Below are positions 1-64,000 of a stretch of 64,000 nt of DNA, piece by piece. The stretch is taken from assembly GCA_025055765.1 (NCBI GenBank), contig JANWWS010000036.1:1-64000 (forward strand). Reading direction: 5' to 3'. Under the pieces are notes generated by a model, which searched no databases, was not told the DNA's origin, and worked only from the letters and a program-made list of their open reading frames with translations. This DNA is from Leptospiraceae bacterium. GTDB lineage: Bacteria; Spirochaetota; Leptospiria; Turneriellales; Turneriellaceae. A program made the position numbers and the translations under genes. How positions within the stretch are numbered: the first letter of the stretch is position 1; every line of letters starts with the position of its first letter.

Positions 1-151
1 GTCAGAGTCGTCAAAATAGACTAAAAAAGCTGTAAGCACCCCCGCATTTATATACGAATTATGTCACATTTTTACTCTGTTCTCAGTGACAGCAAAACCT
101 GCCTCGGAAGGTGTGGAAAGCATCGTCTATGAGACGGGAAAAAATTTTTTA

Positions 152-188
152 TTATAGAAGAAGACACCTGGTTCAAAATCTTCTATAA
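152..188. repeat. Perfect 10-bp inverted repeat
   Basis: TTATAGAAGA at 152-161 is matched exactly by TCTTCTATAA at 179-188, with a 17-base spacer. A run of A and T lies just outside at 141-151. It could be a hairpin in a transcript or a two-fold protein site. No adjacent gene tells which. Confidence 0.55.
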
Positions 189-244
189 AGAAGAGCTCGA
201 GCTCCTGCAGAGCCGAAGAAAGAGAAAACGATCACCGTGTCGTG

Positions 245-401
245 CCCGAGCGCCTGGTGGTCTTAAGATTATGTCGGGTAACAGGGGTTATAGGGAACGC
301 GTTACTGGCAAGAGGTAGGCTTGCTGGCACGGCAAAGGCAAGGTGAGGAACGAAAGGGTAGTGGCAGATACCACAAAATCTTGGGTTGGGAGGCTCGTGG
401 G
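245..401 (+). ncRNA. Possible structured RNA with weak cobalamin-riboswitch resemblance
   Basis: Reading the plus strand, 245-251 can pair with 393-400 (one bulged base), and 262-270 pairs with 377-385 (nine pairs, two or three of them G-U). Inside these lie local hairpins: GTAAC 278-282 with GTTAC 301-305, GCAAG 308-312 with CTTGC 319-323, and GTGG with CCAC around 361-374. The segment TTATAGGGAAC near 288-298 and CAGATACC near 365-372 resemble the two best conserved blocks of cobalamin riboswitches. The central CCCGC-ACTGT block is missing and the second block is one base short. No plus-strand gene follows, which argues against a working riboswitch. Only the base pairing is seen; the RNA itself is inferred. 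Confidence 0.25.
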
Positions 402-571
402 TCAGATATATATTTGGAATTTCCAGGAAATTGCACAAAAGGGGAGAGTTAAAAAAACGGGAGAAGCAGGTCTATAGGTTTCGTTTTATTAAGGCTAGAG
501 CTGCCATGAGTATTTTGGCATAGCCGTCTCTTGTCGCGGCAGCCATTATGTTATTTTGTGGAAGAGCCTAA

Positions 572-600
572 TTAAAAAGCCCCGGCCTTTTGGCCGGGGG
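572..600 (-). terminator. Rho-independent terminator of the TonB-dependent receptor gene
   Basis: On the minus strand the sequence reads CCCCGGCC, loop AAAA, GGCCGGGG, then CTTTTTAAT. This is an 8-bp GC-rich stem followed by a U-run, seven bases past the receptor stop codon. It is the only textbook intrinsic terminator I found in the window. Confidence 0.93.
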
Positions 601-606
601 AGTGTC

Positions 607-2799
607 TTACAGGCGGTAGGATAGCCCCCCTTGGATTAGGCGGGGTGTACCGGGCAGGGTACCACGGGAGCGGTCTGCGATGTAGAGTTCGTCGGTGAGG
701 TTTTTTATGGTAAAAAAGAGGCTTACGGGTGCCCAGGGCAGCTCGTAGTTCATGGCTAGGTTATAGATAACGTAAGACGGGATCTTTCCTCTTTGGCCAT
801 TGGGTACGACCTCTTGGGTGTTTAGGTCGTCGGAAAACATCTCGCTTACATATACCTGTTCTAGGCGCACATCAAAGCCCCAGGGTGAAGCATAGCCTAT
901 CGTGCTTGTGATAAGCCATTCGGGGGCATAGGGCAGCCGGTTGCCAGAGACCGAGACAGTGGTAAATCCCCCTACACTACTAAAGCGGGTGCCTTCGTAT
1001 TTTGCAGTGGGCAGGTAGGTGACGGCGCTCGTAAAGAACACATCGTGACGGCTTTGGAGAAACTCGCCAAGAGAGAGTTTCACTTCGCTTTCGATGCCTT
1101 GGTGGAGAGTGCGACCGGCATTGGTAAAGGTAGCTCCTACACCACCTGCTACGCTGGCGGGCACAATTTGGTTTTGGAAATCCATACGAAAGTAGGTGAG
1201 CTCGCCGTAAATACCTGGTAAAATTTTACTGCGCACACCGGCTTCGTAATTAATACTCCTTTCAGGGTCAAGATCAAGGGCCTCGCCCGTGGTGTTACTA
1301 ATGATATCTTCTACCCGTGGGGGGGAAAAACCTTTGTGAACGCCGGCAAACAAAGTGGTGCCTTCTATAATTTGGACATCTATTCCCGCACCCGGGATAA
1401 TTTCGGTAAATTGGGTTTTACCATAAACGCCGCGGCCCCCGTTGGCTTGGTTCGCGAGAAGCCGATTGGTGCGCTCGTAAATCATGTGTTCGACACGCAC
1501 ACCGGGGGTAAGTGCCATGGGGCCATAGACAAAACGGTGGGTTATAAAACCTGAGTAGGCATTGGCTTTTCGTTCGTTGTCTTCCACAAGTCCTGCATTA
1601 GGGGAGCTACCGGGTACTCGGGAGTTAGGGAAATCCCCATTGACCTGGCGACGGTCTTGGATTTCGTAATGGGCTCTCATTCCTGTCTCTAAGCTCTGTT
1701 CGCTCTCGAAAAGCTGGTAGCGCATGTTAAAACGGCTTTCCGCGCCATAGGTGTAGTAGTTACGCAAACGACCCTCGTTGCCGCAGGTGGTAAGTAAATT
1801 GGCCATGCCAGCGCAATTGGGGTCACTGGCATCATTGGGTCTTTGGGCAGAGTTGCTTGACTGGCGCCACCAATCCCTGGTAAAATAAGCTCCATAAAGA
1901 GAGGTGACGAGTTCTCCCGTGGAAAAGATGTTCCAGGAATGGCTAAGGGAGCTACCAAAGCGGCGGGCAACCATCCTGTCATTTAAAAAGGGGTTTTGGC
2001 GGGGATTTTCTTCAAACTCGGCCTTGGTAAGTCCTGAGTAGGTGACCTGGGAGTCTTCGGTATAGACATTTGCCTTAGCGGTTAAGGCGTGAGAGGCCGT
2101 TAAAAGCAAAATGGTTTTTAAATTCAGGTCATTTAAATAGGAGACGGTGTTATCGCGCGCTCCCTGGCCTTGTTTGCGGCTATAGTCGATGACATAGCCG
2201 GCGTTGTTCGCAAACCCACTAAAGTTGAGGTGGGCATTAAAATAATCTCGGTTTCCTCCTATAAAGGTAAGCTTAGCTGTCGGTGTGGGTGTGGGCATGG
2301 GAGTGATGTAGTTGATAACTCCTCCTACGGTTTGTGGTCCAAAGCGGATTTGGCCCGCACCTTTGAGAACTTCAATTCTCTCGAAACGTTCGATGGGGGG
2401 GTGGTAGTATGAGGCGTTATCTCCATAGGGGGCGTAGCTTAAGGGTAGGCCATCCTCAAGCAAGAGCACCTTGGTAGAGCGTGTCGGATTTAAGCCCCGA
2501 ATCCCAATGTTAGGCCGAAGGGCAAAACCCTCCTCATCTCGAACATTAAGCCCGCTGACTTTTCTTAGCGCCTCATTTACGGTGAAAACCCTTGATTTCT
2601 CCAAGGTTTTGGTATCCACGATGCTCCCTGAGCCCGGAATTTGGGAAAGTTGCTTTTCCTCTCCGATTACCCGCACCATGGGAAGCTGTCTTTGGGTGGG
2701 CGCCTCTGGGCTTTTAGGGGCCCTTTCTTCGTCGGTGGCTAGGTTTTGCGCAGCTAGCGTAAAGGCTAGGCAAAACGAGAGAGTGAGACCTTTTTTCAT
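607..2799 (-). CDS. TonB-dependent outer-membrane receptor, FecA-like
   Basis: Outer-membrane receptor that takes up an iron chelate using TonB energy. The 730 residues begin with a signal peptide (about 1-22). A plug domain follows at roughly 45-165, carrying the family motifs around GIRGLNPTRSTKVLLLEDG and IEVLKGAGQIRFGPQTVGG, and then a long beta-barrel that ends in the TonB_dep_Rec pattern. The plug motifs are closest to ferric-citrate receptors of the FecA group, but the ligand cannot be read from sequence. The start ATG is supported by AAGGAG eight bases upstream. A Fur operator lies inside its promoter and a strong terminator follows, so it looks monocistronic and iron-repressed. No fecI-like sigma gene is adjacent. 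Confidence 0.93.
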   Translation of the reverse strand: MKKGLTLSFCLAFTLAAQNLATDEERAPKSPEAPTQRQLPMVRVIGEEKQLSQIPGSGSIVDTKTLEKSRVFTVNEALRKVSGLNVRDEEGFALRPNIGIRGLNPTRSTKVLLLEDGLPLSYAPYGDNASYYHPPIERFERIEVLKGAGQIRFGPQTVGGVINYITPMPTPTPTAKLTFIGGNRDYFNAHLNFSGFANNAGYVIDYSRKQGQGARDNTVSYLNDLNLKTILLLTASHALTAKANVYTEDSQVTYSGLTKAEFEENPRQNPFLNDRMVARRFGSSLSHSWNIFSTGELVTSLYGAYFTRDWWRQSSNSAQRPNDASDPNCAGMANLLTTCGNEGRLRNYYTYGAESRFNMRYQLFESEQSLETGMRAHYEIQDRRQVNGDFPNSRVPGSSPNAGLVEDNERKANAYSGFITHRFVYGPMALTPGVRVEHMIYERTNRLLANQANGGRGVYGKTQFTEIIPGAGIDVQIIEGTTLFAGVHKGFSPPRVEDIISNTTGEALDLDPERSINYEAGVRSKILPGIYGELTYFRMDFQNQIVPASVAGGVGATFTNAGRTLHQGIESEVKLSLGEFLQSRHDVFFTSAVTYLPTAKYEGTRFSSVGGFTTVSVSGNRLPYAPEWLITSTIGYASPWGFDVRLEQVYVSEMFSDDLNTQEVVPNGQRGKIPSYVIYNLAMNYELPWAPVSLFFTIKNLTDELYIADRSRGTLPGTPRLIQGGLSYRL

Positions 2800-2821
2800 A
2801 TTTTACTCCTTTTCTTTATTA

Positions 2822-2850
2822 TTGATAATGAGAACAATTCTCATTCTCAA
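2822..2850 (-). promoter_or_regulatory. Fur-box promoter of the TonB-dependent receptor
   Basis: On the minus strand a -35 TTGAGA (2850-2845) and a -10 TATCAA (2827-2822) are exactly 17 bases apart. The 17-base spacer, 2828-2844, is itself an inverted repeat, ATGAGAA-CAA-TTCTCAT. The whole block closely matches enterobacterial Fur boxes. Fur bound here would cover the promoter directly. A fur-family gene is present at 33284-33706. Confidence 0.85.
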
Positions 2851-2964
2851 TTCCTATTGTCAAGCCTTTATTCCTTTTTTTCATTGGCATCAGCCCTGTG
2901 TGGGCCAAGGGGTTTTTGCCTGAAAAAAGGTTTACAATTTTGGATGCCCCGCAATTCGTAAGCT

Positions 2965-3864
2965 ATGAATGGCGCGGTGAATCAGAATCAAAGAAAGGTT
3001 TCCTACCGTGCCCAAAAGGCAAGTCTTTGTCCTGTCTGTGGTTACAGTCACAATAAAGAAGAAATGCTGTCAGGTAGTGGGCGGCTTATTGCGGGTAAGC
3101 TTACGCCCGAACTACGTCGTCTCTATGAGGTAAGCAAAAAATGGGGAAGACTTAATCCCCTAGACTATGCCGTGCAGGTATGCCCTCGCTGCCTTTACGC
3201 CGCCTATCCCAAAGATTTTGAGCAGCTTACCCCCCAAGAGCAAGAGGCGCTTAAGTCAACCATTGGGCATCGTCAGAACCTCATGCAGGTACTTTTTGGC
3301 AAACTTGATTTTAATGAAAACCGCAATCTCTTGCTCGGCTGTGCTTCGTTTATCTTAGCTGTAGATTGCTACCATCTTCGCAAGGCCGAAGTCGCCCCCA
3401 CGGTAAAGAAAGCTATTTCTGCGATGCGTGCTGCTTGGTACCTTGATGACCTCTACAAAGAAGCTCCTTACCGACCCTATGACAAGGCGCGAGATTTTTA
3501 TTACATGGAAGCGGCGCGATATTACCGCCAGGTGCTCGAACTTATGGAAAAAGGGGGTGAGCCTGTGGACCAAGTGGCAGGCATGCTTGGCCCAGACCTA
3601 GATAATAACTGGGGCTACGATGGGGTGATTTACCTAAACTCTTACCTAACAAAAAAATACCTTGACCAAATGGCATCGGATACCAAGCAAAAATTAGCTC
3701 TCCTTGAGGCAAGCAAGCGCTATCTCTCAAAGCTTTATGGCACGGGAAAGGCAAGTAAAGCGAGGCCCTCGGTAATTGTTGACATGGCCAAGGATCTCTA
3801 CGAAGAAATAAGTGCCAAAATCGATGAGCTAACGGGCAATGTTGCCCCTGCAGCTGGCAGTTAA
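2965..3864 (+). CDS. DUF2225 family protein with paired CxxC motifs
   Basis: Cytoplasmic protein of 299 residues with no signal peptide. The N-terminal part holds two CxxC pairs, CPVCGY near residue 22 and CPRCLYA near residue 73, which would form a zinc-ribbon-like site. The rest is mostly helical. This arrangement is that of DUF2225 (UPF0087-like) proteins, common in Firmicutes and spirochaetes and of unknown function. It is divergent from the Fur-regulated receptor gene, so its promoter lies in the same 165-base gap. Followed 61 bases later by a small ORF and then the OmpA-like gene. Confidence 0.8.
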   Translation: MNGAVNQNQRKVSYRAQKASLCPVCGYSHNKEEMLSGSGRLIAGKLTPELRRLYEVSKKWGRLNPLDYAVQVCPRCLYAAYPKDFEQLTPQEQEALKSTIGHRQNLMQVLFGKLDFNENRNLLLGCASFILAVDCYHLRKAEVAPTVKKAISAMRAAWYLDDLYKEAPYRPYDKARDFYYMEAARYYRQVLELMEKGGEPVDQVAGMLGPDLDNNWGYDGVIYLNSYLTKKYLDQMASDTKQKLALLEASKRYLSKLYGTGKASKARPSVIVDMAKDLYEEISAKIDELTGNVAPAAGS

Positions 3865-3925
3865 ATGCTAAACAAAAAGTAGGTAGCTGCCGAAAAAAAA
3901 CTAAATCCATTCCAAGGAGGGAGAG

Positions 3926-4090
3926 ATGGAGATACGGCCAAATCCAGTGGTGAGTTACGAACTCTTATCCCTACCAATGAAAATAGCCCAACTGCAGCAT
4001 ATTCATAATGAGCGTTTGCTTACCTCAACTATAACAAACAAAGTCGAGGCTATTTTAGAGTCGCAGCGCCGATTAAATATCTTTGCCTAA
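3926..4090 (+). CDS. Small protein, 54 residues, strong ribosome-binding site
   Basis: A 54-codon frame starts with ATG at 3926, six bases after an unusually good ribosome-binding site (AAGGAGG, 3914-3920), and stops with TAA at 4088-4090. The product begins MEIRPNPVVSYELLSLPMKI and continues as a charged, probably helical segment ending in NIFA. It has no signal peptide, membrane segment or cysteine, and I recognise no family. It fits neatly between the DUF2225 gene and the OmpA-like gene on the same strand, 15 bases before the latter's ATG. The ribosome-binding site and spacing make a real gene likely, and it could be translationally linked to the OmpA-like gene, which lacks a clear site of its own. 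Confidence 0.65.
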   Translation: MEIRPNPVVSYELLSLPMKIAQLQHIHNERLLTSTITNKVEAILESQRRLNIFA

Positions 4091-4105
4091 GCCTAATTCT
4101 TGGGC

Positions 4106-6826
4106 ATGCACCATCGGCGCCGTTTTTTTACTCTAATCTGGCTGCTGTCGGTGCAGGTGGGCACTCTGCGATCTCATGTACGGGACCTCGCTGAGGGGAA
4201 CTTGTCGGCCATCACCACAGGACAGGGTGGGGTTCTGGGTGGTGAGCCAGCCTCCGCTGCGGCAAACCTTGCTGCGCTTGGTGCTTTCTTAAAGAGAACG
4301 AACTCAGCTCTTAACTTTGCCTGGGCACAAAACCTATTTGGCTTTCAAGGCTTCCTTTCTCTTCCCTCAAGCCTAGGCTCTCTCATGATCACCCCTCTTT
4401 ACATCTCGGCAAGTGAGTCACCCCCGCTAAAGCAATACCTTGCCTTAGGCCTGGGATATGCCAAAGAGGTAAGCGAAAACAGTGGACTTGGTTTTTTCTT
4501 CAAGCCGGCTTATGGCCGGGGCAGTGGTGGCTCGTTTTTTTCCTTGGGTATTGAGCCCTCCTTTTTTTATAACACGAGAAGTAACCTAGTCCTCTTTTCT
4601 GAGTTTGGGTTTTATGACCTTAGCTTTTATCTTGGGGGGCGAAATATTGCTCTAAATTTGGGTAGGAGCGAGATCGCTCCCCGCATGGCGCTTCACTTTG
4701 GGGTGCAAAGCTATATTTGGCGTAAGTCTCGCTTTGCTCTCGCAAGTTACGGGGAGACCGTGGGCATAAATCGCTTTGACAGCTTTCCTCTTCTAGGAGG
4801 GTTTGCGCTTTCTTACCATTTTTTCTTTTTCCGGGGTGGATTTATGCACCACCCGGAAAACAAGCTTTATCAAGGGCCAGTATTGGGTGGTGGTTTTGAC
4901 CTACCCTTAGCCCAGGGCAATATAGCCTTGCACTACAGCTACCTGCCGCCACTCAACTACCGACAAGAGCCTTTTCATTTCATAACCCTTTTGGGAAGTT
5001 GGGGCTATGTGGACCGAGAGCCCCCTCTTGTGAAAATTATCATAGATAATCCAGCCTTTTCACCAAATGGGGATGGCATAAAAGATACGGTGGTCTTTGA
5101 GATTGAGGTAAACGATGCAAGCCCCTTACATGCCTATCGCTTAGAAATCCGCAATAGTCGTGGGGAGCTTGTGCGTGCCTATGAAAGCGACCTAAGGCTT
5201 ATGGAAAAAAAGTTTTCGCTCGCGCGTTTTTTGGCAGAATTTTTTTCAAAAAGGGAATACTTAGTTGTGCCGCGTAAAATACGCTGGGATGGCACACCGG
5301 AGCGCATTAGCTTTGAAACTCTCTCCTCGGCAAAAGAAAAAACCACCTACCTTGGCGAGGGAGATTATTTTTATTCGTTTCAGGTAGAAGATATCCATGG
5401 CAATATTTCCCCACCCTCTCAAGGAAAGATTCGCCTTGATCTTACACCACCTGAGCTTGCGATTTTTAGTGAAGAAACCTCCTTTTCCCCTAACGGCGAT
5501 GGCATAAAAGAAGAGCTCCTTGTTAGTTTTAACATTAAGGGTCAGAGCGAGGATAGTATTTCCTTCTCCATATACAACAAACAAAAAAAGCGCATTTTGG
5601 AAAAAAAAGCAAAGCTCTCAAATTTTGAGGATAGTTTTCGCTGGGATGGGAGAGACGACGAGGCTCAGCCAGTTGAGGAGGGTATCTATGACCTAATTCT
5701 TCTCGGTGAAGACGAGGCAGGAAACCGCTCTGAGGCTCGTCTTACGGAAATTTCCCTTGTGCGCCGAAGAGATTTTGCTGAGCTACGCCTTTCGCAAAAT
5801 GGGCTTAGCCCCAACGGGGATGGTTTATTTGATAAAGTATCTATCTTCCCCCAATTTTCTTCTTTAAGTGATCTTGAAGAATGGGCACTCATTATTGCAA
5901 AAAAAAAGCCGGAGATGCAAAAGCCACCAGAAAATGTGGTTATTGAGTGGCGGGGTCTTGGGGCAAGGTCCCTGCCAGCTGAGGTTATTTGGGATGGCAA
6001 AAATGAAAGACAACGTGTGGTAGAAGATGGCATCTACTATGTACAACTTAGAGGCCGCTACAAATCTGGAAACCTAGCCGAGTCCCAAATATATCCTCTC
6101 GAGCTCGATACGAAACCCCCTGAGATATATGTGAGCACAGAGCATGACCTCTTCTCTCCCGATGGGGACGGGATACAAGAGGAACAAATTTTCTACCTTG
6201 ACATTAAAGATGAATCTCCTATTGAGGATTACCTGCTTCAGGTATACGAGGTGCAATTCAATGAAAAAGATGAGCGCCAAAGGTTTCTGTTCCGTACCTT
6301 TGCGGGTAAGAAAAACTTCCCCGAAAAGATTTATTGGGATGGCAAAGGAGATCAAGGAAGACTTGTTGAAAGTGCCACCTGGTATGAATACGAATTATCG
6401 GCGAGGGATGTTTGGGGAAACCAAGGTAAAAGTGGGGTAGGTCGCTTTGAAACCGACATATTAGTGTTAACGACAGAACGGGGCTTAAAAATCCGGCTGT
6501 CGGCTATAGAATTTGAAAGTGGCAGCGCTGAATTAAAGAAAAAGACTTTGCCGGTTTTAGAGAGGTTAGTAAAAATACTTGAGAGATACCCAAGATACAA
6601 AATTAAAATTGAAGGGCACACAGACGATGTGGGCCCAGAAGAATTTAATTTAAAGCTGTCTGAGGAAAGAGCACGCCGGGTGTTGAAGTATTTAGTCCAA
6701 AAAGGCTTGGATACCGATCGCATTACTTATCAAGGCATGGGGGAGCTCTATCCTCTCTTGCCCAATACCAATTGGTATAATCGCAGCCGTAACCGTCGGG
6801 TAGAAATCCTACTTTTTAAAAACTAA
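4106..6826 (+). CDS. Outer-membrane protein with four SPNGDG repeats and OmpA C-terminal domain
   Basis: About 906 residues: a signal peptide, an N-terminal beta-rich region (roughly 30-310) with the alternating pattern of an outer-membrane barrel, then four Ig-like modules. Each module opens with a SPNGDG or SPDGDG motif (near residues 317, 458, 565 and 682) and closes with a WDG...V..G.Y pattern like FlgD-type Ig domains. The last 115 residues are an OmpA peptidoglycan-binding domain (IEGHTDDVG, LSEERARRV, NRRVEI). The protein would therefore span from the outer membrane to the cell wall. The start was taken as ATG 4106; an in-frame TTG at 4100 is possible. The 3' end overlaps rsfS by 11 bp, tail to tail. 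Confidence 0.88.
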   Translation: MHHRRRFFTLIWLLSVQVGTLRSHVRDLAEGNLSAITTGQGGVLGGEPASAAANLAALGAFLKRTNSALNFAWAQNLFGFQGFLSLPSSLGSLMITPLYISASESPPLKQYLALGLGYAKEVSENSGLGFFFKPAYGRGSGGSFFSLGIEPSFFYNTRSNLVLFSEFGFYDLSFYLGGRNIALNLGRSEIAPRMALHFGVQSYIWRKSRFALASYGETVGINRFDSFPLLGGFALSYHFFFFRGGFMHHPENKLYQGPVLGGGFDLPLAQGNIALHYSYLPPLNYRQEPFHFITLLGSWGYVDREPPLVKIIIDNPAFSPNGDGIKDTVVFEIEVNDASPLHAYRLEIRNSRGELVRAYESDLRLMEKKFSLARFLAEFFSKREYLVVPRKIRWDGTPERISFETLSSAKEKTTYLGEGDYFYSFQVEDIHGNISPPSQGKIRLDLTPPELAIFSEETSFSPNGDGIKEELLVSFNIKGQSEDSISFSIYNKQKKRILEKKAKLSNFEDSFRWDGRDDEAQPVEEGIYDLILLGEDEAGNRSEARLTEISLVRRRDFAELRLSQNGLSPNGDGLFDKVSIFPQFSSLSDLEEWALIIAKKKPEMQKPPENVVIEWRGLGARSLPAEVIWDGKNERQRVVEDGIYYVQLRGRYKSGNLAESQIYPLELDTKPPEIYVSTEHDLFSPDGDGIQEEQIFYLDIKDESPIEDYLLQVYEVQFNEKDERQRFLFRTFAGKKNFPEKIYWDGKGDQGRLVESATWYEYELSARDVWGNQGKSGVGRFETDILVLTTERGLKIRLSAIEFESGSAELKKKTLPVLERLVKILERYPRYKIKIEGHTDDVGPEEFNLKLSEERARRVLKYLVQKGLDTDRITYQGMGELYPLLPNTNWYNRSRNRRVEILLFKN

Positions 6827-7262
6827 TCTGCTTGGCTTTTTCCCACAGCTTTTCTAAGTTATAAAGTTCCCGCTTTTCTTTATTAAAAATGTGTACCACA
6901 ATATCTCCATAGTCCAGAACCTGCCAGCCTGAACTAAAGTTTGACTCGACAGGAGCAAAGGGCTTTCTTTTTTCTTCGTCCATAAGCCTCAAGATTTCAT
7001 GGGTGAGGTTTTTTACATGAAGAGGAGAAAGTGCTGTGGCAATAACGAAAAATTCGAGGTAGCCTGAAATTTCTCTTAGGTCTAAAATGACGAGGTCCTC
7101 AGCTTTTTTTTGATTAAGCAAATCCCAGATTTTTTTTAAAAGCACTCGATTTTCTTTATTTTCTTTGACCTTTTTGCGGGAGATTTTTGCTCTTTTGTTT
7201 TTGGTTGCTCGCGTCTGTGTTTTGGGGGGGACAGAGGTTTCTTCTTTTTTTTTACGGGGCAT
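6816..7262 (-). CDS. rsfS: Ribosomal silencing factor RsfS (Iojap)
   Basis: RsfS binds ribosomal protein uL14 and blocks subunit joining when nutrients are short. The core from about residue 40 to the end matches the family: DLVILDLREISGYLEFFVIATA, HV..L...I, and GWQVLDYGDIVVHIF near the C-terminus. A lysine-rich extension of about 35 residues precedes the core. Start taken as ATG 7262, which overlaps the TGA of the upstream LCP gene by one base (TGATG); an earlier TTG at 7265 is less likely. The yqeK, lytR/LCP, rsfS order is a common bacterial arrangement. Confidence 0.93.
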   Translation of the reverse strand: MPRKKKEETSVPPKTQTRATKNKRAKISRKKVKENKENRVLLKKIWDLLNQKKAEDLVILDLREISGYLEFFVIATALSPLHVKNLTHEILRLMDEEKRKPFAPVESNFSSGWQVLDYGDIVVHIFNKEKRELYNLEKLWEKAKQISF

Positions 7263-8422
7263 CAACTCTCCAGTTTCATTTTTTTGTAATCTTGACCTAA
7301 AATGAGAACAAGGTCGGTAAAATAAGAGCGGTTCACGGCGTGATAGGCTCTCTCTAGTTGCAACATACGGCTTATGGATTCAAGAAAAAAGACATTGCCC
7401 GCTGTATCTAGCAAGAGGGTATGGGAGTAGTCATGGCGATCCGCATTGGAAAATTCTAAAACAGAAAGTCCCTTACGGGCAAGTTCTCCCCGTAGCTCGC
7501 GGGCTAGGTTGGGAATTAAAGTGCCATTTTTTACCTCCATTTTAGGAACGTCTTGCAAAAAGGGGTTTTCCTTTTGCGTTAGCTGCCGGCGAAAGTTTTT
7601 TAAATAAAAAGCCGAGGTCTCTTGATCCATAAAAAAATCATCGCCAATGCGCTTAACCGGAATTTCCATAAAAAGGGGCAACCAATGCTTATTATTTAAT
7701 ATGCTTTTTAAAAGAAAAACTATGGCTCGAAAAGGAAGGTTTGTCTTTATGTCTTTTATGGCTCGTAGTAAGATCTCTTCGTTTTGAAACATATTCCATT
7801 TTTGCTGGCGGTGTCTCCAAAAATTCAAGAAAAGACTATAATAGCGAAAGAGAACAAAAGCGGGTGCATACTCATTTTTGCCAAAAGCCGGTTTCAGGTA
7901 TTTTTGCACTAAAAAGCCATCCATGATAAATTCTCCGTCAGGGAATTCCTCTTCTGGTAGCTTTTCGGAACGTGGTATAAAGTAAGGTACGCCCTCGCTG
8001 AGATCAACAACAAGAGCTATTGTAGGAATCGAAAGTTTTACGTGATAGGGAATATCCACCCCTAAAATTTGGGAAAGCTTTTGGGTTAGTTGTTCTTCTC
8101 CCTCTTGCTGCAGACGATAACCAATAGCGGGCTCTTGCAGGGAAAGCTTTGTTTCTGGAAAAAAAGATATAAAACCTATACGGGATGTCTTTGGGTGAAT
8201 TTCAGCTACCGATAGAAATTGGGCTTTTTCAGCGCTGTTGGGGGGATCAACGGCCACAAGAATGCCAAAACTTTGCTGTCTTGCAAAAAGGGTTTCCATA
8301 ACAGTACGGTGTACGTAGTGATAGATAAGCCACCCTGCCGCGGCGGAAAAGATGATAAATAGGGATAACAAAAAAGGCCAATTAAGAGGCCAAGGGATAC
8401 CAAATAGGGAGTTTTTCTTCAT
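7262..8422 (-). CDS. LCP/LytR-like membrane protein with LytR C-terminal domain
   Basis: Membrane-anchored protein of 386 residues with one N-terminal transmembrane helix (about 10-35) and an extracytoplasmic remainder. The middle resembles a diverged LytR-CpsA-Psr phosphotransferase domain, the type that attaches glycopolymers to peptidoglycan. The segment from about residue 290 to 380 (VKNGTLIPNLARELRGEL onward) is a LytR_C domain. The conserved arginines of classical LCP enzymes are not obvious, so the catalytic role is uncertain. Start ATG 8422 forms an ATGA overlap with yqeK; a longer frame from 8452 would lie inside yqeK and is not favoured. Confidence 0.75.
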   Translation of the reverse strand: MKKNSLFGIPWPLNWPFLLSLFIIFSAAAGWLIYHYVHRTVMETLFARQQSFGILVAVDPPNSAEKAQFLSVAEIHPKTSRIGFISFFPETKLSLQEPAIGYRLQQEGEEQLTQKLSQILGVDIPYHVKLSIPTIALVVDLSEGVPYFIPRSEKLPEEEFPDGEFIMDGFLVQKYLKPAFGKNEYAPAFVLFRYYSLFLNFWRHRQQKWNMFQNEEILLRAIKDIKTNLPFRAIVFLLKSILNNKHWLPLFMEIPVKRIGDDFFMDQETSAFYLKNFRRQLTQKENPFLQDVPKMEVKNGTLIPNLARELRGELARKGLSVLEFSNADRHDYSHTLLLDTAGNVFFLESISRMLQLERAYHAVNRSYFTDLVLILGQDYKKMKLES

Positions 8423-9021
8423 GAGCGCAAGAGAAAGTCGTAGTAGAGCCAACTATCGGGGTGAATGCGTCCCTTTTTTTCAAGCACACTTTTTAAGGAA
8501 TAAATGAGTTTTTCAAGGCAAAGTTCTTTTAAGCTTAGATTTTCCTTTTGTTTAATTTCTTCTTCGCTTAGAGAACCCATCATATCTGCGGCAAAGACAA
8601 TTTGGGCTACCACACCCATGCCTGCTTTGCCGGTCGTATGGCAGGCACAGGCCTCGGCTACTTCTTCGTCCCAAATGCCAAATTTTTCTCGGGCAAAAAG
8701 CGCTGCACTTTTTGAGTGCATGACAGGCCCAGGAATATCCTTATATTCGGCAAGTAAGCCATGTCTTTCAAAGAGTTCTAAATGAAACTCCTTTTTTTCT
8801 TCTTTGGTAATGTCATGGAGTAGGGCTGCTATTTTGGCCTTTTGCTCTACCTCTACTTTACCTGGGTAAAATCTTTGCGCAAGCCTGGAGGAGTAATAGA
8901 CCACGCGAAATATGTGCGCCCTTCGGTAGGGGGAGAGTTTTTCTTTAATATAGTGAACGACCTCCTGGAGCTCGGGGGGGATAAGCTCCTCAATTTGGCT
9001 CTGGGCTACCACCTCTTGCAT
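8419..9021 (-). CDS. yqeK: HD-domain hydrolase YqeK (Ap4A hydrolase type)
   Basis: HD-superfamily phosphohydrolase, 200 residues. YqeK enzymes split diadenosine tetraphosphate to ADP symmetrically. Expected metal and catalytic residues are visible: H36 (RRAHIFRV), H69-D70 (ALLHDITKE), H102 (VMHSKSAA), H128 (CACHTTGKAGM) and D146 (IVFAADMM). The HTTGKAGM block is typical of the family. First gene of a tight three-gene unit with the LCP gene and rsfS. The usual upstream partner nadD is absent; instead there is a 367-base gap containing a candidate RNA. Confidence 0.9.
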   Translation of the reverse strand: MQEVVAQSQIEELIPPELQEVVHYIKEKLSPYRRAHIFRVVYYSSRLAQRFYPGKVEVEQKAKIAALLHDITKEEKKEFHLELFERHGLLAEYKDIPGPVMHSKSAALFAREKFGIWDEEVAEACACHTTGKAGMGVVAQIVFAADMMGSLSEEEIKQKENLSLKELCLEKLIYSLKSVLEKKGRIHPDSWLYYDFLLRS

Positions 9022-9190
9022 CTATGTCGAAAAAACCAAAAGCAAGTACTCGTGTCAACTGGCTTTTAAATGAGACATATCTTACGCAAAACCTCACTGA
9101 AATAAGTCTTTGCGGCTACGGGCTTTAAAAATACAAAATTACGCAAGAGGCATGTGTAGAATTAGTGGTATATCCTCGCTTAAAAAGAAA

Positions 9191-9346
9191 GGTTCGGTGC
9201 ATCATGGGAGTTAAACACTGCCTTGAGCTTTATGGGCGCAGAACGAGCTTGACTCACCCAATAGGTGTCTTATTGTGTCCATGTCTCTAACAAGGAGCCT
9301 CGCCACTTTCCCACGAGTCGGTTTGTAACACCCATAGCCACATCAA
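9191..9346 (+). ncRNA. Candidate structured small RNA, 6S-like architecture
   Basis: The gap 9022-9388 lies between divergent genes and has no ORF, but folds well on the plus strand. Helix I: 9204-9215 with 9323-9335 (ATGGG/CCCAT, then GTTAAA with TTTGTAAC, one mismatch and one bulge). Helix II: CCTTG 9221-9225 with CAAGG 9291-9295. Helix III: 9231-9241 with 9273-9283, eleven continuous pairs including G-U. Apical hairpin: CACC 9255-9258 with GGTG 9264-9267. The large asymmetric bubble carries its own small hairpin on the 3' side (CTCG 9299-9302 with CGAG 9313-9316), as in 6S RNA. A TGGTATATC extended -10 at 9166-9174 could start it. A 6-bp hairpin at about 9350-9366 follows, without a U-run. 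Pairing is seen; identity as 6S RNA is a guess. The rest of the gap shows nothing clear. Confidence 0.4.
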
Positions 9347-9388
9347 AAAAGACTTGCAAAAAGTCTCGCCCATATTTAATGCGACATA

Positions 9389-12300
9389 ATGCTTGAGTTG
9401 GCTATCCCCTTTTTTGCCTCTTTATTTGTATTTCTCCTTTTTCGCAGGCTTGATAGCTCCAATGTGCACTTAAAAAAACTCAAGAACATTATTGATAAAA
9501 GCCAACGGGATATTCAAGAGCTGACACAAAGAAAAAAAGAAGAGTTGCGCGATGCCACAAGCAAATTTGACCTACTCGTCATCACTGCCACAAAACTATT
9601 TGAGCAGACAAAAAAACATTTGGCAGATGCCCAAAATTCTCTCACTTCTATTGAAAATGCGCGGCAAAACCTGCGCGATATGGACCAGGAACTCCAGAGT
9701 CTAGAGCAGAGAAACCGAAATATTCTGGAGCAACTACGCTTTATTAATGAATCGCTTGATAGAATAGATGAGCATCAAAAGAAAATAAAACGTCTCTCAG
9801 ATCAAATTAATCACATCGACCATGAAGCAGCCCGCCTGGTGTCCGTATTTCAAGAGACTATTAGAGAAAGATCCCATGAGATTTTTTCTGTCTTGCAAGA
9901 GAAATTAAACCACATAAAAACAGACACCGAAGAATACCATGCTCAGCTGCGCGCTGAGCTTTTGCGCAAGCAGCAGGAATTAAGTGACTACCTACATGAA
10001 AAAATTGCTGACATGCAGCTCAATGCTGAGGGTAGTGCAAATCAGCTATATAATACTCTAGAGAACAAGATAGAAAAATTCCACCATATTCTCAACAAAC
10101 TTTCTGAGCGGCTTGAGAACCAGCATAAAATAGTAGAAGTTGAGCTTCCCGAAAATATAAATGAGATCCAAAGGAAAATAGCGTCACTTTCTGAAGAATT
10201 TGCTGATCACAGCCGCCAGCAACTACAGGAATTAGCGAGGCAAGTAGAATCCATTCGTAGCAGCATCCACGAGCTTGATCTTGATGCTCTCACAAAGCGA
10301 GATGAAATTTTACGCCATGCTCGTGAAGAAGCAAAAAAAATAAAAGAAATGTTAGATACTTTTCAATATACTTTTCATGATGCGAGGCAAAACTTGTTTC
10401 AAGAGAAAGCCTTGCAAGAAGCTCAGCTTCTTGAAAAGTTAGCTCAACTTGAAGCTGAAAGAGTACGTTATGTAAAAGATATCACAGAAGAAAAAGATAA
10501 AAGCATTAATGAAATAAGGAAAAAGTCGGAAGAGCTTTTACAACAACTTCGGTTTGAAACAGAAAAGTTATGGCGCCAAATGCTCTCTCAACATGAAAGA
10601 GAAGAGGCGCATCTCAGACAAGAACTTGAAACAATTAGCCACAATGTGGAGCTGGTGCTGCGAAGAAGTGAACAAAAATTAGATGATGTCGAGCAGAGAA
10701 CTGTAGAATTTATAAGGCGACTTGAGGGCGATATTTTGGAGGCAAAAAATAGGCTGCGCCGAGAAAGCGAGGCCTTATTCGAGTCATGGGAAAAAGAGAT
10801 GCGTCAAAGAATCCAATTCCTGCAGACGGAACTTACGTCAGCAGAGCAGGAATTACGCCAGGGATACGCACAAAGCGAGGAAGAATTACAAAGAAAGGCT
10901 AGTGTTTTTGCGCAAAAGATAGCTGAAATAGATAAAGAGCTTCTTAATTTTCAAGACTCAGTGACCACGCGCTGGCAAGATGAGGCAGAGCATATTTTAA
11001 ACAAAATCAAGGCAAAAGAAGCTGAGCTTGAAAACCTGTTCCAAACCAATAACGCCAAAATGGAGTCTCTCCTCTCGGAGGCCAAAAGAGAAGTGCAGCG
11101 TGGTCTCGTTGAGTGGGAAAAACAGCGTATGGAGATGCTTGCCGACTTTGAGGAAATCTTAAACGAAAAAACGCAAAAATCCCAGCTGCAAGCTCAAGAA
11201 TGGCAAGAAAACCTGACCGCCAAAATGCAAGATTTGGTAAAAGAATTTCGCCAAAACCTCGATAGCAGGGAAAAAGAGTTTATCAGCCGAACAGAGGCTG
11301 TAATACAAAGATTTCAGGAACTTCGACGTGCCCTTGAGGCCAGGCAAGAGACTTTGCTAGAGTCACTTTATGAAGAAAAGAAAAAATATGAAGCGGAGCT
11401 TCAGGCTTTTTCTCGAGAAGAAATGAAGTTATTTCTAGAAGATATCCAAGAGACGGTAGACAAATTAACCGAAAAACTGCGGCTCGTAGCTCAAAGTGCC
11501 TACAATGACCTTCATCAAAAGAGTAGTGAAGTGCTTGAAGAGTTTTCTCAGATTCGCCATGACATAGAAAATGACATCATCTCATTTCGCGAAAAACACC
11601 AGACACTTATAAATTCTCTCTCTGAAGAAGCAAAGCGCAACTCTCATGAGATTAAAGAGCTACAACAAGCCATGCGGGAACTAAAGGCAGAATCAGGGGG
11701 CCTTGAAAAAGTACGCAATTTGTATGATTCCGTAAAGAAAATTAGGGATGAACTTGAGGAGCAGTTGCGCACTATTGAGGAGAAAAATTTTACAGTTAAG
11801 GAACTCTTCCGGCGGGTGGAGGAGTTACGGGAGTTACGTCTACAACTTGATGGTGAGATAGCGCTCATGCGGGAAAAGAGAGAAAAAATAGACAAACTTG
11901 ACCACCAAATATCGGCTATACTTAATATGAAAAACCAAATTGAAGAAAAGGAAGAAAGTTTGCAAAAACTCTATAGAAGCCTTCAAGAGACAACAGAACT
12001 TTACCAGGAACTGCACGACGAAAAGCAAAAGCTAAGAGCAATTATAGACGAATTCCAAAATGAAGAGAGATTTATTAACCATGCCATAGAGGCTTTACGC
12101 GAAGAGCAAAGAGCTGCCCGTGAGTTAAAAGAAGAATTTGATAAAATTCAAGGTAACCTTGAACGTCTTAATTTGCGTACAAATAGCTTAAGAGAGGAAA
12201 TGGAAAAATTAGAAAACCAAATGCGTTCCATACGTAAAAACGAGGAGCAAATAGAGATAATCAATAAGCGATTCTTAGAAGTAGAAGACTTGCTCTTAGA

Positions 12301-12649
12301 TATTGAAAAAAAGAAAGAGCAATTAGAGATTCTACGCAAGAAGTATGAAGAGCTGAGACTTAACATGTCTCAGGAGCTTACGGAAATCCGCAATATTGAA
12401 CAAAACGCGGAACATAAGGTAAAGCAATTATCAGACTTTGTAAATGCCGTGGGCACAAAGCTAGGTAGTGAAAATGAGCCTACAATTGCCAAAAGCATGA
12501 GCCACTTAAAGCCTAATGACCGAAAGGAGGTTGTTTTAAAGCTAGGCAGCTATGGGTGGACACCGGAACAAATTGCAGAGCATGTTAATATGGAACTAGC
12601 CACCATAAAAACTCTTTTAGCTACACACGGCATTTTAAGAAATGAGTGA
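9389..12649 (+). CDS. Giant coiled-coil membrane-anchored protein, SpiroCoCo type
   Basis: 1086 residues. A hydrophobic N-terminal segment (about 3-20, followed by FRRLD) should anchor the protein in the inner membrane with the rest in the cytoplasm. From about residue 25 to 1030 it is almost unbroken heptad-rich coiled coil full of Glu, Lys, Gln and Leu. The last 50 residues form a small non-coiled domain (GSYGWTPEQIAEHVNMELA) that looks like a helix-turn-helix fold. This layout matches the spirochaete coiled-coil family annotated as SpiroCoCo, which has been tied to periplasmic flagella and motility in Leptospira. Family assignment comes from architecture and memory, not alignment. No good ribosome-binding site is seen. 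recG follows after three bases. Confidence 0.75.
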   Translation: MLELAIPFFASLFVFLLFRRLDSSNVHLKKLKNIIDKSQRDIQELTQRKKEELRDATSKFDLLVITATKLFEQTKKHLADAQNSLTSIENARQNLRDMDQELQSLEQRNRNILEQLRFINESLDRIDEHQKKIKRLSDQINHIDHEAARLVSVFQETIRERSHEIFSVLQEKLNHIKTDTEEYHAQLRAELLRKQQELSDYLHEKIADMQLNAEGSANQLYNTLENKIEKFHHILNKLSERLENQHKIVEVELPENINEIQRKIASLSEEFADHSRQQLQELARQVESIRSSIHELDLDALTKRDEILRHAREEAKKIKEMLDTFQYTFHDARQNLFQEKALQEAQLLEKLAQLEAERVRYVKDITEEKDKSINEIRKKSEELLQQLRFETEKLWRQMLSQHEREEAHLRQELETISHNVELVLRRSEQKLDDVEQRTVEFIRRLEGDILEAKNRLRRESEALFESWEKEMRQRIQFLQTELTSAEQELRQGYAQSEEELQRKASVFAQKIAEIDKELLNFQDSVTTRWQDEAEHILNKIKAKEAELENLFQTNNAKMESLLSEAKREVQRGLVEWEKQRMEMLADFEEILNEKTQKSQLQAQEWQENLTAKMQDLVKEFRQNLDSREKEFISRTEAVIQRFQELRRALEARQETLLESLYEEKKKYEAELQAFSREEMKLFLEDIQETVDKLTEKLRLVAQSAYNDLHQKSSEVLEEFSQIRHDIENDIISFREKHQTLINSLSEEAKRNSHEIKELQQAMRELKAESGGLEKVRNLYDSVKKIRDELEEQLRTIEEKNFTVKELFRRVEELRELRLQLDGEIALMREKREKIDKLDHQISAILNMKNQIEEKEESLQKLYRSLQETTELYQELHDEKQKLRAIIDEFQNEERFINHAIEALREEQRAARELKEEFDKIQGNLERLNLRTNSLREEMEKLENQMRSIRKNEEQIEIINKRFLEVEDLLLDIEKKKEQLEILRKKYEELRLNMSQELTEIRNIEQNAEHKVKQLSDFVNAVGTKLGSENEPTIAKSMSHLKPNDRKEVVLKLGSYGWTPEQIAEHVNMELATIKTLLATHGILRNE

Positions 12650-12652
12650 GGT

Positions 12653-14713
12653 GTGATTTCTTTAGAGCAAACAAGGCTTTTTAGGAAGGACCAGCGAAGG
12701 GTTTTACAACGCAGAGGTATCACGACGGTGCGGGATCTTTTCTTTTATCTTCCCCGGCGCTATATTGATCGCAGCAGGAATATAGACTTAAATGAGGTAC
12801 CGCCTGGAGAAGAGGTTAGTTTTATTGGGACGGTGTTAGAATCTCAAATACAATATGGCAAGAGAAAAAGGCTGGTAGTTACGGTCAAATCTGAAAAGAA
12901 TCAAATTGAAATGGTTTATTTTAATGGCATTGAATATTACAGTAAGCTCTTAAAGCCGCAATCGCTTGTAGCCTTTTCTGGCCGAATAGAGTCTTTTAAG
13001 GATAAGCTCAGCATGTTACATCCGGAAATGGAATTTGTAACTAATGAAGACCTTATACACACAGGGAGGATCGTGCCTCTCTATACAATTACAGGCGATA
13101 TGCAGCGCTCTGGTCTTACCTCCCGTTCTATCCGAGCAGCTATAAAGCGGGCCTTTAAGGAATTTGGGGATAGGATAAAGGACCACGTCAACGAGGATTA
13201 TTTAGAAGCAGAAGATCTTATGCCGTTACGCCAAGCCTTAGAGAAAATCCATTTTCCAGAGTCCCTAGATGAGGTAGGAAAGGCAAGGCAGCGATTGGCC
13301 TTTGATGAACTACTTTATTTTTCTGCACTCATGGAAGAAAAAAGAATTCTGCGCGAGTCTATGCGCAAATCTTTTCAATTTACCATCAAAGCAGAAGATC
13401 TTAAACTACGCCAACAACTGCTTGAGAATTTGCCGTTTCGTCTTACCCGGGATCAAGAGATGGCGCTAAAGAGTCTCGATGAATATTTTTCTACGCCCCA
13501 CCCAGGCGGCGTTTTACTTCAAGGAGATGTTGGCAGTGGCAAAACCTTGGTAGCCCTTCTTGTAGCCTTGCGGTACATTGAAGAGGGAATTCAGGTGGCT
13601 CTTATGGCCCCCACAGAGGTTTTAGCAAGACAGCACTTTTACACCTTTCGAAATTTTTTAAAAGATTTTGTCTTTTTCCCGATGGACCTACTTTTGGGTA
13701 GCGAAAAAGCGCAAGAGCGCAAAGCTAAATTAGAGAGGCTTCGAAAAGGAGAGACTATGTTTGTAGTGGGTACCCATGCACTTATCCAAGACGATGTCGA
13801 ATTTTCAAAACTAGGGCTTGTCATTATTGATGAACAGCATCGTTTTGGTGTGGAGCAAAGAGAAAAACTTCGCGCCAAGGGAGGCCTCCCAGATATTCTG
13901 GCTATGACGGCAACCCCCATACCACGGAGCTTGACACTTGCTCTCTATGGAGACCTAGAACAAGTTATTATTCGTGAAAAGCCACCGGGCCGAAAACCCG
14001 TCGATACACGTATTTATCGCGAAGCTGATCTGCCTCGGATCTACAAGAGCGTCGAAAAATACCTTTCTCAGGGAAGGCAAGCTTATATTGTCTATCCTAT
14101 GATTGAGGAAAATGAAAAGGCAAGTTACGCCTCTTTACTAAGCGACTTTCATTATTTAGAAAAAACTGTCTTTCCAAATCGGCGCTTGGGGCTATTGCAT
14201 GGTAGGCTTTCTTCAGAGGAAAAAGAAAGAGCCATGCAAAAATTTAAAGAAGGCTTAATTGAAATATTGGTTACCACGACGGTGGTTGAGGTTGGGGTGG
14301 ATGTACCCAATGCCAACATCATAATTATACGCAATGCAGAACGCTTTGGGCTGTCTCAGCTACATCAATTGCGGGGGAGAGTGGGAAGAGGCGAGCATCA
14401 AAGTTTTTGTATTTTAATTCCCTCGAACAACATTACTGCCGAAGGGCAGTTACGCTTACAAGCTATGGTGGAGAGCAATGATGGTTTTTATCTTGCCCAA
14501 AGGGATTTTGAAATCAGGGGTCCAGGAGAAATCATGGGTGTAAAACAAGCTGGTGTTTCGGAGCTTCGTATAGCAGATCTGCGCCAAGACACCGAGCTTT
14601 TAATTAAGGCTCGCAAATATTTAAAAGAGCACATGGAATTATATCGCGACATCACCCAAGCAAAAAACTGGAAAAATGAACTTCAAAAGGGAATGCTTCT
14701 TTTTGCTAATTAA
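12653..14713 (+). CDS. recG: ATP-dependent DNA helicase RecG
   Basis: RecG remodels stalled replication forks and Holliday junctions. The 686 residues hold an N-terminal wedge/OB domain (about 40-130), then the two helicase lobes. Walker A is GDVGSGKT at 291-298, motif II DEQH at 393-396, and motif III TATPIPRSL near 419. The C-terminal lobe has VGVDVPNAN, QLRGRVGRG and the RecG-specific FEIRGPGEIMG. The start is GTG at 12653, three bases after the coiled-coil gene, so the two are probably co-transcribed. Its stop overlaps the convergent hydrolase gene by 4 bp. Confidence 0.97.
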   Translation: MISLEQTRLFRKDQRRVLQRRGITTVRDLFFYLPRRYIDRSRNIDLNEVPPGEEVSFIGTVLESQIQYGKRKRLVVTVKSEKNQIEMVYFNGIEYYSKLLKPQSLVAFSGRIESFKDKLSMLHPEMEFVTNEDLIHTGRIVPLYTITGDMQRSGLTSRSIRAAIKRAFKEFGDRIKDHVNEDYLEAEDLMPLRQALEKIHFPESLDEVGKARQRLAFDELLYFSALMEEKRILRESMRKSFQFTIKAEDLKLRQQLLENLPFRLTRDQEMALKSLDEYFSTPHPGGVLLQGDVGSGKTLVALLVALRYIEEGIQVALMAPTEVLARQHFYTFRNFLKDFVFFPMDLLLGSEKAQERKAKLERLRKGETMFVVGTHALIQDDVEFSKLGLVIIDEQHRFGVEQREKLRAKGGLPDILAMTATPIPRSLTLALYGDLEQVIIREKPPGRKPVDTRIYREADLPRIYKSVEKYLSQGRQAYIVYPMIEENEKASYASLLSDFHYLEKTVFPNRRLGLLHGRLSSEEKERAMQKFKEGLIEILVTTTVVEVGVDVPNANIIIIRNAERFGLSQLHQLRGRVGRGEHQSFCILIPSNNITAEGQLRLQAMVESNDGFYLAQRDFEIRGPGEIMGVKQAGVSELRIADLRQDTELLIKARKYLKEHMELYRDITQAKNWKNELQKGMLLFAN

Positions 14714-15333
14714 AGATTTAAGAAAAGCCGAATTTTTTGCCACATTGCTTCTTTAAACTGGGACAATTGATGGTCGCCATGCAGGAGAATCAGCTCTGCA
14801 GCTGTGTTTTTTTGTGCATAGCGTAGGCTCACCTCATAGGGCACCACGTCGTCTTCAAAGCCATGAAAAATAAGACAAGGTATTTGTCTCTCTAAGGCTA
14901 TTTTGTCGCGCAAGCGGGCATCTTCGGCAAAGGCATAGTGCAGCACTACTTCCTTTTCATAAGCATAGTGAAAATATGGGCGATATCCCTTTTTCTTCCA
15001 TTCTTTTTTCTCTTCGGGGGTAAGTTTACTTAATTTTGAGAGTTCAAAGGCAGGGGCAAGCAAGACCAACTTCTTTACGGCTGGGCTTAGTTCTGCCACA
15101 TGGACAGCGGCATAGCCACCCAAGCTTGAACCAATTAAAATGTATTTTTCTTTTTTTCTAATTAAGCTTAGGGTTTGTTCTACCATACGGCTAACAGTTA
15201 GACTGGCAAAATCAGGCTTATTGTAGTCTGGTATGAGAAAGGGGATTTGGCAGGAGTGAAATTTCTTTTTAAAAAAAAGAGCTTTGCCTGATTTGGGAGA
15301 AGAGCCCATACCATGTAAATAAATGATTTGCAT
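14710..15333 (-). CDS. Alpha/beta hydrolase, YqiA-like esterase
   Basis: Small cytoplasmic alpha/beta hydrolase of 207 residues. It opens with an HGMGSSPKS oxyanion-loop segment. The nucleophile elbow is GSSLGG near residue 94, an acid lies in HGFEDDVVPY near 163, and the catalytic His in LLHGDHQLS near 185. Size and the absence of a lid match YqiA/UPF0227 esterases; the substrate is unknown. It stands alone on the minus strand between recG and the divergent pseudouridine synthase gene. Confidence 0.82.
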   Translation of the reverse strand: MQIIYLHGMGSSPKSGKALFFKKKFHSCQIPFLIPDYNKPDFASLTVSRMVEQTLSLIRKKEKYILIGSSLGGYAAVHVAELSPAVKKLVLLAPAFELSKLSKLTPEEKKEWKKKGYRPYFHYAYEKEVVLHYAFAEDARLRDKIALERQIPCLIFHGFEDDVVPYEVSLRYAQKNTAAELILLHGDHQLSQFKEAMWQKIRLFLNL

Positions 15334-15373
15334 GGTACATCCCCTGCCTAAGCTCTAGCTAGACAATTCTTTT

Positions 15374-16315
15374 ATGAAAGAATTTACCTTTCGTATCCCA
15401 GGAGAACTCGAAGGCCAAAGACTAGATTGTGCCCTTTTTACCCTTTTGCAAAAATGCTATCCGTTGTCGCGTTCGCGTGTGCGTAAACTCATTGTGGCGG
15501 GTGCCGTATATTTAAATGGACGGCGTGTGCGGATAGCTTCCAAACGGGTTCTTAAAAAAGCCATTATTAAAATATATTTAGATGAAAAAAGAATTTCACA
15601 ACAAGAAAAAATCTATCATCTAAGCGAAAAAGACATTGTCTACGAAGATGACTACCTAATATGTGTCAATAAACCAGCAGGTCTTTTAACAGTGCCCTCT
15701 CTCGATGAGGCAAGGCAAAATTTATTTTCTCTACTGCGAGATTATCTCAAGAAGAGAAATGGCCGCAAAGAGTGTTATCTTGGCGTTCACCACCGGCTTG
15801 ACAAGGAAACTTCTGGTCTTGTGCTTTTCACAAAAAAAGAAGAAGTAAATCCCGCCATTGCAGAGCTATTTCAAGAGCATTTAGTTAGTAAAAAATACTT
15901 TGCTTTATGCCACAAAAATCAAGAACCTATCGAAGTTCAGTGGGAAGTGCGCAATGAGCTTGTTCGTTGCCATCCTAAAAAAAATAAATACCGCCTAGCC
16001 TTAGATCAAGAAGAAGGTTCATTTGCTTATAGTCGTTTTCGTCTTATAGAAGAAAGAGAAGCTTTTGTTTTGCTCCAAGCCACACCCATAACAGGTAGAA
16101 CACATCAACTGCGTGTACATCTGGCTTCGCAAAATTTACCTATTGTGGGCGATTGGCTTTATGCACAAAGTAAAGAAGAGCGTCTTATGCTGCACAGCTA
16201 CGAACTTTCTTTTCGCCATCCCATTACACAAAAGAACCTGGAGATTACAGCACCTCCAGACGAAATCTATAAAAGCATTTGTCAAAATAAAGGGATTTTA
16301 TACTTTACCTCGTAG
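15374..16315 (+). CDS. RluA-family pseudouridine synthase
   Basis: Isomerises specific uridines to pseudouridine in rRNA or tRNA. The 313 residues comprise an S4 RNA-binding domain (about 15-75, RSRVRKLIVAGAVYLNGR) and the RluA catalytic domain. The signature HRLDKETSGLVLF places the catalytic aspartate at D143, and the later GRTHQLRVHLA block is present. The RluA, RluC and RluD subtypes cannot be separated by eye. It starts a plus-strand run with glgP (21-base gap). Confidence 0.92.
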   Translation: MKEFTFRIPGELEGQRLDCALFTLLQKCYPLSRSRVRKLIVAGAVYLNGRRVRIASKRVLKKAIIKIYLDEKRISQQEKIYHLSEKDIVYEDDYLICVNKPAGLLTVPSLDEARQNLFSLLRDYLKKRNGRKECYLGVHHRLDKETSGLVLFTKKEEVNPAIAELFQEHLVSKKYFALCHKNQEPIEVQWEVRNELVRCHPKKNKYRLALDQEEGSFAYSRFRLIEEREAFVLLQATPITGRTHQLRVHLASQNLPIVGDWLYAQSKEERLMLHSYELSFRHPITQKNLEITAPPDEIYKSICQNKGILYFTS

Positions 16316-16336
16316 TAATATCCTGAAAGTCAAACT

Positions 16337-18898
16337 ATGGCTTTGCGCAGCACCAAGACCTTTCAAATTACACCCTATATTCCTGAAAAATTAAAGCCAC
16401 TTGCCGAAATTGCGCGCAATTATTGGTGGTGCTGGAATTACGAAGCTATTGAACTTTTTCAAAGCATTGACATTGATCGCTGGCATCGTTTCAACCATAA
16501 TCCAATTAAGCTCTTAGCTGAGCTTGAACCAGAACGTCTAGAAGAGCTTGCCCATGATGACAATTTCCTTATTAAAATGCAAACAGTCTATATTGATTTA
16601 CAAGATTATCTCTCGGCAAAGACCTATTATAAAAAAATAACCGGAGGAAAAGATCAAAATTTAATAGCATACTTTAGTGCGGAATTTGGCATTCATGAGA
16701 GTCTACCAAATTATTCAGGTGGCCTTGGTGTTTTAGCTGGTGATCACCTTAAGTCAGCAAGTGATTTGGGTCTTCCCCTCGTGGGAGTTGGTCTTCTCTA
16801 TCATCGTGGGTACTTTAGTCAATATCTAAACGAAGATGGTTGGCAGCAGGAAGATTACCCAATTTTAGATTTTTTTGAACTGCCAGTGGAACTCGTGAAA
16901 GATGAAAAGCAAGATCCGTTAATTGTGGATGTGGATTTTCCCGGGCGAAAAGTGTATTGCCAGATTTGGCAGGTGAGGGTGGGGCGTATTAAACTTTATC
17001 TGCTTGATACGAATATTGAGCTCAATAGCCACGAAGACAGGCACATTACGGACATCCTTTATGGGGGAGATACAGAGCATCGTATACAGCAGGAACTCGT
17101 CTTGGGGATTGGGGGGATAAGAGCATTAAAAAAAATGGGACTTCACCCAACCACGGTGCACTTGAACGAGGGTCATTCTGCCTTTTGTGTTCTCGAGAGA
17201 ATTCGGGCTTTTGTTCAGGAAGATGGTCTCAGTTTTGAGGAAGCCTTAAATCTTGTGCGGGCAAGCACTGTTTTTACCACCCATACCCCCGTGCCAGCTG
17301 GCAATGAAGTATTCCCCGATAGCTTAATTAGCAAATATCTTGAGCCGTATTTAAATGTATTTCAGATACCCCTAGACCAATTCTTAGATTTAGGTCGCAT
17401 TCATCAGCATCAGCGCAGTGAGTATTTTGGTATGACGGTTTTTTCTCTTAGGGTTTCTGCTTTTGCAAACGGGGTAAGCAGGTTACACGGTCGGGTGGCC
17501 CGAGAAATGTGGCATGAGATTTGGGAAAACCTAAAACCACAAGAAGTTCCCATCTACTATATCACGAATGGCATTCATATACCTTCATGGATTAGCGATG
17601 AGATGGACCGACTTTACCGCCGTTATTTGGGCCCAGAATGGCTTAAAAGAGCCGATAAACAAGAAATCTTTAATCGCGTTCAGCAAATCCCCAATAATGA
17701 ACTCTGGAGAGCGAAGCTACGGCTAAAGGACCGCTTGGTAAGTTATGTGCGCGAAACTGTGCGCCAGCAACTTGAGAAAAAGAGAGCCTCCCAGGTAGAA
17801 ATAGAAGATGCCATGAATTTACTCGACACAGAAGCACTCACCATAGGTTTTTCGCGCCGCTTTGCGACATACAAGAGGGCTACTCTCTTGCTTAAGGATC
17901 GAGAGAGGCTAATTAAACTTTTGTGTGATCCTAATCGACCGGTACAATTTATCTTTGCAGGCAAAGCCCATCCAAGAGATATGGAGGGTAAGAAACTAAT
18001 AAAAGAAATCGTGCATTTTTCGCGTGAGGCTGGGGCAAAAAACAAGATTGTATTTCTTGAAAACTACGATATCCGTATGGCTCGTTACCTTGTGCAAGGG
18101 GTGGATGTATGGCTAAACAATCCTCGCCGACCGCTTGAAGCCTCAGGCACGAGCGGGATGAAGGTACTTGCCAACGGCGGTATAAATCTCTCGATTTTAG
18201 ATGGCTGGTGGGCGGAGGCCTATAAACCAGAGATGGGCTGGGCAATTGGGGCAGGTGAGGAATATCAAGATTACGAATACCAAGACTATGTGGAGAGCCG
18301 AGCGCTTTATGATATTTTGGAAAAGGAGGTGATACCCCGCTTTTATGATAGAGGTCCCGATAATATACCACGGCGCTGGCTTGAACTGATGAAAGGGAGT
18401 ATCATGTATGGCTCGCCCCAATACCATACCGACCGTATGGTAAAAGAATACACTCGCCGCTTTTATCTCCCTTCTTCGCAAAACTACCTAGAACTAGTAC
18501 AGGGAGGATTTCGGGAATTAAAGAAATATACCAAATGGTTAGAGGAAATTCGCCAAAAGTGGCCGGAGGTCCGTGTAGGTCAATTTTACCACAAGCCGGA
18601 TAAAAAAATCAATCTAGCCCGGGAAAAATTGGAATTTTATGCTCACATACACACCGCGGGGATACCGGCACAAGATCTTGAGGTTTGCCTCGTTTATCAC
18701 AGAGAAGGTGATGTTAATGAATATGAGCCAGATCCATGTATTAGCATGTACTACCTTAAGGAAGAGGAAGGTCAAGCTATCTTTCACTGTGAATTTACCC
18801 CTGCTCGTTCTGGGGGATATAGCTATAGTGTGCGTATTACACCAAGACATGAAAAAATGTTGCGCAAACTTGAGCCAGGACTTATCAAATGGGCATAG
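16337..18898 (+). CDS. glgP: Alpha-glucan (glycogen/maltodextrin) phosphorylase, GT35
   Basis: Phosphorolysis of alpha-1,4-glucans to glucose 1-phosphate in the cytoplasm. At 853 residues it has the N-terminal DUF3417 domain of the short bacterial/archaeal phosphorylase class (ARNYWWCWNYEAIELF). The catalytic core holds NEGHSAF, TTHTPVPAGNEVF and the pyridoxal-phosphate lysine K609 in EASGTSGMKVLANGG. The C-terminal part is longer than the core requires. Its last 10 bases overlap queD, an odd partner for a storage-sugar enzyme, so the overlap probably reflects compaction more than function. Confidence 0.95.
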   Translation: MALRSTKTFQITPYIPEKLKPLAEIARNYWWCWNYEAIELFQSIDIDRWHRFNHNPIKLLAELEPERLEELAHDDNFLIKMQTVYIDLQDYLSAKTYYKKITGGKDQNLIAYFSAEFGIHESLPNYSGGLGVLAGDHLKSASDLGLPLVGVGLLYHRGYFSQYLNEDGWQQEDYPILDFFELPVELVKDEKQDPLIVDVDFPGRKVYCQIWQVRVGRIKLYLLDTNIELNSHEDRHITDILYGGDTEHRIQQELVLGIGGIRALKKMGLHPTTVHLNEGHSAFCVLERIRAFVQEDGLSFEEALNLVRASTVFTTHTPVPAGNEVFPDSLISKYLEPYLNVFQIPLDQFLDLGRIHQHQRSEYFGMTVFSLRVSAFANGVSRLHGRVAREMWHEIWENLKPQEVPIYYITNGIHIPSWISDEMDRLYRRYLGPEWLKRADKQEIFNRVQQIPNNELWRAKLRLKDRLVSYVRETVRQQLEKKRASQVEIEDAMNLLDTEALTIGFSRRFATYKRATLLLKDRERLIKLLCDPNRPVQFIFAGKAHPRDMEGKKLIKEIVHFSREAGAKNKIVFLENYDIRMARYLVQGVDVWLNNPRRPLEASGTSGMKVLANGGINLSILDGWWAEAYKPEMGWAIGAGEEYQDYEYQDYVESRALYDILEKEVIPRFYDRGPDNIPRRWLELMKGSIMYGSPQYHTDRMVKEYTRRFYLPSSQNYLELVQGGFRELKKYTKWLEEIRQKWPEVRVGQFYHKPDKKINLAREKLEFYAHIHTAGIPAQDLEVCLVYHREGDVNEYEPDPCISMYYLKEEEGQAIFHCEFTPARSGGYSYSVRITPRHEKMLRKLEPGLIKWA

Positions 18899-19308
18899 AA
18901 GCAAAAAAGGGGTATGTCTACTTGCGCCGCCGGATGCAATTTTGTGCGGCTCATCGCATGCATCACCCGGATGTGGAGGATTCCGTATTTGGAGCATGTG
19001 CCAATCTACATGGCCACAACTATGTGGTTGAAGTAATTGTGCGAGGTAGGGTCGATCCCAAGACAGGCTTTGTTCTCGACTTAAAAAAACTCAAAGAGCT
19101 CATGGAGAAAAAAATTGCCAAAACTCTCGACCACCGCAACCTAGATAATGACATCCCCTATTTTCGGGAGAAAAATCTCGTGCAATCGGCAGAAAATATT
19201 TGTATTTTTATATGGGAGCAGCTGGTGCATGAAATCCCTGATGGAGCAGAGCTTTATTGTGTGAGACTTCACGAAACAGAAAACAACATGGTGGAATATT
19301 ATGGCTAG
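18889..19308 (+). CDS. queD: 6-carboxy-5,6,7,8-tetrahydropterin synthase QueD/PTPS family
   Basis: PTPS-fold enzyme of 139 residues, expected to make carboxytetrahydropterin from dihydroneopterin triphosphate in queuosine or deazapurine synthesis. Zinc ligands H22 (CAAHRM), H41 and H43 are visible, as is catalytic C37 in the CxxxHGH motif (CANLHGH). The later DHRNLD and HETENN blocks are also there. The ATG lies inside the end of glgP, and the stop overlaps the ATG of the next gene by 8 bp. No queC, queE or queF is nearby. The downstream radical SAM protein does not look like QueE. Confidence 0.92.
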   Translation: MGIEAKKGYVYLRRRMQFCAAHRMHHPDVEDSVFGACANLHGHNYVVEVIVRGRVDPKTGFVLDLKKLKELMEKKIAKTLDHRNLDNDIPYFREKNLVQSAENICIFIWEQLVHEIPDGAELYCVRLHETENNMVEYYG

Positions 19309-20608
19309 TGTAACCATCCCCAGGGCGTGCAATTTTAATTCGGATGAAGAACTATACCGATGGTACGAGAGGGAATTTAGTGATCTACCCTTTGAGGTGG
19401 TTTACAAACAAGATATTTTAAGACAGGGACTTGCTTTTCATGAATCTGCCTTTTATGGAGAATACAAAACGAAAGATTATTTTATCTTTACTTTTGATCG
19501 AGTGCCCTTGGAAAAAATGCCGCTAGAGGAGCACCTTAAGGCCCCAGAGGAAATTCGCATATATGGTGGCCCCCATAACCTGCGGCCTACCGTCATTAGT
19601 GTACGTATCAATCCTTACTCGCCCTATGTGGTGCGGCGCCATAATGAAAAACACGCTTTATTTTTTCAGGGGGATTATGTAGCTGACGTAGATTTCCCCC
19701 CCGTACCAGAGTACTATCGCCACGCTCATGAATTTACTCTTACAAAACCCATAGGGGAAATTGCTCCTGTCATTGAATGGGGTTATCTTATTTATCTCAC
19801 TGTGTTTCGCCATTGCCAATATTTTGGCAAGGACGAAGAATGCCAATACTGTGATATAAACCACAACTGGCGCCAGCAAAAAAGGGTCGGCCGTCCCTAT
19901 ACAGGGGTTAAATCGACAGCTGAAGTTCTCGAAGCTCTGGCAGCTATAGACAAGTACGACCATACCGCCAAGGCGTACACCATAACAGGCGGCTCCGTGA
20001 TTCAAAAACTCCAAGGAAAAAACGAGGTGGATTTCTATCTACAGTACCCCATGGCCATCGAAAAAAAATTCCCGCGGCGATGGTTAAGCAAGCTTGTGGT
20101 CCAGGCTTGGGATGAGGATGACTTGCGTAAGGCATGGGAGGCAGGTGTTCAGATTTATCACCCTAATTACGAGGTGTGGGATCGCCGTTTGTTTGAGAAG
20201 ATCTGCCCAGGCAAGGCGAGATATATTGGCTGGGATAAGTGGATGGAACGTATTCTTAAGGCAGCGAAGATTTTTGGAGCCCAAAATGTCATTCCTAACT
20301 TTGTGGCCGGTGTGGAAATGGCAAAGCCCTATGGTTTTGAGGATGTCGATGCCGCGGTAGAAAGCTCAGCTGAGGGACTAGAATTTTTTATGAGTCAGGG
20401 GATAACCCCGCGTTTTACAACTTGGTTGCCAGAGCCCTATACTCCCCTTGGAGAAAGTGAAAGCGCACCCTTGGAGTATTATCTCAAGCTTTTGCGTCGA
20501 TATCGAGAACTCCACCAAAAATATCGTCTCCCCATTCCCCCGGGCTATGGCCCGGCCGGGGCAGGCAAGGCAGTTTTTAGTGTTTCTGCTTTTATGGATG
20601 TTCTCTAA
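19301..20608 (+). CDS. Radical SAM protein with CX8CX2C cluster motif
   Basis: 435 residues. A 160-residue N-terminal region of unknown fold precedes a radical SAM core. The cluster cysteines appear to be C172, C181 and C184 (HCQYFGKDEECQYCD), spaced CX8CX2C instead of CX3CX2C. ITGGS around residue 227 fits the GGE-type SAM-binding motif, and later beta strands (VQAWDED, NVIPNFVAGVEM) fit the TIM-barrel. I do not recognise the precise family or substrate. Its start overlaps queD by 8 bp, so the two are translationally coupled, which hints at pterin or modified-nucleoside chemistry but does not prove it. It overlaps convergent murF by 17 bp. Confidence 0.75.
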   Translation: MASVTIPRACNFNSDEELYRWYEREFSDLPFEVVYKQDILRQGLAFHESAFYGEYKTKDYFIFTFDRVPLEKMPLEEHLKAPEEIRIYGGPHNLRPTVISVRINPYSPYVVRRHNEKHALFFQGDYVADVDFPPVPEYYRHAHEFTLTKPIGEIAPVIEWGYLIYLTVFRHCQYFGKDEECQYCDINHNWRQQKRVGRPYTGVKSTAEVLEALAAIDKYDHTAKAYTITGGSVIQKLQGKNEVDFYLQYPMAIEKKFPRRWLSKLVVQAWDEDDLRKAWEAGVQIYHPNYEVWDRRLFEKICPGKARYIGWDKWMERILKAAKIFGAQNVIPNFVAGVEMAKPYGFEDVDAAVESSAEGLEFFMSQGITPRFTTWLPEPYTPLGESESAPLEYYLKLLRRYRELHQKYRLPIPPGYGPAGAGKAVFSVSAFMDVL

Positions 20609-21998
20609 GGCGCTCTACGATTCTTTCCATAAGCAAAGCGCGTGAGCCCTTCACTAAGATCACACTACCTAAGGGAACGGTATTTTTAACTCGAGCGACA
20701 AGTTTGTCAATTTCTAGAGGGCTATTAGGAAAATGTTGCCATAGAACGTTTTTTCTTCTTTTAGCAAAAGCCTGGCCTAGATAAAAAGAATCTTCTCCAA
20801 AGGTGATAAGGTCTTTAAGTGTAGTTTGAGCCAAAAATATGCCTGTTTCTTTGTGGTATTTTAAAGAAAAACGTCCCAGCTCCCGAAAGTCGCCAAGCAC
20901 GGCATAGCAATCCTTTGGTCCTGCAAGCTGGAGGGCAGCAGAAACAGCAGCTTTGACACCGGTGGGATTTGAATTGTACGTATCGTCAATAACAACATAA
21001 TCTCCGTGGTAGATTTTAAGTCTATGCTCTTCTCCCTGGAATTTGCCAAAAGCTTGGGCAATTTCCCGGGGGCTAAAACCTAAGAAGAGAAGTACCGAGG
21101 CCGCCAAGGCGACATTTTCTAGTAGGATCTTGCCAGGAAGAGGAAAAAAAAATGGCTCACCTAAAAGATCAAGTTCAAAGCCATCGGCTCGCTCTTCCCG
21201 AATTTTTAAAATATCTCCCTCTAGGCCAAAACCTGTTTCGTGCACATGAAGCCCCAAGTTTCTTGCCAGACTAATGGGGATTTTCTTTCGGGAGGTCGAG
21301 CGAGGTATAAAAAATTGACTGTGTTTTTGCATGCCAGCAAATATCTCACTTTTTGCGTGGGCGATATTTTTTTCACTGCCCAAAAATTCAATGTGGGCCT
21401 CTCCCAAAGTAGTAATCACGGCAATATCGGGCTTTGTCATAAGCGAAAGCCTTTCTATTTCCCCACCATGATTCATGGCAAGCTCCAAAATAGCTAAGCG
21501 GGTTTTTTCATTTATACGAAACAAAGTAAAAGGTACACCAATTTCATTGTTGTAATTTTTGGCACTGTAAACAACAGTTCCCTCAGGCATGACATGGCGG
21601 ATAGTTGCCAAAAGCTCTTTCGTGGTCGTCTTACCACTTGAGCCAGTTACCGCCACCACAATGGGAGAAAAACGCCGGCGATGGGAGAGAGCAAGCTGGC
21701 CAAGTGCCTTTAGTGTGTCATTTACTTCTATTAGCCGAGTGCGCTCTTCCTTACCCAATTTATTAAGGTGGGGATGATCTTTTTCTACTATGGCAAGTTG
21801 GGCTTTTTTATGGAAAGCTTCAGCTAAATAATCATGGCCATCGCGCTTACCCCGCAAAGCGACAAAGAGATCCCCTTCCTCTACTTCAAGGCTTGACTGT
21901 GTTATGGCGACAACAGGTCTTTCTTCTTGACGTGAAAGCGCTTGGTATCCCAAAAAATGCCTGATTTGCCAGGGATAGTAGTTAAACTTTTCCCGCAT
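20592..21998 (-). CDS. murF: UDP-MurNAc-tripeptide--D-Ala-D-Ala ligase MurF
   Basis: Cytoplasmic Mur ligase that adds D-Ala-D-Ala to the peptidoglycan precursor. The 468 residues show the N-terminal substrate domain (DSR-like ITQSSLEVEEGDLFVAL), the ATP-binding P-loop VTGSSGKTTTKE near residue 113, the NYNNEIGVP motif, and the C-terminal DDTYNSNP block typical of MurF. It is the last gene of a run beginning with the CitE-like lyases, its ATG lying 17 bases inside the CoA ligase gene. No other mur gene is near. Confidence 0.95.
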   Translation of the reverse strand: MREKFNYYPWQIRHFLGYQALSRQEERPVVAITQSSLEVEEGDLFVALRGKRDGHDYLAEAFHKKAQLAIVEKDHPHLNKLGKEERTRLIEVNDTLKALGQLALSHRRRFSPIVVAVTGSSGKTTTKELLATIRHVMPEGTVVYSAKNYNNEIGVPFTLFRINEKTRLAILELAMNHGGEIERLSLMTKPDIAVITTLGEAHIEFLGSEKNIAHAKSEIFAGMQKHSQFFIPRSTSRKKIPISLARNLGLHVHETGFGLEGDILKIREERADGFELDLLGEPFFFPLPGKILLENVALAASVLLFLGFSPREIAQAFGKFQGEEHRLKIYHGDYVVIDDTYNSNPTGVKAAVSAALQLAGPKDCYAVLGDFRELGRFSLKYHKETGIFLAQTTLKDLITFGEDSFYLGQAFAKRRKNVLWQHFPNSPLEIDKLVARVKNTVPLGSVILVKGSRALLMERIVERLREHP

Positions 21999-23634
21999 GA
22001 TGCAAAGCGCCGCTTTGCAGAAGTTTCTTTAGCTCGCTGCGCAAAACCTTGCCATTTTTGGTACGTGGAAAATCTTGGGCGAAATAAACTTTTTTGGGTC
22101 TTTTATATTCTGCCAAATATTTGCGGCCATACTCAAGAAGTTCTTCTTCGTTACAGGCGACGTTAGGATCACGTATGACCACAATAACAGGCAGTATTTT
22201 TTCAGGGGTAAGCTCTTCTCCTAAGGCGACACAGTCAAGGACAGCTGGGTGATCTTTATAGACCCTCTCTATCTCATGGGGAGAAACCCGATAGCCAAAG
22301 GTTTTAATAATGTCATCTTTTCTGCCTAAGAACCAAATGTAGCCATCCTCATCCTGGCGCGCATAGTCACCTGTTAAGAAGAAACCGTGGCGGCGCAGTC
22401 GCTCATCTTCTTCTGGTAACTGCCAATAGCGCAGAAAAAGACCAGGGTCACTTAAAGGTATGGCAATCATGCCCTCCTCTCCCGTAGGTACATCTTGAAA
22501 ATTCTCATCGATAATGTGTATCTCATGCCCAGGCTGAGGGATTCCAGCAGAACCAGGTCTGGTTGGGCGAAAACGGCTGTGGGAGATATAATAGGAGCAC
22601 TCTGACATACCAATAGCTTCATAGATGTCTTGGCGAAAACGCCGGCGCCATTCGTGAAAAATATCATTGGAGAGGTGCTCTCCTGCGCACATACAATGTC
22701 TCAGGGTGGGTACATCCTCTGCTGTGTAGCTGGTCTTTTGCAAGATCTGTCGGTAGATGGTGGGGACCCCTATGAAGATAGTGCATTTATGCTGCGCAAT
22801 AAGGCGAATCCAGGTGGGCGCTTCGTTCTTGCCCTCAAAGGCAAGTACACTTTTGCCGTGGTAGAGGGGATCCATAAGGGCGGTACCTAGAACATAGGTC
22901 CAGTTAAACTTACCCGAGTGGAGGATTTTCTCATCCCGACCCTCCGAAAATGGGAACCAATACCAGGCAGCAGGTAGTCTACCCAAAAGCGCTCTGTGGG
23001 CGTGAAGAACGCCTTTGGGATAGCCGGTGGTGCCTGAGGTGTAGACCAAATAGGCAGGATCTTCGCTTTTTGTGGACACACAGGCAAATGTGCCGGAAAT
23101 TTCTTGAGAAAGCCTTCGCCAATCGATAAATTGTTTAGAGCCTTTGGGTAATTCCCCGTCACCCACAAGGATGACGTACTTTAAGCTTGCGACATCACTA
23201 AGAGCTCTGTCAAGGTCGCCCCACATGTCTTTGTGGGTAACGATGACAGAGGCCTCGGAATTTTTGGCAATATAGCGCACTTCCTCCCCTGTAAGGAGTG
23301 CCGAGGTGGGCACCGCAATGGCGCCATAGCGCAAGGCCCCAAAAAACGTTATTGGATACTCAAGGCAGTTTGGCAGCCGTATTAAAATCCGCTCTCCTTG
23401 AGTAAGACCGAGCTCTTGTAATAAGAGAGCAAAGCGGGAGGCCATGTCTTTTAAAGCAGAGTAGGTTATTTCACTATACCCAGTCTTTTCGTTTTCGACC
23501 GCCATGGCCACTTTTTCACCTAAACCACGCTCTACGGGGTCATCTAAACAGGCCCGAGCTATGTTAAAGTATTCGGGGATATCCCACTGAAAGGGCGCGT
23601 AGGGTTCTGTGAAGGTCATTTTAGCTATTTTCAT
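21982..23634 (-). CDS. AMP-forming acyl-CoA synthetase
   Basis: ANL-superfamily enzyme of 550 residues that activates a carboxylic acid with ATP and joins it to CoA. The phosphate-binding motif is YTSGTTGYPKGVLHAH near 197, EAIGMSE near 343, TGDYARQDEDGY near 423, and the C-terminal lysine motif RTKNGKVLR near 531. The overall pattern is nearest to benzoate-CoA or medium-chain acyl-CoA ligases; the substrate cannot be fixed by eye. Its ATG overlaps the stop of the CitE-like lyase gene by 4 bp, which suggests it supplies the CoA ester that the lyases cleave, or uses the acid they release. Confidence 0.88.
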   Translation of the reverse strand: MKIAKMTFTEPYAPFQWDIPEYFNIARACLDDPVERGLGEKVAMAVENEKTGYSEITYSALKDMASRFALLLQELGLTQGERILIRLPNCLEYPITFFGALRYGAIAVPTSALLTGEEVRYIAKNSEASVIVTHKDMWGDLDRALSDVASLKYVILVGDGELPKGSKQFIDWRRLSQEISGTFACVSTKSEDPAYLVYTSGTTGYPKGVLHAHRALLGRLPAAWYWFPFSEGRDEKILHSGKFNWTYVLGTALMDPLYHGKSVLAFEGKNEAPTWIRLIAQHKCTIFIGVPTIYRQILQKTSYTAEDVPTLRHCMCAGEHLSNDIFHEWRRRFRQDIYEAIGMSECSYYISHSRFRPTRPGSAGIPQPGHEIHIIDENFQDVPTGEEGMIAIPLSDPGLFLRYWQLPEEDERLRRHGFFLTGDYARQDEDGYIWFLGRKDDIIKTFGYRVSPHEIERVYKDHPAVLDCVALGEELTPEKILPVIVVIRDPNVACNEEELLEYGRKYLAEYKRPKKVYFAQDFPRTKNGKVLRSELKKLLQSGALHHAGKV

Positions 23635-24737
23635 AAGATAACTCCATAGGGCCAGTTTTCCCGTATTACTTGGTCGGGCAGTTTTTCCATAACTTGCCGC
23701 ACAAAGGCAATGTCTTCTTCCCCAAGAGCCCCTAGGGCTTCGGCTCTAAGTAAGGTTTGGAGGGATTTGCCAAACATGGGTGGATCTAACATTTGGTCTT
23801 CAAAGCGAATAGCGCCCCCTAAAAGGGCATCTGCTTCCATAGCTAGAGTGAGGATTTTTTTGTGGCGTCTAATCTCTGTACTTGATGGAACAAAAGCTAC
23901 CCGGCAGAGATGTACGTGGTTGGGGTGGATGACCTGTTTTCCCGTAAAGCCCATGGCTACCTCATTGACCGCATGTTGGTAAACTATGCGAGACTCACGA
24001 TCTCCCCTTAGATCAAGCCAGCGGCGGACATCATCTGGCTCTACATGGTTTTCTGGCAGTGGCTCTTTGTTAATTAAGACCTCCACCCCTCCAATTACAC
24101 CACGGCCTAATAACCGGGCTTCTAATAGAAGTTCGGTCATAAAGGGTTTTAGTTGTTCTTGCCAGCCCTCGGGGGAAATATGAAAGGCCATGGCCTTGGA
24201 AAAATCATGGATACCAAAAACGACATGTTTCACGGTGTCGTAATTCATAAGCTTATGCGCAATTTTCAGGGACTTCGGATGTTCAATGATTGGCTGTATG
24301 CGGATTTCTGGATTGACTTTAGCTAGAAAAGCCGACAGGTCGCGTATCTCTGCCTCTCCATAAGCTTCACCCGCCTTTGCCAAGACAACATCGTCTAAAA
24401 AGGGGGCTAAGTCGGCTACGAGTTGGAGGTCATGGTGGTACTCCTCGGTTAAAAAGGGGTTTATGCGCAGGGCAATACGGGTTTTGCCTTTGTTAAGCCG
24501 AGGCAGCTCTCGGCGTAAGACCTCGCGGCTTTCTTTTTTGAGCCGGCAACCATCTTCTAGGTCTAGAAGCAGGGTGTGGGGTTTGCTGAGAAGGGATCTC
24601 TCACGTAGTCTCACACAGGCATCTTCCACAGATTCATATTCATTGCGCGCCGGATAATACTTTACGGGTGGATAGTATAGCTGGATTCCGGGCCAGGGCT
24701 CAACTTTGGGATATAAAGTTGGGAGGCGATGGCTCAT
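23631..24737 (-). CDS. CitE-like CoA-ester lyase (HpcH/HpaI family), intact site
   Basis: 368 residues, TIM-barrel lyase of the citrate lyase beta/malyl-CoA lyase group. Key features are present: DLEDG (D59-D62), RINPF, the metal-binding glutamate in PIIEHP, FGIHDFSK with its aspartate, and VIHPNHV near 270. It is longer than typical CitE (about 290) at both ends. Likely reactions are cleavage of malyl-CoA, citramalyl-CoA or a related 3-hydroxyacyl-CoA. It overlaps the neighbouring lyase paralogue and the CoA ligase by 4 bp each. Confidence 0.82.
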   Translation of the reverse strand: MSHRLPTLYPKVEPWPGIQLYYPPVKYYPARNEYESVEDACVRLRERSLLSKPHTLLLDLEDGCRLKKESREVLRRELPRLNKGKTRIALRINPFLTEEYHHDLQLVADLAPFLDDVVLAKAGEAYGEAEIRDLSAFLAKVNPEIRIQPIIEHPKSLKIAHKLMNYDTVKHVVFGIHDFSKAMAFHISPEGWQEQLKPFMTELLLEARLLGRGVIGGVEVLINKEPLPENHVEPDDVRRWLDLRGDRESRIVYQHAVNEVAMGFTGKQVIHPNHVHLCRVAFVPSSTEIRRHKKILTLAMEADALLGGAIRFEDQMLDPPMFGKSLQTLLRAEALGALGEEDIAFVRQVMEKLPDQVIRENWPYGVIL

Positions 24738-25627
24738 AGCGAAAGACTTTGCAGATTCTCCGCTTCGAGTTGGCGAATTTTTTCGTCAAGTTGCAGCACA
24801 CGGCGAGCCTTATCGATTTCATAGGGTTGGAGCAGCTGGTCCGCCAAAAGAGCGAGCGCCTCACCATGGGCATGTGCTTCATTGAGTGCCTCCACAATCC
24901 GCCTGGCCCATTCTATATCTTCGGGGCTTGGCCGATAGGCCTCATTGGCGTAGACAATTTGGGAGGGATGGCTTAATGTGCGCCCATCAAAGCCAAGGTC
25001 CCGGCCTTGTCTGCAGGTAAACTCAAAACCCTCTGTATCTTTTAGATTCATGTGTGAGCCATCAATGGCCCAAACATCATAAGCCCGCGCCGCTAGCACG
25101 ATTTGTGAGAGGGAATGCAAAAGCCCTGTCCGCTCACGGGAGGGATAAAGATGCAGTTGGATCGTTAGCGAGGTTGTTTCGGCAATTAAAAGACTTGTGC
25201 GAGGATGGGAGGCTATTTCGCCAATTTGCAAAATAGAACGGGGGCTTTCGATCATGACAGCTAGCATGAGATGAGAGAGATTGGCGGTGTCCATGGCCGT
25301 TGCCGCGCGGGTTATCTCCTCAGCACTTTCCATTCGGGGGAAGACAATGCCATGGATAGGAAGATCCTTAAGCTCTCGTAGGTCATCAAGTCCCCAGGGG
25401 CTTGAAAGGCTATTTACGCGCACCCAAAGCTCTCGGCGGGGCAGCTCTGTTGTTTTAAGAAACTCTGTCAAAAGACTACGTGCCTTCTCTTTTTGGTGGA
25501 CGGGCACGGATATACCTAAATCATAGATAAAACAATCGGCGCAAAGTTCCTTTGTTTTTTCAAGATAACGGCTATGGTGGGCCGGCACATAAAGCATGGA
25601 GCGCCGAGGGTGCTGGGTGGCCTTCAT
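24734..25627 (-). CDS. CitE-like paralogue with altered catalytic residues
   Basis: 297 residues with the CitE backbone: MLYVPAHHSRYLEK at 11-24, a WVRVN arginine (R70), an MIES glutamate (E127), and LGFDGRTLSHPSQI near 230. Two normally conserved acids are missing: DLED has become DLGI (36-39), and the FGxxD metal aspartate region reads LIAETTSL with threonine around position 152. It may be catalytically dead or act on something else, possibly as a partner subunit of the intact paralogue just downstream (4-bp overlap). The chosen ATG at 25627 follows a strong hairpin by only two bases; an internal ATG at residue 11 (25597) is an alternative. Confidence 0.75.
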   Translation of the reverse strand: MKATQHPRRSMLYVPAHHSRYLEKTKELCADCFIYDLGISVPVHQKEKARSLLTEFLKTTELPRRELWVRVNSLSSPWGLDDLRELKDLPIHGIVFPRMESAEEITRAATAMDTANLSHLMLAVMIESPRSILQIGEIASHPRTSLLIAETTSLTIQLHLYPSRERTGLLHSLSQIVLAARAYDVWAIDGSHMNLKDTEGFEFTCRQGRDLGFDGRTLSHPSQIVYANEAYRPSPEDIEWARRIVEALNEAHAHGEALALLADQLLQPYEIDKARRVLQLDEKIRQLEAENLQSLSL

Positions 25628-25629
25628 CT

Positions 25630-25656
25630 TTCCGGGGCCACTGTGGAGCCCCGGAA
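25630..25656 (-). promoter_or_regulatory. Nine-bp GC-rich hairpin abutting the lyase start codon
   Basis: TTCCGGGGC at 25630-25638 pairs perfectly with GCCCCGGAA at 25648-25656, with a nine-base loop. On the minus strand it ends two bases before the ATG of the CitE-like paralogue and includes the only purine-rich stretch available as a ribosome-binding site. There is no U-run, so it is not a normal intrinsic terminator. It could limit translation or stabilise processed mRNA ends. Confidence 0.55.
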
Positions 25657-25702
25657 TAGCTTGTCGAGAAAATTGAAAACCTTGAGCCGTGAAATCCCTT
25701 AC

Positions 25703-27184
25703 TTAAGGAACCTCCACGCAGAGGAGGCGGTTGTTCATATTGCAGCTTGTATTGGCCGAAAACGGGAAGTGACCTTCCTGCAACTTACCGTAAGCCCCTG
25801 AGGCGTAACTATTACTCCAAGAAACTCCATAAGCATCAGCACATCTGTTGCCACTATTATAATTCGCATCTAATCCCGTCCAAACCTGCCGATTGTCTGG
25901 CTCATATATCTCAACAATTTTTGATTCGGCATTTGTCCTGAAAAATGGGGTTACGCCGTCTGCTTTGAAGTAGAGTGTGTTTGGCTGCAAGAGAGTGTTG
26001 TATAACGTAGCTGGCCGGCCAAAGGTGTCACTGCCTCCGGTTCCGAAAAGGAAGGCCTTGAAGCTCCCCCAGGCAGGCCGAGCGGAATCACTGTTGCAGT
26101 GAGTATCGGCACCTGAGGCACCTGCAAATGTACCATTGAAACTTTGATCGGTTATAAAGGCGCGCAAGACAATTATGGGGGGTAGGTCACTAAAGGGTAT
26201 ACCATAGTGTTCCCGGCGCCCTATATACCATAGCTCGCGCGCCGTATGGGAACTTACCACATAGAGGTCCATGCTCGTATCTCCCTGGCGTAAGGAGGCG
26301 CCGCTAAAAATGAGCAATTCCTGGCCTGGGTTATTGGTTTTCACGACATCAATTTCATGCATCAGCATGAGCTCACGCAAAACGGCCATCATAAACGAAA
26401 GGTGGCCAAAGCCTGAGTAGGCAGAGTTTACACCTAACACGAGCCCCCCATCCGAGGAGTGAAAGAAAGGTATTCCCCCCTCAAGCTCAAGAGGTAGTCC
26501 CGCTATGTTCACAATATCTTCAGCGCGGTTTTGGGAGTAGACCAATCGGTCACCGAAAGAATCCCCAAGACTCGCCGAGAAAGGAGTGTAATAGATGGAA
26601 TTTTGGTAGCGTAGGTAGAGTTTATTTCCATCATATTCGTGTATACCAAGAAGATCGTATGGGCCAGGTTGGGAATAGGTAGGGTATTCTGTTAATTGCC
26701 CCGTCACGGGATCTAGTACACGACGAAATATGGCGCCCTGGCTTCCCGCTTTTTGGTAAAATACCACATTTTCCCCCTCGGCATGGGCGGCTATGAGCTG
26801 AAGGCTACTGTACTGTGCCCCAGGGCTGCCCCCAATGGCCCTCACCGTAAGCGGCTCGCTAAAAGGTGGCAGGGCCCCTCCATGATATGGTGCAAGCGAG
26901 CGTGCCACAAAGACATTGTAGAAATCCCCAATACACCCTGGATTTAAATTGTTGTTGCAGGGTCGGTCTGAGACAAAGAGTAGACTTAGATAACCACTAG
27001 GGTGCTGCACCATTTGGGGAGAGCGTTCTTCATAATTAGGTAGCGAAAGAGGTCGCCCGTCTGCTAAACGAAGAGCAAGGCGTTTGGCGTTTACAACTTG
27101 CCGTTGCCCCTCTCCCTCATTGGCGCAATGAGCCATCCATAACGTGATTGCGATGATCAAGGTATTTAAAATATTTCTTCGCAT
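25703..27184 (-). CDS. Lipoprotein with C-terminal DUF1554 (lectin-like) domain
   Basis: 493 residues. The signal peptide ends in a relaxed spirochaetal lipobox (WMAHC, cysteine near residue 20). The middle has scattered beta repeats and no family I can name. The last 150 residues (ITDQSFNGTFAGASGADTHC through CNMNNRLLCVEV) match DUF1554, a C-type-lectin-like domain seen mainly in leptospiral lipoproteins. Four cysteines in that domain could form disulfides. The start is supported by GGAGAGG ahead of the ATG. Last gene of a surface-protein run on this strand. Confidence 0.8.
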   Translation of the reverse strand: MRRNILNTLIIAITLWMAHCANEGEGQRQVVNAKRLALRLADGRPLSLPNYEERSPQMVQHPSGYLSLLFVSDRPCNNNLNPGCIGDFYNVFVARSLAPYHGGALPPFSEPLTVRAIGGSPGAQYSSLQLIAAHAEGENVVFYQKAGSQGAIFRRVLDPVTGQLTEYPTYSQPGPYDLLGIHEYDGNKLYLRYQNSIYYTPFSASLGDSFGDRLVYSQNRAEDIVNIAGLPLELEGGIPFFHSSDGGLVLGVNSAYSGFGHLSFMMAVLRELMLMHEIDVVKTNNPGQELLIFSGASLRQGDTSMDLYVVSSHTARELWYIGRREHYGIPFSDLPPIIVLRAFITDQSFNGTFAGASGADTHCNSDSARPAWGSFKAFLFGTGGSDTFGRPATLYNTLLQPNTLYFKADGVTPFFRTNAESKIVEIYEPDNRQVWTGLDANYNSGNRCADAYGVSWSNSYASGAYGKLQEGHFPFSANTSCNMNNRLLCVEVP

Positions 27185-27214
27185 TTTTCCTCTCCTTTTT
27201 TAATTAATACGATG

Positions 27215-28642
27215 CTAGAAGTTTAGGGTTACGCTAAAAATATGGGCCTGGCGGGTTTTTCGCTCCCCTTTTTCATAAGCATCACCTGGCGCAAAAAGGC
27301 CAAAGGCATAAAAGAATTTTAAGTCAGAGCGGAAATCATAAGAAATGGTGGTATCAAGGCCATGGCCTATAAAGCTCTCTTTCTCTTTGGCCCTGGGGTC
27401 TGATATAGGTCCATCGGTAATTACCTTTCGGTAATAGCTATACTTTAAGGACAAGAGCAGCTGGCGCGCTGCGTAAAAGTTACCCAAAGGCCTTATGAGA
27501 AAACCAGGTCTTAAGATATGGATATTTGTTAAGCGGGGCTTCAAAGCAAAACCCCCAGCAAAGGCCCCAAAATAAAAAAAGGCGTTGTCATGTTGGTTGC
27601 GGTTTACTTGTGCCGCATCGAAACCGTTTGCCCGATCTCCATCGCCTGAGCCAAAGGCATATTGCAGGCTTGCTAGCGCTCTTAGCTTTTCCGGCAAAAA
27701 GGGTAGTGAGTAAAAAATATCAGCAAGGAGTGCATGAGCTGATATTAGGCTTTTCTTGTTGGCAGGGCCTTCATTAATCGTATTTCCTGTGGCGTAGATA
27801 TATTCTAATAAGTATCGTAAGCGAGGATCCAAGAAAAAGCCCCGTGAAGCAAAACTTAAATAAAGAGGTTCGTAGGTAAACTGCCTACCTTCCAGGTTTT
27901 TTTGCGTATTGAAATCCTTACTATAAAGCACGGCCGTACTTATCCGGCTCCCGTAGAGGGGGATGGATGTCACCTCACCCCCCACAAAGAGCCGTCTACC
28001 TGCATTGGTGAGCTGGGCATCCAGGGCACGACCTGGAACTATGTCATAAGGGTTTTGGCCACCACAGCCTGCTATCCCCAGGGCACACAGATTCTTGCCA
28101 TATTCCCCCGAATAAAGAATAAGCAAGCGATAGTCTCCCCAAAAAGAAAAGCGCTGATACTGTAGGCCATCGGCAAAGTTGGCGAAAAGAAGTCCCCGCC
28201 CCAAAAGATAAAATGCTCTGCCAAAAGTGAGTTTTTGTGCTGCAAAATTGAGCTCTGCACTGGCAACTTCAAGGGATCCCACCGAAGAGCTAAGCTTTTT
28301 TCGCTCGATCGTTACACTGTCGATTTTCACATCCTGGGTATATTGAACAAGAGCCCACTTTCCTCTCAGTAAGAAGCGATGGTTTTCACGATAAATGTAA
28401 TTAAAAAATGGTCTATAAAAGCCGAGCAGTAGCCACTGGTTGAGACCCGTATCATAGGAGGCCGCATTGAGGGCCGAGAGCCCACCATTGAACCCATGCA
28501 CATTAACGGTGGCTTCGCTATATGGCAGTGGGGCTAGTTGCGGCAAGGGAACGAGATCTGTCTGTTCTATGGTTTGGCTCCACAAGATACTTGGGAGAAA
28601 AAATAAAAAATAAAATGCTTTGAAAAAGACTTGTTTCCTCAT
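27215..28642 (-). CDS. Outer-membrane beta-barrel, alginate-export-like porin
   Basis: About 475 residues with a signal peptide (MRKQVFFKAFYFLFFLPSILWSQ shortened here) and many amphipathic beta strands, ending HIFSVTLNF with the terminal phenylalanine expected of an outer-membrane barrel. Strand pattern and motifs near the middle (FGRAFYLLGRG, FNTQKN) resemble the Alginate_exp porin family, but the cargo is unknown. The longest frame begins with TTG at 28705 inside a hairpin; I prefer ATG 28642 (or 28654), which starts the signal peptide cleanly. It lies between the DUF1554 lipoprotein and the FecR gene. Confidence 0.7.
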   Translation of the reverse strand: MRKQVFFKAFYFLFFLPSILWSQTIEQTDLVPLPQLAPLPYSEATVNVHGFNGGLSALNAASYDTGLNQWLLLGFYRPFFNYIYRENHRFLLRGKWALVQYTQDVKIDSVTIERKKLSSSVGSLEVASAELNFAAQKLTFGRAFYLLGRGLLFANFADGLQYQRFSFWGDYRLLILYSGEYGKNLCALGIAGCGGQNPYDIVPGRALDAQLTNAGRRLFVGGEVTSIPLYGSRISTAVLYSKDFNTQKNLEGRQFTYEPLYLSFASRGFFLDPRLRYLLEYIYATGNTINEGPANKKSLISAHALLADIFYSLPFLPEKLRALASLQYAFGSGDGDRANGFDAAQVNRNQHDNAFFYFGAFAGGFALKPRLTNIHILRPGFLIRPLGNFYAARQLLLSLKYSYYRKVITDGPISDPRAKEKESFIGHGLDTTISYDFRSDLKFFYAFGLFAPGDAYEKGERKTRQAHIFSVTLNF

Positions 28643-28667
28643 GTGGTTACTCATTCTAAGTTGATTG

Positions 28668-28701
28668 CCCCATGGGCAGGTAAGAAATACGCGCCATGGG
28701 G
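28668..28701 (-). promoter_or_regulatory. Hairpin in the leader of the porin-like gene
   Basis: CCCCATGG at 28668-28675 pairs with CCATGGGG at 28694-28701 across an 18-base loop. It lies between the FecR-type gene and the porin ATG and has no U-run after it on the minus strand. It may be a weak attenuator or an mRNA-processing structure, similar in placement to the hairpin at 25630. Confidence 0.45.
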
Positions 28702-28715
28702 ACAAATCTTTTTAT

Positions 28716-29468
28716 TTATAGTTTTTCGAAGGTGATACGCACGAAACCAAATTCGGCAAGTAACTGGTCCAAAATCTCATCCCAGAGACCAAAGAGGGCC
28801 GTGAAGTCAGAGGCTGCGCTCGAGTAGGTTAGGTCGGTGGTGTAGGTGAGAAATTCGCTTTCTGCTTCCGACATTCCCGCATTTTGAAAGACCACAAGAT
28901 CGGACTCATGGGCTAACTGATTGGCGGTGCGCATAGTATCCCCTGATAGCTGGGCTGCTCCCCCCTCAGGAACCAAACTTTTTTGGCCATTTCGGCTCAT
29001 CACCTCTGAGGTGTGCTCAAGCATGCGCACATGTGTGCCGCTATCAGGGCTATAAGCCACCTCTTGGATGCTACCGCGCACACCAGCTACAGCCGTAGGG
29101 GTACGTACCCTAAAGTAGTTCTTTTCTTCTAGACGGTCCCGCCGGGCAATCACAGCGGTAATCTTGCCCAGCGATAAGTTGACATCCGTAGCGGTGCCAT
29201 AACTGCCAGAGACTAGACGGTCAATGCTCACGACGCTTCCCGGGAATATGGTAACTTGACTGCCATGAATAAGCTGTATGGTGGCTTTCGCCTTAAGACC
29301 CGTCTGGATTTCCGCTTTTTCCACTACCTTCATTCCCGGTCGTGCCTCGACCCAGCGACCTCCTTCTTCTCGCACTTCAACCTTGCCCACAACTGCGGTA
29401 AAAACGCCCACCGGCTTTGCCATAAGATAACCCGATAAGCCAAGAAGAAACCAACTAAAGCTTCGCAT
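28716..29468 (-). CDS. FecR-domain periplasmic protein
   Basis: 250 residues with a cleavable signal peptide. Residues 20-140 form a FecR domain: VVGKVEVREEGGRWVEARPGM, LIHGSQVTIFPGSVV, and the FRVRTPTAVAGVRGS motif. The tail after about 190 is acidic and unassigned. In classical systems FecR is a membrane-spanning anti-sigma regulator. Here there is no transmembrane helix after the signal and no FecI sigma gene nearby, so it is more likely a periplasmic or surface protein using the fold. GGAGG precedes the ATG with good spacing. Confidence 0.82.
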   Translation of the reverse strand: MRSFSWFLLGLSGYLMAKPVGVFTAVVGKVEVREEGGRWVEARPGMKVVEKAEIQTGLKAKATIQLIHGSQVTIFPGSVVSIDRLVSGSYGTATDVNLSLGKITAVIARRDRLEEKNYFRVRTPTAVAGVRGSIQEVAYSPDSGTHVRMLEHTSEVMSRNGQKSLVPEGGAAQLSGDTMRTANQLAHESDLVVFQNAGMSEAESEFLTYTTDLTYSSAASDFTALFGLWDEILDQLLAEFGFVRITFEKL

Positions 29469-29520
29469 AAAGACCTCCTTTTATATTTATTAATACGACA
29501 TTACCTAAATAAGATAACGA

Positions 29521-30015
29521 TTATTTTTGCCATTTGTCCTGTCTTTCCTTAGCTTCTTGGGCTTTTGTTAAAATAGCCACAAGCTGGCGACCTGTTAATT
29601 TTTGGTGAAATGTATACTTATCTTCCATGATCCCTAGCTGCTGTATATCTCTCATAGCATAAAATTCCCACCGCGTGAGCCAAAAAAGCCAGCCTTTCTC
29701 AAAATCGTACGCTTCTAAAAGAGCCCGTGCCACCTCCCCCCGGCTGACCGGTTGGGCCGTGTCCTCTTCTAAGGTAATTCCCCTGGCAGCAAGAGCTTTG
29801 TTTCTCTTTTGGGGTCCTCCCTCTTTTTCGAATTCTAAAAACTGCATGGCTAGTAAGTCGTATAGATCCTGCCGGGTTGCCACCTCCCGGTTAAGGATTT
29901 CCCGATATAGTTCCATCTCCGTTTTGGCGCTTGTTTCCACACCCATCTTAAGGCGACTTTCCTCGGCCATCACTTCGAGGAAAAAGACAAATAGTAGAAA
30001 AAATCCAAGACGCAC
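29521..30015 (-). CDS. Exported protein with SLH-like segment
   Basis: 164 residues with an N-terminal signal peptide (cleavage near residue 18). Residues 90-155 contain VSRGEVARALLEAYDFEKG, ...DIQQLGIM and LTGRQLVAILTKA, which look like one and a half S-layer-homology-type repeats. The remainder is charged and helical. The start is GTG (30015) with only a distant purine-rich stretch. I do not recognise a named family. It sits upstream of the FecR gene in the same orientation. Confidence 0.6.
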   Translation of the reverse strand: MRLGFFLLFVFFLEVMAEESRLKMGVETSAKTEMELYREILNREVATRQDLYDLLAMQFLEFEKEGGPQKRNKALAARGITLEEDTAQPVSRGEVARALLEAYDFEKGWLFWLTRWEFYAMRDIQQLGIMEDKYTFHQKLTGRQLVAILTKAQEAKERQDKWQK

Positions 30016-30070
30016 GGGTCCATAGATTTCTTCCTTTTTAGCATAGTAAAGCTTTTTTCACCTAAAGCGA

Positions 30071-30385
30071 TTAGAGGTGGTAGTCTTGTGTGGTTAACTG
30101 GCTTTTGATTTGTGGCTTGGCAAGTAATAGAAGCCAAAAGAGCCATAGAGAAAGGAGCGCCCCCAATAGCTCGTGCAACTCCTCTATAACTTCTGTTAGG
30201 TTTGCTAGCTCAAAATTTGCCTCCGGAGGTTTTGCTCATGCCACGGCTGCGCGCGCAAAACTCCAAAAAAAGTTGCCGATCGCGCGCCCCTGGCAAGCGG
30301 CTCTTTATTTGCGACGAAAACTTCACGAGGCAGAGACAAAAAGCTTAAAAAGAATCCCAACTAGCAAAGGAGCCCATGAGCGCAT
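30071..30385 (-). pseudogene. Possible decayed small membrane-protein gene
   Basis: The 436-base gap 30016-30451 has no intact gene, but its minus strand looks like a broken one. An ATG at 30385 opens MRSWAPLLVGILFKLFVSAS, a signal-like peptide, and then stops. About 180 bases later the same frame, now without stops, encodes a segment with ELANLTEVIEELHELLGALL followed by SLWLFWLLLLAK, an amphipathic helix plus a membrane segment, ending at 30071. Two other frames are open in between. One or two frameshifts would join the parts. The plus-strand frame at 30090-30419 is unlikely. The stretch 30386-30451 shows nothing. Confidence 0.3.
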
Positions 30386-30451
30386 GGGAAGAAGTCCCTT
30401 GCCCGCAGCTTGTCTTTAACTTTTTTTAGGGCTAGTATGCAAATTGGCCAG

Positions 30452-30871
30452 CTACTTCTTTTTAGGGAATTCTACCTTTTTGCGCAGTTGGGGTAGTTCT
30501 ACTCGAGTGACGGTCTCTCCTTCATAATAAGCTATGCCTTTCACAGAACCATCTTCGTTATAGAGGGTGCTTGAGGCTACCATACCCTGAAAGTAATTAA
30601 TCTTTTGACGGATTTTGCCATTGGGGGATAAATAGCGTACCTCAATGAGCTCGTTATTATCTGTCACATAGATTTTTTCATAAAAGCCGTTTTTGTCCAG
30701 GTCTTCCCTGAATTCATAGCTATTCTCCCCAGTACGGACCACCTTACCCCGAACCTCATTATTTTCCTTCCACTCCGCTTCCTGGCCAAGCTCAAGTTCC
30801 TGGGTGCTTGAGCAGGCCAAAAACAGAAGGGAGCCAAAGGCTAAGGAGGCAATTCTAATCTTATTCAACAT
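30452..30871 (-). CDS. Small lipoprotein with MORN-like repeats
   Basis: 139 residues. The signal peptide ends in LFLACSS, with the lipid-modified cysteine near residue 20. The mature part has repeats of the form Y-x-DxxxNGxxE and LSPNGKIRQKINYFQG, similar to MORN or YwqK-type variants, and a basic tail. Function is unknown. Its ATG is 11 bases inside the end of the Kelch gene, so the two are co-translated. Confidence 0.7.
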   Translation of the reverse strand: MLNKIRIASLAFGSLLFLACSSTQELELGQEAEWKENNEVRGKVVRTGENSYEFREDLDKNGFYEKIYVTDNNELIEVRYLSPNGKIRQKINYFQGMVASSTLYNEDGSVKGIAYYEGETVTRVELPQLRKKVEFPKKK

Positions 30872-32234
30872 TTACGGCTCCATGGCCCCAACGAGCCGTG
30901 GGCATAAGAGGGATATTTGTATTGGTAAAGGGTATTTTGGCAAGCCAAACCGGTATTTCTACGTCTGCCGCGTAGACGGTCTTGGTCGGGGTGGGGTTCG
31001 GGTTTGCGCTGCTAATCGCAAATATGCTGTTGCCTCCAAAGTAGTATAAGATGTTATTCTTAACGACTAAAGCGCCATGGCTGCGGGCTAAAGGCAGGTT
31101 TGTTAATCCCGCATTAGGAGCCACATTAAAAGGTGCATAGTAGACAAATACGGCGTTCATAATGATAGCAGTGGCTGCTGTGGTATTGGAGAGGGGTGTT
31201 AGATAACGATTTGTACCCGTAAGAGCCGGTGTACCCGCAGTATTTCCTATCCCCCCTACCATAACAATTCTCGCAGGGACATTACTTGTGGCTGGCAAAT
31301 AAAGACAGCTGCTACCCACAGCTCGGTAATTGGCATGTGCCGGAGGTGCATTGACGGCATAATTTGCAAGAAAGAAATTGAAGATTCCGTGGTTTGCGGC
31401 AGCACTATAACCCGTTAGGTTAATTTTTCCATTTATGCGGTACATGATGTGGCCCTCACTTACGATACAGGCCTCGTAGGCTGCTGTGGCTGGGGGTATG
31501 CCTCCCGTTGCTGCCGATGCTTGGCTCGACCAAGCGTTCTCCACAAAATCGTAAATCTGTAAGATCGTCTGCCCCGCCGTAGATCCGATAGGGTTGCCAC
31601 TGTGGTTCAGGTTCTGATCAGTTCCGCTGAAGACATAGAGCTTAGTCCCTCTCTGTTCACAGGCGGCGGCCGCAACCCCCGCGGGCATGTTGGGGGTTTC
31701 ATTCGCATCTAACCATCTATTTTGGGCGATGTCGTAGATCTGAAGTCTATTTGTGGGGGCCGCGTTCGCAAAGGTATTGTTTTCTTGAAGCCCGCCTGCC
31801 ACATAAATTTTTCCCTGATAGCCAGCATAACATGCCCCTAAAACCGGGATAAAATTGCCACTGTAACAATCTACCCCGGCAGTTCCACAACCGGTATGGG
31901 TTGAGGGATACACGGTTCCCCATGTGTTTGTCACTGGGTCGTAGTAATCAAGTTCTCGTGCAAAAGCCCCTACGGCCACGGCATAGGCGGGTGGATTGGC
32001 CGCTGTTCCCGTTGCTTTAGAGCCTCCTACGAGCCAGATACTGCGCCGTTTTTTGATAAGCAAGGCCGCGTTGGGATCCTCCGAAGGGGGTGGCTCATTT
32101 GCGGGAGGAGGGGGTTCTTCCTCCACCACAGGCTTTGGTTTCAATAACTCTTTAGCTAATTGAAAGGTTTCTGGATTGTTTGTACACGAAAGGAAACCCC
32201 CAAGTGCGGAAATAAGTATTAGCCATTTTTTCAT
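30861..32234 (-). CDS. Kelch-repeat lipoprotein
   Basis: 457 residues. Lipobox LSC near residue 17, then a proline- and glutamate-rich linker (about 30-52). Several Kelch-type blades follow, with the patterns YVAGGLQ...LQIYDIAQNRW, YVFSGTD...ILQIYDFVENAW and YYFGGN. It should form a beta-propeller displayed in the periplasm or on the surface, probably binding a ligand. The ATG follows GGAGGTCAAC. First lipoprotein of the downstream-facing run. Confidence 0.8.
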   Translation of the reverse strand: MKKWLILISALGGFLSCTNNPETFQLAKELLKPKPVVEEEPPPPANEPPPSEDPNAALLIKKRRSIWLVGGSKATGTAANPPAYAVAVGAFARELDYYDPVTNTWGTVYPSTHTGCGTAGVDCYSGNFIPVLGACYAGYQGKIYVAGGLQENNTFANAAPTNRLQIYDIAQNRWLDANETPNMPAGVAAAACEQRGTKLYVFSGTDQNLNHSGNPIGSTAGQTILQIYDFVENAWSSQASAATGGIPPATAAYEACIVSEGHIMYRINGKINLTGYSAAANHGIFNFFLANYAVNAPPAHANYRAVGSSCLYLPATSNVPARIVMVGGIGNTAGTPALTGTNRYLTPLSNTTAATAIIMNAVFVYYAPFNVAPNAGLTNLPLARSHGALVVKNNILYYFGGNSIFAISSANPNPTPTKTVYAADVEIPVWLAKIPFTNTNIPLMPTARWGHGAVNVE

Positions 32235-32244
32235 GTTGACCTCC

Positions 32245-33192
32245 TTAGAAGCGATATCCGACTCCTAAATAGCTACCCAAATGGTTTAGGCTTCCATCGG
32301 CTCTTTGATATACGGTATACCAAAGAGATGCCAGGCGAACATGAATTCTCGAAGTGGCATAAAAGCGAAAGCCTAGCTCGCCACCCCCTGATATATCAAG
32401 TGAAATTTTTTCCTGACCTGCCCCAACAAAGCGCGTGAAGTTGCCACCAGCTGATATGCCGAGAAAAGCATCGAATCGGCTGCGGGGGAAGGGATAGGCG
32501 ACAAGAAGAAGCATATTAGCAGGCAGAAGATCAAATCTCGTGCCGCTTATCTTACCAGGGTTAGTGAACACTCCGGTTTGTAGCCCCAGCTGCAAATGAA
32601 TTCGTGCCGCTGCTATAAACCAATGCGGGAAGGCGAATTCTAAAAGAGCTAATACACCTGGCCTTAGCGTATTGCGGAAAGTACCATGTTGGTAAAAGGG
32701 GGAGCCTCCCTTTAAGGTAAGCTCAAAGCCAGCCTTACGTGATTTTTCTATTTCCTTTAGGCGAGCTTGTTCCGCGTCTACGTAGCGTAAGCCAACTATA
32801 TTCTCCGATTTTATGCGTAGCTCACTGCCACCAGCCTGAACAAAGGTCGTGTCGGCTTCAGAACGCGTAATTTGGCCAATTACCGTCGTCTTGTCTTTTA
32901 AGGTAATTTCGGCATAACGAGGCTTTTTGGACTCTGGATCAAGGTCAACATTGCGTTCTATGCGCTCAACTTTGCGAGCATCGATGGGTACGCTTGCTCC
33001 TTGTACATCCACCACAATTTTCTGCGCATCAATATCTTTTATTTTACCAGTGACTTTACTACCATCCATAAGATAGACAATATCTACGGTTGTATCGGTC
33101 ACCGTTGCCGCATCCCGTACGACCACTTCCTGGCTCATCAAGTTCGTGCTTAACCAGATCAGTAAGACGAGCCCATGGAAAAAATTTCTCAT
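32245..33192 (-). CDS. Outer-membrane protein with two Sm-like repeats and a small barrel
   Basis: 315 residues. After a signal peptide come two related modules of about 40 residues (VDIVYLMDGSKVTGKIKDID and AEITLKDKTTVIGQITRSEA), the DGS-V-G-I pattern seen in periplasmic Sm-like modules. A short linker follows, then a C-terminal half of beta strands ending HLGSYLGVGYRF, typical of an eight-strand barrel. Start taken as ATG 33192 behind GAAGGGGG; the frame extends upstream to 33255 but that part is basic and lacks a signal. Confidence 0.7.
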   Translation of the reverse strand: MRNFFHGLVLLIWLSTNLMSQEVVVRDAATVTDTTVDIVYLMDGSKVTGKIKDIDAQKIVVDVQGASVPIDARKVERIERNVDLDPESKKPRYAEITLKDKTTVIGQITRSEADTTFVQAGGSELRIKSENIVGLRYVDAEQARLKEIEKSRKAGFELTLKGGSPFYQHGTFRNTLRPGVLALLEFAFPHWFIAAARIHLQLGLQTGVFTNPGKISGTRFDLLPANMLLLVAYPFPRSRFDAFLGISAGGNFTRFVGAGQEKISLDISGGGELGFRFYATSRIHVRLASLWYTVYQRADGSLNHLGSYLGVGYRF

Positions 33193-33283
33193 AGCACCCC
33201 CTTCGTGAATGATTCTTTTTTTTATTCGACGCCGTCGATCTCTCATCTTAAACAAAAATTTTCAAGAATTTTTTGGGGAAAAC

Positions 33284-33706
33284 CTAAACGCCCCTTGCTC
33301 GGCGATTACAGGGAGGGCAGCTCCCAAAGACCACGAGTTCATGGCTTTCTGCTTGAAACCCTTCTTCTTTCATTTTGCCTAAATCAATGCGGAGTGTGCA
33401 CTCCGGCAAATCAAAGACTTTACCGCAATGGCGGCATTGAAAATGGTGATGGTGCCTCAATCCTTCCTTTTCATAGCAATCCCCCCCACCTGGTAGGTGG
33501 ACAACTCTTAAGAAACCTACCTGGCGTAGAATTTTTACAGTACGGTACACCGTGGCAATGCCCATGGCGGGTATCTTCTTTTGGGCCAAGTGGTGGATTT
33601 CCTGGAGTCGTAAAGGTCGGGGGGTTTCCTCAAAGAGCTTTACAATAACCTCACGCTGCTTTGTCAGGCGGCTGCCTAAGCGTGGGGCACTACGCTTTTC
33701 CGGCAT
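33284..33706 (-). CDS. fur: Fur-family metalloregulator
   Basis: 140 residues: winged-helix DNA-binding half (TKQREVIVKLFEE, ...MGIATVYRTVKIL) and a metal-binding half with HHHHFQCRHCGKVFDL and a terminal CPPC, giving the two CxxC pairs of a structural zinc site. The RTVKIL recognition helix is typical of Fur/PerR. The Fur box before the TonB-dependent receptor at 2.8 kb makes Fur more likely than PerR or Zur, but the metal cannot be told by eye. It follows the bactofilin gene after two bases. Confidence 0.88.
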   Translation of the reverse strand: MPEKRSAPRLGSRLTKQREVIVKLFEETPRPLRLQEIHHLAQKKIPAMGIATVYRTVKILRQVGFLRVVHLPGGGDCYEKEGLRHHHHFQCRHCGKVFDLPECTLRIDLGKMKEEGFQAESHELVVFGSCPPCNRRARGV

Positions 33707-33708
33707 GC

Positions 33709-34053
33709 CTAAACCTTCATCTCACACATACCCTCAAAGACGACGCCGTCTTCAATTTCGAGCTGCGGTGCCTTAATGTTGCCTATGAGGGTGGCCCCTT
33801 TTTTGAGCTCCACTTTTTCTGTTGCGTGCACATTACCTGTAATATGACCATAGACAATGAGATGGGTGGTTTCAATATTCGCTTCCACCCGGGCACTTTG
33901 GCCAATCTCAAGCAAGTCCTTGCCAAAAATCTCACCTTGAAATTTTCCGAGGATCCGCAAGGGACGGGAATAATGCAATATTCCGCGAAAGGTACTTGTT
34001 GCTTGAAAAACGGTCGCTTCGGCTATTTTCTTGCGGTTTTCTTTTGCCGTCAT
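33709..34053 (-). CDS. Bactofilin
   Basis: 114 residues of a right-handed beta-helix cytoskeletal protein. The core holds the short hydrophobic repeats of DUF583/bactofilin (GILHYSRPLRILGKFQGEI, VYGHITGNVHATEKVELKKG, IGNIKAPQLEIEDGVVFEG). Bactofilins polymerise without nucleotides and help set cell shape; in spirochaetes they have been linked to helical form. Start taken as ATG 34053, two bases after the stop of the TPR gene; the longer frame to 34125 lies inside that gene. Confidence 0.88.
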   Translation of the reverse strand: MTAKENRKKIAEATVFQATSTFRGILHYSRPLRILGKFQGEIFGKDLLEIGQSARVEANIETTHLIVYGHITGNVHATEKVELKKGATLIGNIKAPQLEIEDGVVFEGMCEMKV

Positions 34054-34055
34054 GG

Positions 34056-34310
34056 TTATTTTGTGGTCATGACAAAGACGCCGTCCCAATCGTCCGGTGG
34101 TGGATTTTTTATATAGTGCTCGCAACGCCTAACGTACTCTTTGGAGGGCCCATCCTCCGGGCGAATTTTTAGTGCTTTTTCAAATTGAGCTTTGGCTTCC
34201 TGAAATTGTCTTTTTCGGTAGAGAGCAAGTCCGGCATTATAGTATTCTAATACCTGCCGCATTTCCTCCGAGAGCATAGCCTTTGCTTTTAAGTGAGTCC
34301 GCGCTGTCAA
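34056..34310 (-). CDS. Small TPR protein
   Basis: 84 residues with one clear tetratricopeptide unit (YNAGLALYRKRQFQEAKAQFEKAL) and a second partial helix, then PPPDDWDGVFVMTTK. That closing motif resembles the ends of TPR modules found after cyclase domains in spirochaetes, but here it stands alone. The frame begins with TTG 34310, overlapping the Bat-like stop by 4 bp; ATG 34277 is an alternative start. It is co-transcribed with the Bat-like gene and the bactofilin gene. Confidence 0.65.
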   Translation of the reverse strand: MTARTHLKAKAMLSEEMRQVLEYYNAGLALYRKRQFQEAKAQFEKALKIRPEDGPSKEYVRRCEHYIKNPPPDDWDGVFVMTTK

Positions 34311-35764
34311 ACCTTTTCTCGGTAGAGAAGAGGTAAGCTATAAATGGCTATAAGTAAGGTTAACGCCCCCAAAAGCCAAGGCACCATGGCTTTCTCTTGA
34401 AATTGAGGTTCTACTAGGCGATCGGTTGGGATTTTCTGGAAACTAATTTCACTGCTTTTGGGGTGGTAGTTGATAACCTTGACCAACTCACCAGGTGTAA
34501 TGAAAAGAGGTTCCCTAATGATGTTATTTCCCTGGATCACAGCAGGAAAATCTTTGTTATGATAATGGGCAAATTCATGTTTTACCAATAGCTCTTTAGG
34601 TGCCTCATAGACAATTTTCCACAATAAAAGTGCATATTCAGGGTGTTGCAAAAGCGTCTCACTCACTTTGTCGGGATCAAACCAAAAATAAACCCGGTCT
34701 TTGTCTAAGCTTACCGCTGCTCGGCCATCCGTAAAACGTAGGTAAATTTGACCACGAGATGCGGGACAGCTATAAGAAAAAGCACTTTTCTGAAAAATGT
34801 CCTGAGGTAAATCTAAGAAAGCAGGTTGTGGCTCAGGGCAGCTTGCTTTTTCTAAAAAAAGTTTTTCTCCTTGGGGCTTAAGGCTAAAGTAGGGGAAGTC
34901 CGGCATATCAAGGAGGGCCGACAAGGCTTTAGGTATATCTTTACCTTGAACGGAGCGTGCTTGCTGCCAATAAAGAACAAGTAAGAGCTCATTGTCCCGA
35001 GGATACTCGTCATTGGTAATAACCAAGCGGATGACCTCAAGGATGCCCGATTTCGACTTGGGAGGCATGCCTATGATAAGATTTTGGGGCAGCTCATCTT
35101 TTACCGAGATAAAAATCTTTTCGCCAAAAGCTCTTTCTAAGAAAATTTGTGCCCCTATCTGTGAGCTAAAGGATATTTGGTATTGGCGAAAATCCGTAGG
35201 CAGGGCTTGAGCCAAAAAACTTTTAAAAAAATAATTCTTTTTTTCGCTCGAAGGGCGCGCATAAAATATGTTTTTCCCAAATTCCATATAATTGTTTTCT
35301 GATGTAAAAATCAAATAACGGTGAGCAGCCCATTTTCTAAGCCAACTTAGAACTAAAGAAGGCGGGGCAGGCTCGCTAGGCTTTGCCAAATACTCTGTCG
35401 ATACTTCTTGTAACTGGTTTTCTGCTAAAGAAGCTAAGGAATAAAATTTTTCTCCACAAATTGGGCCATAACTTTCTTGGTAGTGTCTAAATTGAGTAGC
35501 CGTTATTTGGGAACGCAGGTGATCGTCGACGAGACAAAAAAAATTCTCCTGCTTTTCGGGGAAAAAGTGTATTGCCAGAAGTACAAAAAAAGCACTTTGG
35601 AGAGCATAATAAGAAAGTTTGTGCCAAAGCTTCACGCCCAGCCCTTCCTCTTCTTGCAGAAAAACAAGAGAGGGATAGGCTGTTTTGGGAGCTAAAAAAA
35701 AGCGCAGTAGGTATAAAAGCCAAGGAAGGAGCGCAAAAAAAAGGCAGATGGCTGAGAGAATCAT
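34307..35764 (-). CDS. Bat-type membrane protein (BatA N-terminal domain)
   Basis: 485 residues. The N-terminus has the BatA arrangement: a first helix, the KTAYPSLVFLQEEE segment, and a second helix (about 50-68). A large periplasmic part follows, and a final transmembrane helix (about 460-478) closes the chain. No von Willebrand MIDAS motif is seen, so it is a BatA-N protein without the vWA domain. In MoxR-type clusters such proteins are thought to assist envelope protein assembly or stress tolerance. ATGA overlap with the DUF58 gene. Confidence 0.7.
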   Translation of the reverse strand: MILSAICLFFALLPWLLYLLRFFLAPKTAYPSLVFLQEEEGLGVKLWHKLSYYALQSAFFVLLAIHFFPEKQENFFCLVDDHLRSQITATQFRHYQESYGPICGEKFYSLASLAENQLQEVSTEYLAKPSEPAPPSLVLSWLRKWAAHRYLIFTSENNYMEFGKNIFYARPSSEKKNYFFKSFLAQALPTDFRQYQISFSSQIGAQIFLERAFGEKIFISVKDELPQNLIIGMPPKSKSGILEVIRLVITNDEYPRDNELLLVLYWQQARSVQGKDIPKALSALLDMPDFPYFSLKPQGEKLFLEKASCPEPQPAFLDLPQDIFQKSAFSYSCPASRGQIYLRFTDGRAAVSLDKDRVYFWFDPDKVSETLLQHPEYALLLWKIVYEAPKELLVKHEFAHYHNKDFPAVIQGNNIIREPLFITPGELVKVINYHPKSSEISFQKIPTDRLVEPQFQEKAMVPWLLGALTLLIAIYSLPLLYREKV

Positions 35765-36606
35765 AGAAATTTTATTTCGGCAAGGCTCTTAAGAAGGCTT
35801 TCTTTAACAGGCAAAGGATGCACCTTGACACCTAAAGCATGGCATAGTTGGTATCGTTTTAGAACTCCTTTTTCCCAAGCCTCATGAGCAAATCGCATGG
35901 CCTGTATGGGGAGCCAATCGCCTGTTTCGATATCGATGGCTCGGCCGAGAAAGCTACCCCTAAGTATGTTCGTGGGCGGATTTACTATGTGAAATAAACT
36001 AAGTTTTTTACCTCGAGCCTTCACTTGGAGAAGAAATGTCTCCCATTCTCGCCAAGACAGATAAAGATCGGTAAAGAAAAGCAAGTAGTCTTGTGGAAGA
36101 AGATCCAGTGAACCTAAAATATGGGAATAGTTTTTTTTCAAAGGGCTTCGCCTAAAATACCTCGTGCTTAGCTCCTCCTCTAGTTCAAGAATATCGCGTT
36201 CTTGAACTAGAAAAAAATTTTCTTTTGTCTCAAAACTTCTTATCTCAAAAGAAACCTTGTTTTTTTTTCGCCACAAAATGTAAGCAACACTGAGAGCCGC
36301 TAAAAGTAGGGTTTGCCGGGTTTCTTTGTCTAGTAACACAGAAGGAGAAAAATCGAGAATTAGGGCAATGTCTCTTCTTGTAGCTAAGAGTCCTTCTCGT
36401 ACAAAAAGTCTATCTTTGCGGGCATAAAGCCGCCAATCGATGTGTCGGATGTCATCACCTGGTCGGTAAGGCCTTGCCTCATAGCGCTCCTCGTAGCCAC
36501 CGCGGCGGCGGCTCGTTTCTTGCCCCGAATGGCGAAACGGAGGATAATCGCTAAAATCAAGTTCGAGGAGGCGAAGGTAAGGCAAAAGCTCAGCAAGTTT
36601 TGCCAT
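35761..36606 (-). CDS. DUF58 protein, MoxR partner
   Basis: 281 residues. The signature YEERYEARPYRPGDDIRHIDWRLYARKDRLFVRE near residues 35-70 is the diagnostic DUF58 block (shown here only as landmarks: RPGDDIRHIDW and FVRE). A vWA-like fold follows, with LILDFSPSVLL in place of the DxSxS metal site. It usually works with the MoxR ATPase encoded just upstream. Start taken as ATG 36606, one base after the moxR stop; a TTG at 36618 would overlap moxR. Confidence 0.88.
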   Translation of the reverse strand: MAKLAELLPYLRLLELDFSDYPPFRHSGQETSRRRGGYEERYEARPYRPGDDIRHIDWRLYARKDRLFVREGLLATRRDIALILDFSPSVLLDKETRQTLLLAALSVAYILWRKKNKVSFEIRSFETKENFFLVQERDILELEEELSTRYFRRSPLKKNYSHILGSLDLLPQDYLLFFTDLYLSWREWETFLLQVKARGKKLSLFHIVNPPTNILRGSFLGRAIDIETGDWLPIQAMRFAHEAWEKGVLKRYQLCHALGVKVHPLPVKESLLKSLAEIKFL

Positions 36607-36607
36607 T

Positions 36608-37585
36608 TTAAAATTCAAGCATCTCGTCGAGAATTTCTCTTATGGTGAGTTTTTCACTAATGGCAAGGTAGGATGGTTTTAGACGGTGGGCCAGTACCGC
36701 ATGTACGATGGAACGGGCAATTTTTTCTGTTACCACAGGAGAGCCTTCCATAAGACTGCGTGCTCTAGCAGCTCGGATAAGAAATTGGGTTGCCCTAGGC
36801 CCTGCCCCATAATCGAGATAGCGGGCAAAGCGATGGCCACTCTGGGGTCTTGTGTTGCGCACGGTGTCCACTATTTTTCTTAAGAGAGAGTCGGGTACTG
36901 CTACTTGGTCTACGAGTTTTTGCCAGTTGGTGAGTTGTTGGTGCCCCGGTAATTGGTTTAAAGTGGTGAGTTTCTCTATCCCCGAACCCAAAAGGGCAAT
37001 TTGGATTTCATCTTCCCTTTCTGGATAGGTTAGTTCAATAGAAAGCAAAAAGCGGTCTAACTGAGCCTCTGGTAGAGGAAAGGTTCCTTCTAATTCCAAG
37101 GGATTCTGGGTGGCCATGACGGTAAAGGGCTCTGGCAGATTATAGGTTTTTCCACCAACCGTTACCTCTCTCTCTTCCATAGCTTGCAGTAGAGCACTTT
37201 GCGTGCGTGGAGTGGCTCGATTGATTTCATCGGCAAGGATAAGGTTGGCAAAAATGGGACCCTTGACAAATTCAAAGTAGCGTGATCTGGTTTTACCTCC
37301 CGGGTTCTCTTGTAAAATTTCACTACCGGTAATGTCCGAAGGCGTGAGATCTGGAGTAAATTGGATTCTTTTAAACTCTAGGTTCCACAGGTGGGCCAGG
37401 CTTCTCACAAGCAGGGTTTTGCCAAGGCCAGGAAGTCCAATAATTAGTACATGGCCATGGGCTAGTAGAGCTGTAAGTATATTATCCACAACCTCCCGAT
37501 AGCCTATGAGGATCTTCGAGATCTCACGGCGGGTGGCCTCGCAAAAAGACCAGATGGCCTCCTCGCTGTCTTTTTTTGGGGCCAT
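36608..37585 (-). CDS. MoxR-type AAA+ ATPase
   Basis: About 325 residues. Walker A GLPGLGKT near residue 55, Walker B LADEINRATPRTQSALLQAMEE near 115, sensor MATQNPLELEGTFPLPEAQLDRF, and the C-terminal lid with PRATQFLIRAARA. MoxR ATPases act as chaperones that mature metal or vWA proteins. It starts the cluster with DUF58 and the Bat-like protein. Start taken as ATG 37585; the frame also has a TTG at 37594. It lies 11 bases after the stop of a 31-codon ribosomal-type gene. Confidence 0.92.
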   Translation of the reverse strand: MAPKKDSEEAIWSFCEATRREISKILIGYREVVDNILTALLAHGHVLIIGLPGLGKTLLVRSLAHLWNLEFKRIQFTPDLTPSDITGSEILQENPGGKTRSRYFEFVKGPIFANLILADEINRATPRTQSALLQAMEEREVTVGGKTYNLPEPFTVMATQNPLELEGTFPLPEAQLDRFLLSIELTYPEREDEIQIALLGSGIEKLTTLNQLPGHQQLTNWQKLVDQVAVPDSLLRKIVDTVRNTRPQSGHRFARYLDYGAGPRATQFLIRAARARSLMEGSPVVTEKIARSIVHAVLAHRLKPSYLAISEKLTIREILDEMLEF

Positions 37586-37596
37586 TTTGGGCAAGA

Positions 37597-37692
37597 TCAG
37601 CGATTTTTCTTCTTATGGCGGTTTAGACGACGCTTTTTCTTGCGTTTGTGCTTGGCAATTTTCTTTTTTCTTCTCTTTCTGCCACAGGGCAT
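37597..37692 (-). CDS. Tiny basic AURKAIP1/COX24-domain (bS22-like) protein
   Basis: 31 residues, more than half of them Lys or Arg, reading MPCGRKRRKKKIAKHKRKKK and ending in RLNRHKKKNR. The KHKRKKKRRLNRHKKK pattern is that of the AURKAIP1/COX24-domain proteins, small ribosome-associated proteins that occupy the bS22 site of the small subunit in several phyla. ATG 37692 is preceded by AGGAGAAGG, a good ribosome-binding site. It is divergent from ribF and leads the moxR cluster. Confidence 0.88.
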   Translation of the reverse strand: MPCGRKRRKKKIAKHKRKKKRRLNRHKKKNR

Positions 37693-37770
37693 ACCTTCTC
37701 CTACCTGTATTTTAGGGAATATTCTAAACATTGAGTTGACCTGTAAACCGAGAAAAAAGCAAAAGTCCCC

Positions 37771-38736
37771 ATGGAAATTGTTACCGATCTAGATTCTTAC
37801 GATAAAGAAAAACATCGTCCATTAAGTCTCACGATGGGGGATTTTGACGGCTTACATCTTGCTCACGAAAGACTCATAAAAAAAACCATGCTGCTTGCAC
37901 GCCAAAAGGCATACCACTCAGCTATTTTAACTTTTGATCCCTCTCCGAAAACAGTTTTGGAAAAAATGCCTCGCAATGAACGCCTCTTTACCTTAGAAGA
38001 GAAAAAAAAAATTCTTTCGTTTTATTATCGCTTAGACCTAGCTTTTATTTTGCCCTTTACTCCTCGCTTTTCCCGGATGAGCGCAGCACGATACCTTAAA
38101 GATATTTTACTTACAAAAATGAATATGCGGCAACTAGTCATTGGCCATGATCACCATTTTGGCTACCGCAGACGGGGCAACTACAGCTACCTCTCTTTGG
38201 CAGCCAAACGCTATGGTTTTGAAGTTTATCAGGTAGAACAAATCACTTATAAAGGCGAGGTAGTCTCATCATCTCTCATACGTAGACTCTTGGATGAAGG
38301 GCTTGTGCATGAAGCCAATAGATTGCTTTGCGTGCCCTATTTTCTTTATGGCCAAGTAGAGTTAGGGCATAAGCTGGGCTATAGGCTAGGTTTTCCCACA
38401 GCTAATGTGGCTTATAAAGAGGAAAAAAAACTTCCTCAAAGAGGGGTTTATTTTGGAGCCGTCTTTTCAAAAAATAATCTTTATCGGGCTCTCATAAATA
38501 TTGGTACAAGGCCTACGGTGGATGGCAAAAGCACTACCGTTGAAGCTCATCTTTTGAATTTCTCGGGAAATCTCTATGGCGAGCATGTCTATGTTTTTTT
38601 TATCCGCAAGATTAGAGAGGAATATAGATTCCCTTCGCTTGAGGCATTATCTCAACAAATTCAAAAAGATATCGAGCAGAGCCAAGGCTATAGCATTTTG
38701 CCAGAAATCAGCTCTTTTTGTGAGCGGCTAAGATAA
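37771..38736 (+). CDS. ribF: Bifunctional riboflavin kinase/FAD synthetase RibF
   Basis: Turns riboflavin into FMN and then FAD. The 321 residues contain the N-terminal adenylyltransferase domain (GDFDGLHLAHERLI near 23, GHDHHFGYRRRGN near 124, SSLIRRLL) and the C-terminal kinase domain (GYRLGFPTANV, GVYFG, NIGTRPTV, VEAHLLNF). Both are complete. It stands alone on the plus strand, and its 3' end overlaps the convergent sensor gene by 29 bp. Confidence 0.96.
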   Translation: MEIVTDLDSYDKEKHRPLSLTMGDFDGLHLAHERLIKKTMLLARQKAYHSAILTFDPSPKTVLEKMPRNERLFTLEEKKKILSFYYRLDLAFILPFTPRFSRMSAARYLKDILLTKMNMRQLVIGHDHHFGYRRRGNYSYLSLAAKRYGFEVYQVEQITYKGEVVSSSLIRRLLDEGLVHEANRLLCVPYFLYGQVELGHKLGYRLGFPTANVAYKEEKKLPQRGVYFGAVFSKNNLYRALINIGTRPTVDGKSTTVEAHLLNFSGNLYGEHVYVFFIRKIREEYRFPSLEALSQQIQKDIEQSQGYSILPEISSFCERLR

Positions 38737-40102
38737 GTCCTGAGAAGCCAAAGCCTGGGTCTTGTTTTTGTTTTTCATGAACTAGCCGAGCAAAAGGTAG
38801 TACGATTTCACGTGCCGGGGGATGGCAGTTTTGATTTAAGTATTGGGTTAGCTCTTCTGCGTCTTGCTGTAAGAGTTCAAGGACATCTTGCGTGAGGATC
38901 AACATATCATTTGCTATGGGGAGGTTTTGCACATCATCCACAGAAAAGTTTGATGTAAAGAAACTGTCGCCTGCTTGAGCAAGCTGCCAGCCATTTTCTT
39001 GATGCATATATACAAAAAAGCTACCGCAGCGGTATATTTGATTCTTTTGGGGGGAAAGCTTGAGGTAAAGTAGTCCAGGCCCTAAATCTACGTGGTGGAA
39101 CATGGTCTGCCAAATACTATGGATTCTCTTTTCCGTGGGGATATCTGCCTCAAATAAGGATATAAATTTTTCTTGAAGACGATGTTTCCATAAGTTGGCT
39201 TCTAGATCATTGAGGTCAAAACGAGCCACGAGGATCTCGAGAGAGTCTGCTTTTTCGCGGGCATTGATAAAATTTTCTGCCTCTATCCCTGGGTTGCGTG
39301 GGAAAAGAGCAAGTTCAAAATTTTTCAACTTGGGGAAGGGTTTTTCGTACAGGACCTTTTGTAGATAACCTATGATTTCTTCGTTATCAGAACGCATAAC
39401 GCTCTCACTTTTTCCCACGTTATCGTTTTTGGCTGGCAATGTAAACTGTTTCTTGATGGTCAAGTAGAGATCCTCAAGCTCTGTATAGGGGAGCTTTACT
39501 TTTTCTTCAGGGAATTCCCCACTAAAGAGTTTTTTTAAGGACCAAAGAGCGTGGTTTATTTCAGAGGAGAGCACAAAGCCCACAAGAGCCATTAGGGCTC
39601 CTACTAGCAAAGCTAGGATGTAATAGACAAGTATAATCTTGCGAGCACTGTCAGACCCCAAGTAAAGCAGGATAATGGCGGGTATTTTTTTATTAGAGAC
39701 AATTAGAAAGGCATGGGGACCATATTCCAAGAGACTGCGCCCTTCCTTTTGCAAATATTTCTCTATACTAAGTTTCTCTATTTCTTCGTTCTTAAGCGGG
39801 AAAGCGGAGGAGAGCCGAGGGAAAAGCGCTTTTCCCTCGGGCGTTATGACTTGTATTTTGCCTTGCCCTTCTCGCAAAAGCCTTTGCAGCTCTTCTTCCC
39901 TTGAGCTGTGCAGGTATTTTTCCCATTTTTCTACGAGCTGGGCCGCTTGTTTCTCCAAAAGATTTCGACGCAGGTTTTGGGTTAGGTAATGAGCAAGAAA
40001 AGCAAAAAGTAAACCCAAGATAAGTCCAGCTACACCTAAAATAATAGCCAGGCGCAGTTGGAGGCTCCACTTTGCCATTCTGCGTCCTAAAATAGTACCC
40101 AC
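38708..40102 (-). CDS. Membrane sensor with HAMP-like region and degenerate SpoIIE-type domain
   Basis: 464 residues. Two transmembrane helices (about 12-35 and 155-180) frame a periplasmic sensor of roughly 120 residues. A HAMP-like stretch follows. The C-terminal 230 residues have the spacing of a SpoIIE/RsbU PP2C-type phosphatase (FELALFPRNP early, YRCGSFFVYMHQENGWQLAQAGDSFF and MLILTQDVLELL late), but the aspartates that bind metal (GDxxD and TDG) are not there. It may bind a partner and not dephosphorylate. GTG 40102 is chosen because GAGGAG sits five bases upstream inside the tatC end. Confidence 0.6.
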   Translation of the reverse strand: MGTILGRRMAKWSLQLRLAIILGVAGLILGLLFAFLAHYLTQNLRRNLLEKQAAQLVEKWEKYLHSSREEELQRLLREGQGKIQVITPEGKALFPRLSSAFPLKNEEIEKLSIEKYLQKEGRSLLEYGPHAFLIVSNKKIPAIILLYLGSDSARKIILVYYILALLVGALMALVGFVLSSEINHALWSLKKLFSGEFPEEKVKLPYTELEDLYLTIKKQFTLPAKNDNVGKSESVMRSDNEEIIGYLQKVLYEKPFPKLKNFELALFPRNPGIEAENFINAREKADSLEILVARFDLNDLEANLWKHRLQEKFISLFEADIPTEKRIHSIWQTMFHHVDLGPGLLYLKLSPQKNQIYRCGSFFVYMHQENGWQLAQAGDSFFTSNFSVDDVQNLPIANDMLILTQDVLELLQQDAEELTQYLNQNCHPPAREIVLPFARLVHEKQKQDPGFGFSGLILAAHKKS

Positions 40103-40103
40103 C

Positions 40104-40925
40104 TTAGCTCCTCATCTTTTTCTCGACTAAACTCACAAGTCCCCAAGAGAGAAAAAACAAAACCACAAGGGGTACCATCATAGCAATCATGGAAAAGCCA
40201 TCGGTGGGGGTAACTACACCGGAGATAATGGCAATAACGACAACAGAATGTCGCCAATATTTGCGGAAAAAATCTGTGGTGAGGACCCCGCTCATTCCTA
40301 AAATTAAGCTTATTATCGGCAACTCAAAGGCTAAGCCAAATAAAATATGAAACGAAAAGAAAAAGGATAGGTATTCGTTTAGTGTAAGATGAAGTTCTGT
40401 GCGTACCGTTTGTCCGTTAGGAAGTTCGATAGGAGGAGGTGCCCAACCTAGAGCGAGGAATTCGACCATAACACCCCATACATACTGCCGGCAAAAAAAA
40501 ACCCCTGCCCAAAAGAGCAAGATAGCACCAACCAAAATACCATTGCCATAACTGCGGACTTTCTTGTCCAGAGCCGGTACTACAAATCCCCAAATTTCAA
40601 AAAGCACGGGTGGGACAGCGAGTATGAAGCCCGTAAGTAGGGAAATTTTCATCTCTACAGCAAAAAAATCAAAAAGTCTCGTGGCAATGATTTTCACTGT
40701 AAGCTTATTTTGTTCTAGGGAAAGAAGGTGGGATACTGGACCCAGTACAAATTGAAAAACCTGAGCATAAAAAAACCAACTTACGGCAGCAAAGCCAAGG
40801 ACCCAAAGTAAGATGCGGATAATTCTCTGGCGCAGCTCCTCCAGATGGTCAACGAAGGGCATGTAGCCTTGCTCTCGGCGCAGCCGCGCAATATAAGCAT
40901 CTGGGTCCTCCCTATCTTCGGGCAT
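40104..40925 (-). CDS. tatC: Sec-independent translocase subunit TatC
   Basis: Core of the Tat export channel, which recognises twin-arginine signal peptides of folded proteins. The 273 residues carry six membrane helices. The N-terminal MPFVDHLEELRQRI motif is diagnostic of TatC, as is the FEIWGFVVPAL block in the second loop. The C-terminal sixth helix is followed by a short basic tail. It follows tatA after two bases and precedes the sensor gene by one base. Confidence 0.96.
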   Translation of the reverse strand: MPEDREDPDAYIARLRREQGYMPFVDHLEELRQRIIRILLWVLGFAAVSWFFYAQVFQFVLGPVSHLLSLEQNKLTVKIIATRLFDFFAVEMKISLLTGFILAVPPVLFEIWGFVVPALDKKVRSYGNGILVGAILLFWAGVFFCRQYVWGVMVEFLALGWAPPPIELPNGQTVRTELHLTLNEYLSFFFSFHILFGLAFELPIISLILGMSGVLTTDFFRKYWRHSVVVIAIISGVVTPTDGFSMIAMMVPLVVLFFLSWGLVSLVEKKMRS

Positions 40926-40927
40926 CC

Positions 40928-41302
40928 CTAAGCTTTGCTACTTTTACTTTTTGAGGCTTTGGCGACCTTTGTGCTTTTTGAAGAACTTTTTTGAGCTTTT
41001 GTCGTGCTCTTTTTTGTGGTTTTCGAGGCTTGAGCCTTCTTTGAGGAGGGTTTTTTTATAGCTGAGGTGTTTTCGGCAGCAGGTAGAGCTTTGGGGGAGG
41101 GTGTGATGTCTTTTTCTTCTGTAGCTTCAACATCGCTTGCCATAGCATCTGAGCTTTGCTCCTCACCGCTACCTGATATGCCTTTTTTGAATTCATTTAT
41201 GCCTTCCCCAATCTTGCGAGCCAGTTCTGGAATTCTTTTGGCACCAAAAAGTAGAAGCACAATTAGCAAAATCAATATAATTTGTTTTAAATCAAGTCCC
41301 AT
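40928..41302 (-). CDS. tatA: Twin-arginine translocase subunit TatA
   Basis: 124 residues: one short membrane helix (about 6-20), then the hinge FGAKRIPELARKIGEGINEFKKG, an amphipathic helix typical of TatA/E. The tail after about residue 45 is long and made largely of Lys, Ser, Thr and Ala, with low sequence complexity (SSKKAQASKTTKKSTTKAQK). No separate tatB is seen, so TatA may serve both roles, as in other minimal Tat systems. Confidence 0.93.
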   Translation of the reverse strand: MGLDLKQIILILLIVLLLFGAKRIPELARKIGEGINEFKKGISGSGEEQSSDAMASDVEATEEKDITPSPKALPAAENTSAIKKPSSKKAQASKTTKKSTTKAQKSSSKSTKVAKASKSKSSKA

Positions 41303-41370
41303 AGTGGGTTTAGTTTCGCGTTTTCCGACAGTTTGTAAAGTTCTTTATCGAGATATGGAAAAGCATAGCT

Positions 41371-42342
41371 CTATTTTTCATTTTCAGTGCAGACGCTTCT
41401 AAAGTGAGCAAAAGGTTTACGTAGGTTTTCCACTCGTATTTTTTGTCCCTTGTAAAAGAAGGCCAAGGTAGGTTTACCCCCTACTTTTTCTACTTCACCA
41501 ATTAGCGAAACCCGAGGAGGAAGTGTGGAGGCCTTTTCTTTTTTGACTATAGCCACAACGGCCAGGTCTTCCCCGCCACTTAAAAGATAGGCGAGCCTTT
41601 GGTTTTCCTCAAGTTCTTTTAGAGGCTCTATAAGGGGCAGATAGGAGAGTTCTATTCTTAGATGAAGCTTATTTGCTAAAGCCAAATAAAAAAGGCTCTC
41701 ATAAAGGGAATCACTTTGGTCAAGAGCAGCCAAAGCATGGCTTTTTAGCCAATGAGCCTCTCGCGCCCATGCCCGTGGGCGTAAGTGCACATTTTTTATT
41801 TTTTGGGAAATCTTGCTTTTCGTTTGCAAAAGAGAAAGGACATAGTCTGAACCACCAACATAGCCTTCTAATGCCAAGATATCCCCCTTTTGTATGCTTT
41901 TATTTTGGCGGGCAATAAAGATCTCGCTTTCTCCTAAAACAGCAAGAGAAAAGTGATTTTTTTCACTACGCGCGGTATCCCCCCCAATTAAGGAAACCTG
42001 GTGTTCTTTGAGAATTTGCTTTAAAGCCCGCGCAAATTTTTTTACAAATATACCTTCCTTGGCAAGAGAAAGGCTTAAGCCCATATTGAGCAGGGCGTAA
42101 AGAGGTCTTCCACCTTTCACATAAATGTCGGAAAGACAGCGCTCTGTCAGCTTTATCGCCAAATCTTGTGGGGAAAAATAATCAAGAAGAAAATGAGTGC
42201 CCTCTATAAGTTGGTCTGTACTAAAAAGGAGGTAGCGACCCTTTTCCATTTCAAGATAGGCCGCATCATCCCCAGGGGGGCTTACCTGTCTGTGGTAAAC
42301 AGCTCCCCTAAAAAGCTCAATAATCTTCTCTTCACTGAGCAT
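41371..42342 (-). CDS. thiL: Thiamine-monophosphate kinase ThiL
   Basis: Phosphorylates thiamine monophosphate to the active cofactor. The 323 residues show family motifs: SPPGDDAAYL near 25, STDQLIEGTHF near 44, a GGDTARSE metal site near 122, and GGEDL near 266 (LSGGEDLAVV). The start ATG 42342 lies 11 bases inside the end of proC. The upstream frame to 42417 overlaps proC further and lacks homology, so it is not used. No TPP riboswitch was seen. Confidence 0.93.
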   Translation of the reverse strand: MLSEEKIIELFRGAVYHRQVSPPGDDAAYLEMEKGRYLLFSTDQLIEGTHFLLDYFSPQDLAIKLTERCLSDIYVKGGRPLYALLNMGLSLSLAKEGIFVKKFARALKQILKEHQVSLIGGDTARSEKNHFSLAVLGESEIFIARQNKSIQKGDILALEGYVGGSDYVLSLLQTKSKISQKIKNVHLRPRAWAREAHWLKSHALAALDQSDSLYESLFYLALANKLHLRIELSYLPLIEPLKELEENQRLAYLLSGGEDLAVVAIVKKEKASTLPPRVSLIGEVEKVGGKPTLAFFYKGQKIRVENLRKPFAHFRSVCTENEK

Positions 42343-43135
42343 TCTCTTGAAATAGGCGGGAAATTTCGCGAGAGCGTTCTTTGGCCTTGCGCAGAGCCTT
42401 ATAAATAGATCCCTCAAAGCCCTCGATCTTTAAGGTGGCCAGGGCTTCGGCAGTTGTTCCCCCTGGCGAAGAGATGGCCTCTATCAGCTCATGGTTGGTT
42501 TGGCCTGTTTTCTCAAGCAAGGCGAGAGACCCTTTTAAAGTCTGCCGGCTTAATTTGCGGGCGAGTTCTCGGCTGAGTCCCTCTCTCACCGCGGCATCTT
42601 CTAGGGTTTTTAAAAAAAGATAAACGTAGGCAGGACCGCTTCCTGATAGGGCAGTAACAGCATCCAGGAGAGATTCATTAGAAATAATTTCACAAAGTCC
42701 AGCGGAGGCAAAGAGAGTTCGTGCAAAACCAAGATCGCTTTCACGGCAAAGGTGATCAGGACATAGCACCGTAGCTCCCTCCCCCACCTTTAGGCATAGA
42801 TTAGGCATGGCACGTATATTCGGTCCTTTTACTTGACGATTCTCTTGTAGGTAGGCAAGAGAGATCCCCGCTGCCAGAGATACAACAAGCCGATTATCCG
42901 CAATCTGGGATAAAATCGTCCCTACATCCCCCGGTTTTACGGCTAAAATTAAAGGGTAGGGTTCCTTAAGTAGCTCCTCGATACTTTTTTTTTCATGGAA
43001 AAGAGCAGAAGATGACAAGGAAGCAGTCTGGCTAGATTTAATATCATAGCCGTATACCGTGTAACCCGCCGAGAGCGCAAAGCGTGCTAAGGACCCCCCC
43101 ATGTTCCCCAAACCAACTATGCAGAATTTTTGCAT
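42332..43135 (-). CDS. proC: Pyrroline-5-carboxylate reductase ProC
   Basis: Final step of proline synthesis: NAD(P)H-dependent reduction of pyrroline-5-carboxylate. The 267 residues begin with the Rossmann motif GLGNMGGSLAR. The catalytic C-terminal dimer domain holds VTALSGSGPAYVYLFLKTLEDAAVREGL and SPGGTTAEALATL, both diagnostic. It follows the AGCS-PSD fusion gene after one base and overlaps thiL, so three unrelated housekeeping functions share one transcript. Confidence 0.95.
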   Translation of the reverse strand: MQKFCIVGLGNMGGSLARFALSAGYTVYGYDIKSSQTASLSSSALFHEKKSIEELLKEPYPLILAVKPGDVGTILSQIADNRLVVSLAAGISLAYLQENRQVKGPNIRAMPNLCLKVGEGATVLCPDHLCRESDLGFARTLFASAGLCEIISNESLLDAVTALSGSGPAYVYLFLKTLEDAAVREGLSRELARKLSRQTLKGSLALLEKTGQTNHELIEAISSPGGTTAEALATLKIEGFEGSIYKALRKAKERSREISRLFQENAQ

Positions 43136-43136
43136 T

Positions 43137-45497
43137 TTAATCCTTTTTCTTAAAAAGAGCTATGGGCTCGCCGTAGTGTAATTTTTGTTTTGGCTCAAGA
43201 TCCAGGAGCTCCACACTATCTCGTTCAAATATTAATATCACCGTAGAGCCCATCTCAAAACGACCAATCTCGGCCCCCTTTTCAATAGCTATGGGGTTTT
43301 GATAGGTATGCTGGCGAGGTATGCGGATCCATTTGTTTGTGGAAAATTTTTCATCATAATTTACCCGAATTTTACCTACCGAGGTTGCCCCAATTTTTAC
43401 AAGGGCAAGAAGTCCTTTGCCCGTGTCTATAAAGGTAATAAGTCTTTCGTTTCGGGAAAAAAGTCTGTCAATGGTGTGCACAGCCAACATATTGACAGGA
43501 AAAAGCTTACCGGGCTGGTAGAAATAGCCAATGATTTTACCCGAGGTGGGGGCATGAATGCGGTGGTAGTCTTGGGGGGAGAGATAAATTGTGGCATAGC
43601 AACCATCTATGAATTTTTCTAGGTATTTCTTACTACCTAAAATTTCCTCGAGGGTACAGCTTATACCCTTACTTTGTAGAATCTGACCTTTTTCTAAAAT
43701 ACCTGCATGCAATAAACTACCATCTACAGGAGAGACAATAACATCAGCTCCGGGGGCTACTACCCGCGCTGTGTTTTTTAGGGCCCTTGTGAAAAAATTA
43801 TTTAAGGAGCGGTAATCTTTGAGTTCAAGCTCAGCTTCGCTTACATTAATTTTGTAGAGCCGAGAAAAGGCGAGCAATATAGGTATCATGATAAAGGCTG
43901 GCAAGCGCAGGCGAGCCAAGTAGCCAAAAATTTTAGAGAGGGTATTCTTGGGGAGAATTGTTAAGATAAGAATATAAATGCGTACCGCTAAATCATGGCG
44001 ATGGGGATATTTCTGAAAAAAAATCCGTGTTTCCTTTAAAACAACAGGAGTTAGGAAAAGCAGGGCCATGAGGTTGGGGAAGGCCATAAGCCCATTGGCG
44101 ATGTGGGAGAAATCCCAAATGAGTTTTGTCTCACCCAACATCCCTCCTAAAAGAATAGTAGCAATATAGATGGCTTGGTAGTAGCGGATTTTCTTGCCTA
44201 GACCCAAATATACCATGGCCCTATCTGTGTAGAAATACCAGCCAAAAATAGTAGAGATGGCAAAAAAAACAAGAGAAAGACTTACCACGAGGGCACCCAG
44301 TTGCCCGAAGTCATTTTTTAAAATTATATTTACTAAGACTCCCCGTAGATTTTCGGCATAGTTACCCCATTGCCAAGAAAGGGCTTGCCACAGTTGGCCG
44401 GTTGAGGCTTTCTCCACAAGGGGTAGAAGAGAGGGGGCAAGCTCTGTCTTTTTTAATATAGCCTCACTTAATATAGGCAAAGGGGACTTTTCAAGCCCTA
44501 CAATCACCGTGAGGCCTGTCAGCGTGCAGACAATGAGAGTATCTACAAATGGGCCAAGCATCGCCACTAATCCTTGCTTCACGGCAAATTCAGTACGGGC
44601 TGAGGCATCGGCGATAGGACCTGAACCAAGCCCAGCTTCATTGGAAAAAAGGGCGTGCTGTAGCCCGGTGCGCACCGTGACAAAAAACCAGCCGGTAAGA
44701 AACCCCGTAGCCATGGAGAGGGGCTTAAAAGCATAGTCAAAGACTAAAGCAAAGGAGCGCGCCAGTAATTTATGGTTTGCGATTAAGTAATAACCCACCG
44801 CCACGAGGTACATGATTGCCATGAAGGGTACTATAACTGCGGCGACCTGGCCAATACGGCGGATGCCACCCATGAGCACCATACTGGCTAAAATGGCCAC
44901 AAGGAGAGAGGTCTGCCATCGGGGGATGTTTAAAGAAGAGTGGAGGACCGTTGCTGCTGCATCGATTTGCGCCATATTGCCAATACCAAGGCCCGCTATG
45001 AGGACCAATACGGAAAAAAAGACAGCGAGCCGCCGCCAGCCGAGGCCTTTTTCCATATAATACATGGGTCCGCCCGCATAGCCATAGGATGTCTTTTCTC
45101 GGTAGCGTACCGCTAGAAGAGCCTCCGCATATTTGGTTGCCATGCCGACAATGGCGGAAACCCACATCCAGAAAAGAGCACCCGGCCCCCCGATTAGGAT
45201 AGCGCCTGCAACACCTACTATATTGCCAGTGCCTATGGTCGCAGCAAGCACCGTTGACAGAGATTGAAAGGGACTAATATCGCCCCTGGCCTGTGGTTCC
45301 TTACCGCGCTGGGAACTCTCTTCATGGGGGGAGAGACCAAGGGCAATGCGCCATCCAAAAAACAGGTAGCGCAGGGGTAGAAACCACAGCCGAAGAGTAA
45401 ACCATATCCCCGTAAACAATAAAAGCAAAACGAGGGGTGCCCCCCAGACATACTCGCGCACAGCGTGTGTGAAGTCACTTAAGGATTGAATTGACAC
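43137..45497 (-). CDS. Fusion: AGCS sodium/alanine symporter + phosphatidylserine decarboxylase
   Basis: A single 786-codon frame. Residues 1 to about 480 are a complete AGCS (DAACS) sodium:amino-acid symporter with about ten to eleven membrane helices (AATIGTGNIVGVAGAI, GGPMYYMEKGLG, FSNEAGLGSGPIADASA). Residues about 500-786 are a phosphatidylserine decarboxylase: SPVDGS (D592), YHRIHAP (H645/H648), and the autocleavage motif MGST with S751. Cleavage there would make the pyruvoyl cofactor and leave the small alpha subunit as a separate 36-residue chain. The decarboxylase makes phosphatidylethanolamine at the inner membrane and normally has its own membrane anchor; here the symporter supplies it. 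No stop or frameshift separates the halves. Start is GTG 45497 behind GGGGGGAT. Confidence 0.88.
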   Translation of the reverse strand: MSIQSLSDFTHAVREYVWGAPLVLLLLFTGIWFTLRLWFLPLRYLFFGWRIALGLSPHEESSQRGKEPQARGDISPFQSLSTVLAATIGTGNIVGVAGAILIGGPGALFWMWVSAIVGMATKYAEALLAVRYREKTSYGYAGGPMYYMEKGLGWRRLAVFFSVLVLIAGLGIGNMAQIDAAATVLHSSLNIPRWQTSLLVAILASMVLMGGIRRIGQVAAVIVPFMAIMYLVAVGYYLIANHKLLARSFALVFDYAFKPLSMATGFLTGWFFVTVRTGLQHALFSNEAGLGSGPIADASARTEFAVKQGLVAMLGPFVDTLIVCTLTGLTVIVGLEKSPLPILSEAILKKTELAPSLLPLVEKASTGQLWQALSWQWGNYAENLRGVLVNIILKNDFGQLGALVVSLSLVFFAISTIFGWYFYTDRAMVYLGLGKKIRYYQAIYIATILLGGMLGETKLIWDFSHIANGLMAFPNLMALLFLTPVVLKETRIFFQKYPHRHDLAVRIYILILTILPKNTLSKIFGYLARLRLPAFIMIPILLAFSRLYKINVSEAELELKDYRSLNNFFTRALKNTARVVAPGADVIVSPVDGSLLHAGILEKGQILQSKGISCTLEEILGSKKYLEKFIDGCYATIYLSPQDYHRIHAPTSGKIIGYFYQPGKLFPVNMLAVHTIDRLFSRNERLITFIDTGKGLLALVKIGATSVGKIRVNYDEKFSTNKWIRIPRQHTYQNPIAIEKGAEIGRFEMGSTVILIFERDSVELLDLEPKQKLHYGEPIALFKKKD

Positions 45498-45585
45498 ATC
45501 CCCCCAATAAGAATTTTCCTTGTTCCCAAGGTCGACCAGGAATCCAATTATAGCCTGTCAAATCATTCGTCTTTTCTTAAGTCGC

Positions 45586-45614
45586 TTAGGGAAAAAGCCG
45601 GTCTTTTTCCCTAA
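45586..45614. repeat. Perfect 12-bp inverted repeat between divergent genes
   Basis: TTAGGGAAAAAG at 45586-45597 pairs exactly with CTTTTTCCCTAA at 45603-45614, with a five-base loop CCGGT. It lies 89 bases upstream of the AGCS-PSD gene and 92 bases upstream of eno. Because the flanking genes diverge, it is not an end-of-gene terminator. It may be a regulator site or a leader hairpin. Confidence 0.6.
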
Positions 45615-45702
45615 TTGGGCATGAGAGAGGATCATCCGTATTCATCTAGTCCTTCGTTTATGTTGAATCTGCTTTACACTGGCCTTAATGGGCAAAAGCT
45701 AG

Positions 45703-46995
<1,293 letters not shown>

Positions 46996-47457
46996 ATGTA
47001 TGAGCTGCGCTACCTCCTGAGGCAGTTTTTAAATCATTGGCTCTTTTGGCCTCTTGTCTCGCTTCTTATGGTCATTGCCCTCTATATCTTTTTTTTCACG
47101 GAAAATGGCTTTTTTGCCTACCGTGAAGCATTAGCAGAAAAAGCGAGGCTTGAAAAAAGAATTGGCGAAATGCAACAGCAAAAAGAAGAACTCTTGCAAA
47201 AATTAAGTTTGTTACGCGATGATGAACGCGCTTTGAAAAATTTAAGCCGGGAATTTCTCATCTTTCCAGAGAAAGTAAGTCTCATAAAATTTAGAGAAAA
47301 AAAAGACGATCTTTCTGATAAAGAAGCAAAAACCAAGTCAGAAGAAGAGCCGAGCTATCTTTTCTGGCGAAAGGTTTATGTAGCTTTAACGACTCTCTTA
47401 CTTTTGTTTATTGCCTATAGGAGTTTTAAAAGACATGAGGGCCCTCCTTACCCATGA
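46996..47457 (+). CDS. DivIC/FtsB-like septum protein with extra C-terminal membrane helix
   Basis: 153 residues. One membrane helix (about 17-34) is followed by a coiled-coil of roughly 35 residues (EKARLEKRIGEMQQQKEELLQ) and FLIFPEK, the arrangement of FtsB/DivIC cell-division proteins, often encoded after eno. A second hydrophobic helix near 125-143 is unusual for the family. It begins at the base after the eno stop. Its stop overlaps the next gene by 4 bp. Confidence 0.75.
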   Translation: MYELRYLLRQFLNHWLFWPLVSLLMVIALYIFFFTENGFFAYREALAEKARLEKRIGEMQQQKEELLQKLSLLRDDERALKNLSREFLIFPEKVSLIKFREKKDDLSDKEAKTKSEEEPSYLFWRKVYVALTTLLLLFIAYRSFKRHEGPPYP

Positions 47458-48668
47458 AGCTAGTTGCTATTGGTGGCGTTGTTTTTTTAACAGCTCTCTG
47501 GGCTAGTACTCTTCGCCTACAACTGCAGTCATTAGACCCTCGTCAAAGAGAAAGTGCGCTAAGACAACTCATGCAAAATCCCACACAAGAAAATGTGGAG
47601 ATACTACAGGAGCACCTTTTGCAGGAACGAAACAAAAAAGTCCTAAGAAGTCTATTGGAGTTTTTCCGTCAAAGGAAAGCACGTGCGGATTTTTTTTATT
47701 TGCTTGATTTTATTGGTATGGCAGAAGACCCCCTGCTTGCTCTTGAGGCTGCCAAAATTTTAAAAGAAATCCATCTAGAAAGAGCAAGAAAAGAGTTACT
47801 TGATCTTAGTAGTCGTTCTTTGTTTTATTTTTACTTATATCTTAAAACCTTTGCGCAAAACACTTCCCAAGAGTGGGAGCAAGTCAAAAAAGCCCTTGAA
47901 AGTGAAGCTTTAAAGCTTGCCATTCTTTCTCTGCCGGAGCAAAAAAGAGACGAAATTATAGAGGCTATCTTACCGTTTGAACCCTATGACCTACTATTGC
48001 CGACAGAAGGGGCAGCCGATATCATATTGCGCACGCTTTTATTGGAAAAAAAGGGTCTTGAGGTTGATCCATCCTGGTTTAATGCCACCCTTGACAAAGA
48101 TGTACCGCACTTTGTTCGCAAGCTTTTCTTCGAAAAAAGGGGCAAGTATTTTTTCGACTCTTTTATGAAGGAGGAGGTAGATACTCTCTTGGGTGACGAA
48201 GTATTTCGCTGGTACCTATGGCAAGATCGTCGCTTCCCTGATGAATACTATACTAAGGCTATTCGTTATGCGCAAAGCTCCCAGGAGGTCCTCTTTCTCT
48301 TACTTTATTTTCCTTATCTTTCGCAAAGACATAAAGAGATTTTTTGCGAAAAAAAGTTAGCGAAAAATTTACCGCTATCTTGGCACAGGCGCCATAAATT
48401 CTTATGCCAGGGCGAGTTTTCCTATGGCGATTTCTCTAACGTAAGGCTTTATATTAGAAATCTACCAAGAGAAAATACAGCTCAAGCCTACCTTATGCTA
48501 AGATCGGGGGACGCAAGGTATCGAATGAAGGCTTATCTATCTACCCCTGACGAGGATGTGGCTCAAAAACGCCTACTTTACAAAGCACTTTGGTTGCAAG
48601 AAAGAGATCCTCTCTTACGTTTTTATTTAGAGATAAAGTTACAAGGGGCAAGTCAAGATGAACCATAA
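47454..48668 (+). CDS. Exported helical-repeat protein, function unknown
   Basis: 404 residues with a signal peptide (about 1-18). Residues 25-130 have HEAT-like pairs (DPRQRESALRQLMQ, NVEILQEHLLQ, LALEAAKILKEIHLERARKEL). The rest is also helical and rich in Phe, Leu and Lys, without a family I can name. It is tightly linked to its neighbours (4-bp overlap before, 11-bp overlap after), so it probably works with the DivIC-like protein and the TPR/propeller protein in the envelope. Confidence 0.65.
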   Translation: MKLVAIGGVVFLTALWASTLRLQLQSLDPRQRESALRQLMQNPTQENVEILQEHLLQERNKKVLRSLLEFFRQRKARADFFYLLDFIGMAEDPLLALEAAKILKEIHLERARKELLDLSSRSLFYFYLYLKTFAQNTSQEWEQVKKALESEALKLAILSLPEQKRDEIIEAILPFEPYDLLLPTEGAADIILRTLLLEKKGLEVDPSWFNATLDKDVPHFVRKLFFEKRGKYFFDSFMKEEVDTLLGDEVFRWYLWQDRRFPDEYYTKAIRYAQSSQEVLFLLLYFPYLSQRHKEIFCEKKLAKNLPLSWHRRHKFLCQGEFSYGDFSNVRLYIRNLPRENTAQAYLMLRSGDARYRMKAYLSTPDEDVAQKRLLYKALWLQERDPLLRFYLEIKLQGASQDEP

Positions 48669-50232
48669 AAAAGCTGGCATTTTTTTTATTTTTGTTGTCT
48701 TAGCCAGGCAAGTGCTTGTTGCTCAAATCTATGAAGAAAATAAGGCGCTAGAGCATTATGAACGAGGCCTTAAGTATATGCAAGAAAAAAAGTATAAAGA
48801 GGCAGAAGAGTCCTTGCGTCAATTCTTATCGGAAGAACAATTTGCCTATGAAGTGCGAGATGCTTTGTTTCAATTAGCGGAGAGTCTTCGGCTGCAAAAA
48901 AAGTACCTTGACGCCATTAGTTTTTACAATATCTTGCGTTATCGCTACCCGCTAAATCGCTATCAGCATGAGATTAAGTTTCGACTAGGTCAGTGTTACT
49001 ACTATGCTGACAATTTGCCAAAAGCCCGCTATTTTTTTAGCGAATTTCTTAAAAAAGAAGCAACGCCCCCCCAAAAACTTCATGCCTACCTCTACCTTGG
49101 GGAAATTGAAGAAAAAAGTAGTGCTTTTCAAGATGCTCTTTCTTATTATGAAAAAGCCGCCTTGCTCTACGAGAAGGATGCCAAGCTTTTGCCCCAGGAA
49201 AAAGCTTCTCTCTTATATTATCGACTCTCAAAACTTTTTTGGGAAAAAAGTAAGAACCGCGAAGCTGCTTATCATTATTTAAGCAAAGCATTTCGCTTGG
49301 GACTAGTTTATAATGATGAGGCTCGTTTTCTCTTGCGCAAAATTACCTTTGAGCACATAGACAAAGCCCAGGGTTTAATTGACAATTCCATTATGGACAT
49401 TAAACCAGATGGTGATGATATTTACATTGCCACAGCAGGTGGTGGGCTAATGCGCTATGTTCGCTCTTTGGGAACTCTTGAAAAGATCAATTTGCCTTCA
49501 GATCAGCTTCGCTCTCTCCATATAGAAAGGGACAAAATTTACATTTTAAGTTTTGATGGGATTTTTGTGTATAACAAAAAGACAAGCCAGGTTCAATCTT
49601 TGCGAACTCAAGCTAATGAGGAAATACAATTGGCACAAAAAGTTATTAAAGATGACCGCCATCTCTATTTTACCACACTTACGAAAGGTCTTATAAAACA
49701 AGACATATTTACTAATAAAATGGAAATTTTGGGAGCCAATTCTTTTGTAGGCAGTGATCAAGTATATGCGTTGGCTGCCGACCACCGGTATTTGGCCATT
49801 GGCACATTAGATTATGGGGTGGTTATACAAGATAAAAAAAATAACAAGGTCTACCGTCTTTCACGGGAGTCAAAGCATCTTAAGGGTAACAACATAAAGA
49901 CACTCCTCATAGATGGCCGCTTTTTATGGATAGGGGTGCACAATGTGGGTATTTACAGGTATGATTTAGAAAGCGAAAAAATAACTTTTTTTGATTGGCA
50001 TCTACCTTTTCCCTCTGCAATGGCAAAAAGGGAACATGAAATATGGATTGGTACGATGGGTCGAGGTATCGTTATGTATGACCAAAAAAACGAGCGCCTA
50101 GAGCGGTTTACGGGAATTGATGGTCTGGCCAGCAACGATATCCAATGCCTTCAGGTGGAAGGCAATTATATATGGATTGGCTATCTTGATCAGGGAATTG
50201 ATCTCATCTATCGACCTCTCGAGTCTTTTTGA
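48658..50232 (+). CDS. Exported TPR plus beta-propeller protein
   Basis: 524 residues: signal peptide (about 1-22), five or so tetratricopeptide repeats (about 28-230: ALEHYERGLKYMQEKKYKEA, DALSYYEKAALLYEK), then a C-terminal beta-propeller of short blades (IYIATAGGGLMRY, LWIGVHNVGIYRYD, IWIGTMGRGIVMYD, IWIGYLDQGIDLIY) like the sensor propellers of hybrid two-component proteins. No kinase follows, so it is a free periplasmic scaffold or sensor. It ends 29 bp inside the convergent sirtuin gene. Confidence 0.78.
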   Translation: MNHKKAGIFFIFVVLARQVLVAQIYEENKALEHYERGLKYMQEKKYKEAEESLRQFLSEEQFAYEVRDALFQLAESLRLQKKYLDAISFYNILRYRYPLNRYQHEIKFRLGQCYYYADNLPKARYFFSEFLKKEATPPQKLHAYLYLGEIEEKSSAFQDALSYYEKAALLYEKDAKLLPQEKASLLYYRLSKLFWEKSKNREAAYHYLSKAFRLGLVYNDEARFLLRKITFEHIDKAQGLIDNSIMDIKPDGDDIYIATAGGGLMRYVRSLGTLEKINLPSDQLRSLHIERDKIYILSFDGIFVYNKKTSQVQSLRTQANEEIQLAQKVIKDDRHLYFTTLTKGLIKQDIFTNKMEILGANSFVGSDQVYALAADHRYLAIGTLDYGVVIQDKKNNKVYRLSRESKHLKGNNIKTLLIDGRFLWIGVHNVGIYRYDLESEKITFFDWHLPFPSAMAKREHEIWIGTMGRGIVMYDQKNERLERFTGIDGLASNDIQCLQVEGNYIWIGYLDQGIDLIYRPLESF

Positions 50233-50968
50233 AAAGTTTTTCCAGTTCATCGATAAGTTTGGGTAAAATAAAACCAGCTTTGTAGCCAAGGTATATGCTT
50301 TTTCCTTGGCAGCTAGTTGTTAACTCTGGGTTAATTTCAATGACATAAGCGGATCTTTGTCGGACGTATTGAGAGAGCGCAGCAGCGGGGTAAACCACTT
50401 GGGAGGTACCAATAACCATAAGTAGCTCACACTCTCGTGAAAGCCTGTGAAAGTGCTGCCATGCCTTTTCTGGGATGCTTTCTCCAAACCAAACAACTCC
50501 GGGACGCATCATGCTACCACAACGTGGGCAATGGGGGATTTTCTCATGACTTTCGTAGTCTTCTCTTTCCCAAGAGCAACGAGTGCAGACATCCCTGAAG
50601 AGGTAGCCGTGCATTTCGGTATGTTCGCCAAAACCTGAGCGGCGGTGCAAGCCATCCACATTTTGCGTTATGAGCTCGGTTTTTTGTTTAAGATTTTTTA
50701 AGCGTACTAGAGCATAGTGAGCTGGATTAGGTTTTTTTTCTCGCACCAGTTGTCTTCGGTAAAGATACCATTCCCACACAAGTTCTGGGTTGCGTGCAAA
50801 GGCTTCGGGTGTGGCAAGATCCTGTGCGCGGTAGTGTTTCCATACGCCATCGTTACCCCGAAAGGTGGGGATGCCACTTTCTTGGGAAATTCCTGCCCCC
50901 GTTAAAACAGCAATTTTTTCATGTTGGAAAAGCCACGAGGCGGCAACTTGCAAAATATTTTCATCCAT
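50204..50968 (-). CDS. Sir2-family NAD-dependent protein deacylase (CobB type)
   Basis: 254 residues. NAD-binding GAGIS (24-28) and GIPTFRG, TQNVDGLHRRSG, catalytic H120 in EMHG, and zinc cysteines C128, C131, C147 and C150. The pair Y68 and R71 in WYLYRR matches the YxxR motif of class III sirtuins, which remove succinyl or malonyl groups from lysine. Start taken as ATG 50968, which overlaps the TolC-like stop as TGATG; a GTG lies one codon earlier. It is the last gene of the type I secretion-like run, perhaps only by compaction. Confidence 0.92.
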   Translation of the reverse strand: MDENILQVAASWLFQHEKIAVLTGAGISQESGIPTFRGNDGVWKHYRAQDLATPEAFARNPELVWEWYLYRRQLVREKKPNPAHYALVRLKNLKQKTELITQNVDGLHRRSGFGEHTEMHGYLFRDVCTRCSWEREDYESHEKIPHCPRCGSMMRPGVVWFGESIPEKAWQHFHRLSRECELLMVIGTSQVVYPAAALSQYVRQRSAYVIEINPELTTSCQGKSIYLGYKAGFILPKLIDELEKLFKKTREVDR

Positions 50969-52467
50969 CACTGGTTAACTTTTTTAAGGGCTAAAAGCTC
51001 GGCAATTGCATAACGATAGGTAGCCAATGCTTTTTGATGATCGCTTTGGGCTTGTATTTCTCTCAGGGCTGCCTCAAAGGTGGCCTGTTCACGTAAGTTT
51101 ACTAAAAACATATTCCCATCGCCTAAATTAAAGCGCACTCTTTCCGCTTCTTCTAAATTGCGGGCCAAGCGTAATTCTTCAATGGCCACAAGTACCCGAC
51201 GGCGAGCTGCTTCTACTGCCGAAGCGGCATCTTTAATTTCCACAGCAATGCGATCTTTTAAGAGAGCCAGTTGCAACTCGGCCCTTGCTTTTCTTTCACG
51301 AGCAGCTCCCAGCCGGCCATCTGCCACTCTGGTTTGGAGAGGGATAGTTAAGACCACATTGGCTTCAAATTCCGTTTTTGTACGTGCAGCACCTCCAGGG
51401 CCAATAGGTTGGGTCGCCGCTACCACGAGGTCTACCCCCGGCTTTTGGTTATTTTGCTGAAGTTCTATTTCAATATCTTCTAGTTTCATGTCATTTTGTA
51501 ATTTTTTAATTTCTGGGCGCAGTTGCAGAGCATCTTGGATATCGGCTTCGACAGTTTCCATGTCCATTTCCCGCAAGGTAGGGAAATCATCGGGCAAAAA
51601 TGAGGGTTGGGGGATAATGGTTCCCCATTCAGGGGAGCGCAAAAAGATGCTTAGTTCAAGAGCCTGGTTTTGCAAGTTGCGTTCTGCCTCCAGAAGCTGG
51701 GCTTCTCTTTGCAAGATGGCCCTGCGGTTGTCGGTGAGCTCAACTTGGGGTAGATCTCCACTTTTTACTCGTACGGCGAGCTGGGCATCACGTTGTAGGG
51801 CATTGTCATAAAGCTGGCGTGCCACCATGTATCTTCGGCCCGCAGCTACCCAATCCCAATAACGATGGCTTGCCTGCCGCACGAGCTCAAGCCGCAGTTG
51901 GTCAAGAGCAAGGCGAGCGTTTTCCCGTTGCAAAAGTGCTGCTCTCTCGCCTGCTCGGCGGCGGTCTATGAAGAAATCTCTCCACAAGGGAAAGCGGGCT
52001 CCCACTTGTAAGGCACCCCCACGGGCAGTTTCATATTTGCCATCATAAACAGGCAGTTGCCCTTGGGTTAGCCGATAGCCACCAAAGAGAGATATGCCAT
52101 AAATTTCTGTAGGCTTTTCCAGGGTGGTGGAGTACTTTTCGTTATTATAATAATTGCGCAAAATTTCCACCTTAGCTTGCCACTGCAAATCAAAGGCTCC
52201 TAAGGCGACAAGTAGTTCAAAGTCGGCCTGAGAGATGAACCTTTCTGCAGCTAAGATCAAGGGAAAATTTTTTTCAACGGATTCGATAACTGTCTCGAGA
52301 GAGAGCGGTTCTACTTTTTCCGTTGTTTTTTCAAAAAGAGGTAAAATTTGAGAACGCTCTAATTCCCATTCAAAATGCTCATGGGTATCAATGGTTTTTT
52401 CTGCATATATTGGCAAAAAAAGAAAGTGGAGCATGTATAGAAAAATGAGTAAAACGCGATATTTCAT
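50968..52467 (-). CDS. TolC-like outer-membrane efflux protein
   Basis: 499 residues with a signal peptide (MKYRVLLIFLYMLHFLFLP) and two long outer-membrane-efflux repeats: a first helix bundle around LDQLRLELVRQASHRYWDWVAAG and a second around ALLKDRIAVEIKDAASAVEAA. It would form the trimeric exit duct of a type I secretion or efflux system. Start ATG 52467 makes an ATGA overlap with the HlyD-like gene; a longer frame to 52542 lies within that gene and is rejected. Confidence 0.88.
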   Translation of the reverse strand: MKYRVLLIFLYMLHFLFLPIYAEKTIDTHEHFEWELERSQILPLFEKTTEKVEPLSLETVIESVEKNFPLILAAERFISQADFELLVALGAFDLQWQAKVEILRNYYNNEKYSTTLEKPTEIYGISLFGGYRLTQGQLPVYDGKYETARGGALQVGARFPLWRDFFIDRRRAGERAALLQRENARLALDQLRLELVRQASHRYWDWVAAGRRYMVARQLYDNALQRDAQLAVRVKSGDLPQVELTDNRRAILQREAQLLEAERNLQNQALELSIFLRSPEWGTIIPQPSFLPDDFPTLREMDMETVEADIQDALQLRPEIKKLQNDMKLEDIEIELQQNNQKPGVDLVVAATQPIGPGGAARTKTEFEANVVLTIPLQTRVADGRLGAARERKARAELQLALLKDRIAVEIKDAASAVEAARRRVLVAIEELRLARNLEEAERVRFNLGDGNMFLVNLREQATFEAALREIQAQSDHQKALATYRYAIAELLALKKVNQ

Positions 52468-53771
52468 TTTTCCGGATATTTCTTTTTGAATTCCTCCACA
52501 AGATGGGGGATTTCCGGGGGAAAGTTGTTGAAGATACGCCATATTTCATAGCCAAGCGAAACACGGTTGAGGAAAATCCAACCCTTTGCCCTCACCCCTT
52601 GGCGAAGGTATTGTTCGGGAGGCCATTCTTCGTCGTTTTCGTCAGGTACCACCAGCACCCGAAACTTACCTGTGCCGTTGTCAGTTACGTCGACCAAGGC
52701 AACAGTGCCTCCAAACGTACCAAAGGCAAGCCCAGGCCATCCTGATAGCTGTAGGGCAGGCCATCCTTGAAATTGTAACCGTACCTGTCTGCCCACGGAA
52801 ATAAGAGGGATGTCATTTCCATCAATAAAGAGCTCCACAGCACGCTCTGCACTGTCTGGAATCAAGATGGCCACAGGATCGCCTGGTTTTAATAGTTCCC
52901 CGCCTTGTTTTACCAGAAAGCGCACAATAGTGCCACTACGAGGTGAGCGCACCACCTGGGCAGCTTGGCGTGCTAGGCGCAGCTCAATTTGGGGCAAAGC
53001 GGCTTTAGCTGAGGCAAGCTCTGACATTGCTGCGGCAAGAGAGCCTCGAGCTTCGTTAATTTGGGCGGATATATCTGTGCGTGTGCGGTTGCGCTCGGCC
53101 AAGAAGGCACTTAACTCAACCCGAGCAGCGTTCAGAGAGGCTCTTGCTCTCTCAAGCTCGGTCTCAGATCTCTTGTATTCAAGTTCCGCCAATTCTAGGT
53201 TGCGCCTAGAGGTGAGCCCCTTTTGTTCTAATTCTTTTTGCCGTTCGTAGTTAATTTTGGCTGTCGTGTATTGGGCTTCGGCAGCTTCGAGAGCCTGTTC
53301 GGCTGCAGTAACTCTTTGGGCTGCCATGTGTCTGCGGTTTTCCGCTGCTTCCACGGCATTTGTGAGGCTCTCTTCAAGGGAGGCAATGCGGGAGCGCAAG
53401 CTTTCTACTCTTGCCTCAGCAGCTCGAATTCTGTTCTCTACGGCAATGCGTTCCTGCTGCAGCCTTTGGATGATATCAGGGTCGTTGTCGCTCATCTCAA
53501 GCACAATGTCTCCTGCTTTTACGTGGGCTCCCTCGTTGACAAGCCAGCGGGATACCCGACCTTCTACAGGAGCTTCTATAAATTGCTGGCGATCAAGGGG
53601 TGCAAAGGCCACCACCCTTCCCATGCCAAAGGTGGTTTGTTGCCAAGGGATAAAAAAAAGCATGACGACCGAAAAGACAACGAGACCAAAGGTGAGAGCC
53701 GCCCCTCTCTTTAAGGAATGGGGGGTGCTTACCTTTTGAACGAGGTATTGTTCGACATTGTTTGATCTCAT
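52464..53771 (-). CDS. HlyD-family membrane fusion protein
   Basis: 435 residues: cytoplasmic N-terminus, one membrane helix (about 22-42), then a biotinyl-lipoyl half (FIEAPVEGRVSRWLVNEGAHVKAGDIV), a coiled-coil hairpin of about 190 residues (100-270), the second lipoyl half (VVRSPRSGTIVRFLVKQGGEL) and a beta-barrel domain. It should link the ABC subunit to the TolC-like duct. Start ATG 53771 is supported by AAGGAGG six bases upstream; GTG 53777 would put that site inside the gene. Confidence 0.9.
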   Translation of the reverse strand: MRSNNVEQYLVQKVSTPHSLKRGAALTFGLVVFSVVMLFFIPWQQTTFGMGRVVAFAPLDRQQFIEAPVEGRVSRWLVNEGAHVKAGDIVLEMSDNDPDIIQRLQQERIAVENRIRAAEARVESLRSRIASLEESLTNAVEAAENRRHMAAQRVTAAEQALEAAEAQYTTAKINYERQKELEQKGLTSRRNLELAELEYKRSETELERARASLNAARVELSAFLAERNRTRTDISAQINEARGSLAAAMSELASAKAALPQIELRLARQAAQVVRSPRSGTIVRFLVKQGGELLKPGDPVAILIPDSAERAVELFIDGNDIPLISVGRQVRLQFQGWPALQLSGWPGLAFGTFGGTVALVDVTDNGTGKFRVLVVPDENDEEWPPEQYLRQGVRAKGWIFLNRVSLGYEIWRIFNNFPPEIPHLVEEFKKKYPEK

Positions 53772-53773
53772 GC

Positions 53774-55480
53774 TCACCTCCTTCGCCGGGATTTAGTGAT
53801 GATGCTCTTTTTACCAGCCATATCGTAACAACGATGGCAAATGGCCAAGACATTGGGGTTTTGGGATGCAATTATCACGGTAGGATGTTTTTTACGACCA
53901 AGCCATTTTTCCTGGAGATTCAGTAATATATCATCGTCAATGGTATCTAATATTTCATCAATTAGCAATAAAAAGGGTTTCATGACAATGGCGCGCGCAA
54001 TTAAGAGTCTTCGTTTTTCGTCGTGACTTAGAGGTGCCCCTCCCGGTAGAAGGCGGGTATGGAGCCCACTTGGAAACCTGCGAAAGGCTGCTGTTAAACG
54101 TACCATCTCAATGGCCTCACTTATCTCAACTAAGCTAATATCGGGACGATTTAGCGATATATTTTCATGAATGGTTCCCCAAAAAGTCTCGGTATCGCGT
54201 AAGAGAAGAACTCCAGATCGTAAGTCCCGCTTATTCAGTTCTTTGATGTCGTGCTTATTATAAAAGACCTGCCCCAATTCGCAGCCAAGCTCTCCACCGA
54301 GAATATCAAAAAGTTGATTCTTAGCATCGCCATGATAATTGGTAATGGCAACAATTTCCCGAGCTTTAATATGCATATCGAGGTCTATATATCTTTCGGC
54401 TTCAAAGCTTTGCAAGCGTAAGCCTCTTATTTCCACATTCACGGCTTTCTCGGTAAAGTTCACGGGTGCACCGATCTCCTTTTCCTCTTCAAGGTCACTT
54501 AAAAGACCTGTTTTGTCGAGAGCCACCATGGTGTCGTAAAAGTTTTCTAGAAATTTCCAAAAACGCCCAAGCGATCCTAAAATACCTGAAACAATAAGCT
54601 CTGCCGCGACTAGTTGACCTAAAGTGAATTTCTCCTGAATGACGAGGTAGCCTCCAATGCCAAGAACCGCACTGTGGGATAATGCCCGCAGCAAAAGAAA
54701 GCCTATCGTTTGGCGCATGACAATGAGAAAATGACGGTGTTCATGGGCTATGTATTGTTCCCCCAAGGCTTGGGTTTTCTCTAAAGCAAAATGCCCCCCC
54801 CAATCAGTACGAAAGACACGTGGGTTGCGTACCAGTTCTTGAAGCCAGGCAGCCGCTGCGTATTTCGTGGTAGAAACCTGGATGGCTGTATTAATCCCAT
54901 GGCGGCCTAAAAGATAGCCTAATAAGAAAATCGCATTGAAGAGAAAAAAAAAGTCAAATAAAATGAAAAGCGGATGATACACCGCTAAGATAGTAAGCCC
55001 TATGGTGGTGCTCAGAAAAAGGGCAATGCCATCCATGATTAAAAACAAGAGCGAACTTTGCAGTTTTACAATGTCAAAAAAACGGTTTGTATACTCTGGC
55101 ATGTAATGCTCTGAAAAGGTCTCTATGGGTAGCTTTGTGTAACGCTCGGCTAGTTGGCTAAAAAGGCGCAAAAAGAGCCGTCGTTTCATCATTTCGGCTA
55201 GGTATATTTGGAGTGCTGTCAGCGCCCCTGATAACATCAAAAAGAAAAGAACCAAGAGGCTTAGCACCACCAGCGGTTGCAATAAAGTGCCAAAGGCAAT
55301 TGTATTGATTAAAGCAGAGGTAGCTACCGGCACAACTAAGTTAAAAAAACCAATGAGGGCACCGTAGAGGACAATAGCAAGGATATCCGCTGCCTCAAGC
55401 CGCAAGAGCTCCCAGGCTCTCTCTATGGGAGGTTTGTGTCCTTTGGTCACTGGTTGGGGACGCTTGCGAAAAAGAACCAC
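53774..55480 (-). CDS. ABC exporter-like protein with degenerate nucleotide-binding domain
   Basis: 568 residues in the half-transporter layout: an exporter-type membrane domain (about 25-320, five to six helices) and a C-terminal NBD (about 345-560). The NBD has lost most catalytic signatures. Walker A reads NYHGDAKN (381-388), keeping K387 but lacking the third glycine and the Ser/Thr. The Q-loop glutamine is R428. LSGGQ reads LSHDE (484-488). The H-loop histidine is Q540. Walker B (LLLIDE, 505-509) is intact. ATP hydrolysis therefore looks unlikely. No peptidase domain precedes it. Start is GTG. It is followed by HlyD- and TolC-like partners in overlapping frames. Confidence 0.82.
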   Translation of the reverse strand: MVLFRKRPQPVTKGHKPPIERAWELLRLEAADILAIVLYGALIGFFNLVVPVATSALINTIAFGTLLQPLVVLSLLVLFFLMLSGALTALQIYLAEMMKRRLFLRLFSQLAERYTKLPIETFSEHYMPEYTNRFFDIVKLQSSLLFLIMDGIALFLSTTIGLTILAVYHPLFILFDFFFLFNAIFLLGYLLGRHGINTAIQVSTTKYAAAAWLQELVRNPRVFRTDWGGHFALEKTQALGEQYIAHEHRHFLIVMRQTIGFLLLRALSHSAVLGIGGYLVIQEKFTLGQLVAAELIVSGILGSLGRFWKFLENFYDTMVALDKTGLLSDLEEEKEIGAPVNFTEKAVNVEIRGLRLQSFEAERYIDLDMHIKAREIVAITNYHGDAKNQLFDILGGELGCELGQVFYNKHDIKELNKRDLRSGVLLLRDTETFWGTIHENISLNRPDISLVEISEAIEMVRLTAAFRRFPSGLHTRLLPGGAPLSHDEKRRLLIARAIVMKPFLLLIDEILDTIDDDILLNLQEKWLGRKKHPTVIIASQNPNVLAICHRCYDMAGKKSIITKSRRRR

Positions 55481-55638
55481 TGAAGAAAAGAACTTTCATG
55501 GGTTTACAGCTCTAAAGAAGGACGTGATTTACCCAAGCAAAGTTTTTGGACGCCCTGCTAAAAGTAATCTGACTCTTTTATTGTCGCACCGTTTAGCAGT
55601 CGATCTTAAAGAGCCCCCTTTTGACAAGGAAGACCTTC

Positions 55639-57501
55639 TCAGGGAAAGGCCTTAAAAATATATACTGCACCGCTACTTAATGCCCCGCCTACAGGAGGAG
55701 CTTCGTCATCTTCATTGGTAATAAAGCTCTGGGCAGCCCCTTCGTTAGGAACTCCCACGGCGACAAACTTGCCCGATATGGCAAGCGAGCGGCCAAACTG
55801 CATACTGTTAGCGCTGTTCTTGGCTTTCAGGTAAGCATCTTGGTACCACTGGCCGCTGCTATCGCGCTGAAAAACATAGACAGCTCCCCTATCTGTCCCC
55901 TCCGACTGGGAGCTTGCCATGGCGTTGGCATTGATAATGGTGTTGCTTGTGGAATCCTCAAATGGCGAGCCCACGACAAGGGTTGTGCCGAAAAGCGCTA
56001 ACGAGAAGCCAAAAGAGTCGTCGGCATTGCCATTAGAGGGTTTTAGGTAGGCATCCTGAATCCAGGAACCATCCCCCAGGCGGCGAAAGATATAGACAGC
56101 TCCACAGTTTGAGGCCCCATCATTATCTGGGTGGCTCGGGCTATTGTCGGCATTCAACACCATGGTGGTTGCTCCATCTTCGTCAGGGGCACCAACGGCC
56201 AAAAAATTTCCCGAAAGCGAGACCGCGCGGCCAAACTCATCATTAGTCTCACTGTTACTTGCTTTTAAATAGGCGTCTTGGTACCAGTTTCCTTGCGCGT
56301 CTTTTTGAAAAATATACACGGCACCCGAATTCAGCGCGGCGTTGTTATCGGGTAGTTGTGGATGGCCGTTTTCTTGAATGACTGTCGTAGTGGCGGAGTC
56401 TTCACCTGGGGCTCCCACAGCTAAGGTGGTGCCATAAAGAGAAACACTGGCCCCAAAGTAATCTTGGCTTTGCGCGTTGCTTGCCTTGAGATAGGCATCT
56501 TGGTACCAGTTTCCTTGGCCATCTCTTTGAAAAATATAGACAGCACCTGCTTGTGATGCCGAATCATCGTCGGGAGGCAGAGGTTGGCCATTGTCGTTAA
56601 TTATGGTAGTGCTAGCAGATGATTCAGCGGAGGCAACAGCTAAGGTGTTGCCATAAAGAGCAAGTTGAACGCCAAAATAATCGTTAGGCTCGCCATTGCT
56701 TGCTTTTAAGTAAGCTGTTTGGTACCAGTTTCCCTCGGCATTTTTTTCAAAAATATAGACAGCCCCTGAGTCACTTGCGCTGTTATCAAAAGAAGCCGCG
56801 TCATCTTCGTTAGAGATGGTTGTCTGGGAACTGTCTTCAAAGGGTGCACCGACGGCTATAATATTGCCATAAATGGCCACAGAAAGACCAAACAAATCCC
56901 CCGAACCATTGTTGCTTGCCTTGAGATAAGCATCTTGGTACCAGGCACCTGAGCTATCTAACTCAAACACATAGACTGCTCCCGAATCGGTTGCGTTATT
57001 ATTGGCCACAGAACCCCCGTTTATGTTAATGACAGAGCTATGTTGGCCATCTTCACTAATGGCTCCCACGACAAGGGTGCGACCGAAAAGGGCTACGCTA
57101 AAGCCAAAGTTATCGCTTGACTCTGAGTTACTTGCTTTGATATAGGCATCTTGCACCCACTGGGTATCATAAGCACAGCGTACAGTGATATTCTTGACCG
57201 CAGCTTTGCCTACAACACCACTTGCATTTTCCACCATGCATACTTGCCCAGCGGGGTTTGTCTTAAGCACCACCTCATAACTTGCGAGCCGGGGTAGTTT
57301 GCGCCGAAAGACAAAGCGCCGACTTCCCTCAACACTCAAAGTTTCCTCGCTATTTAGTTCAAGTTCCACAGTGCCCTCAGAGCCAAGGACTTCCCCACCT
57401 ATCTCGTACAGAGGTTCTTTTTCAAGAAAACTATCCCCAAAATCCTGACAAGCGACGAAAACCAAAGGGTATGTTAGAATTAGTCTTGCTGCTATCTTCA
57501 T
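55639..57501 (-). CDS. Lipoprotein with seven FG-GAP-type repeats
   Basis: 620 residues. The signal peptide ends in LVFVAC, so the protein should be lipid-anchored. A leader region of about 100 residues (beta-rich, with a CAYD cysteine) is followed by seven tandem repeats of 65-75 residues built around WYQDAYLKASN...DxFGxSVALxG and SGAVYIFxxDxxGNW, enough for a seven-bladed propeller resembling integrin-type FG-GAP repeats. Acidic DxDxDG-like loops could bind calcium. The repeats are also visible as DNA repeats of about 200 bp. Start taken as ATG 57501, an ATGA overlap with the gene before. Confidence 0.85.
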   Translation of the reverse strand: MKIAARLILTYPLVFVACQDFGDSFLEKEPLYEIGGEVLGSEGTVELELNSEETLSVEGSRRFVFRRKLPRLASYEVVLKTNPAGQVCMVENASGVVGKAAVKNITVRCAYDTQWVQDAYIKASNSESSDNFGFSVALFGRTLVVGAISEDGQHSSVININGGSVANNNATDSGAVYVFELDSSGAWYQDAYLKASNNGSGDLFGLSVAIYGNIIAVGAPFEDSSQTTISNEDDAASFDNSASDSGAVYIFEKNAEGNWYQTAYLKASNGEPNDYFGVQLALYGNTLAVASAESSASTTIINDNGQPLPPDDDSASQAGAVYIFQRDGQGNWYQDAYLKASNAQSQDYFGASVSLYGTTLAVGAPGEDSATTTVIQENGHPQLPDNNAALNSGAVYIFQKDAQGNWYQDAYLKASNSETNDEFGRAVSLSGNFLAVGAPDEDGATTMVLNADNSPSHPDNDGASNCGAVYIFRRLGDGSWIQDAYLKPSNGNADDSFGFSLALFGTTLVVGSPFEDSTSNTIINANAMASSQSEGTDRGAVYVFQRDSSGQWYQDAYLKAKNSANSMQFGRSLAISGKFVAVGVPNEGAAQSFITNEDDEAPPVGGALSSGAVYIFKAFP

Positions 57502-58571
57502 AGACGGTAACCAAGACCTGTCCAAAGAGTTGGACCCCATAGGGGGGTACGCTCTTCGATAATATAGCTAATACTAATCCCAAGGGCAAGCGAAATCCTC
57601 TGGGTAAACAAGAAATCAAAAAGCATTCCTCCTTTAATGTGGGGTAAATGGTAGTTATGGCTCTTGGGTTCTATCTCGAGGCGTTGAATGGTTCCAAAGG
57701 AGTTTCCTCCTGCCACAAAAGGGGTGAGGCAAAGGGCGCGCAGGAAAAAATCGTCAAAAAGTAAGACAAAGCGGTAGGATAGCCCCAGCGAAACTTCATA
57801 AAGCCACATTGTCTCTACTGATTTTTTCCCCAGAAAATGCGTCGCGGATAACCCCAAATAAGGTCTAAGCCACCTTTTCCATACAGACAGCTGGAAATCC
57901 ATAACACCACCATAGCCCGTTTGCAAAAAAGGCCGTGGCTTTCCCTGGGGCAAAAAGCCTTGGCCCAAAAGATGGAACTGGTAGTTACCAAACAGAGCTT
58001 TTTTTCTCACGATTTCCTCTGAGTCTTCTTCGGCAAGAGCCCCTGCCCGAGCTTTTGGGGCTTGGCGTACCATATCCTGACTCATGGCCTGGGCTAGCCT
58101 TTCAATTACATCAAAGATACTATTGTCTAATACAGCTGTAGTCGTGCGCGAAACTAGGATCTTAGCCGTTGTACTCTCAAGAGCTTTGGCCTGAATTTGC
58201 ACCCGCTCTCCCTGTGTTACAAAAAGTCCTATGACCACGATGTTAGCACCTACAAGGCCTGCACGTCGAACCGCTTCATTCTCATGAAAAGTGGGTTCAA
58301 GAAGGTCTTGGTAAAAAAGTTCATCATGGACCTCTTGGCCAAGAAGGGAAAGAGGGTTCACCAAGCGGAATCTCCCCGTTTGTTTTAGGGCACCCAGCAA
58401 GGCTTCGGGGATGCTCACACTGAGGTATTGAGAGGTTTTGTCATGGTTTTGGTTTACAAAAGGAATAATATAAACAGATTTCTGCTGGGCTAGGGCACTT
58501 CCCCATGATAAAGCAGCAAGAATGCCTAAGAGAAATCGACACTTGTGCCAAATTTTCCTGCACGAAGTCAC
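57498..58571 (-). CDS. Exported protein: TolB-N/CsgG-like domain plus outer-membrane barrel
   Basis: 357 residues with a signal peptide (cleavage near AQQ at about 30). Residues 32-165 resemble the N-terminal TolB/FlgO/CsgG-type domain (YIIPFVNQNHDK, VSIPEALLGALKQTGRFRLVNP, GANIVVIGLF). The C-terminal half is made of amphipathic strands ending LWTGLGYRL, so it is probably a small outer-membrane barrel. Start is GTG with no clear ribosome-binding site; no better start exists. First gene of the run leading to the FG-GAP lipoprotein and the secretion-like genes. Confidence 0.65.
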   Translation of the reverse strand: MTSCRKIWHKCRFLLGILAALSWGSALAQQKSVYIIPFVNQNHDKTSQYLSVSIPEALLGALKQTGRFRLVNPLSLLGQEVHDELFYQDLLEPTFHENEAVRRAGLVGANIVVIGLFVTQGERVQIQAKALESTTAKILVSRTTTAVLDNSIFDVIERLAQAMSQDMVRQAPKARAGALAEEDSEEIVRKKALFGNYQFHLLGQGFLPQGKPRPFLQTGYGGVMDFQLSVWKRWLRPYLGLSATHFLGKKSVETMWLYEVSLGLSYRFVLLFDDFFLRALCLTPFVAGGNSFGTIQRLEIEPKSHNYHLPHIKGGMLFDFLFTQRISLALGISISYIIEERTPLWGPTLWTGLGYRL

Positions 58572-58696
58572 GGTCGGTTATCTCTACCTAGGCAGCCAGT
58601 GGGAAAAGCCATTTTTCTTGCCATCATTTCATAGTAGATGGGGCATAAAGAAGTAAGCTTAAGCTAGCTTTGGTTTGTGGGTTTCCTTCTTTTTGT

Positions 58697-58724
58697 TTGA
58701 CAAAGTGTTTTTTTCTTCTAAATT
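58697..58724 (+). promoter_or_regulatory. Promoter of tRNA-Lys
   Basis: A consensus -35 TTGACA (58697-58702) and a TAAATT -10 (58719-58724) are 16 bases apart. Transcription would begin near 58731, just ahead of the tRNA. The downstream DHH phosphoesterase gene may also be read from it. Confidence 0.6.
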
Positions 58725-58732
58725 GTCTCAGG

Positions 58733-58805
58733 GAGAAGCTAGCTCAGTCGGTAGAGCAACTGCCTTTTAAGCAGTGGGTCCCGGGTTCGATTCCCGGGCT
58801 TCTCA
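58733..58805 (+). tRNA. tRNA-Lys(UUU)
   Basis: Complete cloverleaf: acceptor GAGAAGC 58733-58739 with GCTTCTC 58798-58804, D stem GCTC/GAGC, anticodon stem ACTGC/GCAGT around loop CTTTTAA with anticodon TTT at 58766-58768, T stem CCGGG/CCCGG with loop TTCGATT. Discriminator is A58805. CCA is not encoded in the genome (CAG follows), so it must be added after transcription. Confidence 0.97.
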
Positions 58806-58832
58806 CAGTTTAAGGCACTTAAGTAAATTGGA

Positions 58833-59900
58833 ATGCAGCCGAGTGGAAGTCAGGAGTCAAAAACAAAAACAATAAGTCGCCAGCTTTCCCAAAAAATCCT
58901 GCCTCACTACCGGCCTTTTTCCTCTATTCTAAAAAAAATCAGATCTTATATTTCTAAAAACCAGAAATTTTTGTTAACAACACATGTGGGTTCTGATGCG
59001 GATGGCATCGGAAGTGAGCTTGGTCTTTACTACCTTTTGCGCTCTCTTAAAAAAGAGGTATGGATCTTAAACAACGAGCCGGTACCTCTTTTTTTAAGTT
59101 TTATGGATCCTGATGGTCTAGTTCACCATATCCAGGAGTATGAGAATAAACAAGAGGAGCTTATAGAGAAACTAAGGGGTTCGTTTGTTTTTATTTTAGA
59201 TAGTTCTGAGCCAGAGCGCAGTGAGAAGGTAGCCGAGGCTTTTTTAAAAGTCGGATGTCCCTTTGCCACGATTGACCATCATCTTGTTGAGCCCAAGAAA
59301 AATTATTGTGCAGATCCAAGTTATGCAGCTACAGCCGAGATTATTTGGGATCTCTATCACTTCTATAGCATAAAGATCCCACCAAAGGCAGCCTTGCCTC
59401 TTTATGTAGCGCTTGTCTCTGACAGTGGGAATTTCCGTTATCCTAAGAGTTCGTTGAGAACCCACCTGGCAGGAGGAGAGCTCTTGGGGTATGGGCTCAA
59501 TAGTGATGAAATTTTCCGAGCTATATATGAAAACCAGCCTGCAGACCGCTTGCGCTTTTTGCAGCGTGTTTTAAAAAAAGCAGAGATTAACAAAGAAAAG
59601 GGGTACGTAATCGCTGAGATTAAGCCGGCCATGTACCGTAAATTAGAGTTAGGTGATACTCCCAATGAAGGGGTGGTCAACTTGCTTTTGGGCGTAAGGG
59701 AAATAAGGCTATCTGCGGTTATAACAAAAACCTCAGATGGGCTAAAATGTAGCTTACGCTCGAGAGGTGATGTCGATGTTGCCTCTCTAGCTAAGCGCTT
59801 TGGCGGGGGTGGGCATAAAAATGCCGCAGGTCTTAAGCTCGTAGGTTCTTACCGAGAGCAGAGCAAAAAGCTGAAAGAGGCTATCCGGCATTACCTTTAG
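58833..59900 (+). CDS. DHH/DHHA1 phosphoesterase, NrnA-like
   Basis: 355 residues. The DHH domain has HVGSDADGIGSE near residue 51, LDSSEPER near 112, and DHH at about 148. The DHHA1 domain ends with the GGGGHKNAAG motif near 327. NrnA proteins degrade short RNA oligonucleotides and dephosphorylate pAp; some relatives hydrolyse cyclic di-AMP or pGpG. The lack of a membrane or GGDEF domain argues for NrnA. The gene sits 28 bases after tRNA-Lys. It overlaps the convergent permease gene by 4 bp. Confidence 0.88.
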   Translation: MQPSGSQESKTKTISRQLSQKILPHYRPFSSILKKIRSYISKNQKFLLTTHVGSDADGIGSELGLYYLLRSLKKEVWILNNEPVPLFLSFMDPDGLVHHIQEYENKQEELIEKLRGSFVFILDSSEPERSEKVAEAFLKVGCPFATIDHHLVEPKKNYCADPSYAATAEIIWDLYHFYSIKIPPKAALPLYVALVSDSGNFRYPKSSLRTHLAGGELLGYGLNSDEIFRAIYENQPADRLRFLQRVLKKAEINKEKGYVIAEIKPAMYRKLELGDTPNEGVVNLLLGVREIRLSAVITKTSDGLKCSLRSRGDVDVASLAKRFGGGGHKNAAGLKLVGSYREQSKKLKEAIRHYL

Positions 59901-61267
59901 TCTTTTTTTACAAGATTTAAGGTTTTTTTGCCCAAAAGAAAAAAAGTTGGTACAAGCGAAGAAATACCTGCGATAAGAGTAGCAGCTAATATTAAAATTC
60001 CTTTTTCTATTGGGGATAGGTCAAATTGAAGGGCAGCGTTGCCTGTTAAACCTAAGCTTAAAAGCCAGGGGCTTTGGCTTAATGTTTCTTCTACGATGCG
60101 AAAGATTTTTTCCGCAACTAGTAAGCTTACATTGGCATGGAGAAAGCCCCAAAAAGCCCCCTCAAAAAAAATCAGAAACCAAAGAAAAAAAGGTGAGGCT
60201 CCAAAGACAAGATAGAGGCCAAATTCGTATTTTTTTTCTAAAGCAAGCAAGGAAAAACTGTTAGCCATAGCAAGCATACTCAGGCCAAGTAGAACGAAAG
60301 CAAAGCCCCAAAAAACATAGTCGAGCGTTCCCAAAAACCGAAAGATTTCTGTATAGCGGTTTTTTTTCTCGGAAATGCTGAGCTTCTCAGTAAGAAGCCT
60401 TTTTTTAATTTCAGGGAAGTAGCGTTCGTTTTGTAAAACTATAAAAAGCTGATCATAAGACTCTCGTGCCTTTTTTTGGTTCGTCAGGATATGTTGGCTC
60501 TTTACAAAATCCAGAGGAATCCCGGCGGCTGTGACAAGTCCTGGTGGGACAAAGCCACAGATTATGCCAATCGCAGTTTCTTTATGAGAGGAGCGAATGC
60601 CTAATGTGCTTTCCCCAAGACGGATTTTTAAGCGTAGTCCTAATAAATCTTTCATTTGAAATTGGGCAAAACCGTGCACGGCCGCATAGGTATAGGCAAT
60701 TTCAGCGAAACTCTCAGGCACCACAATGGGTATTACGGTAAGCTGGTGACCGTTGTTTTGTTTTTCTTTTTGAATGCGAAAATCCTGCATGCACCCAAGA
60801 TAGTCTTTTACAAGTTCAGCCTCAATTCCCTGGAAGAGCACATCAAAGTAAAATTTAAAGCCCAGTTTCTCTACAAGGGGATGATCTAAGGTAGCCATAG
60901 CAGGCCGCTGCAAAACCTGACTTCGATACACCTTCCTAACCCCGGGCCAAGAGCTTATTTTCTTAAGTTTCGCCTCCGTTATACCAAAGGCTATGTCTTT
61001 CTCGGCGGCAAAAAAAGGTAGGGATGGGGTTTTTTCGCTTAGGTTAAGTCCACTTACGCGCACAATTTCTTGGGGAAGACTTCGCTCGGCTCGCTGCACC
61101 AAGGCTTGCTTTATAGGTCTTAGAAGAGCTAGAAGAAAAATAACTATGCTTAAGGTTAAAAAAAGACCAAGAGAGGAAAAAAAATTACGAACAAAATGTT
61201 TTTTTATTAAATAAAATAAAAGGTATAATCGCCTTAGTAGGAAAAGAAGGGATTCGTATAAAGACAT
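59897..61267 (-). CDS. FtsX/MacB-type ABC permease
   Basis: 456 residues with four membrane helices: one near 22-48 and three in the C-terminal third (about 315-345, 360-385, 425-450), around a long extracytoplasmic domain. This is the FtsX/LolC/MacB layout. The KKYEFGLYLVFGAS segment matches the permease family's coupling motif. It may move lipoproteins, or transmit a signal to the cell wall like FtsX; the four-helix form and long periplasmic domain favour the LolCE or MacB side. The gene is adjacent to its ATPase. Confidence 0.78.
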   Translation of the reverse strand: MSLYESLLFLLRRLYLLFYLIKKHFVRNFFSSLGLFLTLSIVIFLLALLRPIKQALVQRAERSLPQEIVRVSGLNLSEKTPSLPFFAAEKDIAFGITEAKLKKISSWPGVRKVYRSQVLQRPAMATLDHPLVEKLGFKFYFDVLFQGIEAELVKDYLGCMQDFRIQKEKQNNGHQLTVIPIVVPESFAEIAYTYAAVHGFAQFQMKDLLGLRLKIRLGESTLGIRSSHKETAIGIICGFVPPGLVTAAGIPLDFVKSQHILTNQKKARESYDQLFIVLQNERYFPEIKKRLLTEKLSISEKKNRYTEIFRFLGTLDYVFWGFAFVLLGLSMLAMANSFSLLALEKKYEFGLYLVFGASPFFLWFLIFFEGAFWGFLHANVSLLVAEKIFRIVEETLSQSPWLLSLGLTGNAALQFDLSPIEKGILILAATLIAGISSLVPTFFLLGKKTLNLVKKD

Positions 61268-61951
61268 CTAAGTATTCCGCTTCTTTAACTTTGTTTTGTG
61301 CCTAACCAAAGAGTGATCTAGGATTTCAAATATCTCATGGCTTGCCTGCATAATTTGACGGCTATGAGTGACACAAAAAAGGGTAAGCTTGTCTGACTTA
61401 AGTGTGAGCAAGAGCTCCAAAATTTCTTTTTCTGTCTTTTCGTCCAGATTACCCGTTGGTTCATCTAATAGCAAAAGCTTTGGTTTTAAAATAAGAGCTC
61501 TTCCCAAAGCACATCGCTGGGCCTCTCCGCCGGATATATCTCTGGGATAGGCTTTGCGCCGATGGGTTAAACCAAGCGAATCGAGTAGGCTTTCTAAATC
61601 TCTTTGGCCTACCCTTTTTCCCGTAAAGAGTACCGGGAACAGGATGTTTTGTTCTACTGTTAGAAACGGAAGCAGTCTAAAATCTTGGAAAAGAAAACCA
61701 ATATTTTTCTTGCGGAAGCGCCCCAAGCCAAACTCACCCACACGATAAACAGTTTTGCCTTGAAAAAGATACCTCCCCTTCTGTGGTCTAAGAAAGCCAC
61801 CCAAGATATAAAGCAAGGTACTCTTGCCACTTCCAGAAGGACCAATAAGAGAATAAAATCCCCCCTTATGAAGTTCAAAGGACACATCGCGCAAAATTTG
61901 TTTGGGGCCATAAGAAAAACTTAGATTCTCAACTTGCACAAGGGCTTGCAT
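61268..61951 (-). CDS. FtsE/LolD-type ABC ATPase
   Basis: 227 residues. Walker A GPSGSGKST near 39, Q-loop FLFQDFRLLPFLTVEQN, signature SGGEAQRCALGRAL near 145, Walker B LLLDEPTGNLD, and H-loop CVTHSRQ, all intact. Belongs to the MacB/LolD/FtsE subclass and must pair with the permease gene directly downstream. Its start lies 23 bp inside the response-regulator gene, so it is translated together with the two-component genes. Confidence 0.92.
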   Translation of the reverse strand: MQALVQVENLSFSYGPKQILRDVSFELHKGGFYSLIGPSGSGKSTLLYILGGFLRPQKGRYLFQGKTVYRVGEFGLGRFRKKNIGFLFQDFRLLPFLTVEQNILFPVLFTGKRVGQRDLESLLDSLGLTHRRKAYPRDISGGEAQRCALGRALILKPKLLLLDEPTGNLDEKTEKEILELLLTLKSDKLTLFCVTHSRQIMQASHEIFEILDHSLVRHKTKLKKRNT

Positions 61952-62993
61952 GGCTTTCTACCTCAAAAATGGATATATTTTTATAGGGGCTATCACTCTT
62001 TTTATTATAAAAACACAATACTTCGGTGCATCGCTTTTTGTTAATGTTAAAGATAAGATGGCTTAGGCTTTCGCGCAAAAGAAATATACCTCGGCCATGG
62101 GTATCAGATATCCCTTCGGGTAGCCCAGTGCGAGGTGAAATAAGTCCATGGCGGCGTAACCGGTAGAGTATTTCTTTTTTAGAAAGAGTGCCGTGGCTGT
62201 CTTTAGCCGCAAAAATTACATAATCATCATATATACCATAAGAAAGGGTAAAAAAATCTTCTTTTTCTAACTCAACATCCCAGTCGGGGATATAGAGCTG
62301 TCTATCTTCGTCATAGCGTTGGTATTTATAGCTGCCATCAGCTTTACGAGGAGCGCGGTACATGGCATTAGTACTAATTTCGTCTAGCACAAGCTTACTT
62401 AATGCTTCAGGAACTCCATATTGCTGAGCGAGGGTTTGGCTTGCTTGATCGATAAGCATGGCTCTTTGCCAGGAATTTTCAATAGTAACATGCTGAATTT
62501 CATGATTACGAAGGGGGGGTAGCTTTTGATTTTTTTTTAGATAAAGGTGTCTAATATCTGGGAAATATTTTTCTACGCCAAAAATGTCCTGCGAGAGTAA
62601 TTTTTGAGCTGCCACATAGATTTCGGAAAGACTTAGGTTACCGTGTTTCGAGATAACCACCTCTACCTCTAGGCGAGCCAAGATATCGAGATAGTTGTTG
62701 ATATCGTAAGCTGTAATTAAGATAATTTTAGTGTGGGGGAGATAGCAGCGGGTATATGCTAAGAGTTCAAAGCCTTTGCCATCTTGTAGGTTGATATCAC
62801 ATACCACTAGGTCCATACTTTTTTCTTGTAGAATAGTCCATCCCTCCCAAAGACTCGAAGCAAGATAAAGCTGGTAGTGGGGTAAGAGGTAGTCGTGGAT
62901 AGCCAATAAAATTGACTCTGAGTCTTCTACAATTAAAACTCGCGGCTGATTTTGTGGTTTTGCACGAATTTTCTCGGGTAAGAGTTCGATCAT
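61929..62993 (-). CDS. Response regulator with C-terminal HATPase (anti-sigma-like) domain
   Basis: 354 residues. Residues 17-140 are a receiver domain: acidic pair VEDSE, phosphoacceptor aspartate in VVCDINLQDG, LITA near 93, and a lysine in VISKHGN. The C-terminal part (about 165-335) looks like a GHKL ATPase of the RsbW/HATPase_c_2 type: LVLDEISTNAMYRAPR as N-box, DSHGTLS as G1, and RGIFLLRE as G2. A receiver controlling such a domain may switch a partner by phosphorylation. No SpoIIE or STAS partner is beside it; the sensor gene at 38.7 kb is a distant possibility. Confidence 0.75.
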   Translation of the reverse strand: MIELLPEKIRAKPQNQPRVLIVEDSESILLAIHDYLLPHYQLYLASSLWEGWTILQEKSMDLVVCDINLQDGKGFELLAYTRCYLPHTKIILITAYDINNYLDILARLEVEVVISKHGNLSLSEIYVAAQKLLSQDIFGVEKYFPDIRHLYLKKNQKLPPLRNHEIQHVTIENSWQRAMLIDQASQTLAQQYGVPEALSKLVLDEISTNAMYRAPRKADGSYKYQRYDEDRQLYIPDWDVELEKEDFFTLSYGIYDDYVIFAAKDSHGTLSKKEILYRLRRHGLISPRTGLPEGISDTHGRGIFLLRESLSHLIFNINKKRCTEVLCFYNKKSDSPYKNISIFEVESHASPCAS

Positions 62994-62999
62994 AAATTT

Positions 63000-64000
63000 T
63001 TAGGCATCACAGATTTCAAAGAATAAACGAACTGTTGTGTAGTGACCTTTTGATTCCATGTCAATTTCTGCATTATGCTCCTCAAGTATTTTCTGTACTA
63101 CAAGAAGACCAAGGCCACTGCCCCTAACTCTAGTTTTTTTTGTTGTAAAAAATGGGTCAAACACTCTTCGTAAAACCTTAGATGGAATACCTCCGGCGTT
63201 GTCAATCATGCGTATTTCTAAGATGTCCTGGTCAAAAAGCGAGGGGAACTGAGCATCTGCCTGGTTTCTGCGGAAAAAGAATATGCGAAAAATTAATTTG
63301 CCCTTGCGGCCTGGTCTTAAATATGCTTCGTAGGAATTTTTAATTAAGTTTGCAAAAACCTGATGTAGCCTCAATTCATGGCCATAGATCATGACTTCTT
63401 CCTGGCCATTCCAAAAACAGCGAAACTCCACATTATGGGGTTCAATACGGCGGGGTGCTAGTCGCTTCATGGAGTTTATGGCTTCGTCAATAACCTTTTT
63501 AATTTTTACTGGCTCTCTGGGTAAGGAGGATGGCTCACCATAGTTGCGGATGTCTTGCAGAATAAGTTTAGCTCTCTCTACATCCCGTTCAATAAGCTCC
63601 AATTTCTGGATAATTTCCTTTTCATTTTGGACAAGTTGGGTTATGGCTTGGAGGGTTAGCTGTATGCCAATAAGGGGATTTTCTAATTCATGAGCAACAA
63701 GACGGCTCACAAGTCCAAGAGACAAAAGTTTTTCATTGCGTTTGAACTCGGCTTCTTTACTAACAAGACGGGTTATGTCCCGCACATATTCCACCACATA
63801 AGATTGGTCCCCATGGTTGATAAAACTCGGAAATACCTCTAAATGTAGCTCCCGAGACCTTTCCCTTTCTCCAAAGCTAACCTGCAGACGATGTCCTTTT
63901 TCAAGACTGCGAGGTGTTTTTTTTAAGAAGGGACAAAAAGGGCAAGCGCTACTTCTTTGGTAATAGCGTTCATAGCAAGGTAATTCATGAGTTTTGTTTG
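63000..64000 (-). CDS. PAS sensor histidine kinase (incomplete at window end)
   Basis: Partial gene: the reading frame stays open to the window edge, past the first in-window start at 63797. The visible upstream part contains CYERYYQRSSACPFCPF and LHLEVFPSFIN, a PAS-type domain with a cysteine cluster that could hold a metal. Then come the phosphoacceptor H-box SRLVAHELENPL, N-box VFANLIKNSYEAYL, DNAGGIP, VFDPFFTTK and GSGLGL, a complete kinase core. It ends seven bases before the response-regulator gene, so the two form a pair. Confidence 0.88.
   Translation of the reverse strand, partial: NKTHELPCYERYYQRSSACPFCPFLKKTPRSLEKGHRLQVSFGERERSRELHLEVFPSFINHGDQSYVVEYVRDITRLVSKEAEFKRNEKLLSLGLVSRLVAHELENPLIGIQLTLQAITQLVQNEKEIIQKLELIERDVERAKLILQDIRNYGEPSSLPREPVKIKKVIDEAINSMKRLAPRRIEPHNVEFRCFWNGQEEVMIYGHELRLHQVFANLIKNSYEAYLRPGRKGKLIFRIFFFRRNQADAQFPSLFDQDILEIRMIDNAGGIPSKVLRRVFDPFFTTKKTRVRGSGLGLLVVQKILEEHNAEIDMESKGHYTTVRLFFEICDA

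Follow-up and report, generated by a model that had tools for sequence, protein, structure and literature searches.

This locus raises the question of why a phosphatidylserine decarboxylase (PSD) should be carried on an amino acid transporter. PSD, the last enzyme of phosphatidylethanolamine (PE) synthesis, is normally a small self-anchored protein. In the window, meaning the whole stretch of 64,000 nucleotides analyzed, it forms the C-terminal half of a longer protein that begins with an AGCS (sodium:alanine symporter) domain, referred to below as the window copy. We favor, with a probability of roughly 0.62, one ancestral fusion in which PSD is the conserved job and the AGCS half serves mainly as a membrane anchor or platform, with the window clade perhaps still transporting.

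The window copy is one continuous frame in which both domains are recognized by curated profiles. As claimed in an earlier note on this DNA, AGCS and PSD share an uninterrupted 786-codon frame, with zero internal stops between its GTG start and its stop (Table 1). Pfam assigns Na_Ala_symp (PF01235) to residues 67-496 with 393.5 bits (cut-off 24, E 1.7e-117) and PS_Dcarbxylase (PF02666) to residues 565-780 with 189 bits (cut-off 22, E 9e-56), and the NCBIfam models TIGR00835 (agcS) and TIGR00163 (PS_decarb) score 400 and 212 bits against cut-offs of 273 and 112, respectively. NF003038 and similar narrower equivalog PSD models remain below their cut-offs, the NF003038 match beginning at residue 517. 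Two curated profile matches rule out a chance open frame.

Table 1. Positions of the fused gene, its domains and motifs, its conserved neighbors and two related loci. Coordinates refer to the window unless a genome is named.
Feature	Position	Strand	Basis
Fused AGCS-PSD CDS, 786 aa, GTG start	43137..45497	-	open frame and full-length homologues
AGCS (sodium:alanine symporter) domain, residues 67-496	44010..45299	-	PF01235, AlphaFold/6CSE match
G89-T-G-N-I93, conserved AGCS motif (MmAgcS 77-81)	45219..45233	-	
Q177 (MmAgcS Q170), invariant in 88 standalone AGCS	44967..44969	-	
S415-T-I-F-G-W420 (MmAgcS 365-370)	44238..44255	-	
Junction and predicted PSD N-terminal helices, residues 502-548	43854..43994	-	model, NF003038 start
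PSD catalytic domain, residues 565-780	43158..43805	-	PF02666 189 bits
D592 (E. coli D90 equivalent)	43722..43724	-	invariant in 37 fusions
H645-R-I-H648 (E. coli H144, H147 equivalents)	43554..43565	-	both His invariant, 37 fusions
M749-G-S751-T, predicted self-cleavage site; pyruvoyl would form at S751	43242..43253	-	invariant in 37 fusions
proC-like gene, starts one base after the stop of the fusion	42332..43135	-	P5CR_dimer
thiL-like (AIRS) gene, next in conserved order	41371..42417	-	PF00586, synteny
T. parva DSM 21527 fused protein	G005:C1, about 3,154,723-3,157,089	-	
G036 split fused gene	L151 (G036:C1:142000-152000), 3718-5941		

The genomic context points to a role of the fused gene in PE synthesis. 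It is the only PF01235 gene and the only PF02666 gene of the source genome, which also encodes a PssA-type phosphatidylserine synthase (G000:C49:461716). With this synthase present and no second PSD, the fused gene should provide the PE-forming step of the CDP-diacylglycerol route, an established pathway. Synteny shows the proC-like neighbor to be conserved in most of the f1, f3 and f4 genomes inspected, and no glycine riboswitch or other Rfam element was found upstream of the fused gene. Other frames of the window include a 464-aa ORF without a Pfam match that looks membrane-bound and adjoins tatC/tatA (38708-40102, minus strand), a 404-aa ORF without a Pfam match near the fused gene (47454-48668, plus strand) and a 524-aa protein in which TPR repeats precede two-component-regulator propeller repeats and which has no kinase part (48658-50232, plus strand).

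The fusion is shared across the class Leptospiria. PSD is present in 45 of the 48 Leptospiria genomes examined; 40 of these 45 encode it in a single long fused frame (621-826 aa), two in a fused but interrupted gene and three (G014, G016 and G027) as a standalone PSD without an AGCS half. All 37 of the long frames that were extracted and aligned are AGCS-type plus PSD, including two (G001 and G012) that lie near contig ends and lack the start of the AGCS half. Both interrupted copies keep the fused order: the G031 gene is broken at contig ends and the G036 gene is split by a frameshift, genuine or due to sequencing error, within its eroded AGCS half into frames of 313 and 444 aa. The best full-length homologues spanning the join are 41-63% identical to the window copy and come from independent assemblies. 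Two normally separate families in one frame might suggest adjacent genes joined by an assembly or frame error, but with the same join recurring in 40 independently assembled genomes, among them the closed 4,384,015 bp chromosome of Turneriella parva, such an artefact has practically no chance of being the explanation. The guess that related spirochaetes share the join therefore holds class-wide in Leptospiria (40 of 45 PSD-bearing genomes), and AGCS and PSD are not always separate genes in relatives.

Outside the class, no fused PSD was found among 94 sampled PSD-bearing genomes from the rest of the phylum, where the longest of the PSD frames listed (G047, 618 aa) is the only one of fused length and has no second Pfam domain. 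The best 80 loci matching the whole protein are all standalone AGCS whose ORFs contain no PSD, in a search using patterns from the window sequence alone that could miss distant fusions. No PSD relatives were found in viral contigs. The architecture is catalogued implicitly, in that Pfam calls both domains of the T. parva fusion. A literature search without most subscription journals found no published description of the fusion or of the erosion of its AGCS half; the parts are known and the fusion is class-wide, and the erosion of one part is apparently undescribed.

The PSD half retains every catalytic element. The residue numbers D592, H645/H648 and S751 given earlier are exact, and these residues and the MGST motif are identical in 37 of 37 aligned fusions, while PSD-half identity to the window copy is about 40-76% across Leptospiria. 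Solved relatives exist for the first half (AgcS, 6CSE) and the second half (E. coli PSD, 6L06/7CNW). Compared with E. coli PSD (PDB 6L06/6L07, 7CNW-7CNZ; TIGR00163), the fusion has equivalents of D90, H144, H147 and S254, a G-S self-cleavage motif and, predicted at low to moderate confidence, helices before the catalytic domain. It differs in having MGST in place of LGST and a polytopic transporter domain ahead of PSD, whereas the E. coli enzyme is monotopic. In E. coli PSD the cut falls between Gly253 and Ser254 of LGST, and three N-terminal amphipathic helices anchor it to the cytoplasmic leaflet (PMC7952604). By analogy, self-cleavage at G750-S751 would yield a chain of about 750 residues, made of AGCS and the PSD beta part, and a pyruvoyl alpha chain of 36 residues, and this analogy likewise supports the proposal that cleavage before S751 would keep the AGCS domain attached to the larger subunit (beta). 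Both chains together would decarboxylate phosphatidylserine to PE. In genus g3 (G002/G006; L006, L005) the PSD half is unusually diverged (branch 1.4) and the AGCS half is close to that of the window copy, a pattern opposite to the trend elsewhere; proC is not a neighbor there.

The AGCS half of the window copy resembles a complete transporter in fold and score. An AlphaFold model, built from an alignment of 42 standalone AGCS sequences only, has pLDDT values mostly above 90 in this half, and its best PDB match by Foldseek is 6CSE AgcS (E 3.5e-24, TM-score 0.88 by target). Because of the alignment supplied, the PSD half is without a usable model, it and its placement having pLDDT below 50; helices at residues 502-514, 517-529 and 534-548, ahead of the PSD domain, are predicted with pLDDT of about 50-70. 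Methanococcus maripaludis AgcS (MmAgcS; PDB 6CSE/6CSF, TC 2.A.25, TIGR00835) matches across the whole transporter half (phmmer E 3e-89), and the window copy shares its LeuT-type fold and keeps the equivalents of GTGNI, Q170, T366 and W370. Unlike MmAgcS, the window copy carries a C-terminal PSD, and G257, G261 and G374 are replaced. These three glycines are invariant in 88 standalone AGCS and are replaced even in the least eroded fusions, so that the description of this half as a full AGCS transporter stands by score and fold but not at these positions. A 4-residue length difference from MmAgcS at window residues 268-278 was dismissed as a signal, being common in standalone AGCS.

Among the fused relatives the AGCS half is eroded to very different degrees, and most have lost the conserved site. 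Conserved columns were defined from the 88 standalone AGCS (41 positions), which themselves keep 35-41 in a leave-one-out control. The window copy and G004 keep 36, at the lower edge of this range, G002, G003, G006 and G017 keep 38, and G015 keeps 31; the counts are 22-23 in f5 fusions, 15 in T. parva and 7-19 in f6 fusions. Where these f6 and f4 genomes also carry a standalone AGCS, that protein retains 42-46 of 46 conserved positions, and erosion is thus specific to the fused copy. PF01235 scores fall from 395-437 bits in the window clade to 161-194 in f5 and 87-119 in g6/g2, and in most of f6 the domain scores below 52 bits or is undetected. AGCS-half identity to the window copy is 48-54% in G002, G003, G004, G006 and G017, 39% in G015 and about 25% in Turneriella-type genomes, and in f6 BLAST aligns part of the half or nothing. 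Six fusions (window, G002, G003, G004, G006 and G017) have GTGNI intact; the motif is GVGSI in G015, has become NAAVL/NAAIL in Turneriella-type genomes and is unrecognizable in f5 and f6; the position of MmAgcS Q170 is proline in f5 fusions. The T. parva fusion has the architecture and the proC-thiL neighbors of the window copy and a PSD half 64% identical to it, but its AGCS half is only 26% identical and has NAAIL for GTGNI. Profile-profile alignment recovers the AGCS ancestry of the eroded halves (E 6e-61 for f5, 1e-40 for f6 and 1e-29 for g6), matching over part of the length only in the most divergent f6 members.

The eroded halves nevertheless remain constrained rather than decaying freely, as indicated by pairwise dN/dS values of 0.05-0.28 for the AGCS-like half; these exceed the corresponding PSD-half values (0.03-0.08 for pairs in which they can be computed) and lie far below 1, all figures being rough with dS near saturation in several pairs. 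Because the PSD residues never vary and the AGCS residues do, PSD is the likely selected function common to all fusions. An AGCS half that is constrained yet can be lost suggests a helpful but dispensable role.

The earlier note proposed that fusing the two links PE synthesis to a transporter. As a general reason this is not supported, given that most fused relatives have lost conserved AGCS residues and three class members have PSD without the AGCS half. A specific form of the idea has the AGCS half taking up an amino acid, such as the serine used by phosphatidylserine synthase, in a manner coupled to or co-localized with PE synthesis. It draws on the window clade, which keeps GTGNI, Q177, T416, W420 and the SNEAGLGS motif and lies inside the standalone range of conserved positions, and on the fused gene being the sole PF01235 gene of its genome. 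We consider such coupling unlikely: the key residues are gone in most fused relatives, three otherwise invariant glycines are replaced even in the window copy, and AGCS family members vary in substrate (PMC12795558). The source genome has serA- and serB-type genes, so serine import is not obligatory and serine auxotrophy was rejected as a reason for the transporter.

The eroded AGCS half is under stronger constraint than simple anchoring would demand, so this half could have gained a role other than anchoring. In addition, an extra anchor is not obviously required, since PSD of the E. coli type already binds the membrane through three amphipathic helices of its own (PMC7952604) and helices are predicted at the corresponding place in the fusion. 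The membrane half could have been repurposed for lipid handling, feeding phosphatidylserine to the PSD site or moving PE from it. Such a role would suit a multi-helix LeuT-fold relative that is under purifying selection after losing its solute site and remains fused to a lipid enzyme in 42 of the 45 PSD-bearing genomes. Against it, the membrane half is missing from three class members, and we regard lipid handling as somewhat less probable still than coupled import. A broader view, tentative but possible, is that a transporter captured by a lipid enzyme became, throughout the class, a LeuT-fold module that no longer transports and has a new job under constraint, either PSD positioning or handling of phosphatidylserine and PE at the active site, with living intermediates ranging from the near-intact window copy through G015, which is eroded in part, to halves that are fully eroded or have been deleted.

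The fused proteins probably trace to one ancient AGCS-PSD fusion. In a tree built from the AGCS halves of 20 fusions together with 30 standalone AGCS, the fused set forms one side of a branch (support 96/100, 97% of bootstrap trees), and in this unrooted tree the window clade joins nearest the standalone side. A recent replacement, in which the window clade gained a fresh AGCS half and the eroded halves represent the original state, would be compatible with the AGCS halves of G002/G006 being 48% identical to the window copy and their PSD halves 45-46%, figures that indicate different rates of evolution in the two halves. Such a swap is very improbable, being disfavored by the position of all fused halves on one side of the 96/100 branch, by non-glycine residues at MmAgcS 257 and 261 common to window-type, G015, f5 and g6 sequences and by the graded intermediate G015 (31 of 41). 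The order and number of erosions and losses are uncertain because the tree is unrooted and contains long branches. The simplest interpretation is that erosion occurred independently more than once, as window-type and eroded copies both occur within f1 and G017 and G015 both lie within f4. The standalone PSD of f3 directly precedes proC and thiL, an arrangement shared by the fused gene of f1/f4, and nests with the fused PSDs of f1/f4 (support 91/96), and the AGCS half was therefore most likely lost in f3. The standalone PSD of G027 (L150, 698-1549) lies on a very long branch; its genome, an f6 member of 2.2 Mb, likewise has no PF01235 gene, and this is apparently a second, independent loss of the AGCS half.

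According to the anchor or platform reading that we prefer, an AGCS transporter of LeuT fold would have been joined to the N-terminus of the only PSD of the lineage in the ancestor of the class Leptospiria. The AGCS fold would insert the polypeptide into the membrane and place PSD at its cytoplasmic face. The AGCS half would then have become mainly an anchor or platform, its transport site probably lost in most lineages and the half itself deleted in a few. The window clade, the least eroded, may still perform sodium-coupled transport of small amino acids and may be bifunctional.

For annotation, the fused protein should not be taken to indicate that Leptospiria transport alanine, since Turneriella-type copies are called Na_Ala_symp yet are without the conserved site. 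The graded transporter halves represent a natural experiment in which a fold loses transport yet stays useful, and their gradation predicts which copies transport. In PE synthesis, a core membrane pathway, the whole class carries the last enzyme on a former sodium symporter.
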